Shown in pieces: positions 1 through 64,000 of a stretch of DNA of 64,000 nucleotides. Within the stretch, counting starts at the first letter, position 1. Each line of letters opens with the position of its first letter. Both the position numbers and the translations under genes were made by a program. The notes below the pieces were generated by a model. That model did no database searches. It was given only the letters and a program-made list of their open reading frames with translations, and had not been told where the DNA came from. Source of the stretch: Latilactobacillus sakei subsp. sakei DSM 20017 = JCM 1157 (GTDB lineage: Bacteria; Bacillota; Bacilli; Lactobacillales; Lactobacillaceae); the NCBI RefSeq assembly GCF_002370355.1, contig NZ_AP017929.1, positions 1,178,001 to 1,242,000 on the forward strand, given 5' to 3'.

Positions 1-1
1 T

Positions 2-1567
2 GGGGTCTTATTAGCAGCCGCGATTTTACAATATCTCTTTCGCTATGGTTGGCGGACTCGTATCTGGGGTGGCGCAGCCAAGTTAGAACGGACATTGCGG
101 AGTCGTTTGTTCTGGCATTTTATGAAGATGGACACAACTTTCTTCCAGAAACACCGGACTGGCGATTTGATGGCCCATGCGACCAATGATTTAACCGCGA
201 TTCAACAAGTGGCGGGCGCCGGTATTTTAACGTTTGCGGATTCGATTATTACGGGTGGGACGACCATCATCGCGATGATTATTTTTGTCGATTGGCGGCT
301 AACATTAATGGCCTTGATTCCAATGCCATTATTAGCAGTGGCTTCAGGACGCTTAGGGACGCATTTGCATACCGCTTTTAGAGAATCACAAGCAGCCTTT
401 TCGAAATTAAATGATAAGACGCAAGAGAGTGTTTCTGGGATCAAAGTTTTAAAAACGTTTGGTCAAGAAGAAGCGGATATCGATGATTTCGACCAAATTG
501 TGACGAAGACAATTGCGATTAACAAGCGCGTCAACTTTATCGATGGTTTATTTGATCCAGCGATTAGTTTAATTATCGGGCTAACGTACCTCGTTACAAT
601 TATTTATGGTGGAACGTTGGTCATGAACCACAGTATTACAATTGGCCAATTGATTGCTTTTATCAGTTATATCGCAGCCTTAGTTTGGCCAATGTTTGCG
701 ATTGGTCGTTTATTCAATGTGCTTGAACGTGGCAATGCCAGTTATGATCGGGTTGAATCATTATTAAAAGAAACCAGCACGATTATTGAAAAGCCAGATG
801 CCATTCAAACGTTGGCAACTGGTGATATCGACTATGCCATTCAACAATTTTCCTATCCTGAAGAACAAACACCAACTTTAACGAATGTGCATTTCCAACT
901 GCCACAAGGAAAGACACTGGGAATTGTCGGGAAGGTTGGTTCTGGTAAAAGTACTTTGATCAAGTTGCTGTTACGAGAATATGATCAATATCAGGGCCAA
1001 ATTAAGATTAACCAGCACGATATTCGGGATTACACATTAGATGCATTACTCGATAGTATTGGCTATGTGCCACAGGACAACTTTTTGTTTTCAACGGATG
1101 TTCGCGATAATATTCGGTTCGCGGATTTTGAAAAGGAACAAGAGGCCGTTGAAGCAGCGGCTAGTTCTGGTGCGGTTCATGAAGATATTTTAACGTTTGC
1201 ACAAGGTTACGACACAGTTGTTGGTGAACGTGGCGTGTCATTATCAGGTGGACAGAAACAGCGAATTGCTATTTCCCGGGCAATAATGACTGATCCTGAA
1301 ATTTTAATTTTAGATGATTCATTGTCCGCGGTCGATGCGAAGACTGAAGAAGCAATTTTAATGAATCTTAAGACGCTACGGGCAAATCAAACGACAATTA
1401 TTACCGCTAATCGACTCAGTAGTGTAATGCACGCTGATGAGATTATTGTTATGGATGACGGAACGATTGCCGAACGTGGCACGCACGACAGCTTATTAGC
1501 CCAACAAGGGTGGTATGCTGAAATGTGGGTTAAACAACAATTAAATCAAGCGATGGGGGGCCAATAG
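2..1567 (+). CDS. ABC exporter subunit, BmrC/YheI-like (5' end outside window)
   Basis: This is one half of a heterodimeric type IV ABC exporter, a family that moves drugs or lipids across the membrane. The reading frame is open from base 2, so the start and first membrane helix lie upstream; 521 residues are visible. Transmembrane helices fill the first half. The nucleotide-binding domain follows, with Walker A GKVGSGKST (about nt 929-955), a canonical LSGGQ (about nt 1241-1255) and Walker B ILILDD. The catalytic Glu after Walker B is Asp and the H-loop His is Asn (TANRLSS), so this subunit's own ATP site should hydrolyse poorly. The next gene starts one base after the stop and supplies the partner. 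Substrate is unknown. The family call is secure; equating it with BmrC is inference. Confidence 0.9.
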   Translation, partial: GVLLAAAILQYLFRYGWRTRIWGGAAKLERTLRSRLFWHFMKMDTTFFQKHRTGDLMAHATNDLTAIQQVAGAGILTFADSIITGGTTIIAMIIFVDWRLTLMALIPMPLLAVASGRLGTHLHTAFRESQAAFSKLNDKTQESVSGIKVLKTFGQEEADIDDFDQIVTKTIAINKRVNFIDGLFDPAISLIIGLTYLVTIIYGGTLVMNHSITIGQLIAFISYIAALVWPMFAIGRLFNVLERGNASYDRVESLLKETSTIIEKPDAIQTLATGDIDYAIQQFSYPEEQTPTLTNVHFQLPQGKTLGIVGKVGSGKSTLIKLLLREYDQYQGQIKINQHDIRDYTLDALLDSIGYVPQDNFLFSTDVRDNIRFADFEKEQEAVEAAASSGAVHEDILTFAQGYDTVVGERGVSLSGGQKQRIAISRAIMTDPEILILDDSLSAVDAKTEEAILMNLKTLRANQTTIITANRLSSVMHADEIIVMDDGTIAERGTHDSLLAQQGWYAEMWVKQQLNQAMGGQ

Positions 1568-1568
1568 G

Positions 1569-3359
1569 ATGGCACAAAAGTATCAATCTGAATGGTCACA
1601 AAAGATATCGACTAAAGAACAGTTTCAAATTATGAAACGACTTTTTGGTTATACCAAGCGCTATAAGAAACAATTTATCGGCGCAATCATCGCAGCAGCG
1701 GGCTTAGCAACGATTAACATTTTGTTGCCGCGCTTATTACAAGTTTTTATGGATCGTTACTTAACGAAACAAACAGCGACAACTCAAATTTTGCTAGGGG
1801 TTGCTGGGTTATATGCCTTAGGGGTTATTTTGAAAGCTATCACGCAGTTTGCCCAATCTTTCCTCTTTGGAATGGGATCAGAACGCGCGATGGAAGATGT
1901 GCGCCGTGATCTTTTTCGTCAGTTGCATCGTTTGGGCATGCGTTATTTTGATCAAACACCTGCTGGATCAATTGTTTCGCGAGTTACCAATGATACGATG
2001 ACGTTAATTGATTATTGGAATGTGTTCCTATCATTATTAGTGGGTTCATTTTCAATTATCTCCGCGTTCATTGCGATGTGGTTATTATCACCGAAGATTG
2101 CACTAGCAACGGCTGGTTTTTTACCAATTTTATTAGTCATTATTTGGTATTACAGCAGTTATAGTGCCAAGGTTTATCGGCATATGCGTGAAAAGTTGAG
2201 TCAATTGAACACTAAGTTGAACGAATCGATTGAAGGGATTACAATTATTCAACAGTTCCGCCAAGAAAAACGACTCACAGCCGAATTTGAATCGGTTAAC
2301 GAAGATTATCTTAAAACAAGAGAAGCAATGATTCGGACTAATTCTTTATTGTTAGCACCGGTCGTTAACTTGCTGTATACACTGGCATTAGTGGTTGTTT
2401 TAACTTTATTCGGGCTTACAGCGTTGCATAGTTTTGTTGCGGCTGGATTGGTTTATGCCTTTACGACGTACGTTAGCAACTTTTTCAATCCGATGACCAA
2501 TATGATGGATTCATTATCCTCATTACAAGATGGGATGGTTGCCGGGCGTCGTATTTTTAGAATTCTGGATCAAACGGAATTTGCACCAGCCCAAGATGCA
2601 GATGCTGCTAGTCAAATTACCGATGGCCGCGTTGAGTTCAAACACGTGTCGTTTTCATATGATGGCAAGCATGAAATTCTCCATGATATTTCGTTTGTCG
2701 TTGAACCGGGCCAAACGGTTGCACTAGTGGGCCATACCGGTTCTGGTAAAAGTTCGATTATCAACGTCATGATGCGCTTTTATGAATTTTATGAAGGCGA
2801 AATTTTAATTGACGGTCAAGATATCCGCAGCTTTCAAACAGCAGAACTACGGCGTAAAATGGGCTTGGTTTTACAAGATGCGTTCATGTTTTACGGGGAT
2901 ATTGCTTCTAATATTCGCTTGTTTAACGATGAAATTACGGATGAACAGATTCAAGCCGCTGCTGAATTTGTTCAAGCGGATGAATTTATTAAGGAATTAC
3001 CAGGCCAATACCATGCACGAGTGATTGAAGGTGGCGCACAATTTTCGAGTGGCCAACGACAATTACTCTCATTTGCCAGAACATTAGTGACCAATCCGAA
3101 GATTCTGGTCTTAGATGAAGCGACTGCCAACATTGATACCGAAACGGAATCAGTAATTCAAACCGGTCTCGCTCGCTTGCGACAGGGACGGACTAGTATT
3201 GCGATTGCCCATCGGTTATCAACAATTCGTGACGCAGAATTAATTCTCGTCTTGGATCAAGGTCAAATTGTCGAACGGGGCAATCACGATAGCTTGGTTG
3301 CACAAAAGGGCCGCTATTATGAAATGTATCAATTACAAAATGGACAGAGTGGGCTATAA
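1569..3359 (+). CDS. ABC exporter subunit, BmrD/YheH-like
   Basis: This 596-residue protein is the partner half-transporter. It has six predicted helices in residues ~35-330 and a C-terminal ATPase domain with Walker A GHTGSGKSS, Walker B ILVLDEA including the catalytic Glu, and an intact H-loop (IAHRLST). Its signature motif is altered to FSSGQ. The pair is therefore complementary: in the dimer, this signature faces the partner's degenerate Walker B and H-loop. One dead and one live ATP site is the known architecture of BmrCD and TM287/288 exporters. The gene follows its partner with a one-base gap and is co-transcribed with it. Its stop codon lies inside the first helix of the structured repeat beginning at 3354, which may double as the 3' end of the message. 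Confidence 0.92.
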   Translation: MAQKYQSEWSQKISTKEQFQIMKRLFGYTKRYKKQFIGAIIAAAGLATINILLPRLLQVFMDRYLTKQTATTQILLGVAGLYALGVILKAITQFAQSFLFGMGSERAMEDVRRDLFRQLHRLGMRYFDQTPAGSIVSRVTNDTMTLIDYWNVFLSLLVGSFSIISAFIAMWLLSPKIALATAGFLPILLVIIWYYSSYSAKVYRHMREKLSQLNTKLNESIEGITIIQQFRQEKRLTAEFESVNEDYLKTREAMIRTNSLLLAPVVNLLYTLALVVVLTLFGLTALHSFVAAGLVYAFTTYVSNFFNPMTNMMDSLSSLQDGMVAGRRIFRILDQTEFAPAQDADAASQITDGRVEFKHVSFSYDGKHEILHDISFVVEPGQTVALVGHTGSGKSSIINVMMRFYEFYEGEILIDGQDIRSFQTAELRRKMGLVLQDAFMFYGDIASNIRLFNDEITDEQIQAAAEFVQADEFIKELPGQYHARVIEGGAQFSSGQRQLLSFARTLVTNPKILVLDEATANIDTETESVIQTGLARLRQGRTSIAIAHRLSTIRDAELILVLDQGQIVERGNHDSLVAQKGRYYEMYQLQNGQSGL

Positions 3360-3510
3360 GTCGGTTATATCCTGAGGATTAACAGAGAGTGGCGAATGAT
3401 GACTGTAAGCCATCGTTTGACATTCGGCGTTAACCGCAAGGATATGACTTATAGCACACGTTTAGATTAGGTTAAGCGGAAGAAGCAATTTCAACAAGCA
3501 CGTTTAGTAC
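3354..3510 (+). repeat. Structured repeat, single dispersed copy plus degenerate tail
   Basis: This element matches the 38.2-kb array. CTATAAGTC (3354-3362) pairs with GACTTATAG (3446-3454), ATATCCT (3367-3373) with AGGATAT (3439-3445), and TTAAC (3379-3383) with GTTAA (3429-3433). The shared internal-loop sequences GCGAAT (3392-3397) and GTTTGA (3415-3420) flank an apical GATG/CATC hairpin. A tail CACACGTTTA follows at about 3456-3465. A second CACGTTTA near 3499-3506 looks like the 3' end of a decayed second unit. The outer helix starts inside the stop codon region of the ABC gene. Confidence 0.8.
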
Positions 3511-3541
3511 ATTTTGGAATAACCAGGAGGATTTTTAGAAG

Positions 3542-4477
3542 ATGAAAAAGAAACGCTGGCTTAAATGGTCTTTAATAAGCGTTGTTATTTTAATTGTGAT
3601 TGGTGTCTTTGGCGCAACGCTGTATATGTATCAATATGCTTTCGTACCAGGGCAAAAGTCATTCTTGAATAATGGCAAGCCTAGCAAGTTTTATCGCGAC
3701 AATCAGAAATGGTTGGCAAAAGCCGATAAAGTGAAGTGGTATCAAAAGTCAGCGACTGATGATCTTAAGCTAGACGCGATTTACGTACCAGCTGCTAAGA
3801 AAACAACTAAAACAATCGTTGTGGCACACGGCTATATGGGCTACAAAGAGGATATGGCGCGCTATATTCATCTCTATCATGACTTGGGGTACAACGTATT
3901 GGCACCTGATGACCGTGGTTCCGGCGAATCGGAAGGGGATTATATTGGCTATGGTTGGCCAGATCGCTTAGATTACGTTAAATGGATCAAACAAGTGATT
4001 GCCAAAAATGGTCAAGATAGCCAAATTGCACTCTTCGGGGTTAGCATGGGCGGCGCCACTGTGATGTACACTGCTGGCGAAAAGCTTCCTAAACAGGTTA
4101 AAGCAGTGATTGAAGACTGTGGGTACAGCAGTATCTCAGGTGAGTTGGCCTATCAACTCAACGATTTGTTTGGTTTGCCGAAGTTCCCACTATTTTATAC
4201 CACTAACTTGATGGCGCGGGTCCGTGCTGGGTATAACTTTAGCGAAGGAGACGCAACCAAGAGTCTCGCTAAGTCAAAATTACCAATCATGTTGATTCAT
4301 GGCGCTAAAGATAAATTTGTACCAACCAAGATGGTTTACGAAAATTACAAAGCCGCTAATGCGCCTAAGCAATTATGGGTTGTGCCAGATGCAGGCCATG
4401 GTGAAGCATTAGCCAAGCAACCAACAGCTTATCGCAATAAGGTCGCAAAATTCTTGGATCAGTATTGGGAAAAATAG
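3542..4477 (+). CDS. Membrane-anchored alpha/beta hydrolase (serine esterase-like)
   Basis: This 311-residue protein has an N-terminal lysine-rich segment and one membrane helix (residues ~8-30), probably an uncleaved anchor with the enzyme outside the cell. The hydrolase fold carries the nucleophile elbow GVSMGG, a likely catalytic Asp in GAKDKF and the catalytic His in DAGHGE. It resembles the Bacillus YqkD / lactobacillar extracellular esterase family. The substrate cannot be told from sequence. A strong AGGAGG lies 12 bases before the ATG. The gene stands alone between the structured repeat and a bidirectional terminator. Confidence 0.85.
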   Translation: MKKKRWLKWSLISVVILIVIGVFGATLYMYQYAFVPGQKSFLNNGKPSKFYRDNQKWLAKADKVKWYQKSATDDLKLDAIYVPAAKKTTKTIVVAHGYMGYKEDMARYIHLYHDLGYNVLAPDDRGSGESEGDYIGYGWPDRLDYVKWIKQVIAKNGQDSQIALFGVSMGGATVMYTAGEKLPKQVKAVIEDCGYSSISGELAYQLNDLFGLPKFPLFYTTNLMARVRAGYNFSEGDATKSLAKSKLPIMLIHGAKDKFVPTKMVYENYKAANAPKQLWVVPDAGHGEALAKQPTAYRNKVAKFLDQYWEK

Positions 4478-4483
4478 AGTATT

Positions 4484-4537
4484 AAAAAAACGCACGTCAA
4501 CGATAAATCTTCATCGTTGGCGCGCGTCTTTTTTTGT
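4484..4537. terminator. Bidirectional intrinsic terminator
   Basis: The arms CAACGAT and ATCGTTG, extended by ACGCACG and CGCGCGT, form a hairpin flanked by A7 on the left and T7 on the right. It serves the converging hydrolase and acyltransferase genes. Confidence 0.9.
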
Positions 4538-4538
4538 G

Positions 4539-5162
4539 TTATTTGTGATCGTCAATCTCATATTTAAAATCAGGATTGATGTCGTGATCGATTTGATCAA
4601 AAGCGGCTTGCATTTGATCACCAATCATTGTCAGGTTTTCGTCGTTTAATTTAAGTTTAGGGTCGACTGGAATTGGTTCGCCGAAACGAATCGTAATCTT
4701 TTTACGTTTTAAGACGTCTGAAAATTTCAAGGGGCCTTGATAAACGGCGGGGACTAATGGGACCCGCGCCATTTTAGCAATGACCACTGCGCCACCTTTT
4801 AATTCGCTTGAATAGCGGCTACCAGTGGGAAACATGATTAAAGATAAGTCCTTTGAACGTAGGGCTTTAACCGGTGTTTTAATCGCTGAGGGGCCGGGAT
4901 TTTGACGATTAACAGGAAACGCGTTGGCGTGTTTCAAGATAAAACGTAAGATTGGATTTTTGAATAATTCTTCTTTAGCCATAAACGTAAACTTACGAGG
5001 GCTTGCAGCAAGTGCGAAGAAGATGGGATCCCACCAAGTCCGATGGGGGCCAACTAAAACGTAGGTGCCCTCTGGTAAAGCTGATTTGTTTTCAACGTTG
5101 ATTCGGCCATTAAGTAACCAGGCAAGAATTCGCACGATGAAGCGGGCAAATGAGAAAAACAT
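4539..5162 (-). CDS. 1-acyl-sn-glycerol-3-phosphate acyltransferase family protein (PlsC-like)
   Basis: Members of this family acylate lysophosphatidic acid to phosphatidic acid at the inner membrane face. The catalytic HX4D motif appears as HRTWWD and the second motif as FPTGSRYS, where most PlsC proteins have FPEGTR. An N-terminal hydrophobic segment is present. I chose the ATG at 5162 (207 residues) because AAAGGA sits nine bases upstream of it; a TTG at 5180 would add six residues but lacks a good ribosome site. The exact lipid substrate is uncertain because many lactobacilli carry several paralogues. Confidence 0.87.
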   Translation of the reverse strand: MFFSFARFIVRILAWLLNGRINVENKSALPEGTYVLVGPHRTWWDPIFFALAASPRKFTFMAKEELFKNPILRFILKHANAFPVNRQNPGPSAIKTPVKALRSKDLSLIMFPTGSRYSSELKGGAVVIAKMARVPLVPAVYQGPLKFSDVLKRKKITIRFGEPIPVDPKLKLNDENLTMIGDQMQAAFDQIDHDINPDFKYEIDDHK

Positions 5163-5283
5163 AATTTTAATTCCTTTCAAAAAACCTTTTTTAAGGCGAT
5201 TTAACGAACTACCTAGCTATTATACCAAATAACGCTGGTCTTTGTTATAATATGGGCTAAATACAAGTGGGGTTGAAAGTAGT

Positions 5284-6027
5284 ATGTTAAAAGCAGATGA
5301 AAGAATTGATCAGTTATTCCGATTAGATATTCAAATTATTCAAAGCCCATCCGTCTTTTCCTATTCAATGGATGCAGTCTTATTAGCTGATTTTGCGCAA
5401 TTGCCCAAGCGAGGCCTGATTGTTGATTTATGCGCTGGTAATGGGGCGGTGGGCCTATTTATGAGCCCCAAAACAAACGGTCAAATTGTAGGGGTTGAAT
5501 TACAACCACGCTTGGCAGATATGGCACAACGTTCAATCGAACTAAACGCGTTGACGGAACAGCTGCGTGTTTTAAATATGGATTTAAAAGACGTAACGAC
5601 CGTTATTAAAAAAGATAGCGTCGATATTGTGACCTGTAATCCGCCGTACTTTAAGGTGGCGCCTAATAGTCAAAAGAATCCTAATGAACATCTAGCCTTA
5701 GCACGCCACGAAATTGCGACGGATTTAAGAACCGTGGTCCAAACAATGAGTGGTTTGTTGAAGATGAATGGTAAAGGATATCTCGTGCACCGTCCAGAAC
5801 GCTTCCTAGAAATCTGTGATGAATTACGGGCAGCACGCATGGAACCCAAGCGTGTCCGGTTTGTTTACCCAAAGGCAGGTAAAGAAGCCAGCATGGTATT
5901 GATTGAAGCCGTCAAAGATGGTAGAAAAGGAGGCTTGCGAATGCTTCCGGAACTTACGATCTATGATGAAAACAGCGATTATACACCAGAAATGCGCACG
6001 AAGTTATTCATGGCAGAAGATGACTGA
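5284..6027 (+). CDS. tRNA1(Val) (adenine-N6)-methyltransferase family protein (YabB/TrmN6-like)
   Basis: This is a 247-residue class I SAM-dependent methyltransferase. The glycine-rich SAM loop reads [11 protein letters not shown] (residues ~50-60) and the adenine-N6 catalytic motif is CNPPYF. Family members modify A37 of tRNA(Val) in Escherichia coli; in Firmicutes the protein is known as YabB. It overlaps the GIY-YIG gene by eight bases, the same pairing as yabB-yazA in Bacillus, which supports the assignment. A promoter with TATAAT lies about 30 bases upstream of the start. Confidence 0.88.
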
Positions 6028-6295
6028 GAAAGCTTATTATTTTTACGTACTAGTCTGTGCCGATCGTAGTTTTTATGGTGGCTTTACGACGGACGTCACG
6101 AAACGCGTTGCCACACATAATGCTGGTAAAGGTGCGAAGTACACGAAGCTTCGGCGCCCAGTGCGTTTGTTGTATTACGAAACATTTGCGGACAAGTCAT
6201 CCGCTTTAAAAGCCGAATACGCCTTTAAACACCAAAGCCGTTTAAAAAAGGAACAGTACTTAATCGCACACGGGATTGAAAGTACCCAATTTTAA
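6020..6295 (+). CDS. GIY-YIG domain protein, YazA/UPF0213 family
   Basis: This 91-residue single-domain protein starts at the ATG overlapping the end of the methyltransferase gene; a longer reading upstream lacks a ribosome site. The N-terminus reads [18 protein letters not shown], a GIY-YIG variant with YVL and YGG, followed by an Arg (KRVATHN) and a later Glu (KAEYAFK) in the family's usual places. The cellular role of UPF0213 proteins is not established. Translational coupling to the tRNA methyltransferase suggests a link to nucleic acid metabolism. Confidence 0.87.
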
Positions 6296-6308
6296 ACGGG
6301 ATTACAGG

Positions 6309-6337
6309 TTGACTCTAGCGAATATCTTTAGTATACT
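6309..6337 (+). promoter_or_regulatory. Sigma-A promoter of rpsB-tsf
   Basis: TTGACT (6309-6314) and TATACT (6332-6337) are separated by exactly 17 bases. Transcription should start near 6344, leaving a leader of about 120 bases before rpsB. Confidence 0.85.
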
Positions 6338-6371
6338 TTTAAACGGTATTTCATTACCAAAAAATAATTCA

Positions 6372-6431
6372 CACTGGTTGATTTCTAGAGAGGTGCTTGG
6401 CGACAAGTTCTCTAAAAAAGTGAAACCAGTG
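6372..6431 (+). promoter_or_regulatory. Structured rpsB leader, candidate ribosomal-protein leader RNA
   Basis: CACTGGTT (6372-6379) pairs with AACCAGTG (6424-6431), AGAGA (6387-6391) with TCTCT (6409-6413), and CTTG (6396-6399) with CAAG (6404-6407) around a GCGA tetraloop. The stacked helices with internal loops lie between the promoter and the rpsB ribosome site. No terminator follows, so any control would be translational. S2 autoregulation is an inference. Confidence 0.55.
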
Positions 6432-6462
6432 GTCGAATAAAACCATATGGAGGTCTGTTGAC

Positions 6463-7257
6463 ATGGCTGTATTGTCAATGAAACAATTATTAGAAGCGGG
6501 TGTTCACTTCGGTCACCAAACACGTCGTTGGAACCCAAAAATGAAGAAATTTATCTTTACTGAAAGAAATGGTATCTACATCATCGACTTGCAAAAGACA
6601 GTTCGCATGGTTGACGATGCTTATGACTTCGTTAAAGAAGAAGCTGCTAACGAAGGTGTATTCTTATTCGTTGGTACTAAGAAACAAGCACAAGATGCAA
6701 TTGCTGAAGAATCAGTACGTGCAGGCCAATACTTTGTAAATCACCGTTGGTTAGGTGGTACATTAACTAACTGGGATACAATCCAAAAACGTATCAAACG
6801 TCTTAAGGAAATCAAAGCAATGGACGAAGATGGTACTTTCGAACGTTTACCTAAGAAAGAAGTTGCCTTGTTGAAGAAACAACAAGAAAAACTTGAAAAA
6901 TTCTTAGGCGGTATCGAAGACATGCCACGCATCCCAGATGTAATGTTTGTCGTTGATCCTCGTAAAGAACGGATTGCTATCAAGGAAGCACAAAAATTAA
7001 ATATCCCAGTCGTTGCTATGGTTGATACTAACTCAGATCCAGATGATATTGATGTTATTATCCCATCAAACGATGACGCTATCCGCGCTGTTCGTTTAAT
7101 CACAGCTAAAATGGCTGATGCTATCATCGAAGGCCGTCAAGGTGAAGATGATGTTGAAGAAGCTACATTTGCTGCAGAAAACAAATCAGCAGACTCAATG
7201 GAAGAAATCGTTGAAGCAGTTGAAGGCAACAACGATACTAACACTGACGCTAAATAG
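6463..7257 (+). CDS. rpsB: 30S ribosomal protein S2
   Basis: S2 is a late-assembling protein of the small subunit that binds the 16S rRNA head-body junction and S1. The 264-residue sequence opens [20 protein letters not shown], which is diagnostic, and has the conserved [12 protein letters not shown] and PDVMFVVD stretches. The last ~35 residues are an acidic low-complexity extension, longer than in E. coli S2 and common in lactobacilli. Codons are highly biased, as for abundant proteins. It is followed by a terminator-like hairpin and tsf, the universal partner gene. Confidence 0.99.
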
Positions 7258-7268
7258 TAGATTCAAAT

Positions 7269-7323
7269 AAGCTGTCTTAGAGGTTTCGCAAATACTGCCT
7301 GACTTGTGGGACAGCTTTTTTTA
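7269..7323 (+). terminator. Hairpin terminator between rpsB and tsf
   Basis: AAGCTGTC (7269-7276) pairs with GACAGCTT (7310-7317), closing a 33-base loop and followed by a T tract. It probably reduces read-through so that rpsB and tsf are made in different amounts. No separate strong tsf promoter was found in the 40 bases after it. Confidence 0.7.
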
Positions 7324-7363
7324 AACCAATCATATTTAATATAAATTGTCGGAGGTACGAATT

Positions 7364-8239
7364 ATGGCTGAAATTAAAGCTGCTCAAGTAATGGAATTAC
7401 GTAAGAAAACTGGCGTTGGTATCATGGACGCTAAAAAAGCCCTAGTTGCTAGTGATGGTAACGTTGAAGAAGCAATCGATGCTTTACGTGAAAAAGGGAT
7501 GGCAAAGGCTGCTAAGAAAAACGATCGGATCGCTGCTGAAGGTTTAGCTGGCGTTGCTATTGATGGCAATACTGCTGCAATCGTTGAAGTGAACTCAGAA
7601 ACTGACTTCGTTGCTTCAAACGATCAATTCAAAGCTTTATTGAAAGATATTGCTGAAACAATTGCTAAAAACAAACCAGCTGACATGGCTGCTGCTGAAG
7701 AATTACCAATGGGTGAAGGCACAATTGCTAGCGCAGTAATCAACTTAACAGCTGTTATCGGCGAAAAGATCAGCTTCCGTCGTTTCGAATTAGTTGAAAA
7801 AAATGATGGCGATCACTTCGGTTCATACTTACACAATGGTGGCCAAATCGCTTCATTAGTTACTTTAGAAGGTGCTGACGATGAAGCAGCTCATGACGTT
7901 GCTATGCACGTTTCAGCTGTTAACCCTCAATACGTTTCTCGCGAAGATGTTCCTGCAGAAACATTGGATCACGAACGTGAAGTATTAACTGAAGAAACAA
8001 AGAACGAAGGCAAGCCAGAAAACATCATTCCTAAGATCGTTGAAGGCCGTGTTAACAAGTTCTTGTCAGAAATCAGCTTAAACGACCAAGCATTCATCAA
8101 AGACTCAGACCAAACTGTTGCACAATTCGTTGCATCAAAAAATGGTAGTGTTAAAGGCTTCGTTCGTTTCACTGTTGGTGAAGGTATCGAGAAAAAAGAA
8201 AATAACTTCGTTGATGAAGTTATGGGTCAAATCAAATAA
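7364..8239 (+). CDS. tsf: Translation elongation factor Ts
   Basis: EF-Ts releases GDP from EF-Tu during elongation. The 291-residue protein carries the N-terminal UBA-like motif [19 protein letters not shown] and the EF-Tu contact NSETDFVA. I start at ATG 7364, nine bases after GGAGG; a longer frame from 7346 has no ribosome site. Codon use is as biased as in rpsB. The gene lies between rpsB and pyrH as in most Firmicutes. Confidence 0.99.
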
Positions 8240-9100
<861 letters not shown>

Positions 9101-9102
9101 AA

Positions 9103-9660
9103 ATGGCAAATCCAATTTTAGAACAAGCTAAAGAAAACATGGAAAAAGCAGAAGCTTCATTGCGCCGGACACTTGGTCAAATCCGGGCCGGCCGCGCTAA
9201 TGCAAGCTTAGTTAACCGTGTCAACGTCGAATATTATGGCGCAATGACACCTCTTAATCAAATTGCTGCAATCACAATCCCTGAAGCACGGGTATTGTTG
9301 ATTACACCTTATGATAAAGGTGCACTTGAAGATATCGAAAAAGCTCTTTACACAGCTGATATCGGTATCTCACCAGCTAATGATGGCTCAGTAATCCGTT
9401 TAGTAATCCCTCAATTAACGGGTGAACGTCGTAAGGAAATCGCTAAAGAAGTTGGTAAGGAAGCTGAATTAGCTAAAGTTGTTGTCCGTAACGCTCGTCG
9501 TGACGCAATGGATAACTTGAAAAAAGCTGAAAAGGCTAGCGAAATTAGTGAAGACGAAATGCACGATTTGGAAGAACAAGTCCAAAACTTAACGAACGAA
9601 GCAACAAAGAAAATCGATGCTATTTCTAAAGAAAAAGAAAAAGAAATTACTGAAGGTTAA
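9103..9660 (+). CDS. frr: Ribosome recycling factor
   Basis: RRF splits post-termination ribosomes together with EF-G. The 185-residue length is typical, and the sequence holds the family core [17 protein letters not shown] and the helical [21 protein letters not shown]. It starts two bases after the pyrH stop, so the genes are co-translated. A strong bidirectional terminator closes the unit. Confidence 0.99.
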
Positions 9661-9675
9661 TCTAACGGTCATTGA

Positions 9676-9716
9676 AAAAGGCGTTGAGACAAATTTTGTC
9701 TCAACGCCTTTTTTTG
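9676..9716. terminator. Bidirectional intrinsic terminator (frr / YhgE protein)
   Basis: A 16-base perfect inverted repeat (AAGGCGTTGAGACAAA and its complement) is flanked by A5 and T7. It ends both converging transcripts. Confidence 0.95.
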
Positions 9717-9717
9717 A

Positions 9718-12465
9718 TTAATGAATAATTTTACTTTTGGCTGCTTCTTTATGGAGTTTTTCGAAGAAAGGATTAATCCGATCTTTTAAGAAGAGGCCGA
9801 TGAAGAAGAAGACAACTGCGTAAATCGCTAGAATAATGAAATTATGCCAGAGATTTGGTGCGTAGATGCCCCCGGTTGGTTCCCGCAATAAGTTAACGCC
9901 GTAAGTAAATGGTAATAACGGGTTAATGAATTGGAAGAACTTATCGGATAAGACAACCGGGAAGTTCCCGCCCCCACCAGAGATGGAGAGCACGAGGATA
10001 ATCATCGCCAATCCTTTACCGACATTACCGAACATCGCGGCTAAGACGTAAACAATCGTCATAAAGACGGTGCTGAGGAAGACGGCTAGTAGTAAGAGTG
10101 CTACTGGACTAACGATATAAGCCTTAATCAGGAAGATATTCCCAAGTGCGACAAAGACCGCTTGGGCGACCCCGATGACAATGTAGGTCAACCAACGGGC
10201 GATAAATTGTTGTTTCTTGCTGTAACGTTCTTTTTCCTTATCGTCTAACGAGAAGTTCGTGAGGACGATGTTACTGAGCAAGAGGGCACCAACCCAAAGA
10301 CAAAGGGCGGTATAGAACGGTGCACTCGCTGAGCCGTAAGTTTTAATTGGATAGATATGTTTCTCTTGTAACTTAACCGGTTCGGCTAAGAAATTACTTT
10401 CCTTAGTAGCGTCACGGCGAAGTAGTTTGATCAAGTCTTTCAAATCAACTGTCTTTTGTTGCTTGCGAATTGCTTCTGCGCCTTTTTGAATCCCACTTCT
10501 CAAGAATGGCCAGTCATTATGAATTAAATCAGTGGCATCATTTAATGCTTTTTCAAGGAGTGGAAATTTAGCGTTGGCCATTGCTAGCGTGGTTGTTAAA
10601 TCATTTTCGATACCGGGTAAATCGTTATTGATGAAGCCGGTTGCGAGTTGCAATTTATTTTTCAACGTTGGGTAATCGTTTTGATAGAGATCAGAAGCAG
10701 TGTTCAAACCGCTGACGATGGTTCCCATATTGCCATTTAAGAGGGTATTGGCATCGTGGATCTCTTGTTTTAGCGCTGGAATTTGCTTTTGATATTTTTC
10801 GAGGTAATCGATAGCTGTTTTTAATGTTTTTTGCGTATTTGTTAATAGTGATGGTAATTTTGGTAGCACAGCGGTGTTGATTTGATTTAAAACAGCATCG
10901 CCTTGCGTAATCATCGTTTCGAATTTAGCAAGGACGCTCTTAACGTTCGCACCGATACCGGCATTTTGAACTTGGCTCACGGTATTTTGAACTTGTTTAG
11001 CAAAAGCGATGATTGGTGTTAGTTGATTTTGAATATCCGTTAAAGAGAGATCATCATAATGGGCGAGCACGTTATCAATCTTAGTTTTTAATTGACCAAG
11101 ATGGGTTGCAGCGGCGTTGAGCTTTTGAATTGGATCATCTAAGAGATGTGATTCAGGCTTGCCGGCTGCGACTGCTGATTCATTATAAGCATCTTGTAAA
11201 CTTTGCAAGGTATTCGCCAATTGCGTGTTGTTAGCTTGTAACGTTGCGGTATGGGCTGATAATTGCTCGAGGTTGGTCTTCAAGGCAGCCTTCAATTCTT
11301 GATTATCAGGATCGTTTTTAGCTTGTTCTAATAGTTTATTAACGGCATTTAAGTCATTATCGATATTTTTCGCTAATTGATCAGTAATCGTTAAGCCTTG
11401 ATCAACAGAACTTTGAATGACAGGTAAGGTCGTTTTGAGTTTTGGAATCAGGTCATTTTTAACCTGACTAGAAACTTGCTGCGCGGATTTACCAAAGGTA
11501 ATGATTTCTGGGAGGACGGTTTGAGTCTTATTAAGAACGGTCAAACCAGTTTTGGCTTCGGAAATACCATTGGTTAAGGTATTGGCAATCCCGTCAAAAT
11601 CACTATCAAGGGTTGCCACCTGTTTACCGGCACTTTGAATTTCTGGAATCTTCCCTTGAACCTTAACAGCTAAGGCACCCGCGGATTCAACTTCTGGGAG
11701 GTACTGATTGACGCCGACGACTTTCTTAGCCATTTTATTCGCTTCGGGTAAGAAGTTTACGAAGTCATTGGCTTGTGTTAATTTAGCCTGCATCTCAGGA
11801 ATTTTCTTTTGCAGTGCGACGACCTGATCCGTATATTGGTTAATCTCCGGAATCTGTTGGTCTGTTTTGAGAATCATACTTGAGAAACGGTTAATGACGG
11901 GCAGATTTTCATCGAGTTTAAAGCCAGCCTTATTGAGAGAGGACATGAGGGTTTTAGCAACCGTCTGGACAAATTCCTCTGAAATGGTTGATTGAAGCGT
12001 TGTCGCGCCCGCACTAGTAATTTTAGGGGCAATGGCGTTAATCTTGTCATTGGATGAATAAATAATCGTTGGTTTTTGAATTTTACCGTCGACAAAGCTA
12101 ATTAAGTCCTTAGAAAAGTTCTTGGGAACGTAAATACCGGCATAATATTTACCAGTTTTAACGCCTTCGTCCAATTGCTTTTTACTGCTTGTAAACTGCC
12201 AACCAAGTTTATCGTTCTTTTTCAATTGGTCGATTAATTCATCACCAATTGCGACTTTCTTTTTAGCGACAGTCACGCTTTGATCTGCTGAATAAACAGC
12301 GACTTTTAAATCTTGTGTCTTACTGTAAGGATCCCACAAAGCCCAGATATTAAACCATGCGTAGAGGGATGGGATGATAATTAGGGCGAGAATTAGTAAG
12401 AATGCGATTGGGCTTTTGAGAATCCGCCGCCAATCCAAGCGGAAGAGTTCGAATGTCTTTTTCAT
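9718..12465 (-). CDS. YhgE/Pip-type ABC-2 membrane protein
   Basis: This 915-residue protein has one N-terminal membrane helix (residues ~18-38), an outside domain of nearly 650 residues and about five C-terminal helices. The layout matches YhgE and the phage infection protein (Pip) of Lactococcus, which is a phage receptor, and the related ESX/T7SS component EsaA. The outside region has degenerate repeats of about 20-25 residues built round L/I-P-E/x-I/L motifs, with heptad-like helices between them. The gene runs against its neighbours and splits frr from uppS. Its role in the uninfected cell is not known. Confidence 0.85.
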   Translation of the reverse strand: MKKTFELFRLDWRRILKSPIAFLLILALIIIPSLYAWFNIWALWDPYSKTQDLKVAVYSADQSVTVAKKKVAIGDELIDQLKKNDKLGWQFTSSKKQLDEGVKTGKYYAGIYVPKNFSKDLISFVDGKIQKPTIIYSSNDKINAIAPKITSAGATTLQSTISEEFVQTVAKTLMSSLNKAGFKLDENLPVINRFSSMILKTDQQIPEINQYTDQVVALQKKIPEMQAKLTQANDFVNFLPEANKMAKKVVGVNQYLPEVESAGALAVKVQGKIPEIQSAGKQVATLDSDFDGIANTLTNGISEAKTGLTVLNKTQTVLPEIITFGKSAQQVSSQVKNDLIPKLKTTLPVIQSSVDQGLTITDQLAKNIDNDLNAVNKLLEQAKNDPDNQELKAALKTNLEQLSAHTATLQANNTQLANTLQSLQDAYNESAVAAGKPESHLLDDPIQKLNAAATHLGQLKTKIDNVLAHYDDLSLTDIQNQLTPIIAFAKQVQNTVSQVQNAGIGANVKSVLAKFETMITQGDAVLNQINTAVLPKLPSLLTNTQKTLKTAIDYLEKYQKQIPALKQEIHDANTLLNGNMGTIVSGLNTASDLYQNDYPTLKNKLQLATGFINNDLPGIENDLTTTLAMANAKFPLLEKALNDATDLIHNDWPFLRSGIQKGAEAIRKQQKTVDLKDLIKLLRRDATKESNFLAEPVKLQEKHIYPIKTYGSASAPFYTALCLWVGALLLSNIVLTNFSLDDKEKERYSKKQQFIARWLTYIVIGVAQAVFVALGNIFLIKAYIVSPVALLLLAVFLSTVFMTIVYVLAAMFGNVGKGLAMIILVLSISGGGGNFPVVLSDKFFQFINPLLPFTYGVNLLREPTGGIYAPNLWHNFIILAIYAVVFFFIGLFLKDRINPFFEKLHKEAAKSKIIH

Positions 12466-12632
12466 AGAGGACTCCTTTGAAAATAAAAGTTATTTAGTTA
12501 GTTTAGCACATTTAATAGGATACTTGGAGCTTATCATGATGATTTGAAAAAATATTTAATATTATTTTAAATAGTCACTCCCAGCAATTTTTGGTACAAT
12601 CAGTGTTGAGTAACTAAACTGGAGGAGTCATT

Positions 12633-13387
12633 TTGTTTACAAATAAAAAGAAACAGCAAAAATTCAACTTGATCCGGAAAATATCCCCAACCATATTGCC
12701 ATTATTATGGATGGTAACGGTCGCTGGGCTAACAAACGGTTAATGCCGAGAGTTGCTGGCCATAAAGCAGGGATGGAAAATGTGAAGACAATTACTAAAG
12801 CCGCTAGTCGGATGGGTGTTAAGGTTCTCACGTTATACGCTTTTTCAACAGAAAATTGGAAGCGTCCTAGTGATGAAGTTAATTTTTTGATGCAATTGCC
12901 CGTCGATTTCTTCGGCACGTTCATGCCAGAATTAATTGAAGAAAACGTGCGTGTGAAAGTCATGGGTAACATCCATGACTTACCTGAAAAAACGCAAAAA
13001 GCAGCGCAAGATGCGATGGCTGATACGGCGCAAAATACAGGGATGATTTTAAACTTCGCATTGAACTACGGTGGTCGCGATGAAATTCAACAGGCTGTCC
13101 AACAGATTGCCAAAGATGCCGTAAGTGGTACAATTGAGGCTGATTCGATTGATGATGACTTGATTAGTCAATATTTGATGACGGGCTTCTTAGGGGAGTA
13201 TGCGGATCCTGAATTATTGATTCGGACCAGTGGGGAAGAACGCATCTCGAACTTTTTACTTTGGCAAATCGCTTATAGTGAATTAGTCTTCGTTGATGAA
13301 TTCTGGCCAGATTTTACACCGCAAGTTTTTGAAAAATCAATTTTTACTTATCAACAACGTCACCGGCGCTTTGGCGGCTTAAAATAG
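12633..13387 (+). CDS. uppS: Isoprenyl transferase (undecaprenyl diphosphate synthase), apparent frameshift near the 5' end
   Basis: UppS makes the C55 lipid carrier for wall synthesis from farnesyl and isopentenyl diphosphates. The catalytic motif MDGNGRWA, the FSTENWKRP strand and the C-terminal RTSGEERISNFLLWQ are all present. From 12707 the frame gives 226 residues, but the conserved lead-in NIPNHIAII lies upstream in the same frame without any start codon. The ribosome site GGAGGAG (12621-12627) precedes a TTG at 12633 that is in a different frame. A single missing base near the A tract at 12645-12649, or just before 12671, would join them. Since uppS is normally essential, a sequencing error or a real but tolerated shift are both possible. 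cdsA follows. Confidence 0.9.
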
Positions 13388-13417
13388 ACGTTTATTTATT
13401 AGGAGGCAGTTCAGTTT

Positions 13418-14206
13418 ATGAAACAACGAGTGATTACAGCAGTCGTTGCGTTGATTATCTTTATCCCAATTTTAATTAGTGGGGGCATTTTCATTGATAT
13501 CGCCGCAGCCGTATTAGCATTAGTCGCATTATCAGAAGTCTTTATTATGCGCAAACGGATTATCGTTTCACCAGATGCCATGGTGGCCGGTTTAGCCGTA
13601 TTAAGTTTGGCATTACCAGCGGGAGCGTTTGACTGGTTGCCAGATGGTGTTTCACAATTTGATTTATTCTATCTATTCGTCGCAATCTTATTAGCCATCA
13701 CGGTCTTCACGAAGAACCGTGTAAACTTCGATGATATGGGTGTCACAACTTTAGCCAGCCTGTATATTGGACTTGGCTTCCACTACTTAGCCGGTGCTCG
13801 TAATTTGGGCGGTTTCGATACAGTGATGTACATCTTATTGGTTATTTGGATGACAGATATTGGTGCTTATATGTTTGGTCGTGCATTTGGTAAGAATAAA
13901 TTGTGGCCAGCAATTAGCCCTAATAAAACATGGGAAGGCTCAATTGGCGGGACTTTATTAGCCGTTGCCGTTGCAGCAGTTTACTTATACTTCTTCCCAC
14001 AAATTTACTCATTGCCAATCATGTTAGGCTTAACCTTAATCTTCTCAATCTGTGGTCAATTAGGGGACTTGGTTGAATCAGCATACAAACGCTATTATGG
14101 CGTTAAAGATTCAGGTAAAATCCTACCAGGTCACGGCGGTATCTTAGATCGCTTTGACAGTATGTTGTTTGTACTACCATTACTACATTTGTTTGGCATC
14201 ATTTAG
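13418..14206 (+). CDS. cdsA: Phosphatidate cytidylyltransferase
   Basis: CdsA converts phosphatidic acid and CTP to CDP-diacylglycerol for phospholipid synthesis. The 262-residue protein is almost wholly membrane-embedded, with about eight helices. The C-terminal family signature is present as QLGDLVESAYKRYYGVKDSG followed by LPGHGGILDRFDS, and SPNKTWEG precedes it. It follows uppS after 30 bases with its own AGGAGG, as in most Firmicutes. Confidence 0.98.
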   Translation: MKQRVITAVVALIIFIPILISGGIFIDIAAAVLALVALSEVFIMRKRIIVSPDAMVAGLAVLSLALPAGAFDWLPDGVSQFDLFYLFVAILLAITVFTKNRVNFDDMGVTTLASLYIGLGFHYLAGARNLGGFDTVMYILLVIWMTDIGAYMFGRAFGKNKLWPAISPNKTWEGSIGGTLLAVAVAAVYLYFFPQIYSLPIMLGLTLIFSICGQLGDLVESAYKRYYGVKDSGKILPGHGGILDRFDSMLFVLPLLHLFGII

Positions 14207-14242
14207 CATGAATGACCCGTTTTTAAAGCTATCATTCAAATC

Positions 14243-14331
14243 AGAGTGTTTTTCCATCCGTTCATTATCACTAACTCGATCCTCTGCGATCAAGCTGTGA
14301 AAAGGGGCGCATGCAAAAGCACTCTTTTTTC
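14243..14331 (+). terminator. Long-loop hairpin with T tract between cdsA and rseP
   Basis: AGAGTGTTTT (14243-14252) pairs with AAAAGCACTCT ending at 14325, followed by T6. The ~63-base loop holds a smaller GATC/GATC hairpin. A TATAAT at 14346-14351 just beyond may restart transcription for rseP. Confidence 0.55.
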
Positions 14332-14412
14332 TTTTCATTTCGTGATATAATAAGACAGTTCACTATAAAATCAGAATCTGAATGACGGTATTGAAAAAGG
14401 AGGTCGGATACA

Positions 14413-15690
14413 TTGGCTGCAATTATTGCGTTTATCATCATCTTTGGTATTTTAGTAGTCGTTCATGAATTTGGGCATTTTTACATGGCTAAGCGCTCAG
14501 GCATTTTGGTGCGAGAGTTTTCTGTCGGCATGGGACCTAAATTATTTGCAACTCGCAAAAACGGCACAACTTACACCATCCGGTGGTTACCATTAGGTGG
14601 TTACGTTCGAATGGCGGGAATGGCCGACGATGAATCTGAAATTGAAGCTGGCACACAAGCGACTTTAATTTTAGACGAACAAGGACGCGTTCAACAGATT
14701 AATACAAGTGACAAGGTCACCACGTTAAACGGGGTACCTTTCCAAATTGCTAAAACAGATTTACAAAAGGAATTGTGGGTCGAAGGTTATGAAGGCGGCG
14801 ACGAGTCAGAAATGAAACGTTATCCCGTCTTACATGATGCGACGATTATCGAAGCGGACGGAACGGAAGTGCAAATCGCACCCGTGGATGTCCAATTCCA
14901 ATCAGCAACGTTGATTAATCGGATGTTAACGAACTTTGCCGGACCATTTAATAACTTCATCCTCGCAATTCTAGCCTTTATCCTCTTCGCTTTTCTAAGC
15001 GGGGGTGTGCCACAGCAATCCAATCAAATTGGCACGGTACAAAAGAATTCGGCTGCTCAAAGGGCAGGCTTAAAAGCCAACGATCGTCTTTTGAAGGTTG
15101 ATAACAAAAAAGTAGCGAGCTTCACTGACTTTAGTGCGATAATTTCAGAACACCCTAACGAAACTGTTGCGGTGCGCGTTCAACGGGGCGCAACTGAAAA
15201 GACAATCAAGGTGACTCCCAAGGCTGTCAAAGTGGCTAACCAAAAAGAAAAGGTTGGTCAAGTAGGGGTCACACAAAAAGTCAAAATGGATCATAGCCTA
15301 AAGGCCAAGATTTCTTACGGCTTTACACAAGCTTGGTCAATTGCCAGTCAGATTTTCAAGATCCTCGGGTCATTTTTAACCGGTGGGTTCTCACTAGATA
15401 AATTATCGGGGCCGGTCGGTATGTATTCAATGACGACCCAATTTACCCAACAAGGCTTTAATGCGTTAGTTTATTTCTTGGCGTTCTTATCACTTAATTT
15501 GGGGATTATGAATCTAATTCCGATTCCGGCGTTAGATGGTGGTAAGTTAGTCTTGAACATTATTGAAGCGATTCGTCGCAAACCAATTTCACCTGAAAAA
15601 GAAGGCATCGTGACATTAATCGGTGTCGGTATTATGGTGTTATTAATGGTCTTAGTCACGTGGAATGATATACAACGATTTTTCTTTTAG
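14413..15690 (+). CDS. rseP: Site-2 zinc metalloprotease RseP/RasP
   Basis: This intramembrane protease cuts membrane-bound substrates such as anti-sigma factors and signal-peptide remnants. The zinc motif HEFGH lies in the first helix (residues ~18-22) and the third zinc ligand in NLIPIPALDGGK near the C-terminus. A PDZ domain occupies residues ~200-275 (GTVQKNSAAQRAGLKANDR). The start is a TTG at 14413, ten bases after AAAGGAGG; no ATG fits. It sits between cdsA and proS, the usual place for rasP in Firmicutes. 425 residues is normal length. Confidence 0.96.
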   Translation: MAAIIAFIIIFGILVVVHEFGHFYMAKRSGILVREFSVGMGPKLFATRKNGTTYTIRWLPLGGYVRMAGMADDESEIEAGTQATLILDEQGRVQQINTSDKVTTLNGVPFQIAKTDLQKELWVEGYEGGDESEMKRYPVLHDATIIEADGTEVQIAPVDVQFQSATLINRMLTNFAGPFNNFILAILAFILFAFLSGGVPQQSNQIGTVQKNSAAQRAGLKANDRLLKVDNKKVASFTDFSAIISEHPNETVAVRVQRGATEKTIKVTPKAVKVANQKEKVGQVGVTQKVKMDHSLKAKISYGFTQAWSIASQIFKILGSFLTGGFSLDKLSGPVGMYSMTTQFTQQGFNALVYFLAFLSLNLGIMNLIPIPALDGGKLVLNIIEAIRRKPISPEKEGIVTLIGVGIMVLLMVLVTWNDIQRFFF

Positions 15691-15709
15691 AATATTTTTG
15701 GAGGCGTAA

Positions 15710-17425
<1,716 letters not shown>

Positions 17426-17443
17426 AGATGAACTGACATTAGT

Positions 17444-17486
17444 CGAGCCTGGGATGAAACTTGCTTTTGTCTCAGACTCGTTTTTT
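17444..17486 (+). terminator. Intrinsic terminator after proS
   Basis: CGAGCCTGGGA pairs imperfectly with TCTCAGACTCG, followed by T6. Confidence 0.8.
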
Positions 17487-17506
17487 GTCACTGAGTAAGC
17501 TTTAAA

Positions 17507-17567
17507 AAGGGTCAAAAGTAGCAAGATTGCACGTTTATGGGCAATTGTTACTTTTCGGCCTCTTTTT
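17507..17567 (+). terminator. Second hairpin with T tract before polC
   Basis: AAAAGTAGCAA (17514-17524) pairs with TTGTTACTTTT, with further GG/CC pairing outside it, and is followed by T5. It may be a tandem terminator or an attenuator in the polC leader. Confidence 0.55.
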
Positions 17568-17599
17568 AATTCAGCGTATCACTAGAAGGAGGCCCTTTT

Positions 17600-20500
17600 G
17601 TGGCATTAGATCAAACCGCATTGTTTCAAAAATTATTAGAACAGATTGCTTTACCTGCGGATGTCGCGCACTATCCCGGCTTTAAAACGGGGCAGGTCGA
17701 ACAAGTGATTGTCCACGAAACGTCAAAACGGTGGACCTTTAAATTACACTTCGATAACGTGTTACCCTTTGCGGTTTACACAGCGTTTGAAGAACATTTA
17801 GAAGCGGCTTTTCAAGCGATTGCGGCCGTTTCAATTGAAATCAGTACCGATGCTAAAGAACTTGATGGTGGTGTTTTAGCCGCTTATTGGGAATATGTCG
17901 TCAATCACAGTGGGATTCAATCGTCACTCTTGCATGAATTATGTGCCAAGGAGACGCCCTATATTGAAGGACGCAAAGTCTTGTTGGTTGTTGAAAATGA
18001 CATTGTTAAAACCTTTTTCATCAATCAAGCGCAAACGACGATTCAAGCCGGCTATAAACGCCTGGGCTTCCCCAACTTTGCGATTCAACCATTAATCGAC
18101 GAATCAGCTTCTCAAAAATCAATTGAAGATTTCCAAGCAAAACGGGCGGTGCAAGATGCTGAACGTGCGCAAGCAGCTGCCGAAGCGATTAAGAAAAACG
18201 AAGCGCTCAAAGAAAAACGCAAAACAGAAGGCAAGCCAGTTGATGGCCCAATCGTGATGGGTCGTGGCATTAATCCAGCTGAACCAGTTCGTCAGATGAT
18301 TAGTATCACTGAAGAGGAACGTTCAATCGTGATTGAAGGCTTTATCTTTGATAAAGAAGTCCGGGTACTCCGTTCTGGCCGCCAATTATTAATCTTGAAG
18401 ATGACTGATTACTCATCCTCATTTACGGTCAAGAAGTTCTCAAGAGATGCTAGCGATGAAAGTTTATTCGCCGCAATTGATAAAGGCATGTGGTTTAAGG
18501 TTCGCGGGAGTGTCCAAGAAGATAACTTCATGCGTGATTTAACGGTTAACGCCAATGATTTAGTTGAAGTTAGTCATCCTAAACGTGAAGATACAGCGAC
18601 TGAAGGTAAGCGAATCGAAATGCATTTGCATACCAATATGTCTCAAATGGACGCGACCAACCCAATCGGCGATTACGTCAAACAAGCCGCTAAGTGGGGC
18701 CAACCTGCGATTGCCGTGACCGATCACTATAATCTCCAAGCCTTTCCGGATGCTTATGCCGCTGGGAAGAAAAATGGCGTCAAGATTTTATACGGCGTCG
18801 AAGTCAACCTGGTCAACGATGGCACGCCAGTCGTTTATAATTTGCGCGACCAAGTTCTAGAATCAGCTGAATACGTAATTTTTGATGTGGAAACGACTGG
18901 TTTGTCAGCCGTTTATGATTCAATTATCGAATTGGCTGCGGTCAAAATGCGCGATGGTGAAGTCGTCGCCTCGTTCGATGAATTTATCGATCCAGAGCGA
19001 CCACTATCAGCCTTCACAACGCAATTGACCAGTATCACCAACGAAATGGTCCACGGTGCCAAGAAGGAAGCTGAAGTCTTGGCAATGTTCAAGGAATTTA
19101 CTGGCGATGCCGTTTTAGCCGGTCATAACGTTAGTTTCGATATGGGCTTCTTGAACGCGGGTTATGAACGGAACGATATTGACCTGATCGATAACCCAGT
19201 CATTGATACCTTGGAATTATCGCGGATGTTGCATCCTGAATACAAGAATCATAAGTTGGATTCATTGACCAAGCGCTACAAGATCAACCTAGAACACCAT
19301 CATCGGGCTAATGCCGATGCTGAATCAACTGGTTATTTATTGTATAAGTTGGAAAAAGAAGCCGCTGAAAATTACGATATGGTAAACGTCAATCAACTAA
19401 ATGATCGCGTCGGGGTCGGCGAGTTTTACAAACAAGCCCGTCCAGCGCATGCGGTCTTAATGGCGCAAACCCAAGCTGGTTTGAAGAATTTATTCAAATT
19501 GGTTTCAGCCTCAATGACTGAATACTATTACCGGACACCGCGCTTGCCTAAGAGTAAACTCGATGCTTTGCGCGAAGGAATTTTAGTCGGTTCAGCCTGC
19601 AGTAATGGCGAAGTCTTTGAAGCAATGATGCAAAAAGGGTATAACGAAGCGCTCGATCGTGCTAAATACTACGATTATATCGAAGTGATGCCCAAAGCGG
19701 TTTACGCGCCATTATTGGAACGTGAATTGGTGCGCGACAATCAGGCACTTGAAGAAATCATTCGCAACTTAGTTAAAGTTGGCGAAAAACTCAACAAACC
19801 AGTTGTCGCAACTGGCGATGCACATTATTTGAATCCAGAAGACGCGATTTATCGGAAGATTCTGATTCACTCAATGGGCGGGGCCAACCCCTTGAACCGT
19901 TCGAAGTTACCAGATGTTCATTTCCGCTCAACTGATGAAATGCTGACGGCCTTTGACTTCCTAGGGCCAGAATTAGCGCAAGAATTAGTCGTAGCCAATC
20001 CACAAAAGATTGCCGATCAAATCGACGAAATTGTACCGGTTAAAGATAAACTTTACACGCCTAAGATGGCCGGCGCCGAAGACGAAATTCAAACCTTAAC
20101 GATGAACCGTGCGCACGAATTGTACGGAGCTGAGTTACCTGAAATCGTCGAAGCCCGCTTGAAAAAAGAATTGAAGAGTATTATCGGGAATGGGTTCTCC
20201 GTTATTTACCTGATTTCCCAAAAATTAGTTTATAAGAGTGGCAAGGATGGGTACTTGGTTGGTTCTCGGGGCTCTGTCGGTTCGAGTTTAGTCGCAACCA
20301 TGACCGGGATCACCGAAGTTAACCCGTTACCACCGCATTATCGGTGTTCTAACTGTCACTACTCCGAATTCTTTACCAAAGGGGAAGTTGGTTCGGGTTA
20401 CGATTTAGCGGACAAAGATTGCCCTGAATGTGGCACGCCACTTGATAAGGACGGCCATGATATTCCGTTCGAAACTTTCCTTGGCTTCCATGGGGATAAG

Positions 20501-21940
20501 GTGCCGGATATTGATTTGAACTTCTCCGGTGATTATCAACCAGTCGCCCATAACTATACGAAGGTCTTGTTCGGTGAAAATAACGTGTTCCGGGCCGGGA
20601 CAATCGGGACGGTCGCTGATAAAACGGCGTACGGTTATGTTAAAGCCTATGAACGTGATACGGAACAAACTTTCCGCGGGGCTGAAGTCGATCGGTTGGC
20701 AAAAGGCTCGACCGGTGTTAAACGGACAACTGGCCAACATCCAGCTGGGATTATCGTTGTGCCTGATTACATGGATATCTATGATTTCACACCAATCCAA
20801 TTCCCAGCCGATGATCAAGATGCCGCTTGGAAGACCACCCATTTTGATTTCCATTCGATCCATGATAATATCTTGAAGCTCGATATCCTGGGTCATGATG
20901 ATCCCACGATGATTCGGATGCTCCAAGATCTCTCTGGGATTGATCCTAAATCAATCCCAACCGATGATCCGGGTGTGATGGCCTTGTTCTCCGGAACTGA
21001 TTCACTCGGCGTGACGCCTGAACAGATTAATTCGAAGATGGGGACCTTGGGTGTGCCAGAATTCGGAACGCGATTTGTCCGCGGAATGTTGGAAGAAACG
21101 CACCCCACAACCTTCTCAGAACTACTCCAAATTTCTGGTCTTTCTCATGGGACCGACGTGTGGTTGGGTAACGCCGAAGAATTGATTAATAAAGGCGTTG
21201 TCACCCTGAAAGACGTTATCGGTTGTCGTGATAATATCATGATGGATTTAATTCACTGGGGAATGGACGATAGTATGTCCTTCAACATTATGGAACGTGT
21301 TCGTAAAGGCAAAGGGATTCCGGATGATTGGCAACAAGCCATGCGCGATAATGAAAACGTGCCGGATTGGTATATTGATTCTTGTCTCAAGATTAAATAT
21401 ATGTTCCCGAAAGCCCATGCGACCGCCTATATTTTGATGGCGCTTCGGATTGCCTATTTCAAAGTGTACTTCCCCATTATTTATTACTGTGCTTACTTCA
21501 GTGTGCGGGCCAGTGACTTCGACCTCGTGGCGATGGCCCAAGGTGAAGAAGGCGTCAAGGCGCGTATGAAGGAAATCACGGATAAAGGGATGGAAGCCAG
21601 CACGAAAGAAAAGAACTTGTTAACCGTGCTTGAAATCGCCAATGAATGTTTGAAACGGGGCATCACGATTAAGATGGTCGACATCGAAAAATCAGATTCA
21701 TCTGATTTCTTGATCCAAGACGACCATACCTTACTCGCACCATTCCGCGCCGTCCCAAGTCTGGGCGATAACGTTGCTAAACAAATCGTCTCCGCCCGCG
21801 AAGAAAAACCTTTCTTATCTAAAGAAGACTTATCTAACCGTGGGAAAGTATCGAAAACATTGATTGAATATTTAACAGAAAATAACGTCTTAAATGATTT
21901 ACCAGATGAAAATCAATTATCGTTGTTTGATATGATGTAA
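17600..21940 (+). CDS. polC: DNA polymerase III alpha subunit, Gram-positive PolC type
   Basis: PolC is the replicative polymerase with built-in proofreading. The 1446-residue protein has an N-terminal region with an OB fold, a PHP domain starting near residue 337 ([13 protein letters not shown]) and an inserted 3'-5' exonuclease near residue 425 (FDVETTGLS). A zinc finger lies near residue 915 ([10 protein letters not shown], then CPECG). The catalytic [12 protein letters not shown] is near residue 969, with the helix-hairpin-helix region at the C-terminus. The start is GTG at 17600, eight bases after AGGAGG. Length and order match Bacillus PolC. A strong terminator follows. Confidence 0.99.
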
Positions 21941-21941
21941 G

Positions 21942-21993
21942 AAAAAAACTTAATGTTATGCAGAATTTTTCTGCATAACATTAAGTTTTTTTA
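21942..21993 (+). terminator. Strong intrinsic terminator after polC
   Basis: A 22-base perfect inverted repeat (AAAAAAACTTAATGTTATG.. and its complement) surrounds a short loop and ends in T7. It marks the left limit of the restriction-modification cassette. Confidence 0.95.
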
Positions 21994-22180
21994 ATGGCTA
22001 GTTAAGGTTTGGTACCTCTTGAACTAAGATGCTGTTGTTTTTCGAATAATAAGTAGATAGATATGAAGTGAAAGCTAAATGTTGATGCAATTTAATATAT
22101 CAAAATACGAAGAATAATAAAAAGTTTAAGAAATACAACCATCAAATTCACCAATTATTGTTATTTCGATGGATTAACTA

Positions 22181-22189
22181 TGGTAGAAT
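22181..22189 (+). promoter_or_regulatory. Extended -10 promoter for the restriction-modification operon
   Basis: TGGTAGAAT is a TGN-extended -10 element about 22 bases before the first start. No clear -35 box lies at 17 bases. The 190 bases before it are AT-rich and hold no gene I can support. Confidence 0.5.
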
Positions 22190-22210
22190 AATTTATATGA
22201 GGTGAATGTT

Positions 22211-23455
22211 GTGATATTAGAAACTTATTTAAAGAATAACAATAAAAATTTACATCAGATGCATTTAATAACTAAAATTCCCGAAACAACTATCAGAAAT
22301 ATAAATAGAAGAAATATTGATAAATGGAATATTGAATACTTTGAAGCAGTTTCAAAGACAGTTGGGAAAAATCGAGTTAAAGTTATTGAAGAGCTTGAAG
22401 AATTGACTCAAATAAATTTGAAGAGAGTTACACCTTTTTCATTAAATGGTCAGTATAATTTAGAAAACCGCCGTTATATTGGAAATAAAAATAAATTACT
22501 TAGTTGGATTTCCGAGTTAATTGAGGAGCATACAGTCGGTGATTCTTTTTTTGATGTATTTGCTGGAACTGGGGTTGTTACAAAAAAACTTCTGCCGAAA
22601 TATAATAGAATTATATTAAATGATTTTCTTTTTTCTAATAATATAATATTTAAAGCTTTTTTTGGGACTCAAGATTATAATATTCATAAAATATTAACTT
22701 GCAAAGATCAATTTCAGAGTATTAATACAAACACAATTGATGATGATTATTTCGTTGATAACTATGGTGAGAAGTTTTTTAGTAAACATGATGCAAGAGT
22801 AATAGGTGAGATTAGGACTAGAATACATGATGATTCTAGTTTGAATGAACGAGAAAAGGCAATTTTAATAGCTTCACTAATTTATTCTGCTGATAAAATT
22901 GCAAATACGGTAGGTCATTATGATGCTTATCGTAAAAAAGTTGATATAAAAGATAGATTCGTGTTTAATTTGATAAATCCTCTAGATATTGAAGAAAAAA
23001 AAGTAGAGATTTATCAGGAAGATTCAAATCAATTAGTTAGAAAAATTAAAGCGGATGTAGCTTTTGTAGACCCACCCTATAATTCAAGACAATATTCTAG
23101 GTTTTATCACGTGCTTGAAGGGATTGCCAAGTGGGATAAACCCAATTTACAAGGAGTTGCAATGAAACCTCCTATGGAAAATATGAGTGAGTATTCTAAA
23201 GTAAGTGCACCATGTGTATTTGACGATCTTATTTCGAACTTAGATGTTAATTATATAGTTGTAACGTACAATAATACCTATAATTCTAAAAGTAGCAGTT
23301 CAAAAAATAAGATTACGCATGAGCAGATACTTAATTCCTTGAATAAAGTCGGACGGACAACTAACTATGAGATGCCCTTTCCCTTTTTTAATGCAGGAAA
23401 AACAAATTTAAAAAATCATAAAGAGTTTGTATTTATTACGGAGGTTGGAAAATAA
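22211..23455 (+). CDS. D12-class adenine-N6 DNA methyltransferase with N-terminal HTH-like region
   Basis: This enzyme should methylate adenine on one strand of the target of the neighbouring nuclease. I start at GTG 22211 (414 residues), placed after AGGTGA; GTG 22202 would overlap the ribosome site. Residues 1-65 are basic and resemble a small helix-turn-helix (KIPETTIRNINRRNI). The catalytic part follows: RRYIGNKNKL, the SAM-binding FDVFAGTG near residue 113, and DPPY near residue 286. Codons are far more AT-rich than in polC or rimP, suggesting transfer. The stop overlaps the start of the second methyltransferase. Target specificity cannot be read from sequence. Confidence 0.88.
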   Translation: MILETYLKNNNKNLHQMHLITKIPETTIRNINRRNIDKWNIEYFEAVSKTVGKNRVKVIEELEELTQINLKRVTPFSLNGQYNLENRRYIGNKNKLLSWISELIEEHTVGDSFFDVFAGTGVVTKKLLPKYNRIILNDFLFSNNIIFKAFFGTQDYNIHKILTCKDQFQSINTNTIDDDYFVDNYGEKFFSKHDARVIGEIRTRIHDDSSLNEREKAILIASLIYSADKIANTVGHYDAYRKKVDIKDRFVFNLINPLDIEEKKVEIYQEDSNQLVRKIKADVAFVDPPYNSRQYSRFYHVLEGIAKWDKPNLQGVAMKPPMENMSEYSKVSAPCVFDDLISNLDVNYIVVTYNNTYNSKSSSSKNKITHEQILNSLNKVGRTTNYEMPFPFFNAGKTNLKNHKEFVFITEVGK

Positions 23456-24414
23456 TGCAAACAGCTCTTTTTTTTACAGATAAATATGAAATTGATAAGA
23501 ATTTAAAAAAGAAAGCTATGCGGTCACCTTTATTTTATGTTGGGGATAAATACAAATTAATGCCCCAACTAAAGGAGTTATTTCCTAAGAATATAGAAAC
23601 GTACTATGATGTTTTTTGTGGTGGAGGAAGTGCATCTATTAATGTTGATGCTAAAAGCTTTGTAATGAACGATGTTGATTCAAAGGTAATTGCATTGCAT
23701 CAACATCTACAAGAGAATTCGATTAATATTGACGCGTTCATAAAGAGAATGTATGGTTTGATTGAAGGGTACGAACTAAGCCATTCTGAATATGGCAATA
23801 ATTCTGAAATTGAAGCGTTAAAGAAGGTTTATAATAAAACCTATTTTGCAAAGTATAATAAAAAGTCTTACTTAAATTTGAGAGAAGATTACAATGCCAA
23901 TCAGTATAATATCGATCTGTTATATTTATTGTTGATTTACGGATTTAATCACATGATTCGTTTTAATAAGCAAGGAAAATTTAATTTGCCTGTTGGAAAT
24001 GTAGATTGGAATAGAAATGTCTCTAACGCACTAGTGAATTATTCCAAATGGTTTAACACCAATAATGTTCGGTTATCACCTGGGATGGATTTTGAATCGT
24101 TTGTTGAGTCACAAAAAATTAAAGCTGGGGATTTTTTATATTTCGATCCCCCCTACCTGATTACATTCAGTGATTATAATAAGCTCTGGGGTGAGACTGA
24201 AGAAAAAAGATTGTATCGACTGTTGGATCGTCTCTCTGAGAAAGGAATATTTTGGGGACTATCAAATATGCTCTATCATAAAGAAAAGCAAAATAACATT
24301 TTACTAAAGTGGGCTCAAAAGTATAATGTATATCGAATTGAGAGTAACTATATTTCTAGATTTGACAACACTGTAAAAAGTAGTAGTAAAGAAATTTACG
24401 TTACTAATTATTAA
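23455..24414 (+). CDS. Dam-type (D12-class) adenine-N6 DNA methyltransferase
   Basis: This is the second methyltransferase of the cassette, 319 residues. After a short N-terminal extension it shows the Dam family order: LFYVGDKYKL, SAM-binding YDVFCGGGSAS near residue 51, and the catalytic FDPPYL near residue 230. Two methyltransferases are expected when the target is asymmetric, because each strand needs its own enzyme; this fits the AlwI-like nuclease downstream. It begins on the last base of the first methyltransferase stop and has GGAGG 11 bases upstream. AT-rich like its neighbours. Confidence 0.9.
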   Translation: MQTALFFTDKYEIDKNLKKKAMRSPLFYVGDKYKLMPQLKELFPKNIETYYDVFCGGGSASINVDAKSFVMNDVDSKVIALHQHLQENSINIDAFIKRMYGLIEGYELSHSEYGNNSEIEALKKVYNKTYFAKYNKKSYLNLREDYNANQYNIDLLYLLLIYGFNHMIRFNKQGKFNLPVGNVDWNRNVSNALVNYSKWFNTNNVRLSPGMDFESFVESQKIKAGDFLYFDPPYLITFSDYNKLWGETEEKRLYRLLDRLSEKGIFWGLSNMLYHKEKQNNILLKWAQKYNVYRIESNYISRFDNTVKSSSKEIYVTNY

Positions 24415-24432
24415 ATTATTGGAGGAATAGAC

Positions 24433-26199
24433 ATGAGTGAAAGAAGGAAGCCAATTTCATTCGATACAACGTTACGGAATCCAAGCAGGATTCCGCAATT
24501 TATTTCAATTCTCAGTAAATTTGAAGGAAAAGTAATCAATGATCAAGTCGCATTAGAATTAGAAGGTGAAATAATTCGCTGGAAGATATTTGAACCAACC
24601 AAAAAAACATTGGGTAAGTATGTAAAATCATATAATAAAAAATTCAATTTTAAGGCTGCCGATCAATCAATAGGTGCAAGCGAAAAAGTAGATAAGTATT
24701 ATCGAAGATGGGACGAGAGTGAGCCAGGTAAAGCAAAACTAACTGAGATTATATATCTACTTCAAAATACAATGACAGCTCATAAAGATGCCGGATGGAA
24801 TGGAGGCTGGGAATCTAGACTGGGTACTCAGTTTAATTTTTTAAATGAACTAGGTTTTGTTCAGGTAGTAAAAGACGGGAAAGTCCAAATTTCTCCTAAT
24901 GGAAAATTGATGATCACTGAATATGAGAATGGCTATCCACTAAAAGAAAACCACGACGAAAGTTTTGAACAGTCAGCTTTTCTAAATGCTTTTTCTAAAT
25001 ATCAAATCAATAATCCTTATCGAAAGAACACTATAAAAGTAAATTTTTTTCCTTTAGTACTCAATGTTATCAAATATTTGGATGAGAAGTATAATCGGCC
25101 AGGTGTTTCAAGACAAGATATACCTTTTATTATTGCTTGGGGGAATAATGATTTTGCAAGTTTAGCCGAGTACATACATTCTTTCAGAGAGAAATTTAAA
25201 TATAATACTACTGATGAAAGAGTTTATGATTATGCAATGAACATAATGGATGATTCTACACCGAGTGATGTTATCGCAGAAGCGAGCTCGGAATTTATTA
25301 TTTCTAAAAAAAGAGATTATAAGTTTGAGAAGATAACTGGAGAAACACCTGATGAGGTTATACGTAAACTTAGATTAACAATGTTAATTTCACTCAGAGG
25401 AGCAGGCCGTTTTATTGACATTAATAGAAATGAGCGAAAAAAAATTAATTATGTGCTTAATAACTATGCAACAAATATAGATTTTGATGAGGATAAATCC
25501 GAATACTTTGAATATATGGGGGAAATTGATAATGAATTACGGTTTAGCCAGTACATTGACGAAACCGAGGAGGCAAAAGATGCTAAAGAGAAAGCAATCG
25601 AAAGTTGGTCTTCAAAAAAAGATTGGGATTTTCTGAAGGTTGAAATGATGAACAGTATTGAGAAGCAGCCTTCTACTGATTTAATTCTAAAATATGTAAA
25701 AGAAACTGTGCGATTGGAGTTTCTGTCTGCTATCGTCCTCAAGAAAGCTCTTCCGAAAATAAAAGTTATTGCAAATTATAAGGCAGACGACCAAGGTATC
25801 CCATTTAATACTGCAGGTGGAGGAAATGGTAGTAAAAGCGGTGCAGATATTGATATTTTCGAAGATGAGATTCATGCAATTGTAGAACCAACGATTTCTA
25901 GAGCAAGAAGTTTTCAAGTAGAACATGAAATACCGTCGATAAGAAATCACGTAAGGACTACAGCAAATAAAGACTTTAAAGAAAAAAAGAAATTTAATAA
26001 TTGGTTTTCTTTATTCATAGCTTCCAATATCTCGCGAGATGTTGGAGACCAAGTGGCATTAATTAAAAGTTTGAATAACATTGATATATTTCCATGGGAT
26101 ATAGAAGATTTTGTCGAATATTCCAAGAATATAAATTCTATTGAAGATTACAAGGTTATTCGTGAATATGTGAAACCACAGACTATGCCTGGTCAGTAA
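24433..26199 (+). CDS. AlwI-family type II (type IIS) restriction endonuclease
   Basis: The 588-residue protein begins with FDTTLRNPSRIPQF, typical of the AlwI family as I recall it. Near residue 468 GADIDIFED is followed by IVEPT, then SRARSFQVEHEIPSIRNHV. I read this as a PD-(D/E)xK-type nuclease core in which the lysine is replaced, as in AlwI-like enzymes (VEVT-type motif). It is the last gene of a three-gene operon, 18 bases after the second methyltransferase, with GGAGG before its ATG. AlwI itself cuts beside GGATC; whether this enzyme shares that site is unknown. Low GC content agrees with acquisition. Confidence 0.82.
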   Translation: MSERRKPISFDTTLRNPSRIPQFISILSKFEGKVINDQVALELEGEIIRWKIFEPTKKTLGKYVKSYNKKFNFKAADQSIGASEKVDKYYRRWDESEPGKAKLTEIIYLLQNTMTAHKDAGWNGGWESRLGTQFNFLNELGFVQVVKDGKVQISPNGKLMITEYENGYPLKENHDESFEQSAFLNAFSKYQINNPYRKNTIKVNFFPLVLNVIKYLDEKYNRPGVSRQDIPFIIAWGNNDFASLAEYIHSFREKFKYNTTDERVYDYAMNIMDDSTPSDVIAEASSEFIISKKRDYKFEKITGETPDEVIRKLRLTMLISLRGAGRFIDINRNERKKINYVLNNYATNIDFDEDKSEYFEYMGEIDNELRFSQYIDETEEAKDAKEKAIESWSSKKDWDFLKVEMMNSIEKQPSTDLILKYVKETVRLEFLSAIVLKKALPKIKVIANYKADDQGIPFNTAGGGNGSKSGADIDIFEDEIHAIVEPTISRARSFQVEHEIPSIRNHVRTTANKDFKEKKKFNNWFSLFIASNISRDVGDQVALIKSLNNIDIFPWDIEDFVEYSKNINSIEDYKVIREYVKPQTMPGQ

Positions 26200-26319
26200 G
26201 AAAACTAAGTAAGTTGGTACGGATAAGCGAGCGCTTTTTGTATATATTTAGAAAGTCAATTGAATTTTATTTAGTTTTAATTTTTAAAAATACCGATAGT
26301 AACCATTAACCGCCGTCCA

Positions 26320-26403
26320 TTGTATTTTCATGAAAATTATGTTATATTGTTATCAGTAATTAGATACTTCAGAGCGAGTGAGCAGAAATGCTCACTCTTT
26401 TTA
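26320..26403 (+). promoter_or_regulatory. Promoter and early terminator (attenuator) of the rimP-nusA-infB operon
   Basis: TTGTAT (26320-26325) and TATATT (26343-26348) are 17 bases apart. About 20 bases after the expected start, GAGTGAGCA (26376-26384) and TGCTCACTC (26389-26397) form a perfect 9-bp hairpin with a GAAA loop and a T5 tract. I see no competing antiterminator. The region from 26200 to 26320 is AT-rich spacer without a gene. Confidence 0.75.
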
Positions 26404-26450
26404 TTGGAGCACATCTAATCTGAATATATAAATGAATTGGAGGGAATCAT

Positions 26451-26924
26451 TTGAGTACCGTTGTGGAAACAGTTCATGATCTACTCGTGCCGATACTAGA
26501 TCAACACCATTTTGAGCTAGTCGACGTTGAATTTGTTAAAGAAGGTAGTAGCTGGTATCTACGTGTCTTCATTGATAAACCAAACGGCATTGACCTTGAA
26601 GATTGTGCCTTAGTTAACGATGCGTTAAGTGAGAAACTGGATTCAATCGACCCGGATCCAATTCCGCAGGCTTATTTCTTAGATGTTTCATCACCTGGTG
26701 CAGAGCGTCCTTTGAAGAAGGAAGCCGATTTTCAAAATGCACTTGGCGAATACATTCATATCTCGTTATATCAAGCCGTTGATGGCGAGAAGATTTATCA
26801 AGGAATATTAAAGGCGCTTGATCAAGAGACCTTAACATTAGCCATTAAAATTAAAACGCGTCAAAAAGAAGTGACATTTAATCGCAAGGAAATTGCCAAA
26901 GCTCGCTTAGCAATTGAATTTTAG
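26451..26924 (+). CDS. rimP: Ribosome maturation factor RimP
   Basis: RimP assists 30S subunit maturation. The 157-residue protein has the family's N-terminal alpha/beta domain with [24 protein letters not shown] and [12 protein letters not shown], then a C-terminal SH3-like barrel. The start is TTG at 26451, nine bases after GGAGGG; no ATG is available. It heads the conserved rimP-nusA-ylxR-ylxQ-infB-rbfA operon. In this strain the preceding polC is separated from it by the restriction-modification cassette. Confidence 0.97.
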
Positions 26925-26942
26925 TAAAGGTAGGCTAGTTAC

Positions 26943-28160
26943 ATGAGCAAGGAAATGTTAGGCGCCCTAGATGCGCTAGAACAAGAAAAAGGTGTTAAGA
27001 AAGAAATCGTCATTGAAGCACTTGAAGCAGCGCTTGTTTCGGCTTATAAACGAAACTACGGTCAAGCTCAAAATGTGGAAGTTGAATTCGATCAAAAGAA
27101 GGGTAACATCCACGTTTATGCTGTCAAAGAAGTGACTGATGAAGTTTTCGATTCACGTTTGGAAGTTAGCTATCAAGATGCTTTAGAAATTAACAAAGCA
27201 TATGAAGTTGGCGATACAATTCGTTTTGAAGTGACACCTAAGGATTTTGGTCGGATTGCCGCCCAAACTGCTAAGCAAGTTATTATGCAACGGGTTCGCG
27301 AAGCTGAAAGAAGTATTATTTACAACGAATACAGCCAATACGAAAACGAAATTATGCAAGGGATTGTTGAACGTCGCGATAACAAGTTTATCTACGTTAA
27401 CTTAGGTAAGATCGAAGCTGTTTTAAGTAAGCAAGATCAAATCCCTAACGAAGTGTATAACGCACATGACCGGATCAAGGTTTATGTTTCTAAAGTGGAA
27501 AACACAACTAAAGGCCCTCAAGTCTTTGTTAGTCGGACACACCCTGATTTGGTAAAACGTTTATTTGAACAAGAAGTGCCAGAAATTTATGACGGAACAG
27601 TTGAAATTGTGTCAATCGCAAGAGAAGCTGGCGACCGGACTAAGATGGCAGTTCGTTCAACAGACCCTAACGTGGATCCAGTCGGAACATGTGTTGGTCC
27701 TAAGGGGCAACGGGTTCAATTAGTCGTTAATGAATTACACGGCGAAAACATGGATATTGTGAAGTGGGAAGAAGATCCTTCAGACTACATCGCCAATGCC
27801 TTGAACCCAGCCGAAGTCATCGCTGTTCAATTTAACGATGGCAACGAACATACATGTACGGTAATCGTCCCTGATTACCAATTGTCATTGGCAATCGGTA
27901 AAAAAGGTCAAAATGCCCGTTTAGCTGCTAAGTTAACAGGTTACAAGATCGACATCAAACCTGAATCAGAAGTCGAATTTGTCGATGGCGATGATAGTGA
28001 AGATGAATCAGCCGTGGTTGAAGGTTTCGAAGAAGAAACAATCACACCAGAGACTACTGAAGAAACAGTTGCAGTAGCCCCTGAAACGGCAGAAGTTGCT
28101 GAAGACATCGAACAACCAGCAGAAACTGTTGTTGATTCTGAAGAACAACCACAAGAATAA
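26943..28160 (+). CDS. nusA: Transcription termination/antitermination factor NusA
   Basis: NusA binds RNA polymerase and modulates pausing and termination. The 405-residue form has the N-terminal polymerase-binding domain, an S1 domain (near residues 135-200), and two KH domains (VGTCVGPKGQRVQ and LAIGKKGQNARLA). It lacks the C-terminal acidic repeats of E. coli, as in Firmicutes. The last ~60 residues are an acidic Glu/Thr/Val-rich tail with no predicted fold. Confidence 0.98.
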   Translation: MSKEMLGALDALEQEKGVKKEIVIEALEAALVSAYKRNYGQAQNVEVEFDQKKGNIHVYAVKEVTDEVFDSRLEVSYQDALEINKAYEVGDTIRFEVTPKDFGRIAAQTAKQVIMQRVREAERSIIYNEYSQYENEIMQGIVERRDNKFIYVNLGKIEAVLSKQDQIPNEVYNAHDRIKVYVSKVENTTKGPQVFVSRTHPDLVKRLFEQEVPEIYDGTVEIVSIAREAGDRTKMAVRSTDPNVDPVGTCVGPKGQRVQLVVNELHGENMDIVKWEEDPSDYIANALNPAEVIAVQFNDGNEHTCTVIVPDYQLSLAIGKKGQNARLAAKLTGYKIDIKPESEVEFVDGDDSEDESAVVEGFEEETITPETTEETVAVAPETAEVAEDIEQPAETVVDSEEQPQE

Positions 28161-28171
28161 GTGAGGTGTTC

Positions 28172-28474
28172 ATGATGAAACAAAGAAAAGTACCAATGAG
28201 AAAAGACGTTATTTCACAAGAAATGAAGCCTAAAAAAGAAATGGTGCGAATTGTTAAAACCGCTGAAGGCGAAATTAGTATCGATCCGACTGGTAAGAAA
28301 TCTGGTCGCGGTGCCTATGTTTCATTAGAACCAGATGCGATTAAGACAGCTCAAGCTAAGAAAATCTTAGAAAAGACTTTTGGCATTGATGTTTCAGCAG
28401 ACTTTTACACAGAATTGTTCGAGTATGTTGACCATCAAAAGGCCCGTCAAGAACTATTTGGAGAACGAAAATGA
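28172..28474 (+). CDS. ylxR: YlxR family RNA-binding protein
   Basis: A protein of about 100 residues from the nusA-infB operon. The family core is recognisable (VRIVKTAEGEISIDPTGKKSGRGAYVS), although the usual N-terminal CVGCR-type motif is replaced by PMRKDVISQEMKPKKEM. In Bacillus-group bacteria YlxR (RnpM) has been reported to bind RNase P RNA. I start at ATG 28172; ATG 28175 is an equal option. It overlaps ylxQ by four bases (ATGA). Confidence 0.93.
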   Translation: MMKQRKVPMRKDVISQEMKPKKEMVRIVKTAEGEISIDPTGKKSGRGAYVSLEPDAIKTAQAKKILEKTFGIDVSADFYTELFEYVDHQKARQELFGERK

Positions 28475-28776
28475 GTGAACAACCAGACCGTTTATTGCAA
28501 CTCTTAGGCATTTGTATGAGAGCAAGGCAACTGGTCAGTGGGGAAGAACAGGTCCTAAAAGCCATTCAGCAGTCAAAAGCTAAATTGGTTTTTATCGGCC
28601 AGGATATCAGCCCACTGACGCAGAAGAAATTGACTGATAAGAGTCATTTCTACAAAATCCCAGAAACAAAGGCCTACACCGCGGCCCAACTAACCCAAGC
28701 AATTGGATTACATAGAGCCACCATAGCGGTTGTCGACGCTGGGTTTGCCAAAAAGATGATAACGCTACTGGGATAA
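28471..28776 (+). CDS. ylxQ: L7Ae/L30e-family RNA-binding protein YlxQ
   Basis: A 101-residue single-domain protein with the L7Ae fold: [17 protein letters not shown] followed by [17 protein letters not shown]. Family members bind kink-turn RNA. Its start overlaps the ylxR stop by four bases, and infB follows 17 bases later, the standard Firmicutes arrangement. Confidence 0.94.
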
Positions 28777-28793
28777 TAAAGGAGCGTGAAGAT

Positions 28794-31607
28794 ATGGGTA
28801 AAAAACGTATCTATGAATTAGCTAAAGAAATTAATGTTGCTAGCAAAGACATTTTAGAGACTGCCAACAAAAAAGGCTATGATCTCAAGAATCACATGGC
28901 AACAATTGATGATAATCAAGAAAAAACATTGCGAGCTGCTTTCCAAACAAAAGCAACACCAGCTGCAAGTAAACCAGCAACACCTGCCGCACCTAAAGCG
29001 AGCGAAAAATCAGAAAGTGGTAAGATCAAGATCAATAAAACTGCTATCCGTCGCCGCCCAGAAGCCGACAAAAAACCAGTGCAACATTCAAACAACCGAC
29101 CACAAGCTAATGCTAACCGTAACGGTCAAGCAAGCAATGGTCAAAACCGGACAAACAATGCGCGTCCTAACAACAATAGCGCTCGTCCTAATAACAGCCG
29201 TCCTAACACAAACAGTCGGCCAAATAACAATAGCCAAAATCGTTCAACAAGCGCTAACCATCCAATGAGCTTACAAGAACAGATTTCACAGGCTAATGCA
29301 CGTCGTCAAAGAACCCAAGAACGGATTCAACAACAACGTGAACAACGTGAAGCAGACGAAAAGAAGCGTCGTGAACAAGCAAGTCGTCCACGTCCAACAA
29401 GAAACAATGCTTCAAACAACCGCCCATCAAACGGCAAACCAACAAACGGTGCACGTCCAACGACTAACAGTCCAAGACCAACCGTTACAAAAGATGGTCG
29501 CCCATTAGGTAGCAGCCGTCCAAACAATAACAATAGTGCACGTCCTAATACGACGAATAACCGACCAACAAACAGTCGTCCAGCAACGACACCATCACGG
29601 CCAGTTTCTGCACAAGAAATGCAACAAAAAATGCAAGCTAATACTGTTAGTGCTTCTAAACCAGCATCAAACAATACAGCAAGCAAGCCAAAGAACTTTG
29701 GCCCAGATAAAAAACGTGGCGGTGGCTATAACAGCTATGGCAATAGCCAACAACGTTTCAATAAGAAACGTAAGAAGACACGTAAGCAACAATTAGCTGA
29801 ACAAAACGCAGCTAAGAAGGAAATGCCACAACGTAAAGAACGTCCATTACCAGAAGTATTAGTTTTCTCTGAAGGGATGAACGTTGCGGATATCGCTAAG
29901 AAGATTCATCGCGAACCAGCTGAAATTATCAAGAAGTTATTCATGTTAGGCATTATGGTTAACATGAACCAATCACTTGATAAGGATACGATCGAATTAT
30001 TAGCAACTGATTACGGTATCGAAGCAGAACAAAAAGTTGAAGTGGATATCGCTGATATTGATTCAGTCTTTGAAACAGAAGCTAAGAGTGATGCTAACCT
30101 TGTAAGCCGCCCACCAGTTGTCACAATCATGGGTCACGTTGATCATGGTAAGACAACATTATTGGATAACCTTCGTAACAGTCACGTTACTGATGGTGAA
30201 GCCGGCGGGATTACACAACATATCGGTGCTTACCAAACGAAGTTAAACGATCGTTTAATCACGTTCTTGGATACACCAGGACATGCGGCCTTCACTAACA
30301 TGCGTGCACGTGGTGCTGATATTACTGATATCATCATCTTAGTTGTCGCTGCTGATGATGGTGTGATGCCACAAACAATCGAAGCTATTAACCATGCGAA
30401 GGCTGCTAAAGCCCCAATTATCGTTGCGGTTAATAAAATCGATAAACCAGGTGCTAACCCCGACCACGTGATGGAACAATTAATGGGTTACGGCCTTGTT
30501 CCTGAAGACTGGGGTGGCGATACAATCTTTGTTAAGATCTCAGCTAAAACTGGTGAAAACATTGATGACTTGCTTGAAATGGTTCTTCTTGAAGCCGACG
30601 TGCTTGAATTGAAGGCTAACCGTGATCAAAAAGCGGTTGGGACAGTTATTGAAGCCCGCCTTGATAAAGGTAAGGGACCTGTTGCCTCATTATTAGTACA
30701 ACAAGGGACATTACGGATCGGTGATCCAATCGTTGTTGGGAATACCTTTGGTCGTGTCCGTGTCATGACAAATGATCGCGGTCGTCGTGTTAAAGAAGTC
30801 TTCCCATCAGAACCAGTTGAAATTACTGGGTTAAATGATGTGCCACAAGCAGCTGATCGTTTCGTTGTCTTTGAAGACGAAAAAACAGCTCGTGCTGCTG
30901 GTGAAGAACGTGCTAAACGGGCCCTCTTGAAGGAACGTAGCCGTTCAAACCCTGTCACATTAGATAACTTGTTTGAAACAATGAAACAAGGTGAATTAAA
31001 AGAAGTTGGCGTTATTATCAAAGTCGACGTTCAAGGTTCAACAGAAGCCTTGGCTGGTAGTTTACGGAAGATCGAAGTCGAAGGCGTACGCGTGAATATT
31101 ATTCATGAAGCCGTTGGTGCGATTAACGAAAGTGACGTCACATTAGCTGCTGCAAGTAACGCTATCATTATCGGTTTCAACGTTCGTCCTACACCACAAG
31201 CTAAGATCCAAGCTGATGCTGAACAAGTTGATATTCGTTTACACCGAATCATCTACAAGGCAATCGAAGAAATCGAAGCTGCTATGAAGGGTATGTTAGA
31301 ACCAGTTTACGAAGAAAAAGTAACAGGTCAATTAACTGTTCGTGAAACATATAATGTTTCTAAGATCGGGACAATTGCCGGTTGTATCGTTGATACTGGT
31401 GTTATCCAACGTGATAGTGGTGTCCGCTTGATTCGTGATAGTATCGTGATTTATGAAGGTAAACTTTCAAGCTTGAAACGTTTCAAAGATGACGTTAAAG
31501 AAGTTAAAACCGGCTTTGAATGTGGTGTGACAATCGAAGATTACAATGATATCAAGATTGATGATCAAATTGAAGCCTACGTGATGGAAGAAGTACCTGT
31601 TAAATAA
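28794..31607 (+). CDS. infB: Translation initiation factor IF-2
   Basis: IF-2 brings initiator fMet-tRNA to the 30S subunit. The 937-residue protein has an N-terminal IF2N segment ([19 protein letters not shown]) and a very biased region from residue ~60 to ~340 made of Asn, Arg, Pro, Ser and Gln with many RPN-type repeats. A second IF2N domain, the GTPase ([10 protein letters not shown] near residue 447, then DTPGHAAF and NKIDKP) and the C-terminal fMet-tRNA-binding domain follow. The disordered spacer is the part most likely to vary between strains. Confidence 0.98.
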
Positions 31608-31629
31608 TTAATTTACAGGAGGACTACAG

Positions 31630-31986
31630 ATGAAACATCGTGTCGGTCGTGTTGAACAAGAAATTCAACGTGAAGTTAATGATATTTTATTAAAACGTGT
31701 ACGTGATCCCCGAGTTGAAGGGGTAACGATTACAGATATTAATCTGAGTGGTGACTTACAACACGTGAAGGTTTATTACAGTATCTTGTCTAATCTAGCC
31801 AGTGATGCTGAAAAAGCACAAAAAGGTTTGGATAAAGCTAAAGGCTTGATTCGTAGCGAACTTGGGCAACGAATTAAGTTATACAAGATTCCAGAAATTA
31901 CCTTTGAACAAGATGGTTCAGTTCGTTATGGTGAACATATCGACGAATTATTGCGTAAGTTACATCAAGATGAAGCACAGCGTTAG
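31630..31986 (+). CDS. rbfA: Ribosome-binding factor A
   Basis: RbfA is a KH-like protein that matures the 5' end of 16S rRNA and is needed in the cold. The 118-residue length is usual and the family core [17 protein letters not shown] and [18 protein letters not shown] is present. It ends the nusA-infB operon, 22 bases after infB, and a strong terminator follows. Confidence 0.98.
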
Positions 31987-31996
31987 GCTGTGACCA

Positions 31997-32031
31997 AGAG
32001 CACCGACGAAATTCGTCGGTGCTCTTTTTTT
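31997..32031 (+). terminator. Terminator of the nusA-infB-rbfA operon
   Basis: GAGCACCGACGAA pairs perfectly with TTCGTCGGTGCTC and is followed by T7. The 200 bases after it are AT-rich and should contain the promoter of the polysaccharide operon. Confidence 0.95.
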
Positions 32032-32233
32032 GTTTTGATGACCTTATGAAAACCATAATCCCTTAAATTGACACGGTAGATTGCACCATATTACTATTGA
32101 GCTATAGACAACTATTGTTATTGACAGTTATTTTAAACTAAAATTAGGATTATTTTATGACTTATCGAGGAAAGTTGTTGATATGATTTCATTGTTAGCT
32201 GATTAAAATTCGCTCTGAAATGAGGCCTGATAT

Positions 32234-33554
32234 ATGCTATTGATAGACTATTTCACCCAAATATTAATCTACACACTGGTTTCTTATCCGATTATCGGGG
32301 GGTTATCGTTTATTGTTTCTAGTTTGTATTATTGGCTATTAACGGAGAAGGAAGATCAACCACGTTATCTAAAAAAAGGGAACACCATTCATCACGATTT
32401 TAGTGCCGGCGCATAATGAAGAAGCTTCGATTGAAGCCACGATTGATCATTTAGCAACCCAAATGAATTATCCAACCGATCAATATGAAATCATTGTCGT
32501 CAACGATGGGTCAACGGATAGAACCGGCATTATTTTAGAAGCATTACAAGCAAAGTATGGGCAACGGTTACGAACGGTCACGATTATTAATAATCGGGGC
32601 AAGGCAGCCGGCTTTAATAGTGCTTTAGGATTTGCCAAAGGCGAATTTATTTTGTCCAATGATGCTGATTCCAAACCAGAAGTTGATGCCTTATGGAAGT
32701 ATATGTACTATTTTGAGCGTGAAGGCGGGGCGCAATTAGGTGCCGTGACTGGCAATATGTTGTCGATCAATAAGACGACTCTAGTGGCAGAAGCCCAGCA
32801 AAATGAATTGAATTCAATCATTGGCTTAATTAAGCGCTCGCAGCTTTCTTATGGTGGATTGTTTGCCTTTTCTGGGGCTAATACGATGTACCGTAAGGCA
32901 GCAGTGATTGATGTTGGTGGTTGGCAAGCAGAACAACCAACTGAAGATATTGCGATTTCATGGGATATGCAGACCGCAGGCTGGCAAGCTTATTTTGCAC
33001 CGCACATTCGGTTTTTTATGGATGTGCCAGAAACACTGCCGGAACTCGTTAAGCAGCGGCGAAGATGGACTTCTGGCGGGATCTACGTGCTCTTGACGAA
33101 ATCGTTTGGTATTTTACGGCATCCAATTAAGCACTTTTCGATGGTCCCGATTATCATTGATTATGGTTTGAGTATCATTTGGTCGTTATTTTATTGGATC
33201 AGCATGGCGACTTTTATTGTCCTTCAAATTGGTTACGTAATTAATCAGGATTGGCACCGGCTCCTTTCGAGTTTGTCTATTGCAGCAATTTTTATCACGA
33301 TTGAAATATTGGTCGGATTAATTCAATTGGTGCAAGCCTCCTATTTTAATGATGGGGGCCGTTCGTTGAAGTATATCGCCTTTGCACCTTGGTATATCTT
33401 GATTTATTGGATGGTTAATACGTATACCGTAGCGGTCGAGATTGTGCCAACGATTCGCCAAATTATCCGGGGCAAAGATGCTGGCGTTTGGAAATCACCG
33501 ACACGTTCGACAGAAGCAATCGGAAAACGAGAAGGGGAGGATTCAGATGAGTAA
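32234..33554 (+). CDS. PgaC/IcaA-type poly-N-acetylglucosamine synthase (GT2), frameshifted near the N-terminus
   Basis: This membrane glycosyltransferase should polymerise UDP-GlcNAc into a beta-1,6 exopolysaccharide for biofilm. The 5' part (ATG 32234 after TGAGG) encodes one helix and stops at 32416. The catalytic part is in another frame from about 32380: TILVPAHNEEAS, VVNDGSTDRTG, SNDADSKPE, the acid/base TEDIAISW and QRRRWTSGG, then about three C-terminal helices. One A too many in the A7 tract at 32371-32377 accounts for the shift; with A6 the reading would run continuously through KKGTPFITILVPAH. It may be phase variation, a decayed gene or a sequencing error. The two downstream genes overlap and are co-translated. 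Confidence 0.82.
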
Positions 33555-34065
33555 ACCAGATTATATTCGTCATCAATTAAGTGAAGATCAGATTACAATC
33601 GATTGGTTTTTTACGTCTAAAAAGACTGGTCATCGTTTGCGTCAATTAGTATTGATTGGTATTGGCTGGGTCATGTGTCTGATTCCCACCGCGGCAACAG
33701 TTGGTATCTATCTAACCCGTGAAACAATCATTCCGGTTAATCGGGCCGCCTTTAAACAATTATTACAGAATACGAATTATATCTTCTTGCGCTATATTAT
33801 CGTTTTTTCAGTTTTCTTTATCAGTCTCTATTTAATGAATAAAGTAAAACAGTATCGGATTAGAAAGGGTATCGCTAAAACGTTTGATGAACAGCGGTTA
33901 CAGAAGCGATTAGCCTGGGCCGAAGAGATGTATACTGCTAAATATGGTGCAGCAAGCATGCGTAAGCAGCGCCAAAATATCATTATTCCCGATTTTGCCG
34001 ATGTTGGGACTTATGAGTTACGTCAGCGCTTTGATGCCTTTGAGGGGGAAAACGATGATTTCTAA
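33547..34065 (+). CDS. PgaD-like membrane protein of the exopolysaccharide operon
   Basis: A 172-residue protein with two membrane helices (residues ~35-57 and ~85-105) and a basic, helical C-terminal part. Size, topology and position after a PgaC-type synthase match PgaD, the small partner needed for polymer export. Sequence similarity alone is weak. I start at ATG 33547 after AAGGGGAGG; an upstream extension to 33442 is shadow coding. It overlaps the glycosyltransferase by eight bases and the next gene by eleven. Confidence 0.65.
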   Translation: MSKPDYIRHQLSEDQITIDWFFTSKKTGHRLRQLVLIGIGWVMCLIPTAATVGIYLTRETIIPVNRAAFKQLLQNTNYIFLRYIIVFSVFFISLYLMNKVKQYRIRKGIAKTFDEQRLQKRLAWAEEMYTAKYGAASMRKQRQNIIIPDFADVGTYELRQRFDAFEGENDDF

Positions 34066-34996
34066 TGAAGATCAAGCTGTCATAGATGAGATGATTGCCC
34101 GCGAACGAACTATGAAAGAGCGGCAAAAAATAATTGAAGCGATGACCCATAAACGGCGGGTTTTTAAACGCCGCTTAGTGATTGTTTGTGCGGCTGTGTT
34201 GACCATTTTTTTAGTAATCTTATATGATTGCCTGATGGCATATGAAGGCTGGCCAATGATGGGGATTGTTAAAATTAATATTTTAGTTGCAATCGTAATG
34301 TTTCTACTGAGTTTAGCAATTTTTCAAAAACTGATTAAACAGCGTCCATTAAAAAATATTGTTCAACGATATCATAGACAGCTGGATAAGCGTTATACAG
34401 ATGCGTTATCCGCCTCTAATCGGTGGTTGCAGTTTTATTATCATCAACGAGAAATATCACAAATTATTCCCCAAATTCTTTATTATTTAGAAGCTAATCC
34501 GGCGTTAGAGACAATTGACGATGCGATTGCTTATATTGATAATCAAACAGCTAGTTCAGAGACATATCAGAATAACTTAAATGCGTTTCGCAATTACGTT
34601 AAGCAATTTAATACAATCCTGCTAAGTACGGCGGACGAACAGGGACAGCCATCTAGTCGACAGATTAGTTTTGTTACGCTCAATGATGTCCCTAATATTT
34701 GGTATTTTGGAACGGACCCAGAAGCACCAAAAGTGAGTGAACTGGATCTAGGCCGAGCTGCAATTTATACGCTACCCACGAGTGAGGGGTTGAGGATTAC
34801 CAGCAATCGGCTCAAGGTATACCGCACCCAGTATAGTTTTAGTGATGTAGCGGCTGCTTATCAAGCACAGGTACCAGGCTATATGGAGAGTCTCTCTAAG
34901 GCAGAAAAGGAAAGAGAAATTATTTTTGCTATTGAATTAGAAAGTGCCCGGATCGATAGTCGGCTTCAAAATAAAGAAATTACCTTCATAAAATAA
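34055..34996 (+). CDS. Membrane protein with C-terminal pyridoxamine-oxidase-like (split barrel) domain
   Basis: This 313-residue protein has a basic N-terminus, two membrane helices (residues ~48-70 and ~75-97), a helical stretch, and from about residue 180 a domain resembling FMN-binding split-barrel proteins: FNTILLSTADEQGQPSSRQISFV, NIWYFGTDPEAPKVSELDLGRAAIY. That domain is normally soluble and binds flavin or haem. Its fusion to a membrane segment inside a polysaccharide operon is unusual, and I know of no established role. Start ATG 34055 follows AGGGGG and overlaps the PgaD-like gene. Confidence 0.65.
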   Translation: MISNEDQAVIDEMIARERTMKERQKIIEAMTHKRRVFKRRLVIVCAAVLTIFLVILYDCLMAYEGWPMMGIVKINILVAIVMFLLSLAIFQKLIKQRPLKNIVQRYHRQLDKRYTDALSASNRWLQFYYHQREISQIIPQILYYLEANPALETIDDAIAYIDNQTASSETYQNNLNAFRNYVKQFNTILLSTADEQGQPSSRQISFVTLNDVPNIWYFGTDPEAPKVSELDLGRAAIYTLPTSEGLRITSNRLKVYRTQYSFSDVAAAYQAQVPGYMESLSKAEKEREIIFAIELESARIDSRLQNKEITFIK

Positions 34997-35031
34997 GCGC
35001 CGAGACAACTTAATGGTTGTCCCGGCGTTTT
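34997..35031 (+). terminator. Terminator of the exopolysaccharide operon
   Basis: CGCCGAGACAAC pairs with GTTGTCCCGGCG, followed by a short T4 tract. Confidence 0.85.
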
Positions 35032-35091
35032 GTGCGTTAATGATAAATTGTGGCGCATAGGAAAGCAAATCCCATGCGACTCAGCACTCTA

Positions 35092-35100
35092 TGCTATAAT
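35092..35100 (+). promoter_or_regulatory. Extended -10 promoter of truB-ribF-hemW
   Basis: TGCTATAAT at 35092-35100 is a perfect TGN-extended -10. There is no good -35, which extended promoters can do without. truB starts 32 bases later. Confidence 0.7.
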
Positions 35101-35131
35101 GGTTTAGTTAATAGTTAAAAGGAGATTACTT

Positions 35132-36049
35132 ATGGACGGCATTATACCCTTATATAAAGAACGCGGCATGACTAGCAACGATTGCGTTTTTAAAGTACGA
35201 CGGATTCTTCATATGAAAAAAGTGGGGCATTCTGGAACGCTTGATCCCAATGTAGATGGTGTTTTGCCAATCTGTATTGGCCAAGCAACCAAGGTAGTGG
35301 ACCAATTGGTGCACTCTGGTAAAGTTTATACCGGTGAAATTACGTTAGGTTTATCAACGACCACCGAAGATTTAGATGGTGAAGTCGTTGAAGAACAACA
35401 ATTAGCTGAACCAATTTCAACTGAAAAAATTAAAGAAACACTGGCAAGTTTTCTAGGGGATTCAATCCAGATTCCACCGATGTTCTCAGCTGTAAAAGTT
35501 AACGGGCGCCGTCTATACGATTATGCACGGGCCGGCGATCCTGTGGAACGCCCACAACGCAAAATTACAATTACGCAATTTGACTTGCAAGGCGAACCAG
35601 AATTCGATGCAAAAACGGGTCGCCAAACATTCCGCTTTATTGCGGGTTGTTCAAAAGGCACTTATATTCGGACTTTAGCTGTCGATTTTGGCCGTAAGTT
35701 AGGCTTACCGGCAGTCATGTCTGATTTAACGCGTCTTAAGAGTGGTGGCATTCAAATTGGCAGTTGTGTTACCTTGGCACAACTAGCTGAAGCTGCTGAT
35801 AACGGCCAATTAGCGGATATTTTGATTCCGTTAGATCATGTTTTTGAAGAAAACGTCAAGGTTGCACTTGATGATGATCAATGGGCCAAAATTTTAAATG
35901 GTGTCTTCTTAACGTTCCCAGAACAAACAGAAGAAATCTTAGCCTTAACTTACGAAGGGCACATCAAGGCCTTGTATCAAGTGGCTAACGCGAAACAACA
36001 TCTCTACCGACCATATAAAATGTATTTACAAAACCAAGGGACTCATTAA
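35132..36049 (+). CDS. truB: tRNA pseudouridine-55 synthase
   Basis: TruB converts U55 in the T-loop of tRNAs. The 305-residue protein contains the catalytic Asp in HSGTLDPNVDGVLP and the family motifs VKVNGRRLYDYARAG and SKGTYIRTLAVDFG. In most Firmicutes it lies straight after rbfA; here the exopolysaccharide operon separates them, so the region is an insertion point. ribF follows 18 bases downstream. Confidence 0.97.
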   Translation: MDGIIPLYKERGMTSNDCVFKVRRILHMKKVGHSGTLDPNVDGVLPICIGQATKVVDQLVHSGKVYTGEITLGLSTTTEDLDGEVVEEQQLAEPISTEKIKETLASFLGDSIQIPPMFSAVKVNGRRLYDYARAGDPVERPQRKITITQFDLQGEPEFDAKTGRQTFRFIAGCSKGTYIRTLAVDFGRKLGLPAVMSDLTRLKSGGIQIGSCVTLAQLAEAADNGQLADILIPLDHVFEENVKVALDDDQWAKILNGVFLTFPEQTEEILALTYEGHIKALYQVANAKQHLYRPYKMYLQNQGTH

Positions 36050-36067
36050 AAAAACTAGGTGAAAAAA

Positions 36068-37021
36068 ATGCGTGTGATTGAATTAATCCATCCCTATTCA
36101 AAAGAACAAGTACCAGCCGAAGAAATTGTCTTAGCACTCGGCTTTTTTGATGGTGTCCACCGGGCACATCAAGCAGTGATTAAGACGGCCAAAGATTTGG
36201 CGGTGCAACAGAACCGCCCATTAGCGGTGATGACCTTTGATATTCATCCTGCGATTGTTTACCGAAATGTCAATCAAGCCGATTTTCGTTATTTATCGAC
36301 AGTTGAACGGAAGCAAGAATTAATGGCTGATTTAGGTGTCGATATTTTATATGTTGTCCATTTTAACGATGGCTTTGCCAAGTTGGCACCCCAAGATTTC
36401 GTCGATCAATACTTAGTGGCGCTCCACGCGAAAACGGTGGTCGCTGGGTTTGATTACACCTATGGTAAAAAAGACATCGCTAATATGCAGACCCTTAGCA
36501 CGTATGCCAAAGATCGTTTTGAAATCGTGACGGTGGCGGAACATGACTATCAAGGCCATAAGATTGGTTCAACTTTGATTCGTGAAAATTTGGATCAAGG
36601 TCAAGTAGCGGCGGCTAACGAGTTGTTAGGTTATGTTTACCAAACGACTGGGGAAGTTGTTCATGGTGAAGCTCGGGGCCGGGAACTCGGCTTTCCAACG
36701 GCTAATATTGAAAGTCAAAAACCGGAACGTTTACCAGGCATTGGGATTTATGCGGTCCGCTTATTGGTTCGCGGCCAATGGTACTGGGGGATGGCGTCAA
36801 TTGGCCGGAACGTAACGTTCCACGCCAATAATCCCGTGACAGTTGAGATTAACTTACTCGACTTTAGTGCGGACATTTATGGTGAACAAGTTAAAGTTGA
36901 GTGGTATCAGTATTTAAGAGGTGAAGTGAAGTTTGATTCGGCGGAAGCGTTGATTGACCAACTCCACCAAGATGAAGCTGATACCCGGACTTATTTTGAG
37001 AAATTAGAGGCCCAACATTAA
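36068..37021 (+). CDS. ribF: Bifunctional riboflavin kinase / FAD synthetase
   Basis: RibF makes FMN from riboflavin and then FAD. The N-terminal nucleotidyltransferase domain shows GFFDGVHRAHQAVI and the ISSTxIR-like GSTLIRENL; the C-terminal kinase domain shows GEARGRELGFPTANI and NPVTVEINLLDF. I start at ATG 36068 (317 residues), after AGGTG, rather than GTG 36059, which is part of that site. The stop shares a base with the hemW start. Confidence 0.97.
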   Translation: MRVIELIHPYSKEQVPAEEIVLALGFFDGVHRAHQAVIKTAKDLAVQQNRPLAVMTFDIHPAIVYRNVNQADFRYLSTVERKQELMADLGVDILYVVHFNDGFAKLAPQDFVDQYLVALHAKTVVAGFDYTYGKKDIANMQTLSTYAKDRFEIVTVAEHDYQGHKIGSTLIRENLDQGQVAAANELLGYVYQTTGEVVHGEARGRELGFPTANIESQKPERLPGIGIYAVRLLVRGQWYWGMASIGRNVTFHANNPVTVEINLLDFSADIYGEQVKVEWYQYLRGEVKFDSAEALIDQLHQDEADTRTYFEKLEAQH

Positions 37022-38160
37022 TGGCAGGAGCATATATTCATATTCCGTTTTGCGAACATATTTGTTATTACTGCGACTTCAACAAGGTCTTCATTGAAGG
37101 CCAACCGGTTGATGAGTATGTTGACATGTTAATTCGCGAGTTTCAATTAGTAATGGCGGAATACCCAGACGAGAAAATTGAAACGATTTATGTCGGTGGT
37201 GGGACACCAACGACACTCTCACCAGCCCAACTACAACGTTTGTTGGATGGCATTCATCAGTACTTACCTTATGAGGGTGGCGAGTTTACGTTTGAAGCCA
37301 ACCCCAATGATTTACAAGATACCGCTAAATTACAGGTACTAAAGGATAACGGCGTCAATCGCTTGAGTATTGGTGTGCAGTCTTTTAATGATGACATTCT
37401 GAAGAAGATTGGCCGGATTCATCGTAGTGCTGACGTTTATCGGGCCATTGCTAATGCGCGTCAAGTGGGTTTTGAAAATATCAGTATTGATTTGATTTTC
37501 CGACTACCGCAACAAAGTGAAGCAGATTTTATGGATAGTTTGAAACAGGCAATCGATCTTGACTTGCCGCATTATTCAACTTATTCATTAATTTTAGAGA
37601 AGAAGACTATTTTCTATAATTTGATGCGTCAGGGTAAGTTACGCTTACCATCGCAAGATGTTGAAGCACACATGTACCAAAATGCGATTGATAGTTTCCA
37701 ACAAGCTGGTTTAGAACAATACGAAATTAGTAATTTTGCCAAACCAGGCTACCAGTCTGCACATAACTTAACCTATTGGCGGAATGAAAAGTATTTCGGC
37801 TTTGGGGCCGGTGCTTATGGCTATTTAGGCAAGGACCGCTACCACAATTTTGGGCCAATCCAACAATATTTAGAACCACTACAAGCGCATAAAGTGCCAG
37901 TGATTGAACGCCACGTGCTTCCCTTGACCGAACAAATGGAAGAAGAACTCTTCTTAGGGCTTCGGACAATGCAAGGTGTCTCAATCAAGCACTTTGAAGA
38001 AAAATTCAGATACCCACTACAGAATATCTACGGCGAAACAGTCGCCAATCAGATTGAAAAAGGGTACCTAAAACAAGAAGGCGACTGGCTAAGACTAACT
38101 GAATCAGGAAAGTTCCTAGGCAACGAAGTCTTCCAGGAATTCTTGTTAGACAGCTACTAA
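37021..38160 (+). CDS. hemW: Radical SAM family heme chaperone HemW
   Basis: A 379-residue radical SAM protein with the cluster motif CEHICYYCDF near residue 10, where the spacing CX3CX2C holds the 4Fe-4S cluster. YVGGGTPTTLS, FEANPNDL and NRLSIGVQSFND follow, and a C-terminal HemN-like domain ends the protein. Such proteins, once called coproporphyrinogen oxidases, bind and hand over heme rather than make it. It begins on the last base of ribF. The tandem structured repeat begins right at its stop codon. Confidence 0.95.
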   Translation: MAGAYIHIPFCEHICYYCDFNKVFIEGQPVDEYVDMLIREFQLVMAEYPDEKIETIYVGGGTPTTLSPAQLQRLLDGIHQYLPYEGGEFTFEANPNDLQDTAKLQVLKDNGVNRLSIGVQSFNDDILKKIGRIHRSADVYRAIANARQVGFENISIDLIFRLPQQSEADFMDSLKQAIDLDLPHYSTYSLILEKKTIFYNLMRQGKLRLPSQDVEAHMYQNAIDSFQQAGLEQYEISNFAKPGYQSAHNLTYWRNEKYFGFGAGAYGYLGKDRYHNFGPIQQYLEPLQAHKVPVIERHVLPLTEQMEEELFLGLRTMQGVSIKHFEEKFRYPLQNIYGETVANQIEKGYLKQEGDWLRLTESGKFLGNEVFQEFLLDSY

Positions 38161-38680
38161 GTGCGTTCAAACCGGTTATATTCCGAGCACTAGCATAACA
38201 AGGCGAATGATTGCTGGAAGTAATTGTTTGACTTGTGACGCTAGGCACAGGAATATGGTTTGAAAAGTACGTTAAAGAAAAGAAATGCGTCATCAACGGG
38301 TTACTTCTGAGCATTTACATAACTTGGCGAATTGACGATGTAATCGTCAGTTTGACAAGTGTTGTAAAGCGCAGAAAGTTGTTGATGAAAGCACGTTAAA
38401 GAAAGAAGTGCGTTCAAGCTTGGTCAACTTTTGAGCATTAGCACAGTGGGGCGAATAAACGACGCAGTCGATTATTTGACGCACGAAGCTAAGCGCAGAA
38501 AGTTAGCTTGAAAAGCACGTTAAAGAAAGAAGTGCGTCATCAACGGGTTACTTCTGAGCATTTACATAACTTGGCGAATTGACGATGTAATCGTCAGTTT
38601 GACAAGTGTTGTAAAGCGCAGAAAGTTGTTGATGAAAGCACGTTAAAAAGAAGTGCGTTCAAACCGGTTATATTTCGAGC
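38161..38680 (+). repeat. Tandem array of ~123-bp structured repeats (4 full units, 1 truncated)
   Basis: Units start with TGCGT at 38162, 38286, 38409, 38533 and 38654, giving periods of 124, 123, 124 and 121. Every unit can fold the same way. In the outer helix, TTCAAACC/GGTTTGAA in unit 1 becomes CATCAAC/GTTGATG in units 2 and 4 and TTCAAGCT/AGCTTGAA in unit 3. The middle helix is CTAGC/GCTAG, TTTAC/GTAAA or TTAGC/GCTAA. The apical hairpin reads TGACGA/TCGTCA in units 2 and 4 and CGAC/GTCG in unit 3. Internal loops stay fixed: GAGCA, GCGAAT opposite RTTTGA, and GCGCA or GGCACA. Units end AGCACGTTAAA. The fifth keeps only its 5' arm. This 600-base gap holds no protein gene. Confidence 0.9.
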
Positions 38681-38700
38681 AAATAGGATGGTGATCATTT

Positions 38701-38785
38701 TTGGTTAGACACCTTTTACAATTACGGGCCGTTTCACAAGCAGTCGCTTCTAAGTTAAGCAGATAACAAAAACTTAGAAGCGAGG
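38701..38785 (+). promoter_or_regulatory. Possible translational attenuator before the acetyltransferase
   Basis: A perfect 12-bp hairpin (CGCTTCTAAGTT 38745-38756, AACTTAGAAGCG 38771-38782) runs into the GAGG ribosome site at 38782-38785. A short open frame from TTG 38701 to TAA 38764-38766 (21 residues) covers the left arm, with GGTGAT upstream as a weak ribosome site. This resembles cat/erm leaders, where a stalled ribosome opens the hairpin. The leader peptide is not proven. Confidence 0.45.
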
Positions 38786-38794
38786 TTTTATGAA

Positions 38795-39442
38795 ATGGAC
38801 AAGAATACTTATCAACATTGGTCAGAAACAAAATATTTAAAGGATTTGGTGACAAACCCATTAATTGAAGTCGGCGATTATTCTTACTTTTCGGGGTATT
38901 ATGATCACCAGAATTTTGAGGACGGCTGTGTGCGATATCATTGGGGCGATGATGCCTCACGCGCCTTATTTAATCCACAGACTGAATTTGGTTGGCAATT
39001 GGACCGCCTAATTATTGGCCGTTACGTTTGCATTGCCAGTGGCGTTGTTATTTTGATGGGCGGTAATCATAATCATCATAGTGATTGGATTAGTGCCTAT
39101 CCGTTCCCAGAACAAATTGCGGCCTCTTATGAGCCTAAGGGCGATACAATCATTGAAGACGGTGCGTGGCTTGGGATGCGTGCGTTAATTATGCCTGGCG
39201 TTCATATTGGGCAGGGTGCGATTATCGCTGCCGGTGCGGTGGTGGTTAAGGATGTGCCAGCGTACGCTGTCGTCGGTGGTAATCCAGCACGGGTTTTAAA
39301 GTCACGGTTTACACCAGCTGACATTGAAACCCTGCAAGCAATTGATTGGTACCACTGGCCAATTGAAAAAGTCCAAGCAGCCCAATCAATATTAGCGAGT
39401 CATTCAGTCGCTGATTTACAACAATTTCACGAGAATTATTGA
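38795..39442 (+). CDS. CatB/Vat-like hexapeptide-repeat O-acetyltransferase
   Basis: A 215-residue left-handed beta-helix acetyltransferase of the xenobiotic acetyltransferase group, whose members acetylate chloramphenicol or streptogramin A, though many chromosomal homologues have unknown substrates. Visible features are IEVGDYSYFSGYY, the catalytic His region GGNHNHHSDW, and hexapeptide runs IEDGAWLGMRALIMPG and IGQGAIIAAGAVVVKDVP with NPARVLK at the end. GAGG lies nine bases before the ATG. Resistance activity cannot be claimed from sequence. Confidence 0.85.
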   Translation: MDKNTYQHWSETKYLKDLVTNPLIEVGDYSYFSGYYDHQNFEDGCVRYHWGDDASRALFNPQTEFGWQLDRLIIGRYVCIASGVVILMGGNHNHHSDWISAYPFPEQIAASYEPKGDTIIEDGAWLGMRALIMPGVHIGQGAIIAAGAVVVKDVPAYAVVGGNPARVLKSRFTPADIETLQAIDWYHWPIEKVQAAQSILASHSVADLQQFHENY

Positions 39443-39454
39443 TAGCAATCTTTG

Positions 39455-39492
39455 AAAAGGTCACACTCATCATTTGGGTGTGGCCTTTTATC
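39455..39492 (+). terminator. Terminator after the acetyltransferase gene
   Basis: AAAAGGTCACACTCA pairs with GGGTGTGGCCTTTT, allowing G-T pairs; the T run is the hairpin's own right arm. Confidence 0.75.
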
Positions 39493-39541
39493 AGTCTTTG
39501 GTCCCATTTTCATTAAATCCGTGAAAATTACAGTTCAATTC

Positions 39542-39570
39542 TTGACTTTATTTGACGTTCTTGCTATATT
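39542..39570 (+). promoter_or_regulatory. Sigma-A promoter of the hrcA operon
   Basis: TTGACT (39542-39547) and TATATT (39565-39570) lie 17 bases apart. Confidence 0.85.
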
Positions 39571-39581
39571 AATACTTGTAA

Positions 39582-39608
39582 TTAGCACTCGTAATAATCA
39601 AGTGCTAA
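39582..39608 (+). promoter_or_regulatory. CIRCE operator (HrcA binding site)
   Basis: TTAGCACTC (39582-39590), a 9-base spacer and AAGTGCTAA (39600-39608) match the CIRCE consensus with one changed base in the right arm (A for G). It overlaps the expected transcription start of hrcA-grpE-dnaK. Confidence 0.95.
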
Positions 39609-39622
39609 AAAGAGGTGATAAC

Positions 39623-40681
39623 ATGCTGACCGAAAGACAATTAATGATTTTGAAAGAAATTATTCGTCTTTTTACCGAGAGTGGTCAGCCGGTGGGTTCT
39701 AAGAAGCTAATGTCTGAATTACCAATGCACGTTAGTTCCGCGACAATCCGAAATGATATGGCTGATCTTGAGAATGTCGGTTTAATAGAGAAGACGCATT
39801 CGTCTTCTGGACGGGTTCCTTCTATGAAGGGCTATCGTTACTATTTAGATCATCTCATTCAGCCCGCTGTCTTAAATCCAATGGATGTTGCGACTGTGCA
39901 ACAATCATTTGGACGCCATTATCATAAGATTGACGAGATTGTTTCACAATCTGCCAATATTCTTTCAAACCTAACGAGCTATACAGCGATTACGTTAGGA
40001 CCGGAGATGGCAGAGATTCGGTTGACAGGTTTCCGACTTGTGCCACTTGGTAATCACCAGGTAATGGCGATTATCGTGACAAGTGCCGGAACGGTTGATA
40101 ATCAGGTTTTCACAATTCCAAATGCGATTTCAGGTGATGAACTTGAAAAAGCGATTCGAGTCGTGAATGATCATCTAATCGGATTACCGTTGACCGTTGT
40201 CAGTCAGAAGTTGAAAACAGAAGTGCCTGCGTTATTAATGCAATACATGGGCTCACCGGGCGGCTTTTTAAACATCTTCGATGATGTCTTAAAACAAGCC
40301 TCACAGGAACGTTTATATGTGGGGGGCCAATCGAACTTGTTAAACTTCTCAGAATTGACGGATGTGTCACAGTTGAAGTCAATCTACAACATCATTAATC
40401 AATCGGACGATCTAGCCAAGTTGCTAGAGTTATCACCGGGTGAGGCCAATAGCCAAGTTCAGGTTCGTTTGGGCGATGAAATGACCAATGATTTATTGAA
40501 GAATTACAGTTTAATGACTGTTAATTATGATGTTGGTGAACACGGCCAAGGATTGATTGCTTTATTAGGTCCCACTAGCATGCCATATTCGCGCATGATC
40601 GGATTACTCGATTTATTCCGCGAAGAACTAGCGAAGAAACTAATTGATTATTATGCAGATTTTGATGATAATCAATCTTAA
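39623..40681 (+). CDS. hrcA: Heat-inducible transcription repressor HrcA
   Basis: HrcA represses class I heat-shock genes through CIRCE and is kept active by GroE. The 352-residue protein starts at ATG 39623, just after CIRCE and AGAGGTGA; a longer frame from 39452 would run through the promoter. The winged-helix DNA-binding part is visible as [12 protein letters not shown] and [20 protein letters not shown]. It is autoregulated through the site 15 bases upstream. Confidence 0.97.
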
Positions 40682-40696
40682 AAGGAGCGTGTTTGT

Positions 40697-41290
40697 TTGA
40701 CAAAGCAAGAAAAGGCTGAAAAACAAGAAAAGCCAACTGAAGAAACTGTAGAAGAAACGCCTAAAAAAGAAACACCATTTGAACCAGTTATGGAAGCTGA
40801 TGAAGTTGAAGAAACAACTGAAGCACAAGCACCTGTTGAAGAAGCAGATGATAAATTAGCTGAACTTCAAAAGAAATATGACGCTATGGAAGATAGTTTC
40901 TTACGGTCACAAGCTGAAATTAAGAACATCCAAATGCGCAATCAAAAAGAACAAGCTAACTTGTTAAAATATGATGGCCAATCATTAGCTAAGGATGTCT
41001 TACCCGTTTTAGATAATCTAGAACGCGCATTGGCAGCTGAAGCAACTGATGAAAGTCTTAAAAAGGGTGTTCAAATGACATATGATCATATGAAACATGC
41101 TTTAGAAGACCATGGTGTTAAAGAAATTGAGGCGCAAGGTCAAGCCTTTGATCCGACCATTCACCAAGCCGTTCAAACGGTTGCGGTTGATGGTGATCAA
41201 AAAGCTGACACCGTGGTTCAAGTCTTCCAAAAAGGCTATTATTTGAAGGACCGCGTTTTACGACCAGCAATGGTTGTAGTTGCACAATAA
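40697..41290 (+). CDS. grpE: Nucleotide exchange factor GrpE
   Basis: GrpE releases ADP from DnaK. The 197-residue protein has a long acidic Glu-rich N-terminus (residues 1-55), then the coiled-coil and beta domain with family motifs SQAEIKNIQMRNQKE, DVLPVLDNLERAL and PTIHQAVQTV. The start is TTG 40697, eight bases after AAGGAGCG. It lies between hrcA and dnaK under CIRCE control. Confidence 0.97.
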   Translation: MTKQEKAEKQEKPTEETVEETPKKETPFEPVMEADEVEETTEAQAPVEEADDKLAELQKKYDAMEDSFLRSQAEIKNIQMRNQKEQANLLKYDGQSLAKDVLPVLDNLERALAAEATDESLKKGVQMTYDHMKHALEDHGVKEIEAQGQAFDPTIHQAVQTVAVDGDQKADTVVQVFQKGYYLKDRVLRPAMVVVAQ

Positions 41291-41326
41291 TAAAATTTAA
41301 AAAATTAAAAAAAGAGGGTATTTTCA

Positions 41327-43168
41327 ATGAGTAAAGTAATCGGTATTGATTTAGGAACAACAAACTCAGCTGTTGCCGTATTAGAAGGCGGACAACCCAA
41401 AATTATTACAAATCCAGAAGGCGCTCGTACAACACCATCTGTTGTATCATTCAAAAATGGTGAAATCCAAGTTGGTGAAGTTGCTAAACGTCAAGCAATC
41501 ACTAACCCAGATACAATCGCATCAATCAAACGTCACATTGGCGAAGCAGGTTACAAAGTAACTGTTGGCGACAAATCATACACACCACAAGAAGTTTCAG
41601 CAATGATTTTACAATACATCAAGAAATTCGCTGAAGATTATCTTGGTGAAGAAGTCACAGAAGCTGTTATCACAGTACCTGCTTACTTCAACGATTCACA
41701 ACGTCAAGCTACTAAAGATGCTGGTAAGATTGCCGGTTTAGATGTTAAACGGATTATCAACGAACCAACAGCTTCAGCTTTAGCTTACGGTTTGGACAAG
41801 ACAGAAACAGACGAAAAAGTCTTAGTTTATGACCTTGGTGGTGGTACTTTTGACGTTTCTGTTCTTGAATTAGGCGATGGTGTCTTCCAAGTATTATCAA
41901 CAAATGGTGATACACGTTTAGGTGGGGACGATTTTGATGAAGCTATCATGAACTGGTTAGTTGAAAACTTCAAATCAGACAATGGTATCGACTTATCAAA
42001 AGACAAGATGGCTATGCAACGTCTAAAGGATGCTGCTGAAAAAGCTAAGAAAGATTTATCAGGTGTATCAAGCACACAAATCAGCTTGCCATTTATCTCA
42101 GCTGGCGAAAATGGTCCTTTACATTTAGAAATGACATTATCACGGACTGAATTCGATCGTTTAACATCAGACTTAGTTGATCGTACAAAAGCACCAGTTA
42201 TGAATGCTTTGAAAGATGCTGGCTTAGATGCAAACGAAATCGACAAAGTCATCTTAAACGGTGGTTCAACACGGATTCCTGCTGTTCAAGAAGCTGTTAA
42301 GAACTGGACAGGCAAAGAACCTGATCACTCAATTAACCCTGACGAAGCTGTTGCACTTGGTGCTGCTGTTCAAGGTGGCGTTATCTCAGGTGACGTTAAA
42401 GACGTTGTTTTACTTGATGTTACACCATTATCATTAGGGATTGAAACAATGGGCGGTGTCTTCACGAAGTTAATCGACCGGAATACAACCATTCCTACAA
42501 GCAAGGCCCAAACATTCTCAACTGCTGCTGACAACCAACCTGTCGTAGACATCCATGTCTTACAAGGTGAACGTCCAATGGCTGCTGACAACAAGACTTT
42601 AGGTCGTTTCCAATTAACAGATATTCCTGCTGCACCTCGTGGTGTGCCACAAATCGAAGTTAAATTTGATATTGATAAGAACGGTATTGTTAACGTTTCT
42701 GCTAAGGATCTTGGCACAAACAAAGAACAAAAAATCACTATCAAGAGTAACTCTGGTTTATCAGACGAAGAAATCGATCGTATGATGAAAGAAGCACAAG
42801 AAAACGAAGAAGCAGATACAAAACGTAAAGAAGAAGTTGATTTGAAGAACGATGTTGATCAATTAATCTTCCAAACAGATAAGACTTTGAAAGAACTTGA
42901 AGGTAAAGTTTCTGACGAAGAATTACAAAAAGCAAAAGATGCTAAAGAAGAATTAGTTAAAGCACAACAAGAAAACAACCTTGAAGACATGAAGACAAAA
43001 CGCGATGCGTTAAGTGAAATTGTTCAAGAATTGACAGTTAAGTTATATCAACAAGCCCAAGAAGCACAACAAGCTGCTGGTGGTGCTGAAGGTAACGCAA
43101 CTGATGCTAAGACTGATGACGGTACTGTTGACGGCGACTTCGAAGAAGTTAAAGACGACAAAGAATAA
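41327..43168 (+). CDS. dnaK: Chaperone DnaK (Hsp70)
   Basis: DnaK binds unfolded segments in an ATP cycle. The 613-residue sequence begins [20 protein letters not shown] and has the phosphate loop [15 protein letters not shown], the GSTRIPAVQ motif and the linker [14 protein letters not shown] before the substrate domain. The C-terminus ends EEVKDDKE and is Gly/Ala-rich before that. Codon use is strongly biased, as for an abundant protein. A hairpin between dnaK and dnaJ should reduce read-through. Confidence 0.99.
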
Positions 43169-43175
43169 GAACGTT

Positions 43176-43218
43176 AAAAAAAGCCAAACCTAGTATGGTC
43201 TAGGGCTTTGGCTTTTTT
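43176..43218 (+). terminator. Terminator between dnaK and dnaJ
   Basis: AAGCCAAACCTAG pairs with CTAGGGCTTTGGCTT, with a small bulge, followed by T5. Confidence 0.85.
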
Positions 43219-43285
43219 AATCAATCAGTTATGCTATTCTTGTTAGGGTAGATTTAACCCGTAAGTAAATGAATGGAGGCCCACA

Positions 43286-44437
43286 ATGGCTGAAAAAAGA
43301 GATTATTACGACGTCTTAGGTGTCGGACGCGACGCTTCTGACGATGAGATTAAAAAAGCCTATCGTAAACTTTCTAAAAAATATCATCCAGATATCAATA
43401 AAGCACCTGATGCAGAAGCAAAATTTAAAGAAGTAACTGAAGCATACGAAGCATTAAGCGATCCTCAAAAGCGAGCAGCCTATGATCAATATGGTCATGC
43501 GGGCATGAATGGCGGTTTTGGTGGCGGCGCTGGTGCTGGTCAAGGCTTTGGTGGCTTTGGCGGTGGTGCAGAAGGTTTCGGCGGATTTGACGATATCTTC
43601 AGTTCATTCTTCGGTGGCGGGGCTCGTCAACAACCTAATGGCCCACGTCAAGGTTCTGATTTACAATATCGAATGGACTTGAAGTTTGAAGAAGCTGTCT
43701 TTGGTAAGGAAACGAAGATTTCTTACAGCCGTGAAGCCGAATGTCATACTTGTCACGGCTCAGGTGCTAAGCCTGGCACAAGTGCTGAAACGTGTCATAA
43801 ATGTCACGGTGCTGGTCAAATCCAAGTGGAACGTCAAACACCACTTGGCCGTATGATGTCACGCGAAACATGTGATGTCTGTGGTGGGACTGGTAAGGAA
43901 ATTAAGTCAAAATGTGATACTTGTCATGGGACAGGTCGCGAAGAAGAACGTCATACCGTTAAGGTGAAAGTCCCTGCCGGTGTTGAAGATGGCCAACAAA
44001 TGCGTCTTCAAGGTCAAGGTGAAGCCGGTTCAAATGGTGGCCCTTATGGGGACCTATTTATCGTCTTCCGCGTTGCACCTAGTGATGAGTTCGAACGTGA
44101 TGGTGCTCAGATTTTTGTTGAAGTACCAATTTCATTCGTCCAAGCCGCTTTAGGGGACGAAATCGAAGTTAACACGGTCCATGGTCCAGTTAAGTTGAAG
44201 ATTCCTGCTGGTACACAAACGAACACTGTTTTCCGTCTACGTGGTAAGGGTGCGCCTAAACTTCACGGAACAGGCAATGGTGATCAAAAAGTGACAGTCA
44301 ACGTGGTAACACCAAAGTCCTTAAACAGCAAACAACGTGATGCCTTAAAAGCATTTGCGGTGGCTAGTGGTGACTCAGTTAACCCACAAGACAACAACTT
44401 GTTCGACAAGATTTTGAATAAAAAACATAAAAAATAA
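43286..44437 (+). CDS. dnaJ: Chaperone DnaJ (Hsp40)
   Basis: DnaJ delivers clients to DnaK and triggers its ATPase. The 383-residue type I protein has a J domain with the HPD motif (YHPDIN, residue ~33), a Gly/Phe-rich segment (residues ~73-115), and four CXXCXGXG zinc repeats ([32 protein letters not shown]). The C-terminal client-binding barrels follow. No CIRCE lies directly upstream, so heat control must come by read-through from hrcA. Confidence 0.98.
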
Positions 44438-44445
44438 AAGTACAT

Positions 44446-44492
44446 TAAAAAAGCCGTCTACTAATTAGTTTCTTAGTAGACGGCTTTTTTTA
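44446..44492. terminator. Bidirectional terminator (dnaJ / amino acid permease)
   Basis: AAAAAAGCCGTCTACTAA pairs with TTAGTAGACGGCTTTTTT; A and T runs on the two sides serve both strands. Confidence 0.93.
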
Positions 44493-44497
44493 ATACC

Positions 44498-45889
44498 TTA
44501 CATTCTTTGTTGACTATGGTGATAGCTATAACTAAAGTAAATCACCAATCCGATAACGAGCCAAATGACAAAGACAATCCAAGTTGTCATTTGCAGTTGC
44601 GTCATTAAGAGGACGCAGAGGATGCATGAGAGGATTGGCACGATAGGATAGAGCGGTACTTTGAAGCCTTGAGGCAACTCATTGTAGTTTGGAATTCTTC
44701 TTAAGAAAATCACACCTAATGAGACAGTTGCAAAGGCAAAGAGGGTGCCGATGTTAACCAATTCGGCAATTTTATCAAGCGGTACGAGGGCAGCCACGAT
44801 ACTGGTAACGACTGCAAAAATCCAAGTATTGGCAACTGGCACGTGTGTCTTAGGGTTAATCTTGGCAAAGACGGCCGGTAATAAACCATCACGACTCATT
44901 GCGAAGATTAAACGCGTTCCACCGTAAGTCATCACGAGTAAAACGGTTGTCATCCCCGCGACGGCACCTAATGAGATAATACCGGCCACCCAGTTTTGGT
45001 GCATCAATTGTAATGCGAAAGCCACAGGATCACCAACGTTTAATTTTGTATAGTGAACAACCCCTACTAATACTGTTGCGACAGCGGCATATAGTAATGA
45101 AGCAATTAACAATGAGGCGATAATCCCGATTGGCATATCACGTTGGGGGTTAATAACTTCTTCAGAGGCCGTTGAAACAGCGTCAAACCCAATATAAGCG
45201 TAAAAGGCTAGGGCAGCACCAGATAAGACACCTGAGGCACCATAAGGGAGGAATGGTTGGAAGTTTGCTGGTTTAACGTAGAAAATGGCAACGCCAAGGA
45301 AAATGACGATGACGGCAATTTTAACGCCGACCATAATGGTATTAATCCGGGTGGATTCGCGCATACCATTTGAGAGTAAGAAACCGACAATTAAAACAAC
45401 AATTCCGGCAATTAAATTAACACCGGCTGGCTTACCAGGTTCCCACGCTGCTGAAAGAGCAGTTGGTAAATGAAGCCCAAAGCCGGCCATTAAATTTTGA
45501 AAATAAGCTGACCAACTAACCGCAACTGAAGCAACCGCAAATAGATATTCTGAAACCAGTGCCCAGCCTAAAATCCAAGCGACTAATTCGCCAAAGACGG
45601 TGTAGACGTAAGTATAGGCACTACCAGCTAGTGGAATGGTAGAAGCAAATTCAGAATAACAAAGGGCTGCTAGCGCACAAACAACGGCCGCTAATAAGTA
45701 AGATAACATTGCCCCTGGACCGGCATATTTAGCCGCAATAATTCCGGGTGTGATGAAAATACCGGCCCCCACAACGGCGCCAACCCCCATAGCGGTTAAG
45801 CCGACCGCTGTTAAGTTTCGTTCAAGTAAGCCATTTTTAAATTGACTTGCATCGATTTTCTTTTTAGCAAATAAAGAATGTTTGGACAT
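44498..45889 (-). CDS. APC-superfamily amino acid permease (YfnA/CAT-like)
   Basis: A 463-residue membrane transporter with 12 or more predicted helices. The N-terminal helix 1 motif GVGAVVGAGIFITPG is the substrate-binding signature of the cationic amino acid transporter branch, and CYSEFASTIPLAGSAYTY follows. I use ATG 45889 because AAAGGAG sits eight bases before it; a frame extending to 45913 begins in that ribosome site. The amino acid carried is unknown; CAT-like homologues often take branched-chain, aromatic or basic amino acids. Confidence 0.88.
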   Translation of the reverse strand: MSKHSLFAKKKIDASQFKNGLLERNLTAVGLTAMGVGAVVGAGIFITPGIIAAKYAGPGAMLSYLLAAVVCALAALCYSEFASTIPLAGSAYTYVYTVFGELVAWILGWALVSEYLFAVASVAVSWSAYFQNLMAGFGLHLPTALSAAWEPGKPAGVNLIAGIVVLIVGFLLSNGMRESTRINTIMVGVKIAVIVIFLGVAIFYVKPANFQPFLPYGASGVLSGAALAFYAYIGFDAVSTASEEVINPQRDMPIGIIASLLIASLLYAAVATVLVGVVHYTKLNVGDPVAFALQLMHQNWVAGIISLGAVAGMTTVLLVMTYGGTRLIFAMSRDGLLPAVFAKINPKTHVPVANTWIFAVVTSIVAALVPLDKIAELVNIGTLFAFATVSLGVIFLRRIPNYNELPQGFKVPLYPIVPILSCILCVLLMTQLQMTTWIVFVIWLVIGLVIYFSYSYHHSQQRM

Positions 45890-45974
45890 AATAGGACTCC
45901 TTTGATTAATCATTTAGTAGTAAATAGTTATTATTATAAGCTGTGAAGGAGCAAACAGTCAATAGGGATAAGCA

Positions 45975-46012
45975 ATAAAAAAACACCATGCCGTGCGAGC
46001 GGAATGGTGTTT
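45975..46012 (-). terminator. Terminator after the HAD phosphatase gene
   Basis: ACACCAT (45983-45989) pairs with ATGGTGT (46004-46010); on the minus strand it is followed by T7. Confidence 0.85.
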
Positions 46013-46025
46013 AAATAGCACTAGC

Positions 46026-46790
46026 TTAGATTAATTTCCAGTGTCTTAAGCCTTCAATAATGCCACCTTCTACGTTGGCTGATGTGATGTATTTAGCTTG
46101 GGCCTTAGCTTCTGGAATGCCGTTGCCCATGGCTGTTGGATAATCGACGTAACTAAGCATCGGGATATCGTTGCGACCATCACCAAAAGCATAAGTTGGC
46201 ATGTCTTCTAATCCTTGAGAAGCAAGTAGTCGCTTAATACCAGTTTGTTTAGAACCGTTCTTTTCAACAGTATCGATTGAATAAGGTGTGTTCCGGTAGA
46301 ATGTTAAATCGTCTGTTGCATAAGCCGCATCATTGTCGTTCGTCAAAATTAACAGCATATAAATTGGATGGTTTAAGTAATATTCTGGATCAACACTTGG
46401 TACTGGTGCGTTGACTTCAGCATAAGCATCTTTAGCTGCTTGTGTAACACTGGTAATCCGAATGGCTTGATCATCATAAAAGGCAACTGCTTCGCCAGCT
46501 TCTTGAGCAATTGTAACCACTTGTTCAATCGTCTTAGTTGGAATAGTGCCTTGGTAAACCGGTTGGCCTTCAAATTGAATGTAACTACCGTTTAATGCGA
46601 TGAATGAGTCAATTCCGGTAATTGCTAATGCCTCTTGAATTTCAAGTGGTGAACGGCCGGTAGAAATGATTGGGAGGTAATGGTTGGCGCGTAGTTGTTT
46701 AACAGCGATGGCGACTGCTGGGTCCACGCGAGAGTGTTCGTTGTAAAGTGTCCCGTCAAGATCAAAAAATACAAGTCCTTTATAGGTCAA
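46026..46790 (-). CDS. Cof-type HAD-superfamily phosphatase
   Basis: A 254-residue HAD hydrolase of the Cof/IIB subfamily. The nucleophile motif is FFDLDGTLYNE (residues ~8-18), motif II is ISTGRSP, and motif IV is AFGDGRNDIPML with the cap inserted between II and III. Such enzymes dephosphorylate sugar phosphates or flavin and pyridoxal nucleotides, and specificity cannot be read from sequence. The last motif shows AMGNGIPEAKAQAKYIT, typical of the subfamily. Confidence 0.92.
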   Translation of the reverse strand: MTYKGLVFFDLDGTLYNEHSRVDPAVAIAVKQLRANHYLPIISTGRSPLEIQEALAITGIDSFIALNGSYIQFEGQPVYQGTIPTKTIEQVVTIAQEAGEAVAFYDDQAIRITSVTQAAKDAYAEVNAPVPSVDPEYYLNHPIYMLLILTNDNDAAYATDDLTFYRNTPYSIDTVEKNGSKQTGIKRLLASQGLEDMPTYAFGDGRNDIPMLSYVDYPTAMGNGIPEAKAQAKYITSANVEGGIIEGLRHWKLI

Positions 46791-46924
46791 AATAAGTGCC
46801 TCCTAATATCATAATAAACTCCATGCTAGCATGGTTTCAGCATGCATGCAAATAAACGTCCTTCCGGTTTACAAGATGGCTAAATTGTTCATGTGTTTGA
46901 TTAATACTCCCCCGAGTAAAACTG

Positions 46925-47152
46925 CTATAACTGATAGTGATTGATGATTGTTTGGGCAATTTCACCCAATGAATGATCGCTTTTTAAAGCCTGATATTCC
47001 GCTGCGAGGTCAATCTGTTGTTGATTAACTTCGAGATAGAGAATACCAAAGCAATGAAAATCGATTGCAGGTGACGTTCGTTCATAGATCATGAACTTCA
47101 AATCTTGAAGAATCTTCAGGTTTTTGAAAAAAAGTGCTTCGTGTTCGATCAA
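46925..47152 (-). CDS. Hypothetical protein, 75 residues
   Basis: I do not recognise this protein. It is soluble, with a helix-rich N-terminus (EHEALFFKNLKILQDLKF), a strand segment (DFHCFGILYLEV) and a helical end. The start is taken as TTG 47152, eight bases after GGAGG; a GTG at 47161 overlaps that site. The strong ribosome site and compact context support coding. Upstream on the same strand lies a promoter and a hairpin terminator, so expression may depend on read-through. Confidence 0.6.
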   Translation of the reverse strand: MIEHEALFFKNLKILQDLKFMIYERTSPAIDFHCFGILYLEVNQQQIDLAAEYQALKSDHSLGEIAQTIINHYQL

Positions 47153-47184
47153 GTTGACCACCTCCTCTAATCCGATTGGCCATA

Positions 47185-47288
47185 AAAAAAGGGCCTAACC
47201 AATTGGTTAAGCCCTAGCTTACAGGAGATTTAATTTTATAAAAGACTAGTTGAGCGTTAGAAATTAATTTTTGACTTGCGTATAAATC
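47185..47288 (-). ncRNA. Candidate ~100-nt small RNA or attenuated leader
   Basis: On the minus strand, TTGACA (47319-47324) and TATAAT (47295-47300) lie 18 bases apart, a near-perfect promoter. About 70 bases past the expected start, AGGGCTTAACC and GGTTAGGCCCT form a hairpin followed by T7. The transcript would be close to 100 nt and contains a TCTCCTG stretch complementary to a ribosome site. It has no open frame with a start site. It could instead be the leader of the 75-residue gene 33 bases beyond. Confidence 0.55.
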
Positions 47289-47437
47289 ACTTAAATTATA
47301 AATTAATTTTAACAAGCGTGTCAAGATTCGTCAATTCAACGTGGTAAATTTCATAGCTTCTTCATATTTAATTCATCCGCCATTGGTTAAGATACTGTAT
47401 AATAAGAATATAATCACACAAAAGAGAAGGAATTCTA

Positions 47438-48178
47438 ATGAAAATATTAATGGTTGAAGATAATAAGTCTGTCTCTGAAATGATGGGTATGTTCTTTCAA
47501 AAAGAAGCGTGGGATGCCCACTTTGCGTATGATGGTAATGAAGCGGTGGAACAATTTAGTGTTGATCCTGATAGTTGGGATATTATTACGTTAGATTTGA
47601 ATTTACCAGGAATGGATGGGATGCAGGTCGCCCAAAAAATTCGGGAGCAATCTAAAGTGGTGCCGATTATTATGTTAACGGCTCGCGATTCAGAGAGTGA
47701 TCAAGTCTTGGGGCTCGAATTGGGTGCGGATGATTATGTGACGAAACCTTTTAGCCCAATTACATTGATTGCCCGGATTAAGGCGCTTCATCGCCGTGCT
47801 GAGTTAGTTGATGAACAAGTTGGCGCGGAAGACGCACAAGTTGAAGAAGTAGATAACTCCGATTACGATGTACAAACAGATCACTTCAAGATGAGCTCTA
47901 AGACACGCGAGGCCTATTTAATGGACGAACCGATTTTAGATCTTACGCCCAAAGAATTTGATTTATTGAAGACTTTAGCGAAGAATCCACGCCAAGTTTT
48001 CTCACGTGAACAGTTATTAGAACTTGTTTGGGATTACCAATATTTTGGTGATGAACGAACAGTCGATGCCCATATTAAAAAACTCCGTCAAAAGATCGAA
48101 AAGGTTGGTCCCCAAGTGATCCAGACGGTCTGGGGTGTCGGCTACAAATTTGATGATTCAGCGGTCAATAAACACTAA
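47438..48178 (+). CDS. Two-component response regulator, OmpR/PhoB family
   Basis: A 246-residue regulator. The receiver domain has the acidic pair in MVEDN, the phosphorylated Asp in TLDLNLPGMDG (about residue 54), Thr in MLTARDS and Lys in VTKPF. The winged-helix DNA-binding domain ends the protein (LTPKEFDLLKTLAKNPRQVFSRE, split by nature into helix and turn, then VDAHIKKLRQKI). Between them is an acidic linker of about 25 residues, longer than usual. Its stop shares a base with the kinase start. The signal is unknown. Confidence 0.95.
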   Translation: MKILMVEDNKSVSEMMGMFFQKEAWDAHFAYDGNEAVEQFSVDPDSWDIITLDLNLPGMDGMQVAQKIREQSKVVPIIMLTARDSESDQVLGLELGADDYVTKPFSPITLIARIKALHRRAELVDEQVGAEDAQVEEVDNSDYDVQTDHFKMSSKTREAYLMDEPILDLTPKEFDLLKTLAKNPRQVFSREQLLELVWDYQYFGDERTVDAHIKKLRQKIEKVGPQVIQTVWGVGYKFDDSAVNKH

Positions 48179-49614
48179 TGAAACTGATCTATCAGTGGAT
48201 GCTAGCCTTTTTTGGGGTTATTATGACGACCATCGTGATCGTTGGAATTGCGTTTACGCAGTATTCAACGAAGACGGCTTATAATAATACGTGGGATCAG
48301 TTGGAAGGTTACGCATCAGTTATTGAACGTGAAGCATTCAAACAGGGCTCACAGGCAACACTATCCAAGCAGTTTATTGATGATAGCCAAGCCATCCTGT
48401 CGCAACAACGGGTTAGTTTTAATTTCTTTAATGCGCAAAATGAAATGGTTTACCCAGCGCCTAATTCGAACGTTTCTGTTAAGAAAAAGTATTGGAAATA
48501 CCTGAAGAAGGGGCAGGTCCAACGACTCAGTATGAGCAAGGACTCCCGGCAATTTAATAATGATCAAGATCAACTGGTTGTTTTTAAACCGGTTTTCTAT
48601 AATGATAAGCTGATTTATGTTATTGGGGTTGGTTCCTCCATTAAAAACGTTAAGTCGGGCTTAGTGACGATGCGCAAGAATTTATTGATTGCCTTCTTAC
48701 TTTCGACGATTGGTGGCATTTTACTCAGTTACGTCCTAGCGCGCTACCAGATTTATCGGATTAGCCGTTTACGAAATGCAACGCATCTGGTTGCCGAAGG
48801 GGATTTTGATGTTCATATCGATAACCCTGGTAAGGATGAATTGGATGATTTGGCGACCGACTTTAACGAAATGGTCCACTCGCTTAATGAATCTGAGGCC
48901 GAAATTAAGCGGCAAGAAGATCGCCGTCGTCAATTTATGGCCGATGCTGCACACGAAATGCGAACGCCATTAACGACGGTGAAAGGGCTATTGGAAGGCT
49001 TAGCCTACGATGCCATCCCAGAAGAAATGCGAGAAAAGAGTATTTCATTAATGCAAAACGAAACGAATCGCTTAATTCGCTTGGTTAATGAGAACTTGGA
49101 TTATGAAAAGATTCGAACAAACCAAATTAAATTGAATCAACAAACATTTAATGCGGTAGAAGCGTTGCAAAACATTCAAGAACAACTTCAGAAAAAAGCG
49201 GCGGATGCCGGTGACACCATTGTGCTTGAAGCACAAGAAGAAGTGGCTATCTATGCCGACTATGACCGCTTTGTTCAGGTCATGTTTAATATCATGCAAA
49301 ATGCCATCCAATTTACCAATAACGGACAGATTATGGTTACTGCAGAAGCTGGGTTCCACGAAACCATTCTGACGGTTAGTGATACTGGGATTGGGATGAC
49401 CCTTGAGCAAGTTAAGAATATTTGGGAACGATACTATAAGGCTGATCCTTCTCGGAAGAATACAAAATACGGGGAATCTGGCTTGGGCCTAGCAATTGTT
49501 CATCAATTGGTCCAATTACATCATGGGACTATCGAGGTTCAAAGTGAACCGGATCAAGGGACAACCTTTACATTAACTTTCCCAGACGAAACAGTTACAA
49601 CTGATGCTAATTAA
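48178..49614 (+). CDS. Sensor histidine kinase partner
   Basis: A 478-residue membrane kinase with two helices (residues ~5-27 and ~163-185) around an extracellular sensor of about 130 residues. A HAMP domain follows, then the H-box AAHEMRTPLTTVKGL with the phosphorylated His. The ATPase has N-box QVMFNIMQNAIQFTNNG, G1 DTGIGM and G2 GESGLGLAIV. It is encoded with the regulator and probably responds to an envelope or external signal, but the sensor domain shows nothing I can name. Confidence 0.94.
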   Translation: MKLIYQWMLAFFGVIMTTIVIVGIAFTQYSTKTAYNNTWDQLEGYASVIEREAFKQGSQATLSKQFIDDSQAILSQQRVSFNFFNAQNEMVYPAPNSNVSVKKKYWKYLKKGQVQRLSMSKDSRQFNNDQDQLVVFKPVFYNDKLIYVIGVGSSIKNVKSGLVTMRKNLLIAFLLSTIGGILLSYVLARYQIYRISRLRNATHLVAEGDFDVHIDNPGKDELDDLATDFNEMVHSLNESEAEIKRQEDRRRQFMADAAHEMRTPLTTVKGLLEGLAYDAIPEEMREKSISLMQNETNRLIRLVNENLDYEKIRTNQIKLNQQTFNAVEALQNIQEQLQKKAADAGDTIVLEAQEEVAIYADYDRFVQVMFNIMQNAIQFTNNGQIMVTAEAGFHETILTVSDTGIGMTLEQVKNIWERYYKADPSRKNTKYGESGLGLAIVHQLVQLHHGTIEVQSEPDQGTTFTLTFPDETVTTDAN

Positions 49615-49628
49615 TAAATACGCAAACA

Positions 49629-49661
49629 AAAAACGCAACCTATAAGGTTGCGTTTTTTTAG
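49629..49661. terminator. Bidirectional terminator (kinase / codA)
   Basis: AAAAAACGCAACCT pairs with AGGTTGCGTTTTTT around a short loop. Confidence 0.93.
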
Positions 49662-49664
49662 CTT

Positions 49665-50900
49665 TTAAATAAATAACTGAGTGGTAGCCGGTTGTGTTTC
49701 ACTAATGATACGACCAGCGTGGATTGATAGCGTAACAGCGGCTCGTTGATTAAGTGCATTATAGAAATTATCACTAGCCATTAAGATTAAGTGGGCGGGT
49801 TTCCCAACTTCAAGGCCGTATTGGTCAGTCACGTGCATTGCCCGAGCGCCATTGTGGGTAATGAAGCGGTAAGCATTCATGATTTCTGTATAACCCATCA
49901 TTTGAGTTGCGTGTAAACCAGCATGGAGGACGTCTAACATGTTACCATCGCCCATAGGGTACCAAGGGTCTTGAATGTCATCTTCACCAAACGCAACATT
50001 CAATCCGTTAGCTGTTAATTCCTTGACCCGGGTGAGACCGCGGCGTTTGGGATAGGTATCAAAACGCCCCCCCAAGAATAAGTTGACCAAGGGGTTAGCG
50101 ATAAAATTAAGATCGGCCATTTTTAATAAGCGCATTAGCTTATACATGTAAGCATCATTGTAACAGCCCATTGCTGTTGTATGCGAGGCTGTTACCTTAT
50201 CTTTCATGCCAGTTTCTAAGGCGAGTGTAGCGATTGTTTCGAGGCTCCGTGAATTAGGATCATCGATTTCATCAGTATGGGCATCGAATAGTAGATCATA
50301 TTCTTGGGCTAGTTCAAAGGCAAATTTCAAGGATTCAACAGCATATTCTCGATTGAATTCGAAATGGGGAATTGCACCAATGGCGTCCACCCCTAGTTGA
50401 GCGGCCTTAGTCATTAGCGCCTTACCATTTGGAAAGGAGAGAATCCCTTCTTGTGGGAAGGCAACAAGTTGCAATGTCATCCAGTCTTTCACTTCTTCGC
50501 GGACCTCAATCAGTGCTTTAAGGGCGACTAGTTCAGGATCAGTGACGTCAACGTGTGAGCGAACAAACTGGACCCCATGACTAGCCTGCATTTTAAGGGC
50601 TTTGAGGGCTCGGTCTTTAACATCTTGGTGTGTCAGTGTTTTCTTACGCTCGGACCAGATTCGAATACCATCAAAAAGTGTGCCAGATTCATTCCATTCT
50701 GGTTGTCCGGCAGTTAGTGTTGAATCGAGATGAACGTGGGGGTCAACAAACGGTGGGAGCGCTAATTGTTGTTGGCCGTCAATTATTTTTTCGTTTTGTT
50801 GGGGCTCAAGATGTGATTCAATTGCTGTTATAAGACCATTTTCAATTCTAATTGATTTTAAAGCTGTCTGGTTCTCGATATGAACGTTTTGAATAAGCAT
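49665..50900 (-). CDS. codA: Cytosine deaminase (CodA-like amidohydrolase)
   Basis: CodA deaminates cytosine to uracil for pyrimidine salvage. The 411-residue amidohydrolase has the metal ligands PHVHLDS (residues ~56-62), the HTDEIDD motif with metal His and catalytic Glu, SHTTAM, and FGEDDIQDPWYPMGDGNML, which matches the CodA metal Asp region. It is divergent from codB, the cytosine permease, so the two form a salvage unit split over both strands. The ATG has GAGGAT nine bases upstream. Related isoguanine or creatinine deaminases share the fold, but the neighbour favours cytosine. Confidence 0.92.
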   Translation of the reverse strand: MLIQNVHIENQTALKSIRIENGLITAIESHLEPQQNEKIIDGQQQLALPPFVDPHVHLDSTLTAGQPEWNESGTLFDGIRIWSERKKTLTHQDVKDRALKALKMQASHGVQFVRSHVDVTDPELVALKALIEVREEVKDWMTLQLVAFPQEGILSFPNGKALMTKAAQLGVDAIGAIPHFEFNREYAVESLKFAFELAQEYDLLFDAHTDEIDDPNSRSLETIATLALETGMKDKVTASHTTAMGCYNDAYMYKLMRLLKMADLNFIANPLVNLFLGGRFDTYPKRRGLTRVKELTANGLNVAFGEDDIQDPWYPMGDGNMLDVLHAGLHATQMMGYTEIMNAYRFITHNGARAMHVTDQYGLEVGKPAHLILMASDNFYNALNQRAAVTLSIHAGRIISETQPATTQLFI

Positions 50901-50931
50901 CTGAATCCATCCTCGCTATTTTTTAATAGTG

Positions 50932-50977
50932 AGTATAACAATACTGGGTTGACTTTGGCAAGTAGGTTTAATACAAT
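50932..50977. promoter_or_regulatory. Overlapping divergent promoters of codA and codB
   Basis: For codB, TTGACT (50949-50954) and TACAAT (50972-50977) are 17 bases apart on the plus strand. For codA, TTGCCA (50956-50961 as TGGCAA) and TATACT (50932-50937 as AGTATA) are 18 bases apart on the minus strand. The codA -35 box lies inside the codB spacer, so polymerase cannot occupy both at once. Confidence 0.75.
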
Positions 50978-51004
50978 GCTTATAAATATAATTCCTTTTA
51001 AGTG

Positions 51005-51080
51005 CAGTCCAGAGAGGCTGACAAAGGAGCGACTATCGGGATTTAATGGCCTCGCTCTGTTTTGGAGTGGGCCTTTTTTG
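51005..51080 (+). promoter_or_regulatory. PyrR-responsive attenuator of codB
   Basis: The PyrR binding-loop consensus is present as AGTCCAGAGAGGCTGACAAA (51006-51025). CAGAGAGGC can pair with GCCTCGCTCTG at 51049-51059 as antiterminator. The terminator is GGCC..GCTC / GAGT..GGCC followed by T6 (51047-51080). Known mechanism: PyrR with UMP binds the loop and frees the terminator, so codB is shut off when pyrimidines are plentiful. Confidence 0.93.
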
Positions 51081-51110
51081 TTTGTGATGGTCGAAGTTGG
51101 AGGAGAGAAA

Positions 51111-52469
51111 ATGGCAAAACAACATACGATTCACTCAGTCGCTAAGTCTGAAAGAACGATGGGTGATTGGGATTTATTTGCGACCTGGATAGGTGCCAAC
51201 GCTAATAATGGGACGTGGTACATCGGCGGTATTATTGCCGCAACTGGTCTTATTCAAGGCTCTACACTGTTGATTGCCATCGGCTGTTTATCCTATGTCT
51301 TATTAGCACTTGCTTCTTATATGGGCTATCAAACTGGTGTGGGTGCAATGGGTTTAACGCGTGCTTCGTTTGGCGTTAAAGGTTCAGTCTTACCATCACT
51401 CATTAACGTCGTGCAATTCATCGGTTGGGCAGCTGTTAATACCTATATTGCGGCGACTTCTGTGAGCTTTATTTTGAAAGAAATTATGGGTTGGTCGGGC
51501 AATGATGCCGCTACGAATCGCTTGAGCTTGGTTGTTGGGATCATCATCATGTCTATCTTGCATCTTATCAGTATTTCGTTAGGTGAAAAATCAGTTCGTT
51601 GGATCGAACGGATTGGGATTGTACTCGTGATTATCTTAGTGACATGGGAATCAATCATTGTTTTCAAAATGGTACCGTTCAAGGATCTGGTGGCTTGGCG
51701 TCCAGCTGCCAAGTTTCGTCTTGAAGCCGGTCGAGCAATCGATATTTTAGCCGCCTTTAATTTAGCGTGGGTCACAGCAGCTGCTGACTTTAGTCGTTTT
51801 GCCAAGCGTAAGAAGGCCGCAACTGTTTATTCATTCCTAGGGGCTAATATCGGCTTATTCTGGTTTGCCTTCATCGGTTTGACGGCGACAATTGCGACCG
51901 CGATTACGTTGAATCATTTTGATCCTAATAACGCTGATCCAAGTACGATTGCCGCTAAATTAGGACTCGGCGTTTTAGCCTTGTTGGTGATTGTAATTAC
52001 CAGTACAACCGCGAATGCTGTTAATTTAATGGCTGCTGGTTCAGCGCTCACTAATATTTTTCCAAAGCTTAAGTTAACGCCAGCACTCTGGTGTGTTACC
52101 TTGTTGGCAACGGTCGTCACCTTTATTCCAGTTTATGTCGCGTCATTTTTGACCACCTTTGAAACCTTCTTAGACAGTATTGGAATGTTCTTAGGACCAG
52201 AGATTGCCATTTTCCTAGTGGATTACTTCTGGATTAGACGCCGACACTATCAAGTAGACGCGCTTAATACGATTGCTGGGCCATACTGGTATACGAAGGG
52301 CTATCATCTAACGGCATTATTCAGTTGGGTGATTGGCGTTATCAGTTATTTAATCTTAAATCAATTCGCAATTGTGCACGCCTATACAGGGGCAACCTTT
52401 ATCGCCATGTTGATCACAGCGCTTTTTTATAGGGTAGCTGTTCAACTACAAACTAAAAAAGTGATTTAA
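51111..52469 (+). CDS. codB: Cytosine permease, NCS1 family
   Basis: CodB imports cytosine. The 452-residue protein has about 12 helices and the NCS1 pattern: TMGDWDLFATWIGANANNGTWYIGG in helix 1 (quoted in part across the helix), AAADFSRFAKRK between helices, and GPEIAIFLVDYFWIR near the end. The start is ATG 51111 with GGAGGA before it; the open frame reaching back to 50880 runs through the attenuator and is not coding. Transcription is set by the PyrR attenuator just upstream. Confidence 0.93.
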   Translation: MAKQHTIHSVAKSERTMGDWDLFATWIGANANNGTWYIGGIIAATGLIQGSTLLIAIGCLSYVLLALASYMGYQTGVGAMGLTRASFGVKGSVLPSLINVVQFIGWAAVNTYIAATSVSFILKEIMGWSGNDAATNRLSLVVGIIIMSILHLISISLGEKSVRWIERIGIVLVIILVTWESIIVFKMVPFKDLVAWRPAAKFRLEAGRAIDILAAFNLAWVTAAADFSRFAKRKKAATVYSFLGANIGLFWFAFIGLTATIATAITLNHFDPNNADPSTIAAKLGLGVLALLVIVITSTTANAVNLMAAGSALTNIFPKLKLTPALWCVTLLATVVTFIPVYVASFLTTFETFLDSIGMFLGPEIAIFLVDYFWIRRRHYQVDALNTIAGPYWYTKGYHLTALFSWVIGVISYLILNQFAIVHAYTGATFIAMLITALFYRVAVQLQTKKVI

Positions 52470-52478
52470 ATCGTTATG

Positions 52479-52516
52479 AAAGTCAGTATAAAATTATTTT
52501 ATGCTGGCTTTTTTAT
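52479..52516 (+). terminator. Terminator after codB
   Basis: AGTCAGTATAAAA pairs with TTTTATGCTGGCT, with two G-T pairs, followed by T6. Confidence 0.85.
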
Positions 52517-52584
52517 TTTTTACCAGATAGTTCATATATTTTTCACACTTTAGCTTTACACTGTTTCTATAAGGGGGTGAGTTA

Positions 52585-53337
52585 ATGTTTTTCTTAAAAT
52601 CGATTCCGGCCAATATTCATTATTATTGGCGGCAGTCGCTAGCGATTTATTTATTGGACTGTTTATTTTTAGGCCTGGCGACAATTATTTTGGGCTTGAT
52701 TCGGTTAGAACGACATAACTTAACCCAACTCAAGAGTCAGTTAGCTAATTTTACAGCTGAAGAAAAGTTTGCAGCGGATCATCCGTTAAAGACGTTGCTC
52801 CATTCTAACCAGACAGTCTTAGAGCGGTATCAAACTGCGTATCTATTACTAATGATTGTCGGGATCATCGCCACAGTAATCATTAGTTGGTTGGCGTTTA
52901 AAATTTTGGCGCGTGATATCGAAACCTTTTTTAGTGCCAATTGGACACGAACGAAAGTGACGTTGTATTACGGCTTAACGGCGCTTTGCTTACTATTTTT
53001 TGCTGTCGTAACGATCAGCCTTTTGTTGTTAGTTGCTAATCAGCCGTTCTGGCGAGGATTAGAAGCGATCAACCATTATTGGCATCGACCACTGCAAGCA
53101 ATGCAAAAAGCACCTAAAACGCTCAACCCACTCTTTAAAAATCATTTGACAGATTTTAGTAGTCATTCTCTTTTGAATCCGACACTGCACAATAGTGTCA
53201 AACAAACATTAACCAATCAAATTTTGGGGCAATTATGGCAAGCAATCATTAGCTTAGCCGCACCGATTTTAATGATTGGTGGGTTACAAGTCAGTCGTTT
53301 TAAGAAAAAATATTTAAGAGGTGAGTCGGTATGTTGA
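52585..53337 (+). CDS. Four-helix membrane protein, permease-like (FtsX/MacB-like topology)
   Basis: A 250-residue protein with a helix near residues 17-40, an outer loop of ~40 residues, helices near 84-108 and 127-153, a loop, and a last helix near 220-240. This resembles a shortened FtsX/MacB-type permease, though I cannot name a family by sequence. The strongest clue is its neighbour: the next gene overlaps by seven bases and encodes what looks like a degenerate ABC ATPase. GGGGGTGA precedes the ATG. Function unknown. Confidence 0.6.
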   Translation: MFFLKSIPANIHYYWRQSLAIYLLDCLFLGLATIILGLIRLERHNLTQLKSQLANFTAEEKFAADHPLKTLLHSNQTVLERYQTAYLLLMIVGIIATVIISWLAFKILARDIETFFSANWTRTKVTLYYGLTALCLLFFAVVTISLLLLVANQPFWRGLEAINHYWHRPLQAMQKAPKTLNPLFKNHLTDFSSHSLLNPTLHNSVKQTLTNQILGQLWQAIISLAAPILMIGGLQVSRFKKKYLRGESVC

Positions 53338-53792
53338 ACAAACAACCATTAGAAGTCGGGCAGATTTATTTCAGTCAACCAGAGTTGTTGAAGACAGCAT
53401 TACAACTCCCTAATCAGCCCTTTACGATTGATTATGCGCAACCAAAGATCCTACCGTTCTTATCGGGGTGGGATAATCTATTGTTACCTAAGGATGCTGA
53501 TCAGTCAGTCATTAGCATCTTGACTGATCAATATGTCAAAAAAGTGCGGACGACACAAGGAAGTGCGTTGAAACCAATCGATCAGTTTTGGATTCAATTT
53601 ATTCGTGGTTTAGCAAATCGGCAACAGGTCTTCGTCTTAGCGCGTTATTTAGATCAACTAGCCCCTCGAGATGCGCGTCAGTTATTAAACGACGTCCGCA
53701 AGATTGCGGCCGATAACGAACTAATTATCATCTTTACAACGGTACAAGAATCTGTTTTTGAGAGCTTTAAGAAACAAGTATTAACGCGTTAA
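53331..53792 (+). CDS. Degenerate ABC-type ATPase lacking the P-loop
   Basis: This 153-residue protein aligns in outline with an ABC ATPase but has lost its catalytic parts. LSGWDNLLLPKD sits where ABC proteins have the LSxxENxxLP segment after the Q-loop. WIQFIRGLANRQQVFVLAR occupies the RVAIARAL...VLLLDEP position, with the Walker B Asp-Glu gone, and YLDQLAPRDARQLLNDV resembles the D-loop region. No Walker A GxxGxGK(S/T) exists and the usual N-terminal strand pair is shortened. It is translationally coupled to the membrane protein. I read it as a pseudo-ATPase partner; homology rests on eye alignment only. Confidence 0.55.
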   Translation: MLNKQPLEVGQIYFSQPELLKTALQLPNQPFTIDYAQPKILPFLSGWDNLLLPKDADQSVISILTDQYVKKVRTTQGSALKPIDQFWIQFIRGLANRQQVFVLARYLDQLAPRDARQLLNDVRKIAADNELIIIFTTVQESVFESFKKQVLTR

Positions 53793-53797
53793 ATACA

Positions 53798-53834
53798 AAA
53801 AAGTGTCATTCCAAATTCGGAATGGCACTTTTTA
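53798..53834. terminator. Bidirectional terminator (pseudo-ATPase / LtaS)
   Basis: AAAAGTGTCATTCC pairs with GGAATGGCACTTTT around AAATTC. Confidence 0.93.
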
Positions 53835-53841
53835 TTTGGGA

Positions 53842-56019
53842 CTATTCTGATGTTGATTGACCGGATTCCGAGCTACTACTTGACGAGGTAGCTGCACTAT
53901 CTTTTAGTGCTTTGCTTTTAGGGACTTCAGTTAAACTAGATTGATCATCTGCTAACTCGGGGGCATCTGTTTTAAATAATGGGACTGTTGATTTGCCTTT
54001 GTTTTGGGAAAGGACACTTGTTGATTTAGTGCCTAGTTTATTTTCAATATCAACGAGTTGTTGATAGCCGGTTTGATAATTATAATCGGCAGGATCAACC
54101 GGTTTGAAACCAGTTGGTGTGTAAAAGCGTAAGAGGTTTTTCTCGTTAACTGAGTCAGAAAGGCTAAGTTCATGATTGACCTGCTTTTGCCATTTTGCGA
54201 CTTGCTTTTGCAATTTAGCTGTTGGTTGGGTGACTTCCGTACCATCTTGATTTTGATAGATGGTACCATCGAGGACGGTATATTCTGGCGTCACGAAGTT
54301 ATGATTTCGGAAGGCGACAACTTGATCGTGTTGCTTGGAAAGTAAGTCTGTCCCAAATTGAACGTAATTTTGGCTATTGATCCCTAATAGATGCAACATG
54401 GTTGGTAAGGCATCAATTTCGCCACCATATTGGGTTTGAATACCACCTTTTAAACCAGGCATGTGAATCATGTAAGGAACCCGTTGTAATTGGGCGTTAT
54501 CGTTATCGGTCCAAGTGTCATAATCACGGCCTAAAACGCCAGATAAAGCTTTATTATCGGAATTTGAGAGGCCGTAATGATCCCCATATAGCACAATCAT
54601 CGATTTATCATAGAGACCAGAACTCTTCAAATAATTGAAAAATTCAGCGAGTGACTGATCGAGATAATGAGCGGTTGCGAAGTAGTTATTAACAGCGGAA
54701 TTTTCGGTTGTTGCCCGTGGGAAATCACCATCTGTCTTAGGAAGTGGGAATGGGAAATGGTTAGTAACGGTAATAAATTTGGAATAGAACGGTTGTTGTA
54801 GTTGTTCTAAATATTTAATCGATTGGCCAAAGAGGAGTTTATCTTTGAGACCGTATTGTAAGACGTTATCAGGACTTGTATTAAAATAGCTAGAATCAAA
54901 GAAATAGTTGTAACCAAAGTTTTTATAAACGTTATTCCGGTTCCAGAACGTCCCAACATTCCCGTGGAAAACAGCGCTGGTATAATCGCCATTTTGTTTA
55001 AGAATTGAAGGGGCTGCTTGGAAGGTGTTGTCGGAACCAAGTGTTGTAAAGACGGAACCCTGTGGTAAGCCATACACGCCAGTTTCAAGCATGTTTTCTG
55101 CATCACTGGTTTTACCTTGGCCAACTTGATTAAAGAAGTTGGAAAAGGCTAGCGTATTTTGGTTGTGATAGAGACTGTTTAAAAATGGTGTGACTTCTTG
55201 ACCTTCAAACTTGAAATCGATTAAGAATTGTTGGAAACTCTCAAGATGAATGACGATCACGTTTTTACCTTTAGCAGCGCCGAAATAATCGGCATTGGGT
55301 GCGGCGTAGTGTTGTTTAGTGAAGTCTAAGACAGGATCTAAGTCGTAACTTTCGGCTTGGGCCCGGACTTGATTATTCTGGGTGGTTTTAACGGCATCGT
55401 AGACGGTAAAAGTATCAATACCGAGGTATTTAACAATATAGTTTCGATCGAAAGTCCGTGAGAGAATTTGTGGCCGGCTGATTTCACTCAGACCAAGATT
55501 AACACCGAATAATAAAACGGCTAGGGATGTAATACTAAATGCCCACCTTTTAGGGAATTGGCGGTGATCAATTTTAATGACCTTTAATAGGATTAAAACG
55601 GCCAAGATGATAATGTCTAGCCAGTAGAGTGCATCGTGCCAGTTCATTAGGGCTAGCGAACTTTTACTGAGGCCCGCGGAAACTTTTGAATAACCGAGGA
55701 TCGTGTTAATTGTCATGTAATCGGTGAATTGCCGGTAATAGATGACATTAAAGTACAAAAGGGCCGTGTTGGCCGTGTAAATCACCAGCCCGGTCCAATA
55801 ACTGATAATCGGTTGCTTAATGTACAATAAAATCCCCAAGACAAGCAAGGTAGTTGCGAGCGGATTGAAGATTAAAATGGCCATTTGGAGCGAATCGCTA
55901 GCTGCGAGGTTGAAATCGGTGAAATAACCAAAAAGGGTTTTAACCCAAAATAAAAAGACTAATAGGCTTAAAAAGCCAAGCTTAGAGGCCATAAATTGTT
56001 TTATTTTTGTGAGTTTCAA
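53842..56019 (-). CDS. Lipoteichoic acid synthase family protein (LtaS-like)
   Basis: LtaS polymerises glycerol phosphate from phosphatidylglycerol onto a glycolipid anchor. About five N-terminal helices (residues ~15-185) precede the outside sulfatase-fold domain. The catalytic Thr is in GQGKTSDAENM (about residue 300), with metal ligands in VIHLESFQ and YGDHYGLS. A C-terminal tail of about 90 residues ends in a Ser-rich stretch that is probably disordered. I prefer TTG 56019, nine to eleven bases after AAAGGA; ATG 56031 would abut that site and adds four residues. The next gene upstream makes glycolipid, which supports an LTA role. Confidence 0.92.
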   Translation of the reverse strand: MKLTKIKQFMASKLGFLSLLVFLFWVKTLFGYFTDFNLAASDSLQMAILIFNPLATTLLVLGILLYIKQPIISYWTGLVIYTANTALLYFNVIYYRQFTDYMTINTILGYSKVSAGLSKSSLALMNWHDALYWLDIIILAVLILLKVIKIDHRQFPKRWAFSITSLAVLLFGVNLGLSEISRPQILSRTFDRNYIVKYLGIDTFTVYDAVKTTQNNQVRAQAESYDLDPVLDFTKQHYAAPNADYFGAAKGKNVIVIHLESFQQFLIDFKFEGQEVTPFLNSLYHNQNTLAFSNFFNQVGQGKTSDAENMLETGVYGLPQGSVFTTLGSDNTFQAAPSILKQNGDYTSAVFHGNVGTFWNRNNVYKNFGYNYFFDSSYFNTSPDNVLQYGLKDKLLFGQSIKYLEQLQQPFYSKFITVTNHFPFPLPKTDGDFPRATTENSAVNNYFATAHYLDQSLAEFFNYLKSSGLYDKSMIVLYGDHYGLSNSDNKALSGVLGRDYDTWTDNDNAQLQRVPYMIHMPGLKGGIQTQYGGEIDALPTMLHLLGINSQNYVQFGTDLLSKQHDQVVAFRNHNFVTPEYTVLDGTIYQNQDGTEVTQPTAKLQKQVAKWQKQVNHELSLSDSVNEKNLLRFYTPTGFKPVDPADYNYQTGYQQLVDIENKLGTKSTSVLSQNKGKSTVPLFKTDAPELADDQSSLTEVPKSKALKDSAATSSSSSSESGQSTSE

Positions 56020-56122
56020 GAAATATGACATCCTTTCAAAATCAATCTAAAGCGCGTCATTGACTCATTTTACCGCCCAAATGAAGACAGCGCAAAGTGC
56101 ATGACATGATTTAAACGGAAAC

Positions 56123-57181
56123 TTAAAGTTTTAAAGTGTGCTGCATGATTTGCGTGTAGGTTGGATTTGATTCATCAGGGGTTAAGACATGTTGGTAGAC
56201 GGCCGCTAATTCGTGGCCAATTGCGGTAATCTGTTTCGATTCAGCAGTTTGATAACCCGCTTCAGTTAAGTCGGGGACGCGTTGTTCGACGATGTCTTGA
56301 ATCAATCGCTTAAATTGCGTATTATCGGTACCCATGTAGCAATTTTGTTGATCTTTGAGCCAGCCGTGGTAGACTGGAATATCGCGCACCAAGACTTTTT
56401 GATGACTGGCAAGGGCTTCTAGCACAACGATCCCTTCTGTTTCTTCATAAGAAGGGAAAAAGAATAAATCAGCGTTAGCATAAGCGCCTTCGATAATGTC
56501 ACCTTTGATATAACCGGGGAAGCGCACATTTGCAGGATGGTCCTTTTTAACAATCAGGCGAATGTTGCGTGGAATACTGTACATCGGCACATCACCAAAC
56601 CAAATGAAGGTATATTCGGGTAATTGCTTAGCAATTTCAACAAAATCTAGCAAGCCTTTACGTTGGAAGAATAAACCGACACAAATAATTACCTTTTGAT
56701 CGGGCTTCAAGTTGAAATAAGCTCTAAAGGCTTGTTCTTTATCTGGTGTTGCTTGATACTTAGCAAGATCGATCCCGTTTGAAATCGGTGCAATCGGTAC
56801 TTGAATGCCATACCCTTGTAAAAGCGCCTTTGAATAGAGGGTAGGTGTGATGAGATGGTCAGCCTTTGAATAGAGACTAACCAAGCGATGTTTAACAAAA
56901 GGGGCAAGTTGATTGGAACCGACAAAGGAATTACGGAAATCCTCTTCGGTTGAGTGTGCGTGGTAAATCACCTTTTTACCAGCCTTGCGCGCCTTTTTAA
57001 TCATCTGCCGGCTATTTAAACCGTATGTGTTAATATGTAAGATATCATAATCAGTATCGTTAGGATCGAGTGTGTAGTCGATGCCCATGGCAGTTAGCGC
57101 ACGCTTTTGATGATCTAGTGCGCGGCCGATTCCTGATTTAGCGAGTAGTTTTTGACTTTCAAAATACAATAAAACTTTCAT
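56123..57181 (-). CDS. GT4 glycolipid glycosyltransferase, LafB/CpoA-like
   Basis: A 352-residue family 4 glycosyltransferase with two Rossmann domains. The start KSGIGRALDHQKRAL, the ITPTLYSKALLQGYGI segment, and the nucleotide-sugar site FFPSYEETEGIVVLEALAS (EX7E) are characteristic. The N-terminal pattern recalls CpoA and LafB, which add the second sugar to monoglycosyl-diacylglycerol to form the LTA anchor. Its place just before the LtaS gene on the same strand fits. The first enzyme (LafA type) is not in this window. AAGGAG precedes the ATG, and a TATAAT lies ~50 bases upstream. Confidence 0.82.
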   Translation of the reverse strand: MKVLLYFESQKLLAKSGIGRALDHQKRALTAMGIDYTLDPNDTDYDILHINTYGLNSRQMIKKARKAGKKVIYHAHSTEEDFRNSFVGSNQLAPFVKHRLVSLYSKADHLITPTLYSKALLQGYGIQVPIAPISNGIDLAKYQATPDKEQAFRAYFNLKPDQKVIICVGLFFQRKGLLDFVEIAKQLPEYTFIWFGDVPMYSIPRNIRLIVKKDHPANVRFPGYIKGDIIEGAYANADLFFFPSYEETEGIVVLEALASHQKVLVRDIPVYHGWLKDQQNCYMGTDNTQFKRLIQDIVEQRVPDLTEAGYQTAESKQITAIGHELAAVYQHVLTPDESNPTYTQIMQHTLKL

Positions 57182-57393
57182 TAAATGGCTCCTTATGACA
57201 CGTTGTATTGGTAACTAATCACACCATTATAGCATAGCTCGTTAAATCTCTCCTCCAACACTAGATGTATCTTGATTAGAAGTTTAAGATTCACTTTAGT
57301 TAGGAGGGTGGCATATGTCATTTAGTCGTCAAAGTGTATATAATAGACGTATGACGTAATAGCTTAAATCAATCAGATAAGTGGGGTTATCAT

Positions 57394-58002
57394 TTGTTAT
57401 TTCTAGGTGGTCTTTATAACAACATCATCCTTCCTTGGGGGACAAAATATAATCATCTGCCCTTGATTAAATTAACGGTAGAGAGTTTGGATAAGACAAT
57501 TTTGTATTGTTTTATTTTTATCGGACTGCGTTTATTGTATTTAGGCCTTAAAAAACGTCGGATTCAATTTAAGTATGAATTGAAACTTTTTATATTTGTC
57601 TTCTATTTATGTCTACTATTATCGTTAACGGTTTTACGCCATATTTATTATCCTTGGCAGATGCACCTATATGTCAACCGCTCTCTAACCCAAATTAACT
57701 TAACGCCGTTTGTCGAGACGTTTAAGTTACGGAATGCGCCGGCACAATTAGATTACTGGTATAACTTCTATGGTAATATTCTGTGGTTCGTGCCGTTTGG
57801 GTGGTTGCGTGGTTCATTAACAGATCGAAAAGGGACCTGGCTATTAACGATTATTGAAGGCGCACTATTTTCATTTGGGATTGAAACCGCCCAGTTTATT
57901 TTAGGAACAGGAATGGCCGATATTGATGATTTAATCTTCAATACACTTGGCGCGATTATCGGGGTGACTTTGTACAAGGGCTACCGAATTTTAAAACATT
58001 AA
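57394..58002 (+). CDS. VanZ-like family membrane protein
   Basis: A 202-residue protein with about five helices. The VanZ-like signature is recognisable: INLTPFVETF, YNFYGNILWFVPFGW, GALFSFGIETAQFILGTGMADIDDLIFNTLGA (spread over two helices). VanZ gives low-level teicoplanin resistance in enterococci, but chromosomal homologues in lactobacilli have no known role. The start is TTG 57394 after AGTGGGG. A TATATAAT box lies about 55 bases before it. Confidence 0.88.
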   Translation: MLFLGGLYNNIILPWGTKYNHLPLIKLTVESLDKTILYCFIFIGLRLLYLGLKKRRIQFKYELKLFIFVFYLCLLLSLTVLRHIYYPWQMHLYVNRSLTQINLTPFVETFKLRNAPAQLDYWYNFYGNILWFVPFGWLRGSLTDRKGTWLLTIIEGALFSFGIETAQFILGTGMADIDDLIFNTLGAIIGVTLYKGYRILKH

Positions 58003-58007
58003 ATTGT

Positions 58008-58046
58008 GGGTGTCAAAGACGAATGATTGGTCTTTGATACCTTTTT
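58008..58046 (+). terminator. Terminator after the VanZ-like gene
   Basis: GGTGTCAAAGAC pairs with GTCTTTGATACC, followed by T5. Confidence 0.9.
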
Positions 58047-58064
58047 AATTACGTCAAAACAATA

Positions 58065-58110
58065 GGTTAATGGGTTTACTAAAAAAGATTAGCGGGTTTA
58101 CTAAAAAAAG
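58065..58110 (+). repeat. Two 22-bp direct repeats upstream of the sugar transporter
   Basis: GGGTTTACTAAAAAA occurs at 58072 and again at 58094, exactly 22 bases apart, each preceded by a related GGTTAAT or GATTAGC. The spacing equals two helical turns. Confidence 0.6.
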
Positions 58111-58140
58111 TAAAAAAATTCAACCTATACGCAAAAAAAC

Positions 58141-58154
58141 GGTAACCGTTAACA
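58141..58154 (+). promoter_or_regulatory. cre-like site (CcpA) upstream of the sugar transporter
   Basis: GGTAACCGTTAACA matches the cre consensus TGWAANCGNTNWCA at 13 of 14 positions. It lies about 90 bases before a TATAAT at 58246-58251. Confidence 0.6.
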
Positions 58155-58288
58155 TGATTGGTGCAATCGTTTTTTCATAAACAGACCATTTTGGAAGGCG
58201 CTTAATGGTGCCGTTTTCCCTCTAGAAATCGATTGCGTTTGTCTGTATAATGGATTCTTGTACTTTAGAGAAGAAGAGGAATTTAAAA

Positions 58289-59155
58289 ATGGCTATTTTA
58301 ATTGCATTAATCCCAGCACTTGCCTGGGGTAGTATCGGATTGGTAAGTGGTAAATTAGGTGGTAACGCTTATCAACAAACTTTTGGGATGACGATTGGTG
58401 CGTTGGTTTTTGGAATCGGTACCTTTTTGGTTATTCAACCTAAAATCGATTTATTCATCATGGTAATCGGTGTCATTTCCGGATTATTCTGGAGCATTGG
58501 TCAAGGGCAACAATTCCAATCAATGCAAGCAATGGGTGTTTCAAAAACCGTCCCATTATCAACAGGGATGCAATTGATTGTAAACACTTTAGCGGGCGCT
58601 TTGTTATTCCACGAATGGAAAACAACCCATGATTATATCTTCGGGATTACAGCATTAGTGATCTTAATCGCTGGTGCAACGTTAACATCAATGAAAGATC
58701 CTAAGAGTAGCTTAGCTGCTAAAGAAGATACACAATTTGCACGTGGCTTCCGGGCTTTGATTCTTTCAACAATCGGTTATGGTGGTTACACAATCATTGT
58801 TAACTGGTCAGGAATTAGTGCAACAACAATCGTCTTACCACAAGCGATTGGGATGTTTATCGGCGCTGCTATCTTTGCTGGCGTTGGTATTGGTAAAGCA
58901 GTCTTTGATAAGAAAACAGGTTTGAACATTGTAACAGGTCTATTATGGGGCTTAGGAAACTTGTTCATGTTGATTTCAATGTCAGATATCGGTCTTGCCA
59001 TCAGTTATTCACTTTCACAATGTGGGATTATCATTTCAACAATTGGTAGTATCTACCTCTTGGGTGAACGTAAAACGAAAAAAGAAATGGTGTATGTCAC
59101 ACTTGGCTGTTTACTAGTCATTGTCGGTGGCGTGACACTTGGAATGATGAAATAA
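58289..59155 (+). CDS. GlcU/RbsU-type sugar uptake protein (GRP family)
   Basis: A 288-residue transporter with ten helices, from the glucose/ribose porter group of the drug/metabolite superfamily. The start IALIPALAWGSIGLVSGKLGG and SIGQGQQFQSMQAMGVSKTVPLSTG are family hallmarks, with a second-half repeat near SYSLSQCGIIISTIGSIYLLGERK. It should import a free sugar by ion or facilitated transport. Glucose or ribose are the usual substrates, and no kinase gene lies beside it to decide. I start at ATG 58289 after AGAGGA; 58250 has no site. The cre-like site suggests catabolite control. Confidence 0.9.
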   Translation: MAILIALIPALAWGSIGLVSGKLGGNAYQQTFGMTIGALVFGIGTFLVIQPKIDLFIMVIGVISGLFWSIGQGQQFQSMQAMGVSKTVPLSTGMQLIVNTLAGALLFHEWKTTHDYIFGITALVILIAGATLTSMKDPKSSLAAKEDTQFARGFRALILSTIGYGGYTIIVNWSGISATTIVLPQAIGMFIGAAIFAGVGIGKAVFDKKTGLNIVTGLLWGLGNLFMLISMSDIGLAISYSLSQCGIIISTIGSIYLLGERKTKKEMVYVTLGCLLVIVGGVTLGMMK

Positions 59156-59169
59156 TCTTAATATTAATC

Positions 59170-59216
59170 AAAAAGCAGACTGATACCTTAATGACAGGTA
59201 GTAGTCTGTTTTTTTG
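59170..59216 (+). terminator. Terminator after the sugar transporter gene
   Basis: CAGACTGATACCT pairs with AGGTAGTAGTCTG with a small internal loop, followed by T7. Confidence 0.88.
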
Positions 59217-59321
59217 TTTAATAACTGTGCTATCAAAGTGAGCGTAGTTGTTTGGTGGTGTTTTAGCTCAGCAGCATGCTATGCTTAGTTTGTGCTTCAA
59301 ACAAGAGAGGGTTGAATTTTG

Positions 59322-61868
59322 ATGCAAACAAAACATAAACAGGCGATCAGTTATTACGGACTCAGTTTCGGATTGCCGTTAGTATTGGTCTTGATCGGCT
59401 TTGCCATCATGGGGCTAGTGCCTTTTGGTAATCACAATTTATTGTTTAGTGATTTAGGGACACAGTACATGCCATTTTTGGCTGAATTCAAGCGGCAAGT
59501 CGCTCATCTTAACTTCAGTGCCTACTCGTTTTCATTATCGCTAGGTGGCAATTTAGTGCCACTAGCGGCCTATTACCTGATTAGCCCGTTTAATCTATTG
59601 TTACTTTTAGGATCGAATAGTCAGTTACCAGTTATGGTGAGTTACGTGATTGCGCTTAAAATTTGTACGATGGGCGTGACAATGAGTTATTTTCTGAGAA
59701 CGCGGACAACGACTTATCATTATGCCGCATTGATTTTTTCAACGGCTTATAGTTTATGTGGCTTTGTAGCCATGAATTTTTATAATTTGATGTGGTTAGA
59801 TGCATTAATCTTAGTGCCACTGATTGTCATCGGCCTTGAACGCTTATTTTCAGTTAAGAAGCCGACATTTTACATTGTGACGTTGACGATTTCGATTCTA
59901 ACCAATTATTATTTGGGTTACATGACATGCTTATTTGCCGTCTTATATATGATTAGCCTTGTAATTAAGCAACGGCAACCACAGCAAAAGTGGGGGCATT
60001 TATTACAGCAACAAGCACGAGTTATCTGGCAGTTTATTTGGTCATCACTGATTGTTGGTGGCTTAAGCGCCATTATCCTCCTCCCAGCGTTGTTAGGCAT
60101 GTTAAAGACTGGAAAAAAGACAATTGCCATGACCAGTTTTTACCCGACACCACAATTTGGCTGGGAAGTGTTTACGCAATTTCAGGTCGGTGGTAGTCGC
60201 TATACACAACGATTAACGCACGAACCAACACTTTTTGTGGGCACATTGGCATTATTGTTTGCGGTTTTATATTTTATGTTGCCACAAATTCGAAAACAGG
60301 CGAAGTACGCTAATGGCTTTTTAGTGATTAGTTTAACCCTTAGTTTTTGGGTAACAACGTTTAATACTATTTGGCATATGTTTCAACAGCCAGAAGGGTT
60401 TCCCTACCGGAATGCTTACTTATTCTCGTTTGTCTTAATTAAAATTGCATACGAAGCAAGTCTAGTACAAGGGCAAAATAAAAAGGCTAAAGGGTGGGCC
60501 ATTGCCTTAGTGAGTGGTTTATTGGTGATTGGTCAATTGAGATTACACGGTAATCAGAGTTATCCGCAAGTTACAGCACAATCATGGATATTATTAAGTG
60601 GCTATACAATATTTCTCGGGTTATTATTTTATTATTGGGGTCAAACAAACCGTCACTATCAAAAAATACTGATAACAGGCGTTGTTTTGGTATCATTTGG
60701 CGAGTTAGTCACTAATTTTCAATTAATGACGCATAAAATACCATTGGGTTATCAAAAACAATATGCGCAACAATATCAACGCCAAGCTGCACTGTATGAA
60801 CAACTCAGTGAAAAAGATAATGATTTTTATCGGGTCAATAACCAGTCGATCTTATTAAAATCGGCGTATCGCGAACCTTATTATGGCTACAACGATGCCT
60901 TGTTATTTGGCCAATATACGTTAAATAATTACTCATCAACTTTGGACGAACAAATGCGCAGTATGCTGGTGGACCTTGGTTTTTACAGTAAGAACGTCCG
61001 GCGAATTAATGGGGTCGGACATACAGCGATTACGGATCTGTTATTTGCCAATCGCTATGATTTACAACCAAAAAATCAGCAGACGGTTATTCAACGACAT
61101 CAAACGCTTGGATTGGGTTTTGCGGTTAATCGGCAATTAGCGCATGTTACTTTGAAAAAGCATCGGCCATTCGACAACCAGGATCGGTTGTTACAAGCAA
61201 TGGTAAATACTGACCAAGCATTTTATACAAATCATCGGGTTAATATGGTCCATGAAGAAATTAAGGCCCATAGCTACCGGTATACGCTAGAAATTCCAAG
61301 AGATACGCAAGGTCCTACGTATTTATATTTACCACATCAAAATTTAGCGCGAATTAAATTATTTGTTAACGGTCGTAAGAAGAAAACGCCGATTAGAGTG
61401 ACGAGTGCTGCAATTATCCCGCTTGAGGACTCGCATAAAGGGCAACCGCTACGATTAACTGTGATTAGCCCTAAACGGCAGAATATTAATCATTTCCAAG
61501 TTGCGACACTCAATCAAGAACGGTTTAATCAAGCTGTCAAACAACTTGATCAGCAAAAATTAACGACGACTGCTTTATGGCAAGATAACGGACATGTCAC
61601 TGGCGATATTAAAACAATGGCATCTAATCAACTACTGTATCTCAGCATTCCGTATGATGCTGGTTGGCAAGCTAAGGTTAACGGGCAAATGATTAAACCT
61701 AAAAAGGTAATGGCCAACATGCTAGCAGTGCCATTAAAACTTGGCACCAATCAGGTACAGTTACGGTATCGGGCACCGGGGTTGCTGCTTGGACAACTGA
61801 TTAGTTTGGGCACACTTTTGATCTGGTTAATAATACTGATCGGGTCACGATGGCGAAAGCGGGTTTAA
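59322..61868 (+). CDS. YfhO family membrane glycosyltransferase-like protein
   Basis: An 848-residue protein with about twelve helices over residues 10-460 and a large C-terminal region outside the membrane, ending in one last helix. The YfhO family is a GT-C fold group; in Bacillus and Listeria members help decorate lipoteichoic or wall teichoic acid with sugars. Early motifs fit: LLFSDLGTQYMPFLAEF near residue 40 with its acidic residue, and YNLMWLDALILVPLIVIG (shown in part). ATG 59322 follows AGAGGG; the TTG just before is less likely. Exact acceptor unknown. Confidence 0.87.
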   Translation: MQTKHKQAISYYGLSFGLPLVLVLIGFAIMGLVPFGNHNLLFSDLGTQYMPFLAEFKRQVAHLNFSAYSFSLSLGGNLVPLAAYYLISPFNLLLLLGSNSQLPVMVSYVIALKICTMGVTMSYFLRTRTTTYHYAALIFSTAYSLCGFVAMNFYNLMWLDALILVPLIVIGLERLFSVKKPTFYIVTLTISILTNYYLGYMTCLFAVLYMISLVIKQRQPQQKWGHLLQQQARVIWQFIWSSLIVGGLSAIILLPALLGMLKTGKKTIAMTSFYPTPQFGWEVFTQFQVGGSRYTQRLTHEPTLFVGTLALLFAVLYFMLPQIRKQAKYANGFLVISLTLSFWVTTFNTIWHMFQQPEGFPYRNAYLFSFVLIKIAYEASLVQGQNKKAKGWAIALVSGLLVIGQLRLHGNQSYPQVTAQSWILLSGYTIFLGLLFYYWGQTNRHYQKILITGVVLVSFGELVTNFQLMTHKIPLGYQKQYAQQYQRQAALYEQLSEKDNDFYRVNNQSILLKSAYREPYYGYNDALLFGQYTLNNYSSTLDEQMRSMLVDLGFYSKNVRRINGVGHTAITDLLFANRYDLQPKNQQTVIQRHQTLGLGFAVNRQLAHVTLKKHRPFDNQDRLLQAMVNTDQAFYTNHRVNMVHEEIKAHSYRYTLEIPRDTQGPTYLYLPHQNLARIKLFVNGRKKKTPIRVTSAAIIPLEDSHKGQPLRLTVISPKRQNINHFQVATLNQERFNQAVKQLDQQKLTTTALWQDNGHVTGDIKTMASNQLLYLSIPYDAGWQAKVNGQMIKPKKVMANMLAVPLKLGTNQVQLRYRAPGLLLGQLISLGTLLIWLIILIGSRWRKRV

Positions 61869-61897
61869 TTGAATAAATGTGAACAAATGCACTATCT

Positions 61898-61925
61898 TTG
61901 ACAAGGTGCCTCCTTGTGGTATACG
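61898..61925 (+). promoter_or_regulatory. Promoter with embedded inverted repeat
   Basis: TTGACA (61898-61903) is followed after 16 bases by TATACG (61920-61925). The spacer contains ACAAGG (61901-61906) and CCTTGT (61912-61917), an inverted repeat that could be an operator. Confidence 0.5.
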
Positions 61926-61972
61926 ATTATGATAACAATAAGTTTTAAAGTATAGTCAAGGAGGCGATTAGA

Positions 61973-62410
61973 ATGTTACAACCAACAATTCAGCTATCGG
62001 CACAAGCTTATGTGATCCAATGGAATCGGTTTTTAGAACGGTTTATTGTCTTCGAAACGGTTTTTAGTGAATATGCGCAAACTAGTAAAAATATTATGCG
62101 GGGTAAAGGATTGGTAGATGAAAATTTACAATTACTTAATCACTATTCCAGACAGAATTTAACGGTCCTCGATCAATTTGTTGATCAAATTGCGCGTATT
62201 CAACCGCCAACGGAATTTGTCGCATTACATGAGCAATTACAGATGGTTATTAAGCATTATGTGACTGCTGCAAAGGATTTTGTTAATGCGATGCGATTGA
62301 CTGAAGAGTCGGAAGTGGAACAACAATTAAATCAATGTCGAACGATTCAAAAACAGCAACGACTAAAATTAAATCAACTCTTAAATAGCATTGGTGCACT
62401 AAACAGTTAG
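61973..62410 (+). CDS. Hypothetical helical protein, 145 residues
   Basis: I do not recognise a family. The sequence is almost wholly helical with heptad-like leucine spacing (QLLNHYSRQNLTVLDQFVDQIARI; QQLNQCRTIQKQQRLKLNQLL, in part), rich in Gln, and without membrane segments or signal peptide. AGGAGG precedes the ATG and a terminator follows, so it is a single-gene transcript with its own promoter. A soluble coiled-coil bundle is the most that can be said. Confidence 0.7.
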   Translation: MLQPTIQLSAQAYVIQWNRFLERFIVFETVFSEYAQTSKNIMRGKGLVDENLQLLNHYSRQNLTVLDQFVDQIARIQPPTEFVALHEQLQMVIKHYVTAAKDFVNAMRLTEESEVEQQLNQCRTIQKQQRLKLNQLLNSIGALNS

Positions 62411-62415
62411 TGCAT

Positions 62416-62459
62416 TATCAAAAGGGAGGGACCGATGATAAAATCGGTCCCTCCTTTTA
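62416..62459. terminator. Bidirectional terminator (hypothetical / treR)
   Basis: AAAAGGGAGGGACCGAT pairs perfectly with ATCGGTCCCTCCTTTT around GATAAA. Confidence 0.95.
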
Positions 62460-62472
62460 TATTATGATTGTT

Positions 62473-63186
62473 TTAAATTGATTGGCGGCGCGCATGTTCA
62501 ATAAACTTAAATTTATCAGCCCGGTGAATGGATTCGGTAAATTGAATTAAGGTATTATCCTGAAGATGAGTGATACCTTTAACACTAACGACCGCACTAT
62601 TAGGGGCGAGTTTTAAGATGGCACACTGTTCTTCGGTTGCAGGGATAACAGTGAATTCTTTATTCCCATAACCAATAGTTAGACCCAATTCTTGTTCAAA
62701 GTAGTGATAAAGTGAATCCTGAGCGACTACCCGTGAGATTTCTGGGACAACACTGGTTAGAACGTAGTCGTTATCGATAACAATTGGTTCACCATCAACG
62801 GTCCGTAACCGTTGAATATAGGTCGCGGGCAGAATCTCTGTGGGATCTAAATGAAAAGGCGCTTGTGGGACTGTTGCTTTTTGGAGTTGTAGGACTGTTG
62901 TTTGCGTGTGCATTTCAAAGAGACTATCCAATTCGCGGTAACTGGTCAAGCCGGAAATGGGAAAGGCGTATTTATCAAAATCAAGGACTAAAGAGCCTTT
63001 GCCTTTGATCTTATGAATGAAGCCATTTTCTAAAAGGCTAGCGAGTGCTTTACGGACTGTTTCGCGTGAGGTACCATACGCTGTTGCGAGTTCGTTTTCG
63101 CTGGGTAAGAATGAGTTGGCTGGATAAACATGGTTCGTAATTTTATGGACGAGTTCGCGGTAGATTATTTCATATTTTTTCGACAT
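62473..63186 (-). CDS. treR: Trehalose operon repressor, GntR/HutC family
   Basis: TreR represses trehalose genes and is released by trehalose-6-phosphate. The 237-residue protein has the GntR winged helix (FLPSENELATAYGTSRETVRKAL, shown in part) and a C-terminal UTRA effector domain (IQRLRTVDGEPIVIDNDYV). It is divergent from the trehalose PTS gene, and a palindromic operator sits in that gene's promoter. The assignment to trehalose rests on the neighbour and on overall likeness to Bacillus TreR. Confidence 0.9.
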   Translation of the reverse strand: MSKKYEIIYRELVHKITNHVYPANSFLPSENELATAYGTSRETVRKALASLLENGFIHKIKGKGSLVLDFDKYAFPISGLTSYRELDSLFEMHTQTTVLQLQKATVPQAPFHLDPTEILPATYIQRLRTVDGEPIVIDNDYVLTSVVPEISRVVAQDSLYHYFEQELGLTIGYGNKEFTVIPATEEQCAILKLAPNSAVVSVKGITHLQDNTLIQFTESIHRADKFKFIEHARRQSI

Positions 63187-63253
63187 AGACTAAACCTCAA
63201 TTGTTTGATTAATTCCATCATATAAATTAAATGGCGAAGTTGCAAGTGCAATT

Positions 63254-63267
63254 TGAAAACGGTTTAA
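63254..63267 (+). promoter_or_regulatory. cre-like site upstream of the trehalose PTS promoter
   Basis: TGAAAACGGTTTAA matches the cre consensus at 13 of 14 positions and ends eight bases before the -35 box. Confidence 0.65.
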
Positions 63268-63275
63268 GAAGTTCG

Positions 63276-63305
63276 TTGACAACTTGTCTATACATGTTGC
63301 ATGAT
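63276..63305 (+). promoter_or_regulatory. Promoter with palindromic TreR-type operator
   Basis: TTGACA (63276-63281) and CATGAT (63300-63305) are 18 bases apart. The spacer is the near-palindrome AACTTGTCTATACATGTT (63281-63298), a suitable TreR site. Confidence 0.65.
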
Positions 63306-63317
63306 GAGTCCATAAAC

Positions 63318-63331
63318 AGAAAGCGCTTTTA
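63318..63331 (+). promoter_or_regulatory. Second cre-like site, downstream of the trehalose PTS promoter
   Basis: AGAAAGCGCTTTTA matches the cre consensus at 12 of 14 positions and would lie just inside the transcript, where CcpA can block elongation. Confidence 0.55.
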
Positions 63332-63334
63332 TAA

Positions 63335-64000
<666 letters not shown>

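Follow-up and report, generated by a model that had tools for sequence, protein, structure and literature searches.

The window, by which we mean the whole analysed stretch of 64,000 nucleotides at 1178001-1242000 of a 1.94-Mb genome, carries behind hemW a tandem array of hairpin units that belong to a large repeat family, related to a known enterococcal repeat; its copies in lactobacilli are not described in the literature searched. The units share one fold whose helices covary, are constrained on the sense strand, are placed at stop codons, are gained and lost as whole units and spread between loci. We conclude that they probably constitute a Lactobacillales-wide, EFAR-like, non-autonomous mobile repeat that lives as an RNA structure in 3′ UTRs and acts in cis.

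The array is composed of four full units of 116-117 nt (38159-38645, plus strand) and a truncated fifth, as had been proposed by a sequence-only reading of this DNA. The length of about 123 bp given there for the element holds for the period (123-124 bp), the units themselves being shorter. That reading overlooked that the array begins at a stop codon, which is a genome-wide rule: the first bases of unit 1 overlap the TAA stop of hemW, whose CDS ends at 38160.

37021-38160, plus strand: hemW (TIGR00539 HemW, above cut-off), its stop codon adjoining the array
38159-38274, plus strand: unit 1 (cmsearch, 123 bits; fold −45.8 kcal/mol, z −7.2)
38283-38398, plus strand: unit 2 (cmsearch, 117.6 bits; z −8.1)
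38406-38522, plus strand: unit 3 (cmsearch, 118.7 bits; z −5.5)
38530-38645, plus strand: unit 4, a near copy of unit 2 (cmsearch, 119.3 bits; z −9.7)
about 38651-38681, plus strand: truncated unit 5, 5′ arm only, resembling unit 1 (from the sequence)

An extra copy had been placed at 3354-3454. The unit is present, with true bounds at 3347-3463 and half a unit behind it; it overlaps the last 13 nt of an ABC transporter CDS (1569-3359; Pfam matches ABC_membrane and ABC_tran).

3347-3463, plus strand: single unit (cmsearch, 102.5 bits)
about 3470-3507, plus strand: degraded further unit, 3′ half (GTTAAGCGGAAGAAGC..AAGCACGTTTAG; from the sequence, below the model threshold)

Between the hemW array and hrcA lies a hexapeptide acetyltransferase gene (38795-39442), whose best NCBIfam matches are the CatB and Vat types, far below the cut-offs. 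The junction on its side truncates unit 5, and no acetyltransferase gene precedes hrcA in the DNA read from the hemW neighbourhoods of five congeners. The only Rfam match within the window is a PyrR binding site (RF00515) at 50990-51082.

Every unit of the window forms one long irregular hairpin of 42 pairs with fixed internal loops and, folded alone, is far more stable than its shuffles (z −4.5 to −9.7). At the base an outer GUGC/GCAC helix, seen in the DNA as terminal inverted repeats GTGC/GCAC, is followed by a variable helix of 7-8 bp, a 4-nt bulge on the 5′ side (GGUU-like) and a helix of 7 bp. The middle consists of the asymmetric loop GAGCA/GCGCA with an invariant bulged A, and then of UUARC/GYUAA; above it come a 3×3 loop, a 5-bp helix, a 1×1 mismatch and CGAAU/RUUUG with a nearly fixed G·U pair. 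The apex is a variable helix, which ends in a GNA triloop in most units of Latilactobacillus, the genus of the window. Family copies are 116-118 nt long and bounded by RAG and CGTT, both standing outside the helices; among 150 units of the window's own genome (hereafter the own genome), the unpaired A124, G40, A46 and A42 are near-invariant along with these termini. Both the common fold and the recurrence of the loops GAGCA, GCGAAU/UUUGA and GCGCA had been recognised from the letters.

So had the helices that change on both sides together, and the example given, UUCAAACC/GGUUUGAA against CAUCAAC/GUUGAUG, is present. RNAalifold of 20 units returned 42 pairs, 30 of which show double compensatory changes. 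When 66 units from other genera and distant congeners were aligned, 95.8% of the pair cells were standard pairs, a value that leans towards the structure because the alignment was fitted to it; double changes, which are independent of the fitting, were found in 40 of the 42 pairs. Neither value was reached in any of 500 shuffles. The covariation score was 0.846, against 0.227 for shuffled alignments and at most 0.152 with the partner slid, and sliding cut the pairing to 42% or less.

The unit is near-palindromic, its reverse strand still scoring 22-33 bits, and might thus operate at the DNA level, as a cruciform or a protein-binding site such as REP/BIME. If a duplex were selected, G·T and A·C mismatches should be equally common. 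On the strand of the model, G·U cells outnumber A·C cells by 559 to 69. The same asymmetry was observed in situ, when 44 units of the window genome were compared with their orthologues in a sister species (identity of about 95% in the neighbouring DNA, most of it coding): by a single change, a Watson-Crick pair had become G·U, or the reverse, 52 times, and A·C, or the reverse, 14 times (null 54:46; p=3e-5), with an excess in both the A-U (24:4) and the G-C class (28:10), and 36 further single changes involved other mismatches. Divergence was 2.8% at paired and 5.9% at unpaired sites, compared with 4.9% in the upstream, mostly coding DNA. The G·U excess together with the slower paired sites shows that selection on the sense strand maintains the fold of resident copies, most simply as RNA, in line with the earlier claim of selection on a single-stranded structure. 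At least one pair-breaking change is present in 29 of the 44 units, so the constraint on single copies is moderate, and part of the in-situ signal could be an effect of gene conversion among copies. The sense-strand constraint favours RNA over a DNA cruciform; since, in addition, no match to the Y1/TnpA_REP transposase (PF01797) was found in the own genome, we hold a DNA-level function to be highly improbable.

The position of the units was analysed by mapping arrays in 55 stretches around the own-genome copies, and stop codons were counted if they closed a same-strand open frame of 80 codons or more. In 64 of 89 arrays the start of the first unit falls between −13 and +12 nt relative to such a stop, against 2 of 89 for the opposite strand and 2.5% for random positions; the other 25 arrays have no stop codon in that interval. 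The most frequent distance is −1, at which the first G of the unit completes TAG, and the peak spans −1 to +8 nt. Similar placement was seen in other genera and distant congeners (33/42) and in two sister species (64/94), and the four copies checked in annotated E. faecalis DNA are preceded by a stop at 1, 3, 7 and 12 nt. Convergent genes have their own units on each strand. Two functions that had been put forward, an independent tandem non-coding RNA gene and a protein-binding RNA sponge, thus find no support: copies follow genes on the same strand, and a search of the region showed no promoter-like site.

The narrow spacing could point to a brake on translation termination, in which the helix would stall ribosomes and lower output, as suggested by analogy with E. 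coli: REPs within 15 nt of the stop codon are reported there to stall ribosomes (Liang et al. 2015, as cited in PMC12306157). The peak at −1 to +8 nt would suit such a brake, but the 25 arrays without a stop codon at that distance would not, nor would an array of another genome (locus L169, 220-668), in which three units directly follow the 3′ end of a tRNA gene and precede an intrinsic terminator. Because of this array, no purely translational role fits all copies, and "end of a transcript's functional part" is a better rule than "stop codon". We consider the brake possible, if rather doubtful.

A stable hairpin at gene ends, which in a subset of units is joined by a terminator as second hairpin, could also be taken for a transcription terminator or attenuator. 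However, an intrinsic terminator is a G+C-rich hairpin followed by a U run, and the units end in CGTT(A/T) and run into A-rich linkers. Many arrays have a separate intrinsic terminator, which lies downstream wherever it is visible, and about a dozen are followed within about 50 nt by the next gene in the same direction. These two observations imply that the unit itself is not the terminator, and we judge this role very unlikely. In the window array, the sole terminator-like match is weak and lies inside unit 1. A Rho-related role was rejected separately, Rho being absent from the own genome and from most sampled Lactobacillaceae, with or without the element.

For a mobile repeat living as a 3′-UTR structure, which is the explanation we prefer, the placement behind the stop codon and ahead of the terminator means that the unit should be in the mRNA 3′ UTR; in sense orientation, it would be transcribed as the first part of that region. 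We infer that units are transcribed and that the hairpin, as RNA, works in cis at the 3′ end of the mRNA. It would most likely set mRNA stability, either as a barrier or as a site of double-strand processing (RNase III, 3′ exonucleases). Its double-stranded RNA would measure up to about 40 bp, with RNase III processing and 3′-exonuclease stalling or protection as the likeliest outcomes. At the closest positions a drag on translation termination is possible, because the helix begins inside the ribosome footprint and may interfere with the terminating ribosome. Copies may persist directly behind genes as harmless, or useful, and a trans-acting enzyme or recombination presumably moves them.

The own genome (1.94 Mb) contains about 150 units (148 matches to the covariance model, 154 units in the stretches around copies), which amount to about 0.9% of its length and mark the ends of nearly ninety transcription units. 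Their distribution has one gap: between 1.256 and 1.620 Mb of the chromosome, a single weak copy (1495654, 57 bits) was found in 364 kb, while copies are frequent elsewhere. Neighbours within an array are no more alike (65.8%) than random pairs of units (64.3%), indicating that units spread between loci, and 99 of 109 arrayed units have their nearest relative at a different locus. Local tandem duplication as the main source of arrays was rejected on the same comparison; one sister-species array does have a duplicated pair.

Comparison of 34 sites with the sister species (~95% identical) showed almost all of them occupied or remnant-bearing in both, and many shared sites differ by whole units (4 to 1, 3 to 1, 1 to 3, 2 to 4). 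Of six congeners, one has no unit at the hemW site, two have a remnant, one a single unit with an internal deletion, and the others 4.3 units and five diverged units. A simple terminator in one species corresponds to a unit plus terminator in the other at two sites. Most "empty" sites are remnants, and the gain and loss of units is precise, target-site duplication being indistinguishable from recombination. This turnover and the spread between loci are the behaviour of a mobile repeat, and recombination between arrays can account for part of it. The search for a mobilising enzyme found none, the own genome giving no match to Y1/TnpA_REP. No phage matched the element, and phage cargo was therefore rejected; among plasmids, only large records of L. 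curvatus and a single one of E. faecalis matched.

Being small, non-coding, dispersed and bounded by terminal inverted repeats, the unit shares these properties with MITEs. It might be a purely selfish MITE, its fold serving only mobilisation through a single-stranded DNA or RNA intermediate and gene 3′ ends being the insertion sites of least harm. Dispersal between loci, the conservation of RAG and CGTT outside the helices, the remnants at many sites and the lack of phage copies would all be consistent with this. Against it stand the excess of G·U-preserving over A·C changes in resident orthologous copies and the slower change at their paired sites, and we regard pure selfishness as rather unlikely.

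At least one copy was detected by the covariance model in 163 of 398 sampled Lactobacillaceae genomes (20 of 40 genera); at most nine candidates were scored per genome, so that per-genome copy counts are lower bounds. Model R2, derived from diverse genera, matched 72 of 295 Lactobacillales genomes, belonging to 30 of 75 genera and six families. The presumed Streptococcus-like family (f4) gave no match among the genomes listed in the scans. In a class-wide sample, five of 300 genomes matched: two in Lactobacillales, two from one genus of another Bacilli family outside that order, one of them with at least 12 copies, and a fifth with a single low-scoring match that resembles a chance hairpin. 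In the genus outside Lactobacillales (L248, L249; G829, G820), the two copies examined are not adjacent to a stop codon, which is 89 nt away in one case and was not found in the other. Copies are abundant in other genomes. Of the options offered by the sequence-only reading, a mobile structured repeat comparable in kind to BOX or REP is the right class.

None of the 4227 Rfam models matched the unit above the gathering threshold, and relaxed thresholds yielded only chance matches of the miRNA or snoRNA kind; the unit resembles Rfam families in being a structured RNA with covariation. The statement that no named family fits was thus correct for Rfam, and needs amending for repeats, since homologous copies in E. 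faecalis resemble Efa-1. Model R2, built without E. faecalis, found eight units in the 747-kb record NZ_CP143580.1 (best E 1.3e-12), seven of which are part of a ~170-bp repeat made of a 118-nt hairpin plus a second hairpin. The EFAR repeats of this species (Enterococcus faecalis) were reportedly described by Venditti et al. in 2007; Efa-1 is probably the same repeat, and the E. faecalis copies found are probably EFAR. Efa-1 is 163 bp long and intergenic, with 65 copies in E. faecalis and a pair of adjacent stem-loops (PMC2267715), and EFAR has been named as a MITE of enterococci (PMC3733652). The E. faecalis copies share with Efa-1 the size, the intergenic place, the double-hairpin form and the lack of coding capacity, and Efa-1, probably the MITE-like EFAR, is the closest known relative. 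In contrast, most units of the window genus have no second hairpin, are strung in tandem up to 4-5 at a time and differ widely in sequence, with about 150 units in the own genome.

The two-stem-loop form of ~163-170 bp is thus not that of the window array, whose units are single hairpins; a subset in the own genome has it. In such units a shared tail (about CATCAATATTYGGATATC) is followed by a GACAAAA..TTTTGTC terminator hairpin, as seen at L072, L079, L090, L095, L103 and one sister-species (G001) site. Unit, tail and terminator apparently move together as a single module, in the manner of the E. faecalis repeat with its two hairpins.

REP, BIME and REPIN elements are likewise interspersed palindromic repeats at gene 3′ ends, often near stop codons, and some GTAG REPs provide a TAG stop as the units do here. 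They differ in that REPs are 20-40 bp long, carry a GTAG or CGTC tag and are tied to TnpA_REP (RAYT), whereas our units have 116 nt and fixed internal loops; identity with REP/RAYT was rejected, the own genome having no Y1 transposase. Integron attC sites also follow stop codons, and were rejected by inspection as the 5′ end of the unit is not RYYYAAC. The BOX elements of Streptococcus pneumoniae are modular structured repeats of similar type (~100-200 bp), enriched between genes that converge and transcribed together with operons as their extensions (PMC3049150), but are made of boxA/B/C modules. The literature searched, with most subscription papers outside it, describes neither Lactobacillaceae copies nor the stop-codon rule nor the sense-RNA constraint.

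A broader proposal, which we find unlikely, would see the units as Bacilli-wide portable 3′-UTR RNA modules: a host factor (an RNase, an RNA-binding protein or the ribosome) would bind the conserved fold, its spread among transcripts would place many genes under one shared post-transcriptional control, and the units might even be copied through their own RNA. Through the stop-codon rule and the sense-strand constraint, an anonymous repeat, for which Rfam has no model despite its share of about 0.9% of a genome, becomes an RNA element that can be tested, and the enterococcal repeat is connected with a much wider family. The turnover among close relatives provides natural experiments, in which one gene is followed by 0, 1, 3 or 5 units. 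Should the RNA prove active, a substantial fraction of the genes of lactic-acid bacteria from food and gut would end in a common, evolutionarily mobile structure, and accounts of mRNA decay and translation termination in these bacteria would have to include it.

Follow-up and report, generated by a model that had tools for sequence, protein, structure and literature searches.

A pair of adjacent genes in the window, by which we mean the whole 64,000-nucleotide stretch of Latilactobacillus sakei DNA analysed here, encodes a four-helix membrane protein (PERM) and a short relative of ABC ATPases (ATP), which appear from their sequences to belong to the type VII kind of ABC system and to be catalytically dead throughout their family. 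Several Lactobacillales families retain the pair next to ltaS, and from this we infer that it serves lipoteichoic acid (LTA) synthesis. The specific reading that we prefer, that PERM and ATP make up a type VII ABC pseudo-transporter which works independently of ATP and docks on LtaS, which it scaffolds or regulates, seems to us about evenly poised between right and wrong. An earlier note on this DNA had described a membrane protein paired with an ABC ATPase that lacks its P-loop, and had suggested that such an operon, if conserved, would encode a relative of ABC transporters that does not hydrolyse ATP and perhaps serves as a regulator or a scaffold. The pair is indeed present as two open reading frames, and its predicted fold, family-wide degeneracy and selection fit that suggestion; to it we add the order-wide conservation of the pair beside ltaS, a linkage absent from the earlier note and the strongest clue available.

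PERM (52585..53337, + strand) is a frame of 250 aa for a predicted four-TM permease of FtsX/MacB type (type VII ABC), and ATP (53331..53792, + strand) a frame of 153 aa for a pseudo-ABC nucleotide-binding domain; the two overlap by 7 bp (53331-53337). Direct reading places a purine-rich ribosome-binding site before each gene, agggggtgag at 52572..52581 (+) for PERM and aagaggtgag at 53316..53325 (+), within the 3' end of PERM, for ATP. A homologue of lipoteichoic acid synthase, ltaS (53842..56031, − strand, 729 aa), lies tail to tail with ATP, 49 bp separating the end of ATP from the stop of the convergent gene, and its product shares 48.7–68% identity with LtaS of other Lactobacillales outside the genus. 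On the other side are a response regulator (47438..48178, +) and a histidine kinase (48178..49614, +), assigned by synteny to the BsrRS / RR06-HK06 type. The kinase is separated from the pair by a cytosine deaminase-like amidohydrolase (49665..50900, −) and a cytosine permease-like permease (50880..52469, +), both named by reading of the sequence with no database match. These two inserted genes, the permease being CodB-like, are both found in three sister species, while a fourth (L080) has the permease alone and L079 has neither. A consensus scan marked terminator-like hairpins 5' of PERM (52478..52512, +) and between ATP and ltaS (53807..53824, scored on the − strand), which are not evidence of function; the promoter scan gave fewer promoter-like sites than shuffled sequence, so that no promoter is claimed.

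The distribution of the pair was assessed in 295 Lactobacillales genomes drawn evenly, presence being defined by profile searches as a full-length PERM together with a short ATP. Because a profile built from nine ATP sequences matched 295/295 genomes by also finding canonical ABC ATPases, presence was counted from deeper profiles, subject to a rule on frame length and to a check that the two genes are paired. The pair is found in 68 of the 295 genomes, PERM and ATP occurring in exactly the same 68; by count of listed rows, six of these belong to the window's own family and 10, 35, 1 and 16 to four others (f2, f3, f7 and f9 respectively). One borderline genome (G215; PERM E 3.4e-14, ATP E 1.2e-19) is included since both matches are full length and adjacent, and a match in G020 was rejected as a family member, being a canonical 300-aa ABC ATPase with a P-loop. 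A sample of 250 Bacilli genomes yielded, among the matches listed from outside Lactobacillales, only parts of longer frames of FtsX type. At least 10 of 80 named LtaS loci carry the pair, a lower bound as several of the other 70 are incomplete; the bearers belong to Latilactobacillus, Lactobacillus (Paralactobacillus) selangorensis, Loigolactobacillus, Schleiferilactobacillus and Enterococcus.

Gene neighbourhoods were compared across 74 loci, one per genome, which were fetched through PERM or ATP without reference to ltaS and comprise 67 of the 68 genomes of the order-wide sample (the window's own genome being left out), five sister species and two further genomes. PERM lies 5' of ATP on the same strand in all 74, with a gap of at most 100 bp in 73 (median 2.5). 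The ltaS gene is present in 69/74 loci and in 65 of them is co-directional with and upstream of the pair, at a median distance of 114 bp; these include L105, where the frames touch in the order LtaS, PERM, ATP. In the other four, all Latilactobacillus, ltaS stands tail to tail with the pair as it does in the window; in the fifth sister species (G004) the gene order is still the ancestral one. All five genomes whose loci lack ltaS have LtaS somewhere: in G155 the gene is ~6 kb upstream on the same strand, and the G037 locus, which contains the kinase, lies at a contig end. In the window and in four sister species the orientation of the pair with respect to ltaS has flipped, so that the two are no longer co-directional and co-transcription has been lost there; the word operon, taken to include ltaS, holds for the family and not for the window. 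Many Lactobacillaceae have ltaS without the pair, which is thus dispensable for LTA synthesis, and linkage to ltaS is not proof of contact with LtaS. Two peculiarities of ltaS itself were seen. In G004 (locus L079) the gene appears as two ORFs (343 + 323 aa), through a frameshift or an assembly error; and in Companilactobacillus (L145, L146, L147, L149, L153, L173 and L191) the first ltaS gene is directly followed by another ltaS-like gene (two ORFs in L191), which fills the slot held by PERM and ATP in other genera.

Published locus tags are consistent with the same arrangement in enterococci. In Enterococcus faecium DO, ltaS is HMPREF0351_11744 (PMC12802148) and bsrS, bsrR and bsrX are HMPREF0351_11747, 11748 and 11749 (PMC6522849), leaving two unnamed tags, HMPREF0351_11745 and 11746, between ltaS and bsrS; in E. 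faecalis, LtaS is EF1264 (PMC3299793, PMC10952268) and RR06/HK06 are EF1260/EF1261 (PMC7701990), so that EF1262/EF1263 fall between EF1261 and EF1264. Tag order suggests that HMPREF0351_11745/11746 and EF1262/EF1263 are ATP and PERM. Literature searches returned unrelated papers only for EF1262/EF1263, judged by their titles, no paper for HMPREF0351_11745/11746 and none for the OG1RF tags searched; nor was an ABC-type helper of LtaS found in the literature searched. The pair is conserved in many lactic acid bacteria and enterococci, yet it is apparently unstudied.

The same neighbourhood raises an alternative, to which we give a minor share of belief: that the pair serves the BsrRS-type two-component system as a sensory or accessory module, in the way that BceAB serves BceS, the pair's nearness to ltaS being secondary. 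Kinases are working partners of the Bce kind of type VII ABC transporters (PMC12646458), and RR06/HK06 of E. faecalis have a role in polymyxin resistance (PMC7701990) and BsrRS of E. faecium one in bile resistance (PMC6522849). A histidine kinase like that of the window is found in 55/74 loci, usually convergent with ATP, and in three of them without ltaS. Seventeen loci, however, have ltaS without the kinase (two have neither), and the kinase genes run opposite to the pair in most loci. Moreover, PERM has four TM regions where Bce-type permeases have ten, and the window kinase has, by reading of its sequence, an apparent outer sensor region of ~150 aa such as BceS is not known to possess.

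The preferred reading, a pseudo-transporter serving LtaS, depends on what the two proteins are. Scans of the single sequences against Pfam and NCBIfam gave nothing above cut-off for either PERM or ATP, the weak top names (Tetraspanin, aspartate-semialdehyde dehydrogenase) being below cut-off and dismissed as chance; resemblance to ABC systems is shown instead by family profiles and predicted folds. PERM has TM-like stretches at ~16-44, 77-116, 123-159 and 212-239 (KD scan), and its AlphaFold model (pLDDT 80.5, pTM 0.75) gives a VIA comparison in which the top 29 rows are all type VII permeases (Z 14.6-10.1), namely HrtB, BceB, MacB, FtsX, LolC/E, YtrF or close kin, before Z falls to 8.6 at rank 30. 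Helical models can reach Z 13 through a common arrangement, so the call rests on the gap between ranks 29 and 30 together with the profile match and the Pfam tally; searched with Foldseek alone, PERM had no hit in the PDB at E<=0.001. The PERM-family profile aligns to MacB-type permeases with an hhalign E of 3.6e-9 over 99 columns, and PF02687 matches 36/55 family members at E<=0.1 (best 6.8e-10), with the window PERM alone staying under cut-off (E=1.1). A four-helix FtsX/MacB-type permease, as the earlier note had supposed, is what these comparisons predict. The large outer head domain is missing, the outer segments between TM-like stretches amounting to ~33 and 52 residues with a short stalk. 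Within the genus the most conserved stretch of PERM is residues 181-202 (NPLFKNHLTDFSSHSLLNPTLH; 53125..53190, +) in predicted extracellular loop 2, where 17/20 residues at 183-202 are invariant in six species against 29% overall, a density reached in 0/5000 shuffles. The patch is a likely candidate for a partner-binding site, and the monomer model has pLDDT <50 at 187-198 in this loop, as a partner-binding loop might.

For ATP the case for an ABC fold is made in the same way. A profile of nine relatives picks up canonical ABC ATPases across the order, with long-frame matches to ~1e-13 (for example a 367-aa frame in G174), and the family profile aligns to MacB-type ATPases with an hhalign E of 3.9e-15 over 123 columns. 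The AlphaFold model of the window protein, built from an 11-row alignment (pLDDT 85.4, pTM 0.82), matches 436 PDB chains, ABC domains, at E<=0.001, and VIA aligns it to CbiO1 (Z 12.7) and to FtsE of Streptococcus pneumoniae (Z 12.3) over 150-152 residues. The protein is thus predicted to adopt the fold of an ABC nucleotide-binding domain; the structure prediction by which the earlier note proposed to check its idea gave a related fold and not an unrelated one.

The catalytic motifs have gone from this fold, the loss of Walker A and of the Walker B acids being as the earlier note had read them. In the window protein the P-loop is essentially deleted, Walker B DE has become LAR and the H-loop His is replaced (TTV); Walker A, the signature glycines, the Walker B acids and the H-loop His are all missing, as is every canonical residue that was tallied (Gly41, Lys42, Gln85, Gly140, Gly141, Asp162, Glu163 and His196). 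No GK[S/T] P-loop occurs in the window ATP or in the short ATP frames of its 74 relatives (0/74). Tallied over the family against canonical sequences, the P-loop Gly41 and the signature Gly140 and Gly141 are each kept in 0/75, Lys42 in 6/75 and never preceded by Gly, Gln85 in 5/75 and His196 in 4/75. The Walker B Asp162 survives in 34/75 and the catalytic Glu163 in 2/75, with Asp at that position in 44/75 and an acid in 46/75, so that residual chemistry at the site is possible in other species. Other residues are well retained: Pro91 in 62/75, Tyr/Phe92 in 72/75, Leu93 in 69/75, Ser/Thr94 in 65/75 and Asn98 in 65/75, beside a family-specific Gln at position 147 in 66/75. The window protein keeps the segment LPFLSGWDNLLL after the Q-loop position, and in ABC structures the Leu-Pro-Tyr-Leu-Ser region lies, we presume, where the domain meets the coupling helix of the permease. 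The pattern fits a protein that has lost catalysis and retained docking, and the missing residues suggest that it is non-hydrolysing. We also noted that 32/56 ATP family members match the NCBIfam MAG1360 family, which is OppF-related (best E 8.9e-13); this family, whose name we take to be mycoplasmal, is possibly another degenerate ABC family.

An ATP-driven machine might nevertheless be recovered if PERM, whose type VII core is kept in the model, borrowed an active ABC ATPase from elsewhere, ATP being a regulatory or asymmetric second subunit. ABC ATPases are plentiful in the genome (72 FtsE-profile matches, repeats within one gene included), and it is common for ABC complexes to be asymmetric, one of their sites being dead (PMC11466899). 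This explanation, which we hold to be improbable to the same degree as the two-component module, sits poorly with the pairing of the pseudo-ATPase with PERM in 68/68 genomes having either and with the kept docking segment, by which the pseudo-ATPase probably occupies the PERM site itself; within the unit no active ATPase turned up.

Slightly less credible still is a ligand-gated switch, in place of a fixed scaffold, in which a rebuilt site would let the pseudo-ATPase bind a nucleotide or some other ligand. The acids frequently seen at Walker B outside Latilactobacillus, at positions 162 and 163, and the conserved Gln147 would suit such a site, but the P-loop is found in no member and the window protein lacks both acids.

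The genes themselves are real and constrained. PERM and ATP are present as open frames, with no stop codons, in 6/6 genomes of the genus that were searched, the window's own included. For ATP, dN/dS is 0.025-0.16 where dS could be estimated; since dS is saturated or nearly so in most species pairs, only the two closest pairs give sound values, which are 0.025 and 0.084 for ATP, 0.061 and 0.113 for PERM and 0.022 and 0.026 for LtaS. PERM and ATP are under purifying selection in Latilactobacillus, albeit looser than that on ltaS, and the genus shows neither the stop codons nor the relaxed selection that the earlier note named as grounds for refuting its idea. Between the window and L076, dS is ~1.5 for PERM and ATP, 0.74 for ltaS and 0.38-0.45 for the kinase, regulator and CodB-like genes; the raised values could reflect recombination or a weaker constraint on codons. 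A single broken member was seen, G106 (locus L112), in which an in-frame TAA leaves a 116-aa frame of ATP while PERM and ltaS look intact. That the pair is a decaying ABC transporter without present function is very hard to credit, for although every ATPase motif is lost, ATP is shortened to 153 aa, one member carries a stop and many Lactobacillaceae have lost the pair, dN/dS is far below 1, the frames are intact in the genus, both genes occur in the same 68 genomes and the same degeneracy throughout the family means that the motifs were lost long ago.

We return to the preferred reading, in which the pair acts on LtaS. PERM would form a dimer, as in its relatives, having lost the outer head and kept a short stalk and the conserved outer loop, while ATP would retain the fold of an ABC domain together with the segment that should dock onto the cytoplasmic coupling helix of PERM, in a physical complex, and would be unable to bind or hydrolyse ATP by the known mechanism. 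The outer loop would contact extracellular LtaS or its lipid substrate, and the pseudo-ATPase would stabilise the PERM dimer from inside and may link it to a cytoplasmic partner. The pair would thereby place, stabilise or tune LtaS and so affect LTA, akin to FtsEX over cell wall hydrolases, without an ATP cycle. According to PMC12646458, type VII ABC systems mostly do their work on the outer side of the membrane, by way of an extracytoplasmic or membrane partner protein. Against a role with LtaS speak the flipped orientation in Latilactobacillus, the many ltaS loci that lack the pair, its partial association with the kinase and its faster evolution relative to ltaS. A broader proposal, that the family is an order-wide class of ABC complexes running without ATP, with both nucleotide sites dead and the type VII machine remade as a constitutive, ligand-gated or force-gated controller of LTA synthase, is one that we advance tentatively and think somewhat more likely wrong than right.

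If this broader proposal is true, such complexes would supply a control unit that has so far been missing from the picture of LTA synthesis in enterococci, carnobacteria and lactobacilli. The control of LtaS, a drug target, in its amount, place, chain length and shut-off is an open question of Gram-positive envelope biology, and an unstudied pair beside ltaS, in enterococci included, offers a direct genetic test of it. An ABC machine under selection that has lost every ATPase motif family-wide, and not just one of its two sites, would be striking, and would show what in the ABC fold remains of use once ATP is given up.

Among the closest known systems, the MacB/YknYZ type shares the four-TM FtsX-like core with a stalk, the side-by-side genes and profile homology of both proteins. 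The genome itself encodes such a system (L224), consisting of a 220-aa ATPase and a 489-aa permease; the canonical ATPase has GSSGAGKTT, LSGGQQQR and VVVADEPT, which the window ATP lacks, and the permease has a large outer domain, which PERM lacks. BceAB-BceS resembles the pair in its type VII fold (8g3a, Z 13.7) and in having a two-component system nearby, and differs in its ten TM helices and active ATPase (PMC11466899, PMC12646458); with four TM regions PERM was rejected as a BceAB-type permease. FtsEX is alike in the folds of both subunits (FtsE Z 12.3, FtsX Z 12.5) and in the proposed steering of an outer enzyme, with FtsE being an active ATPase unlike the window ATP. The pair is not FtsEX itself, since FtsX_ECD (PF18075) and FtsE (TIGR02673) exceed cut-off at C1:1904598-1905717, the FtsEX of this genome, and not at the pair. 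YbbAP-TesA, as described in PMC12646458, differs in having ten TM helices, ATP drive and a hydrolase partner, and resembles the pair as a type VII ABC unit that works with an outer enzyme on lipid substrates.
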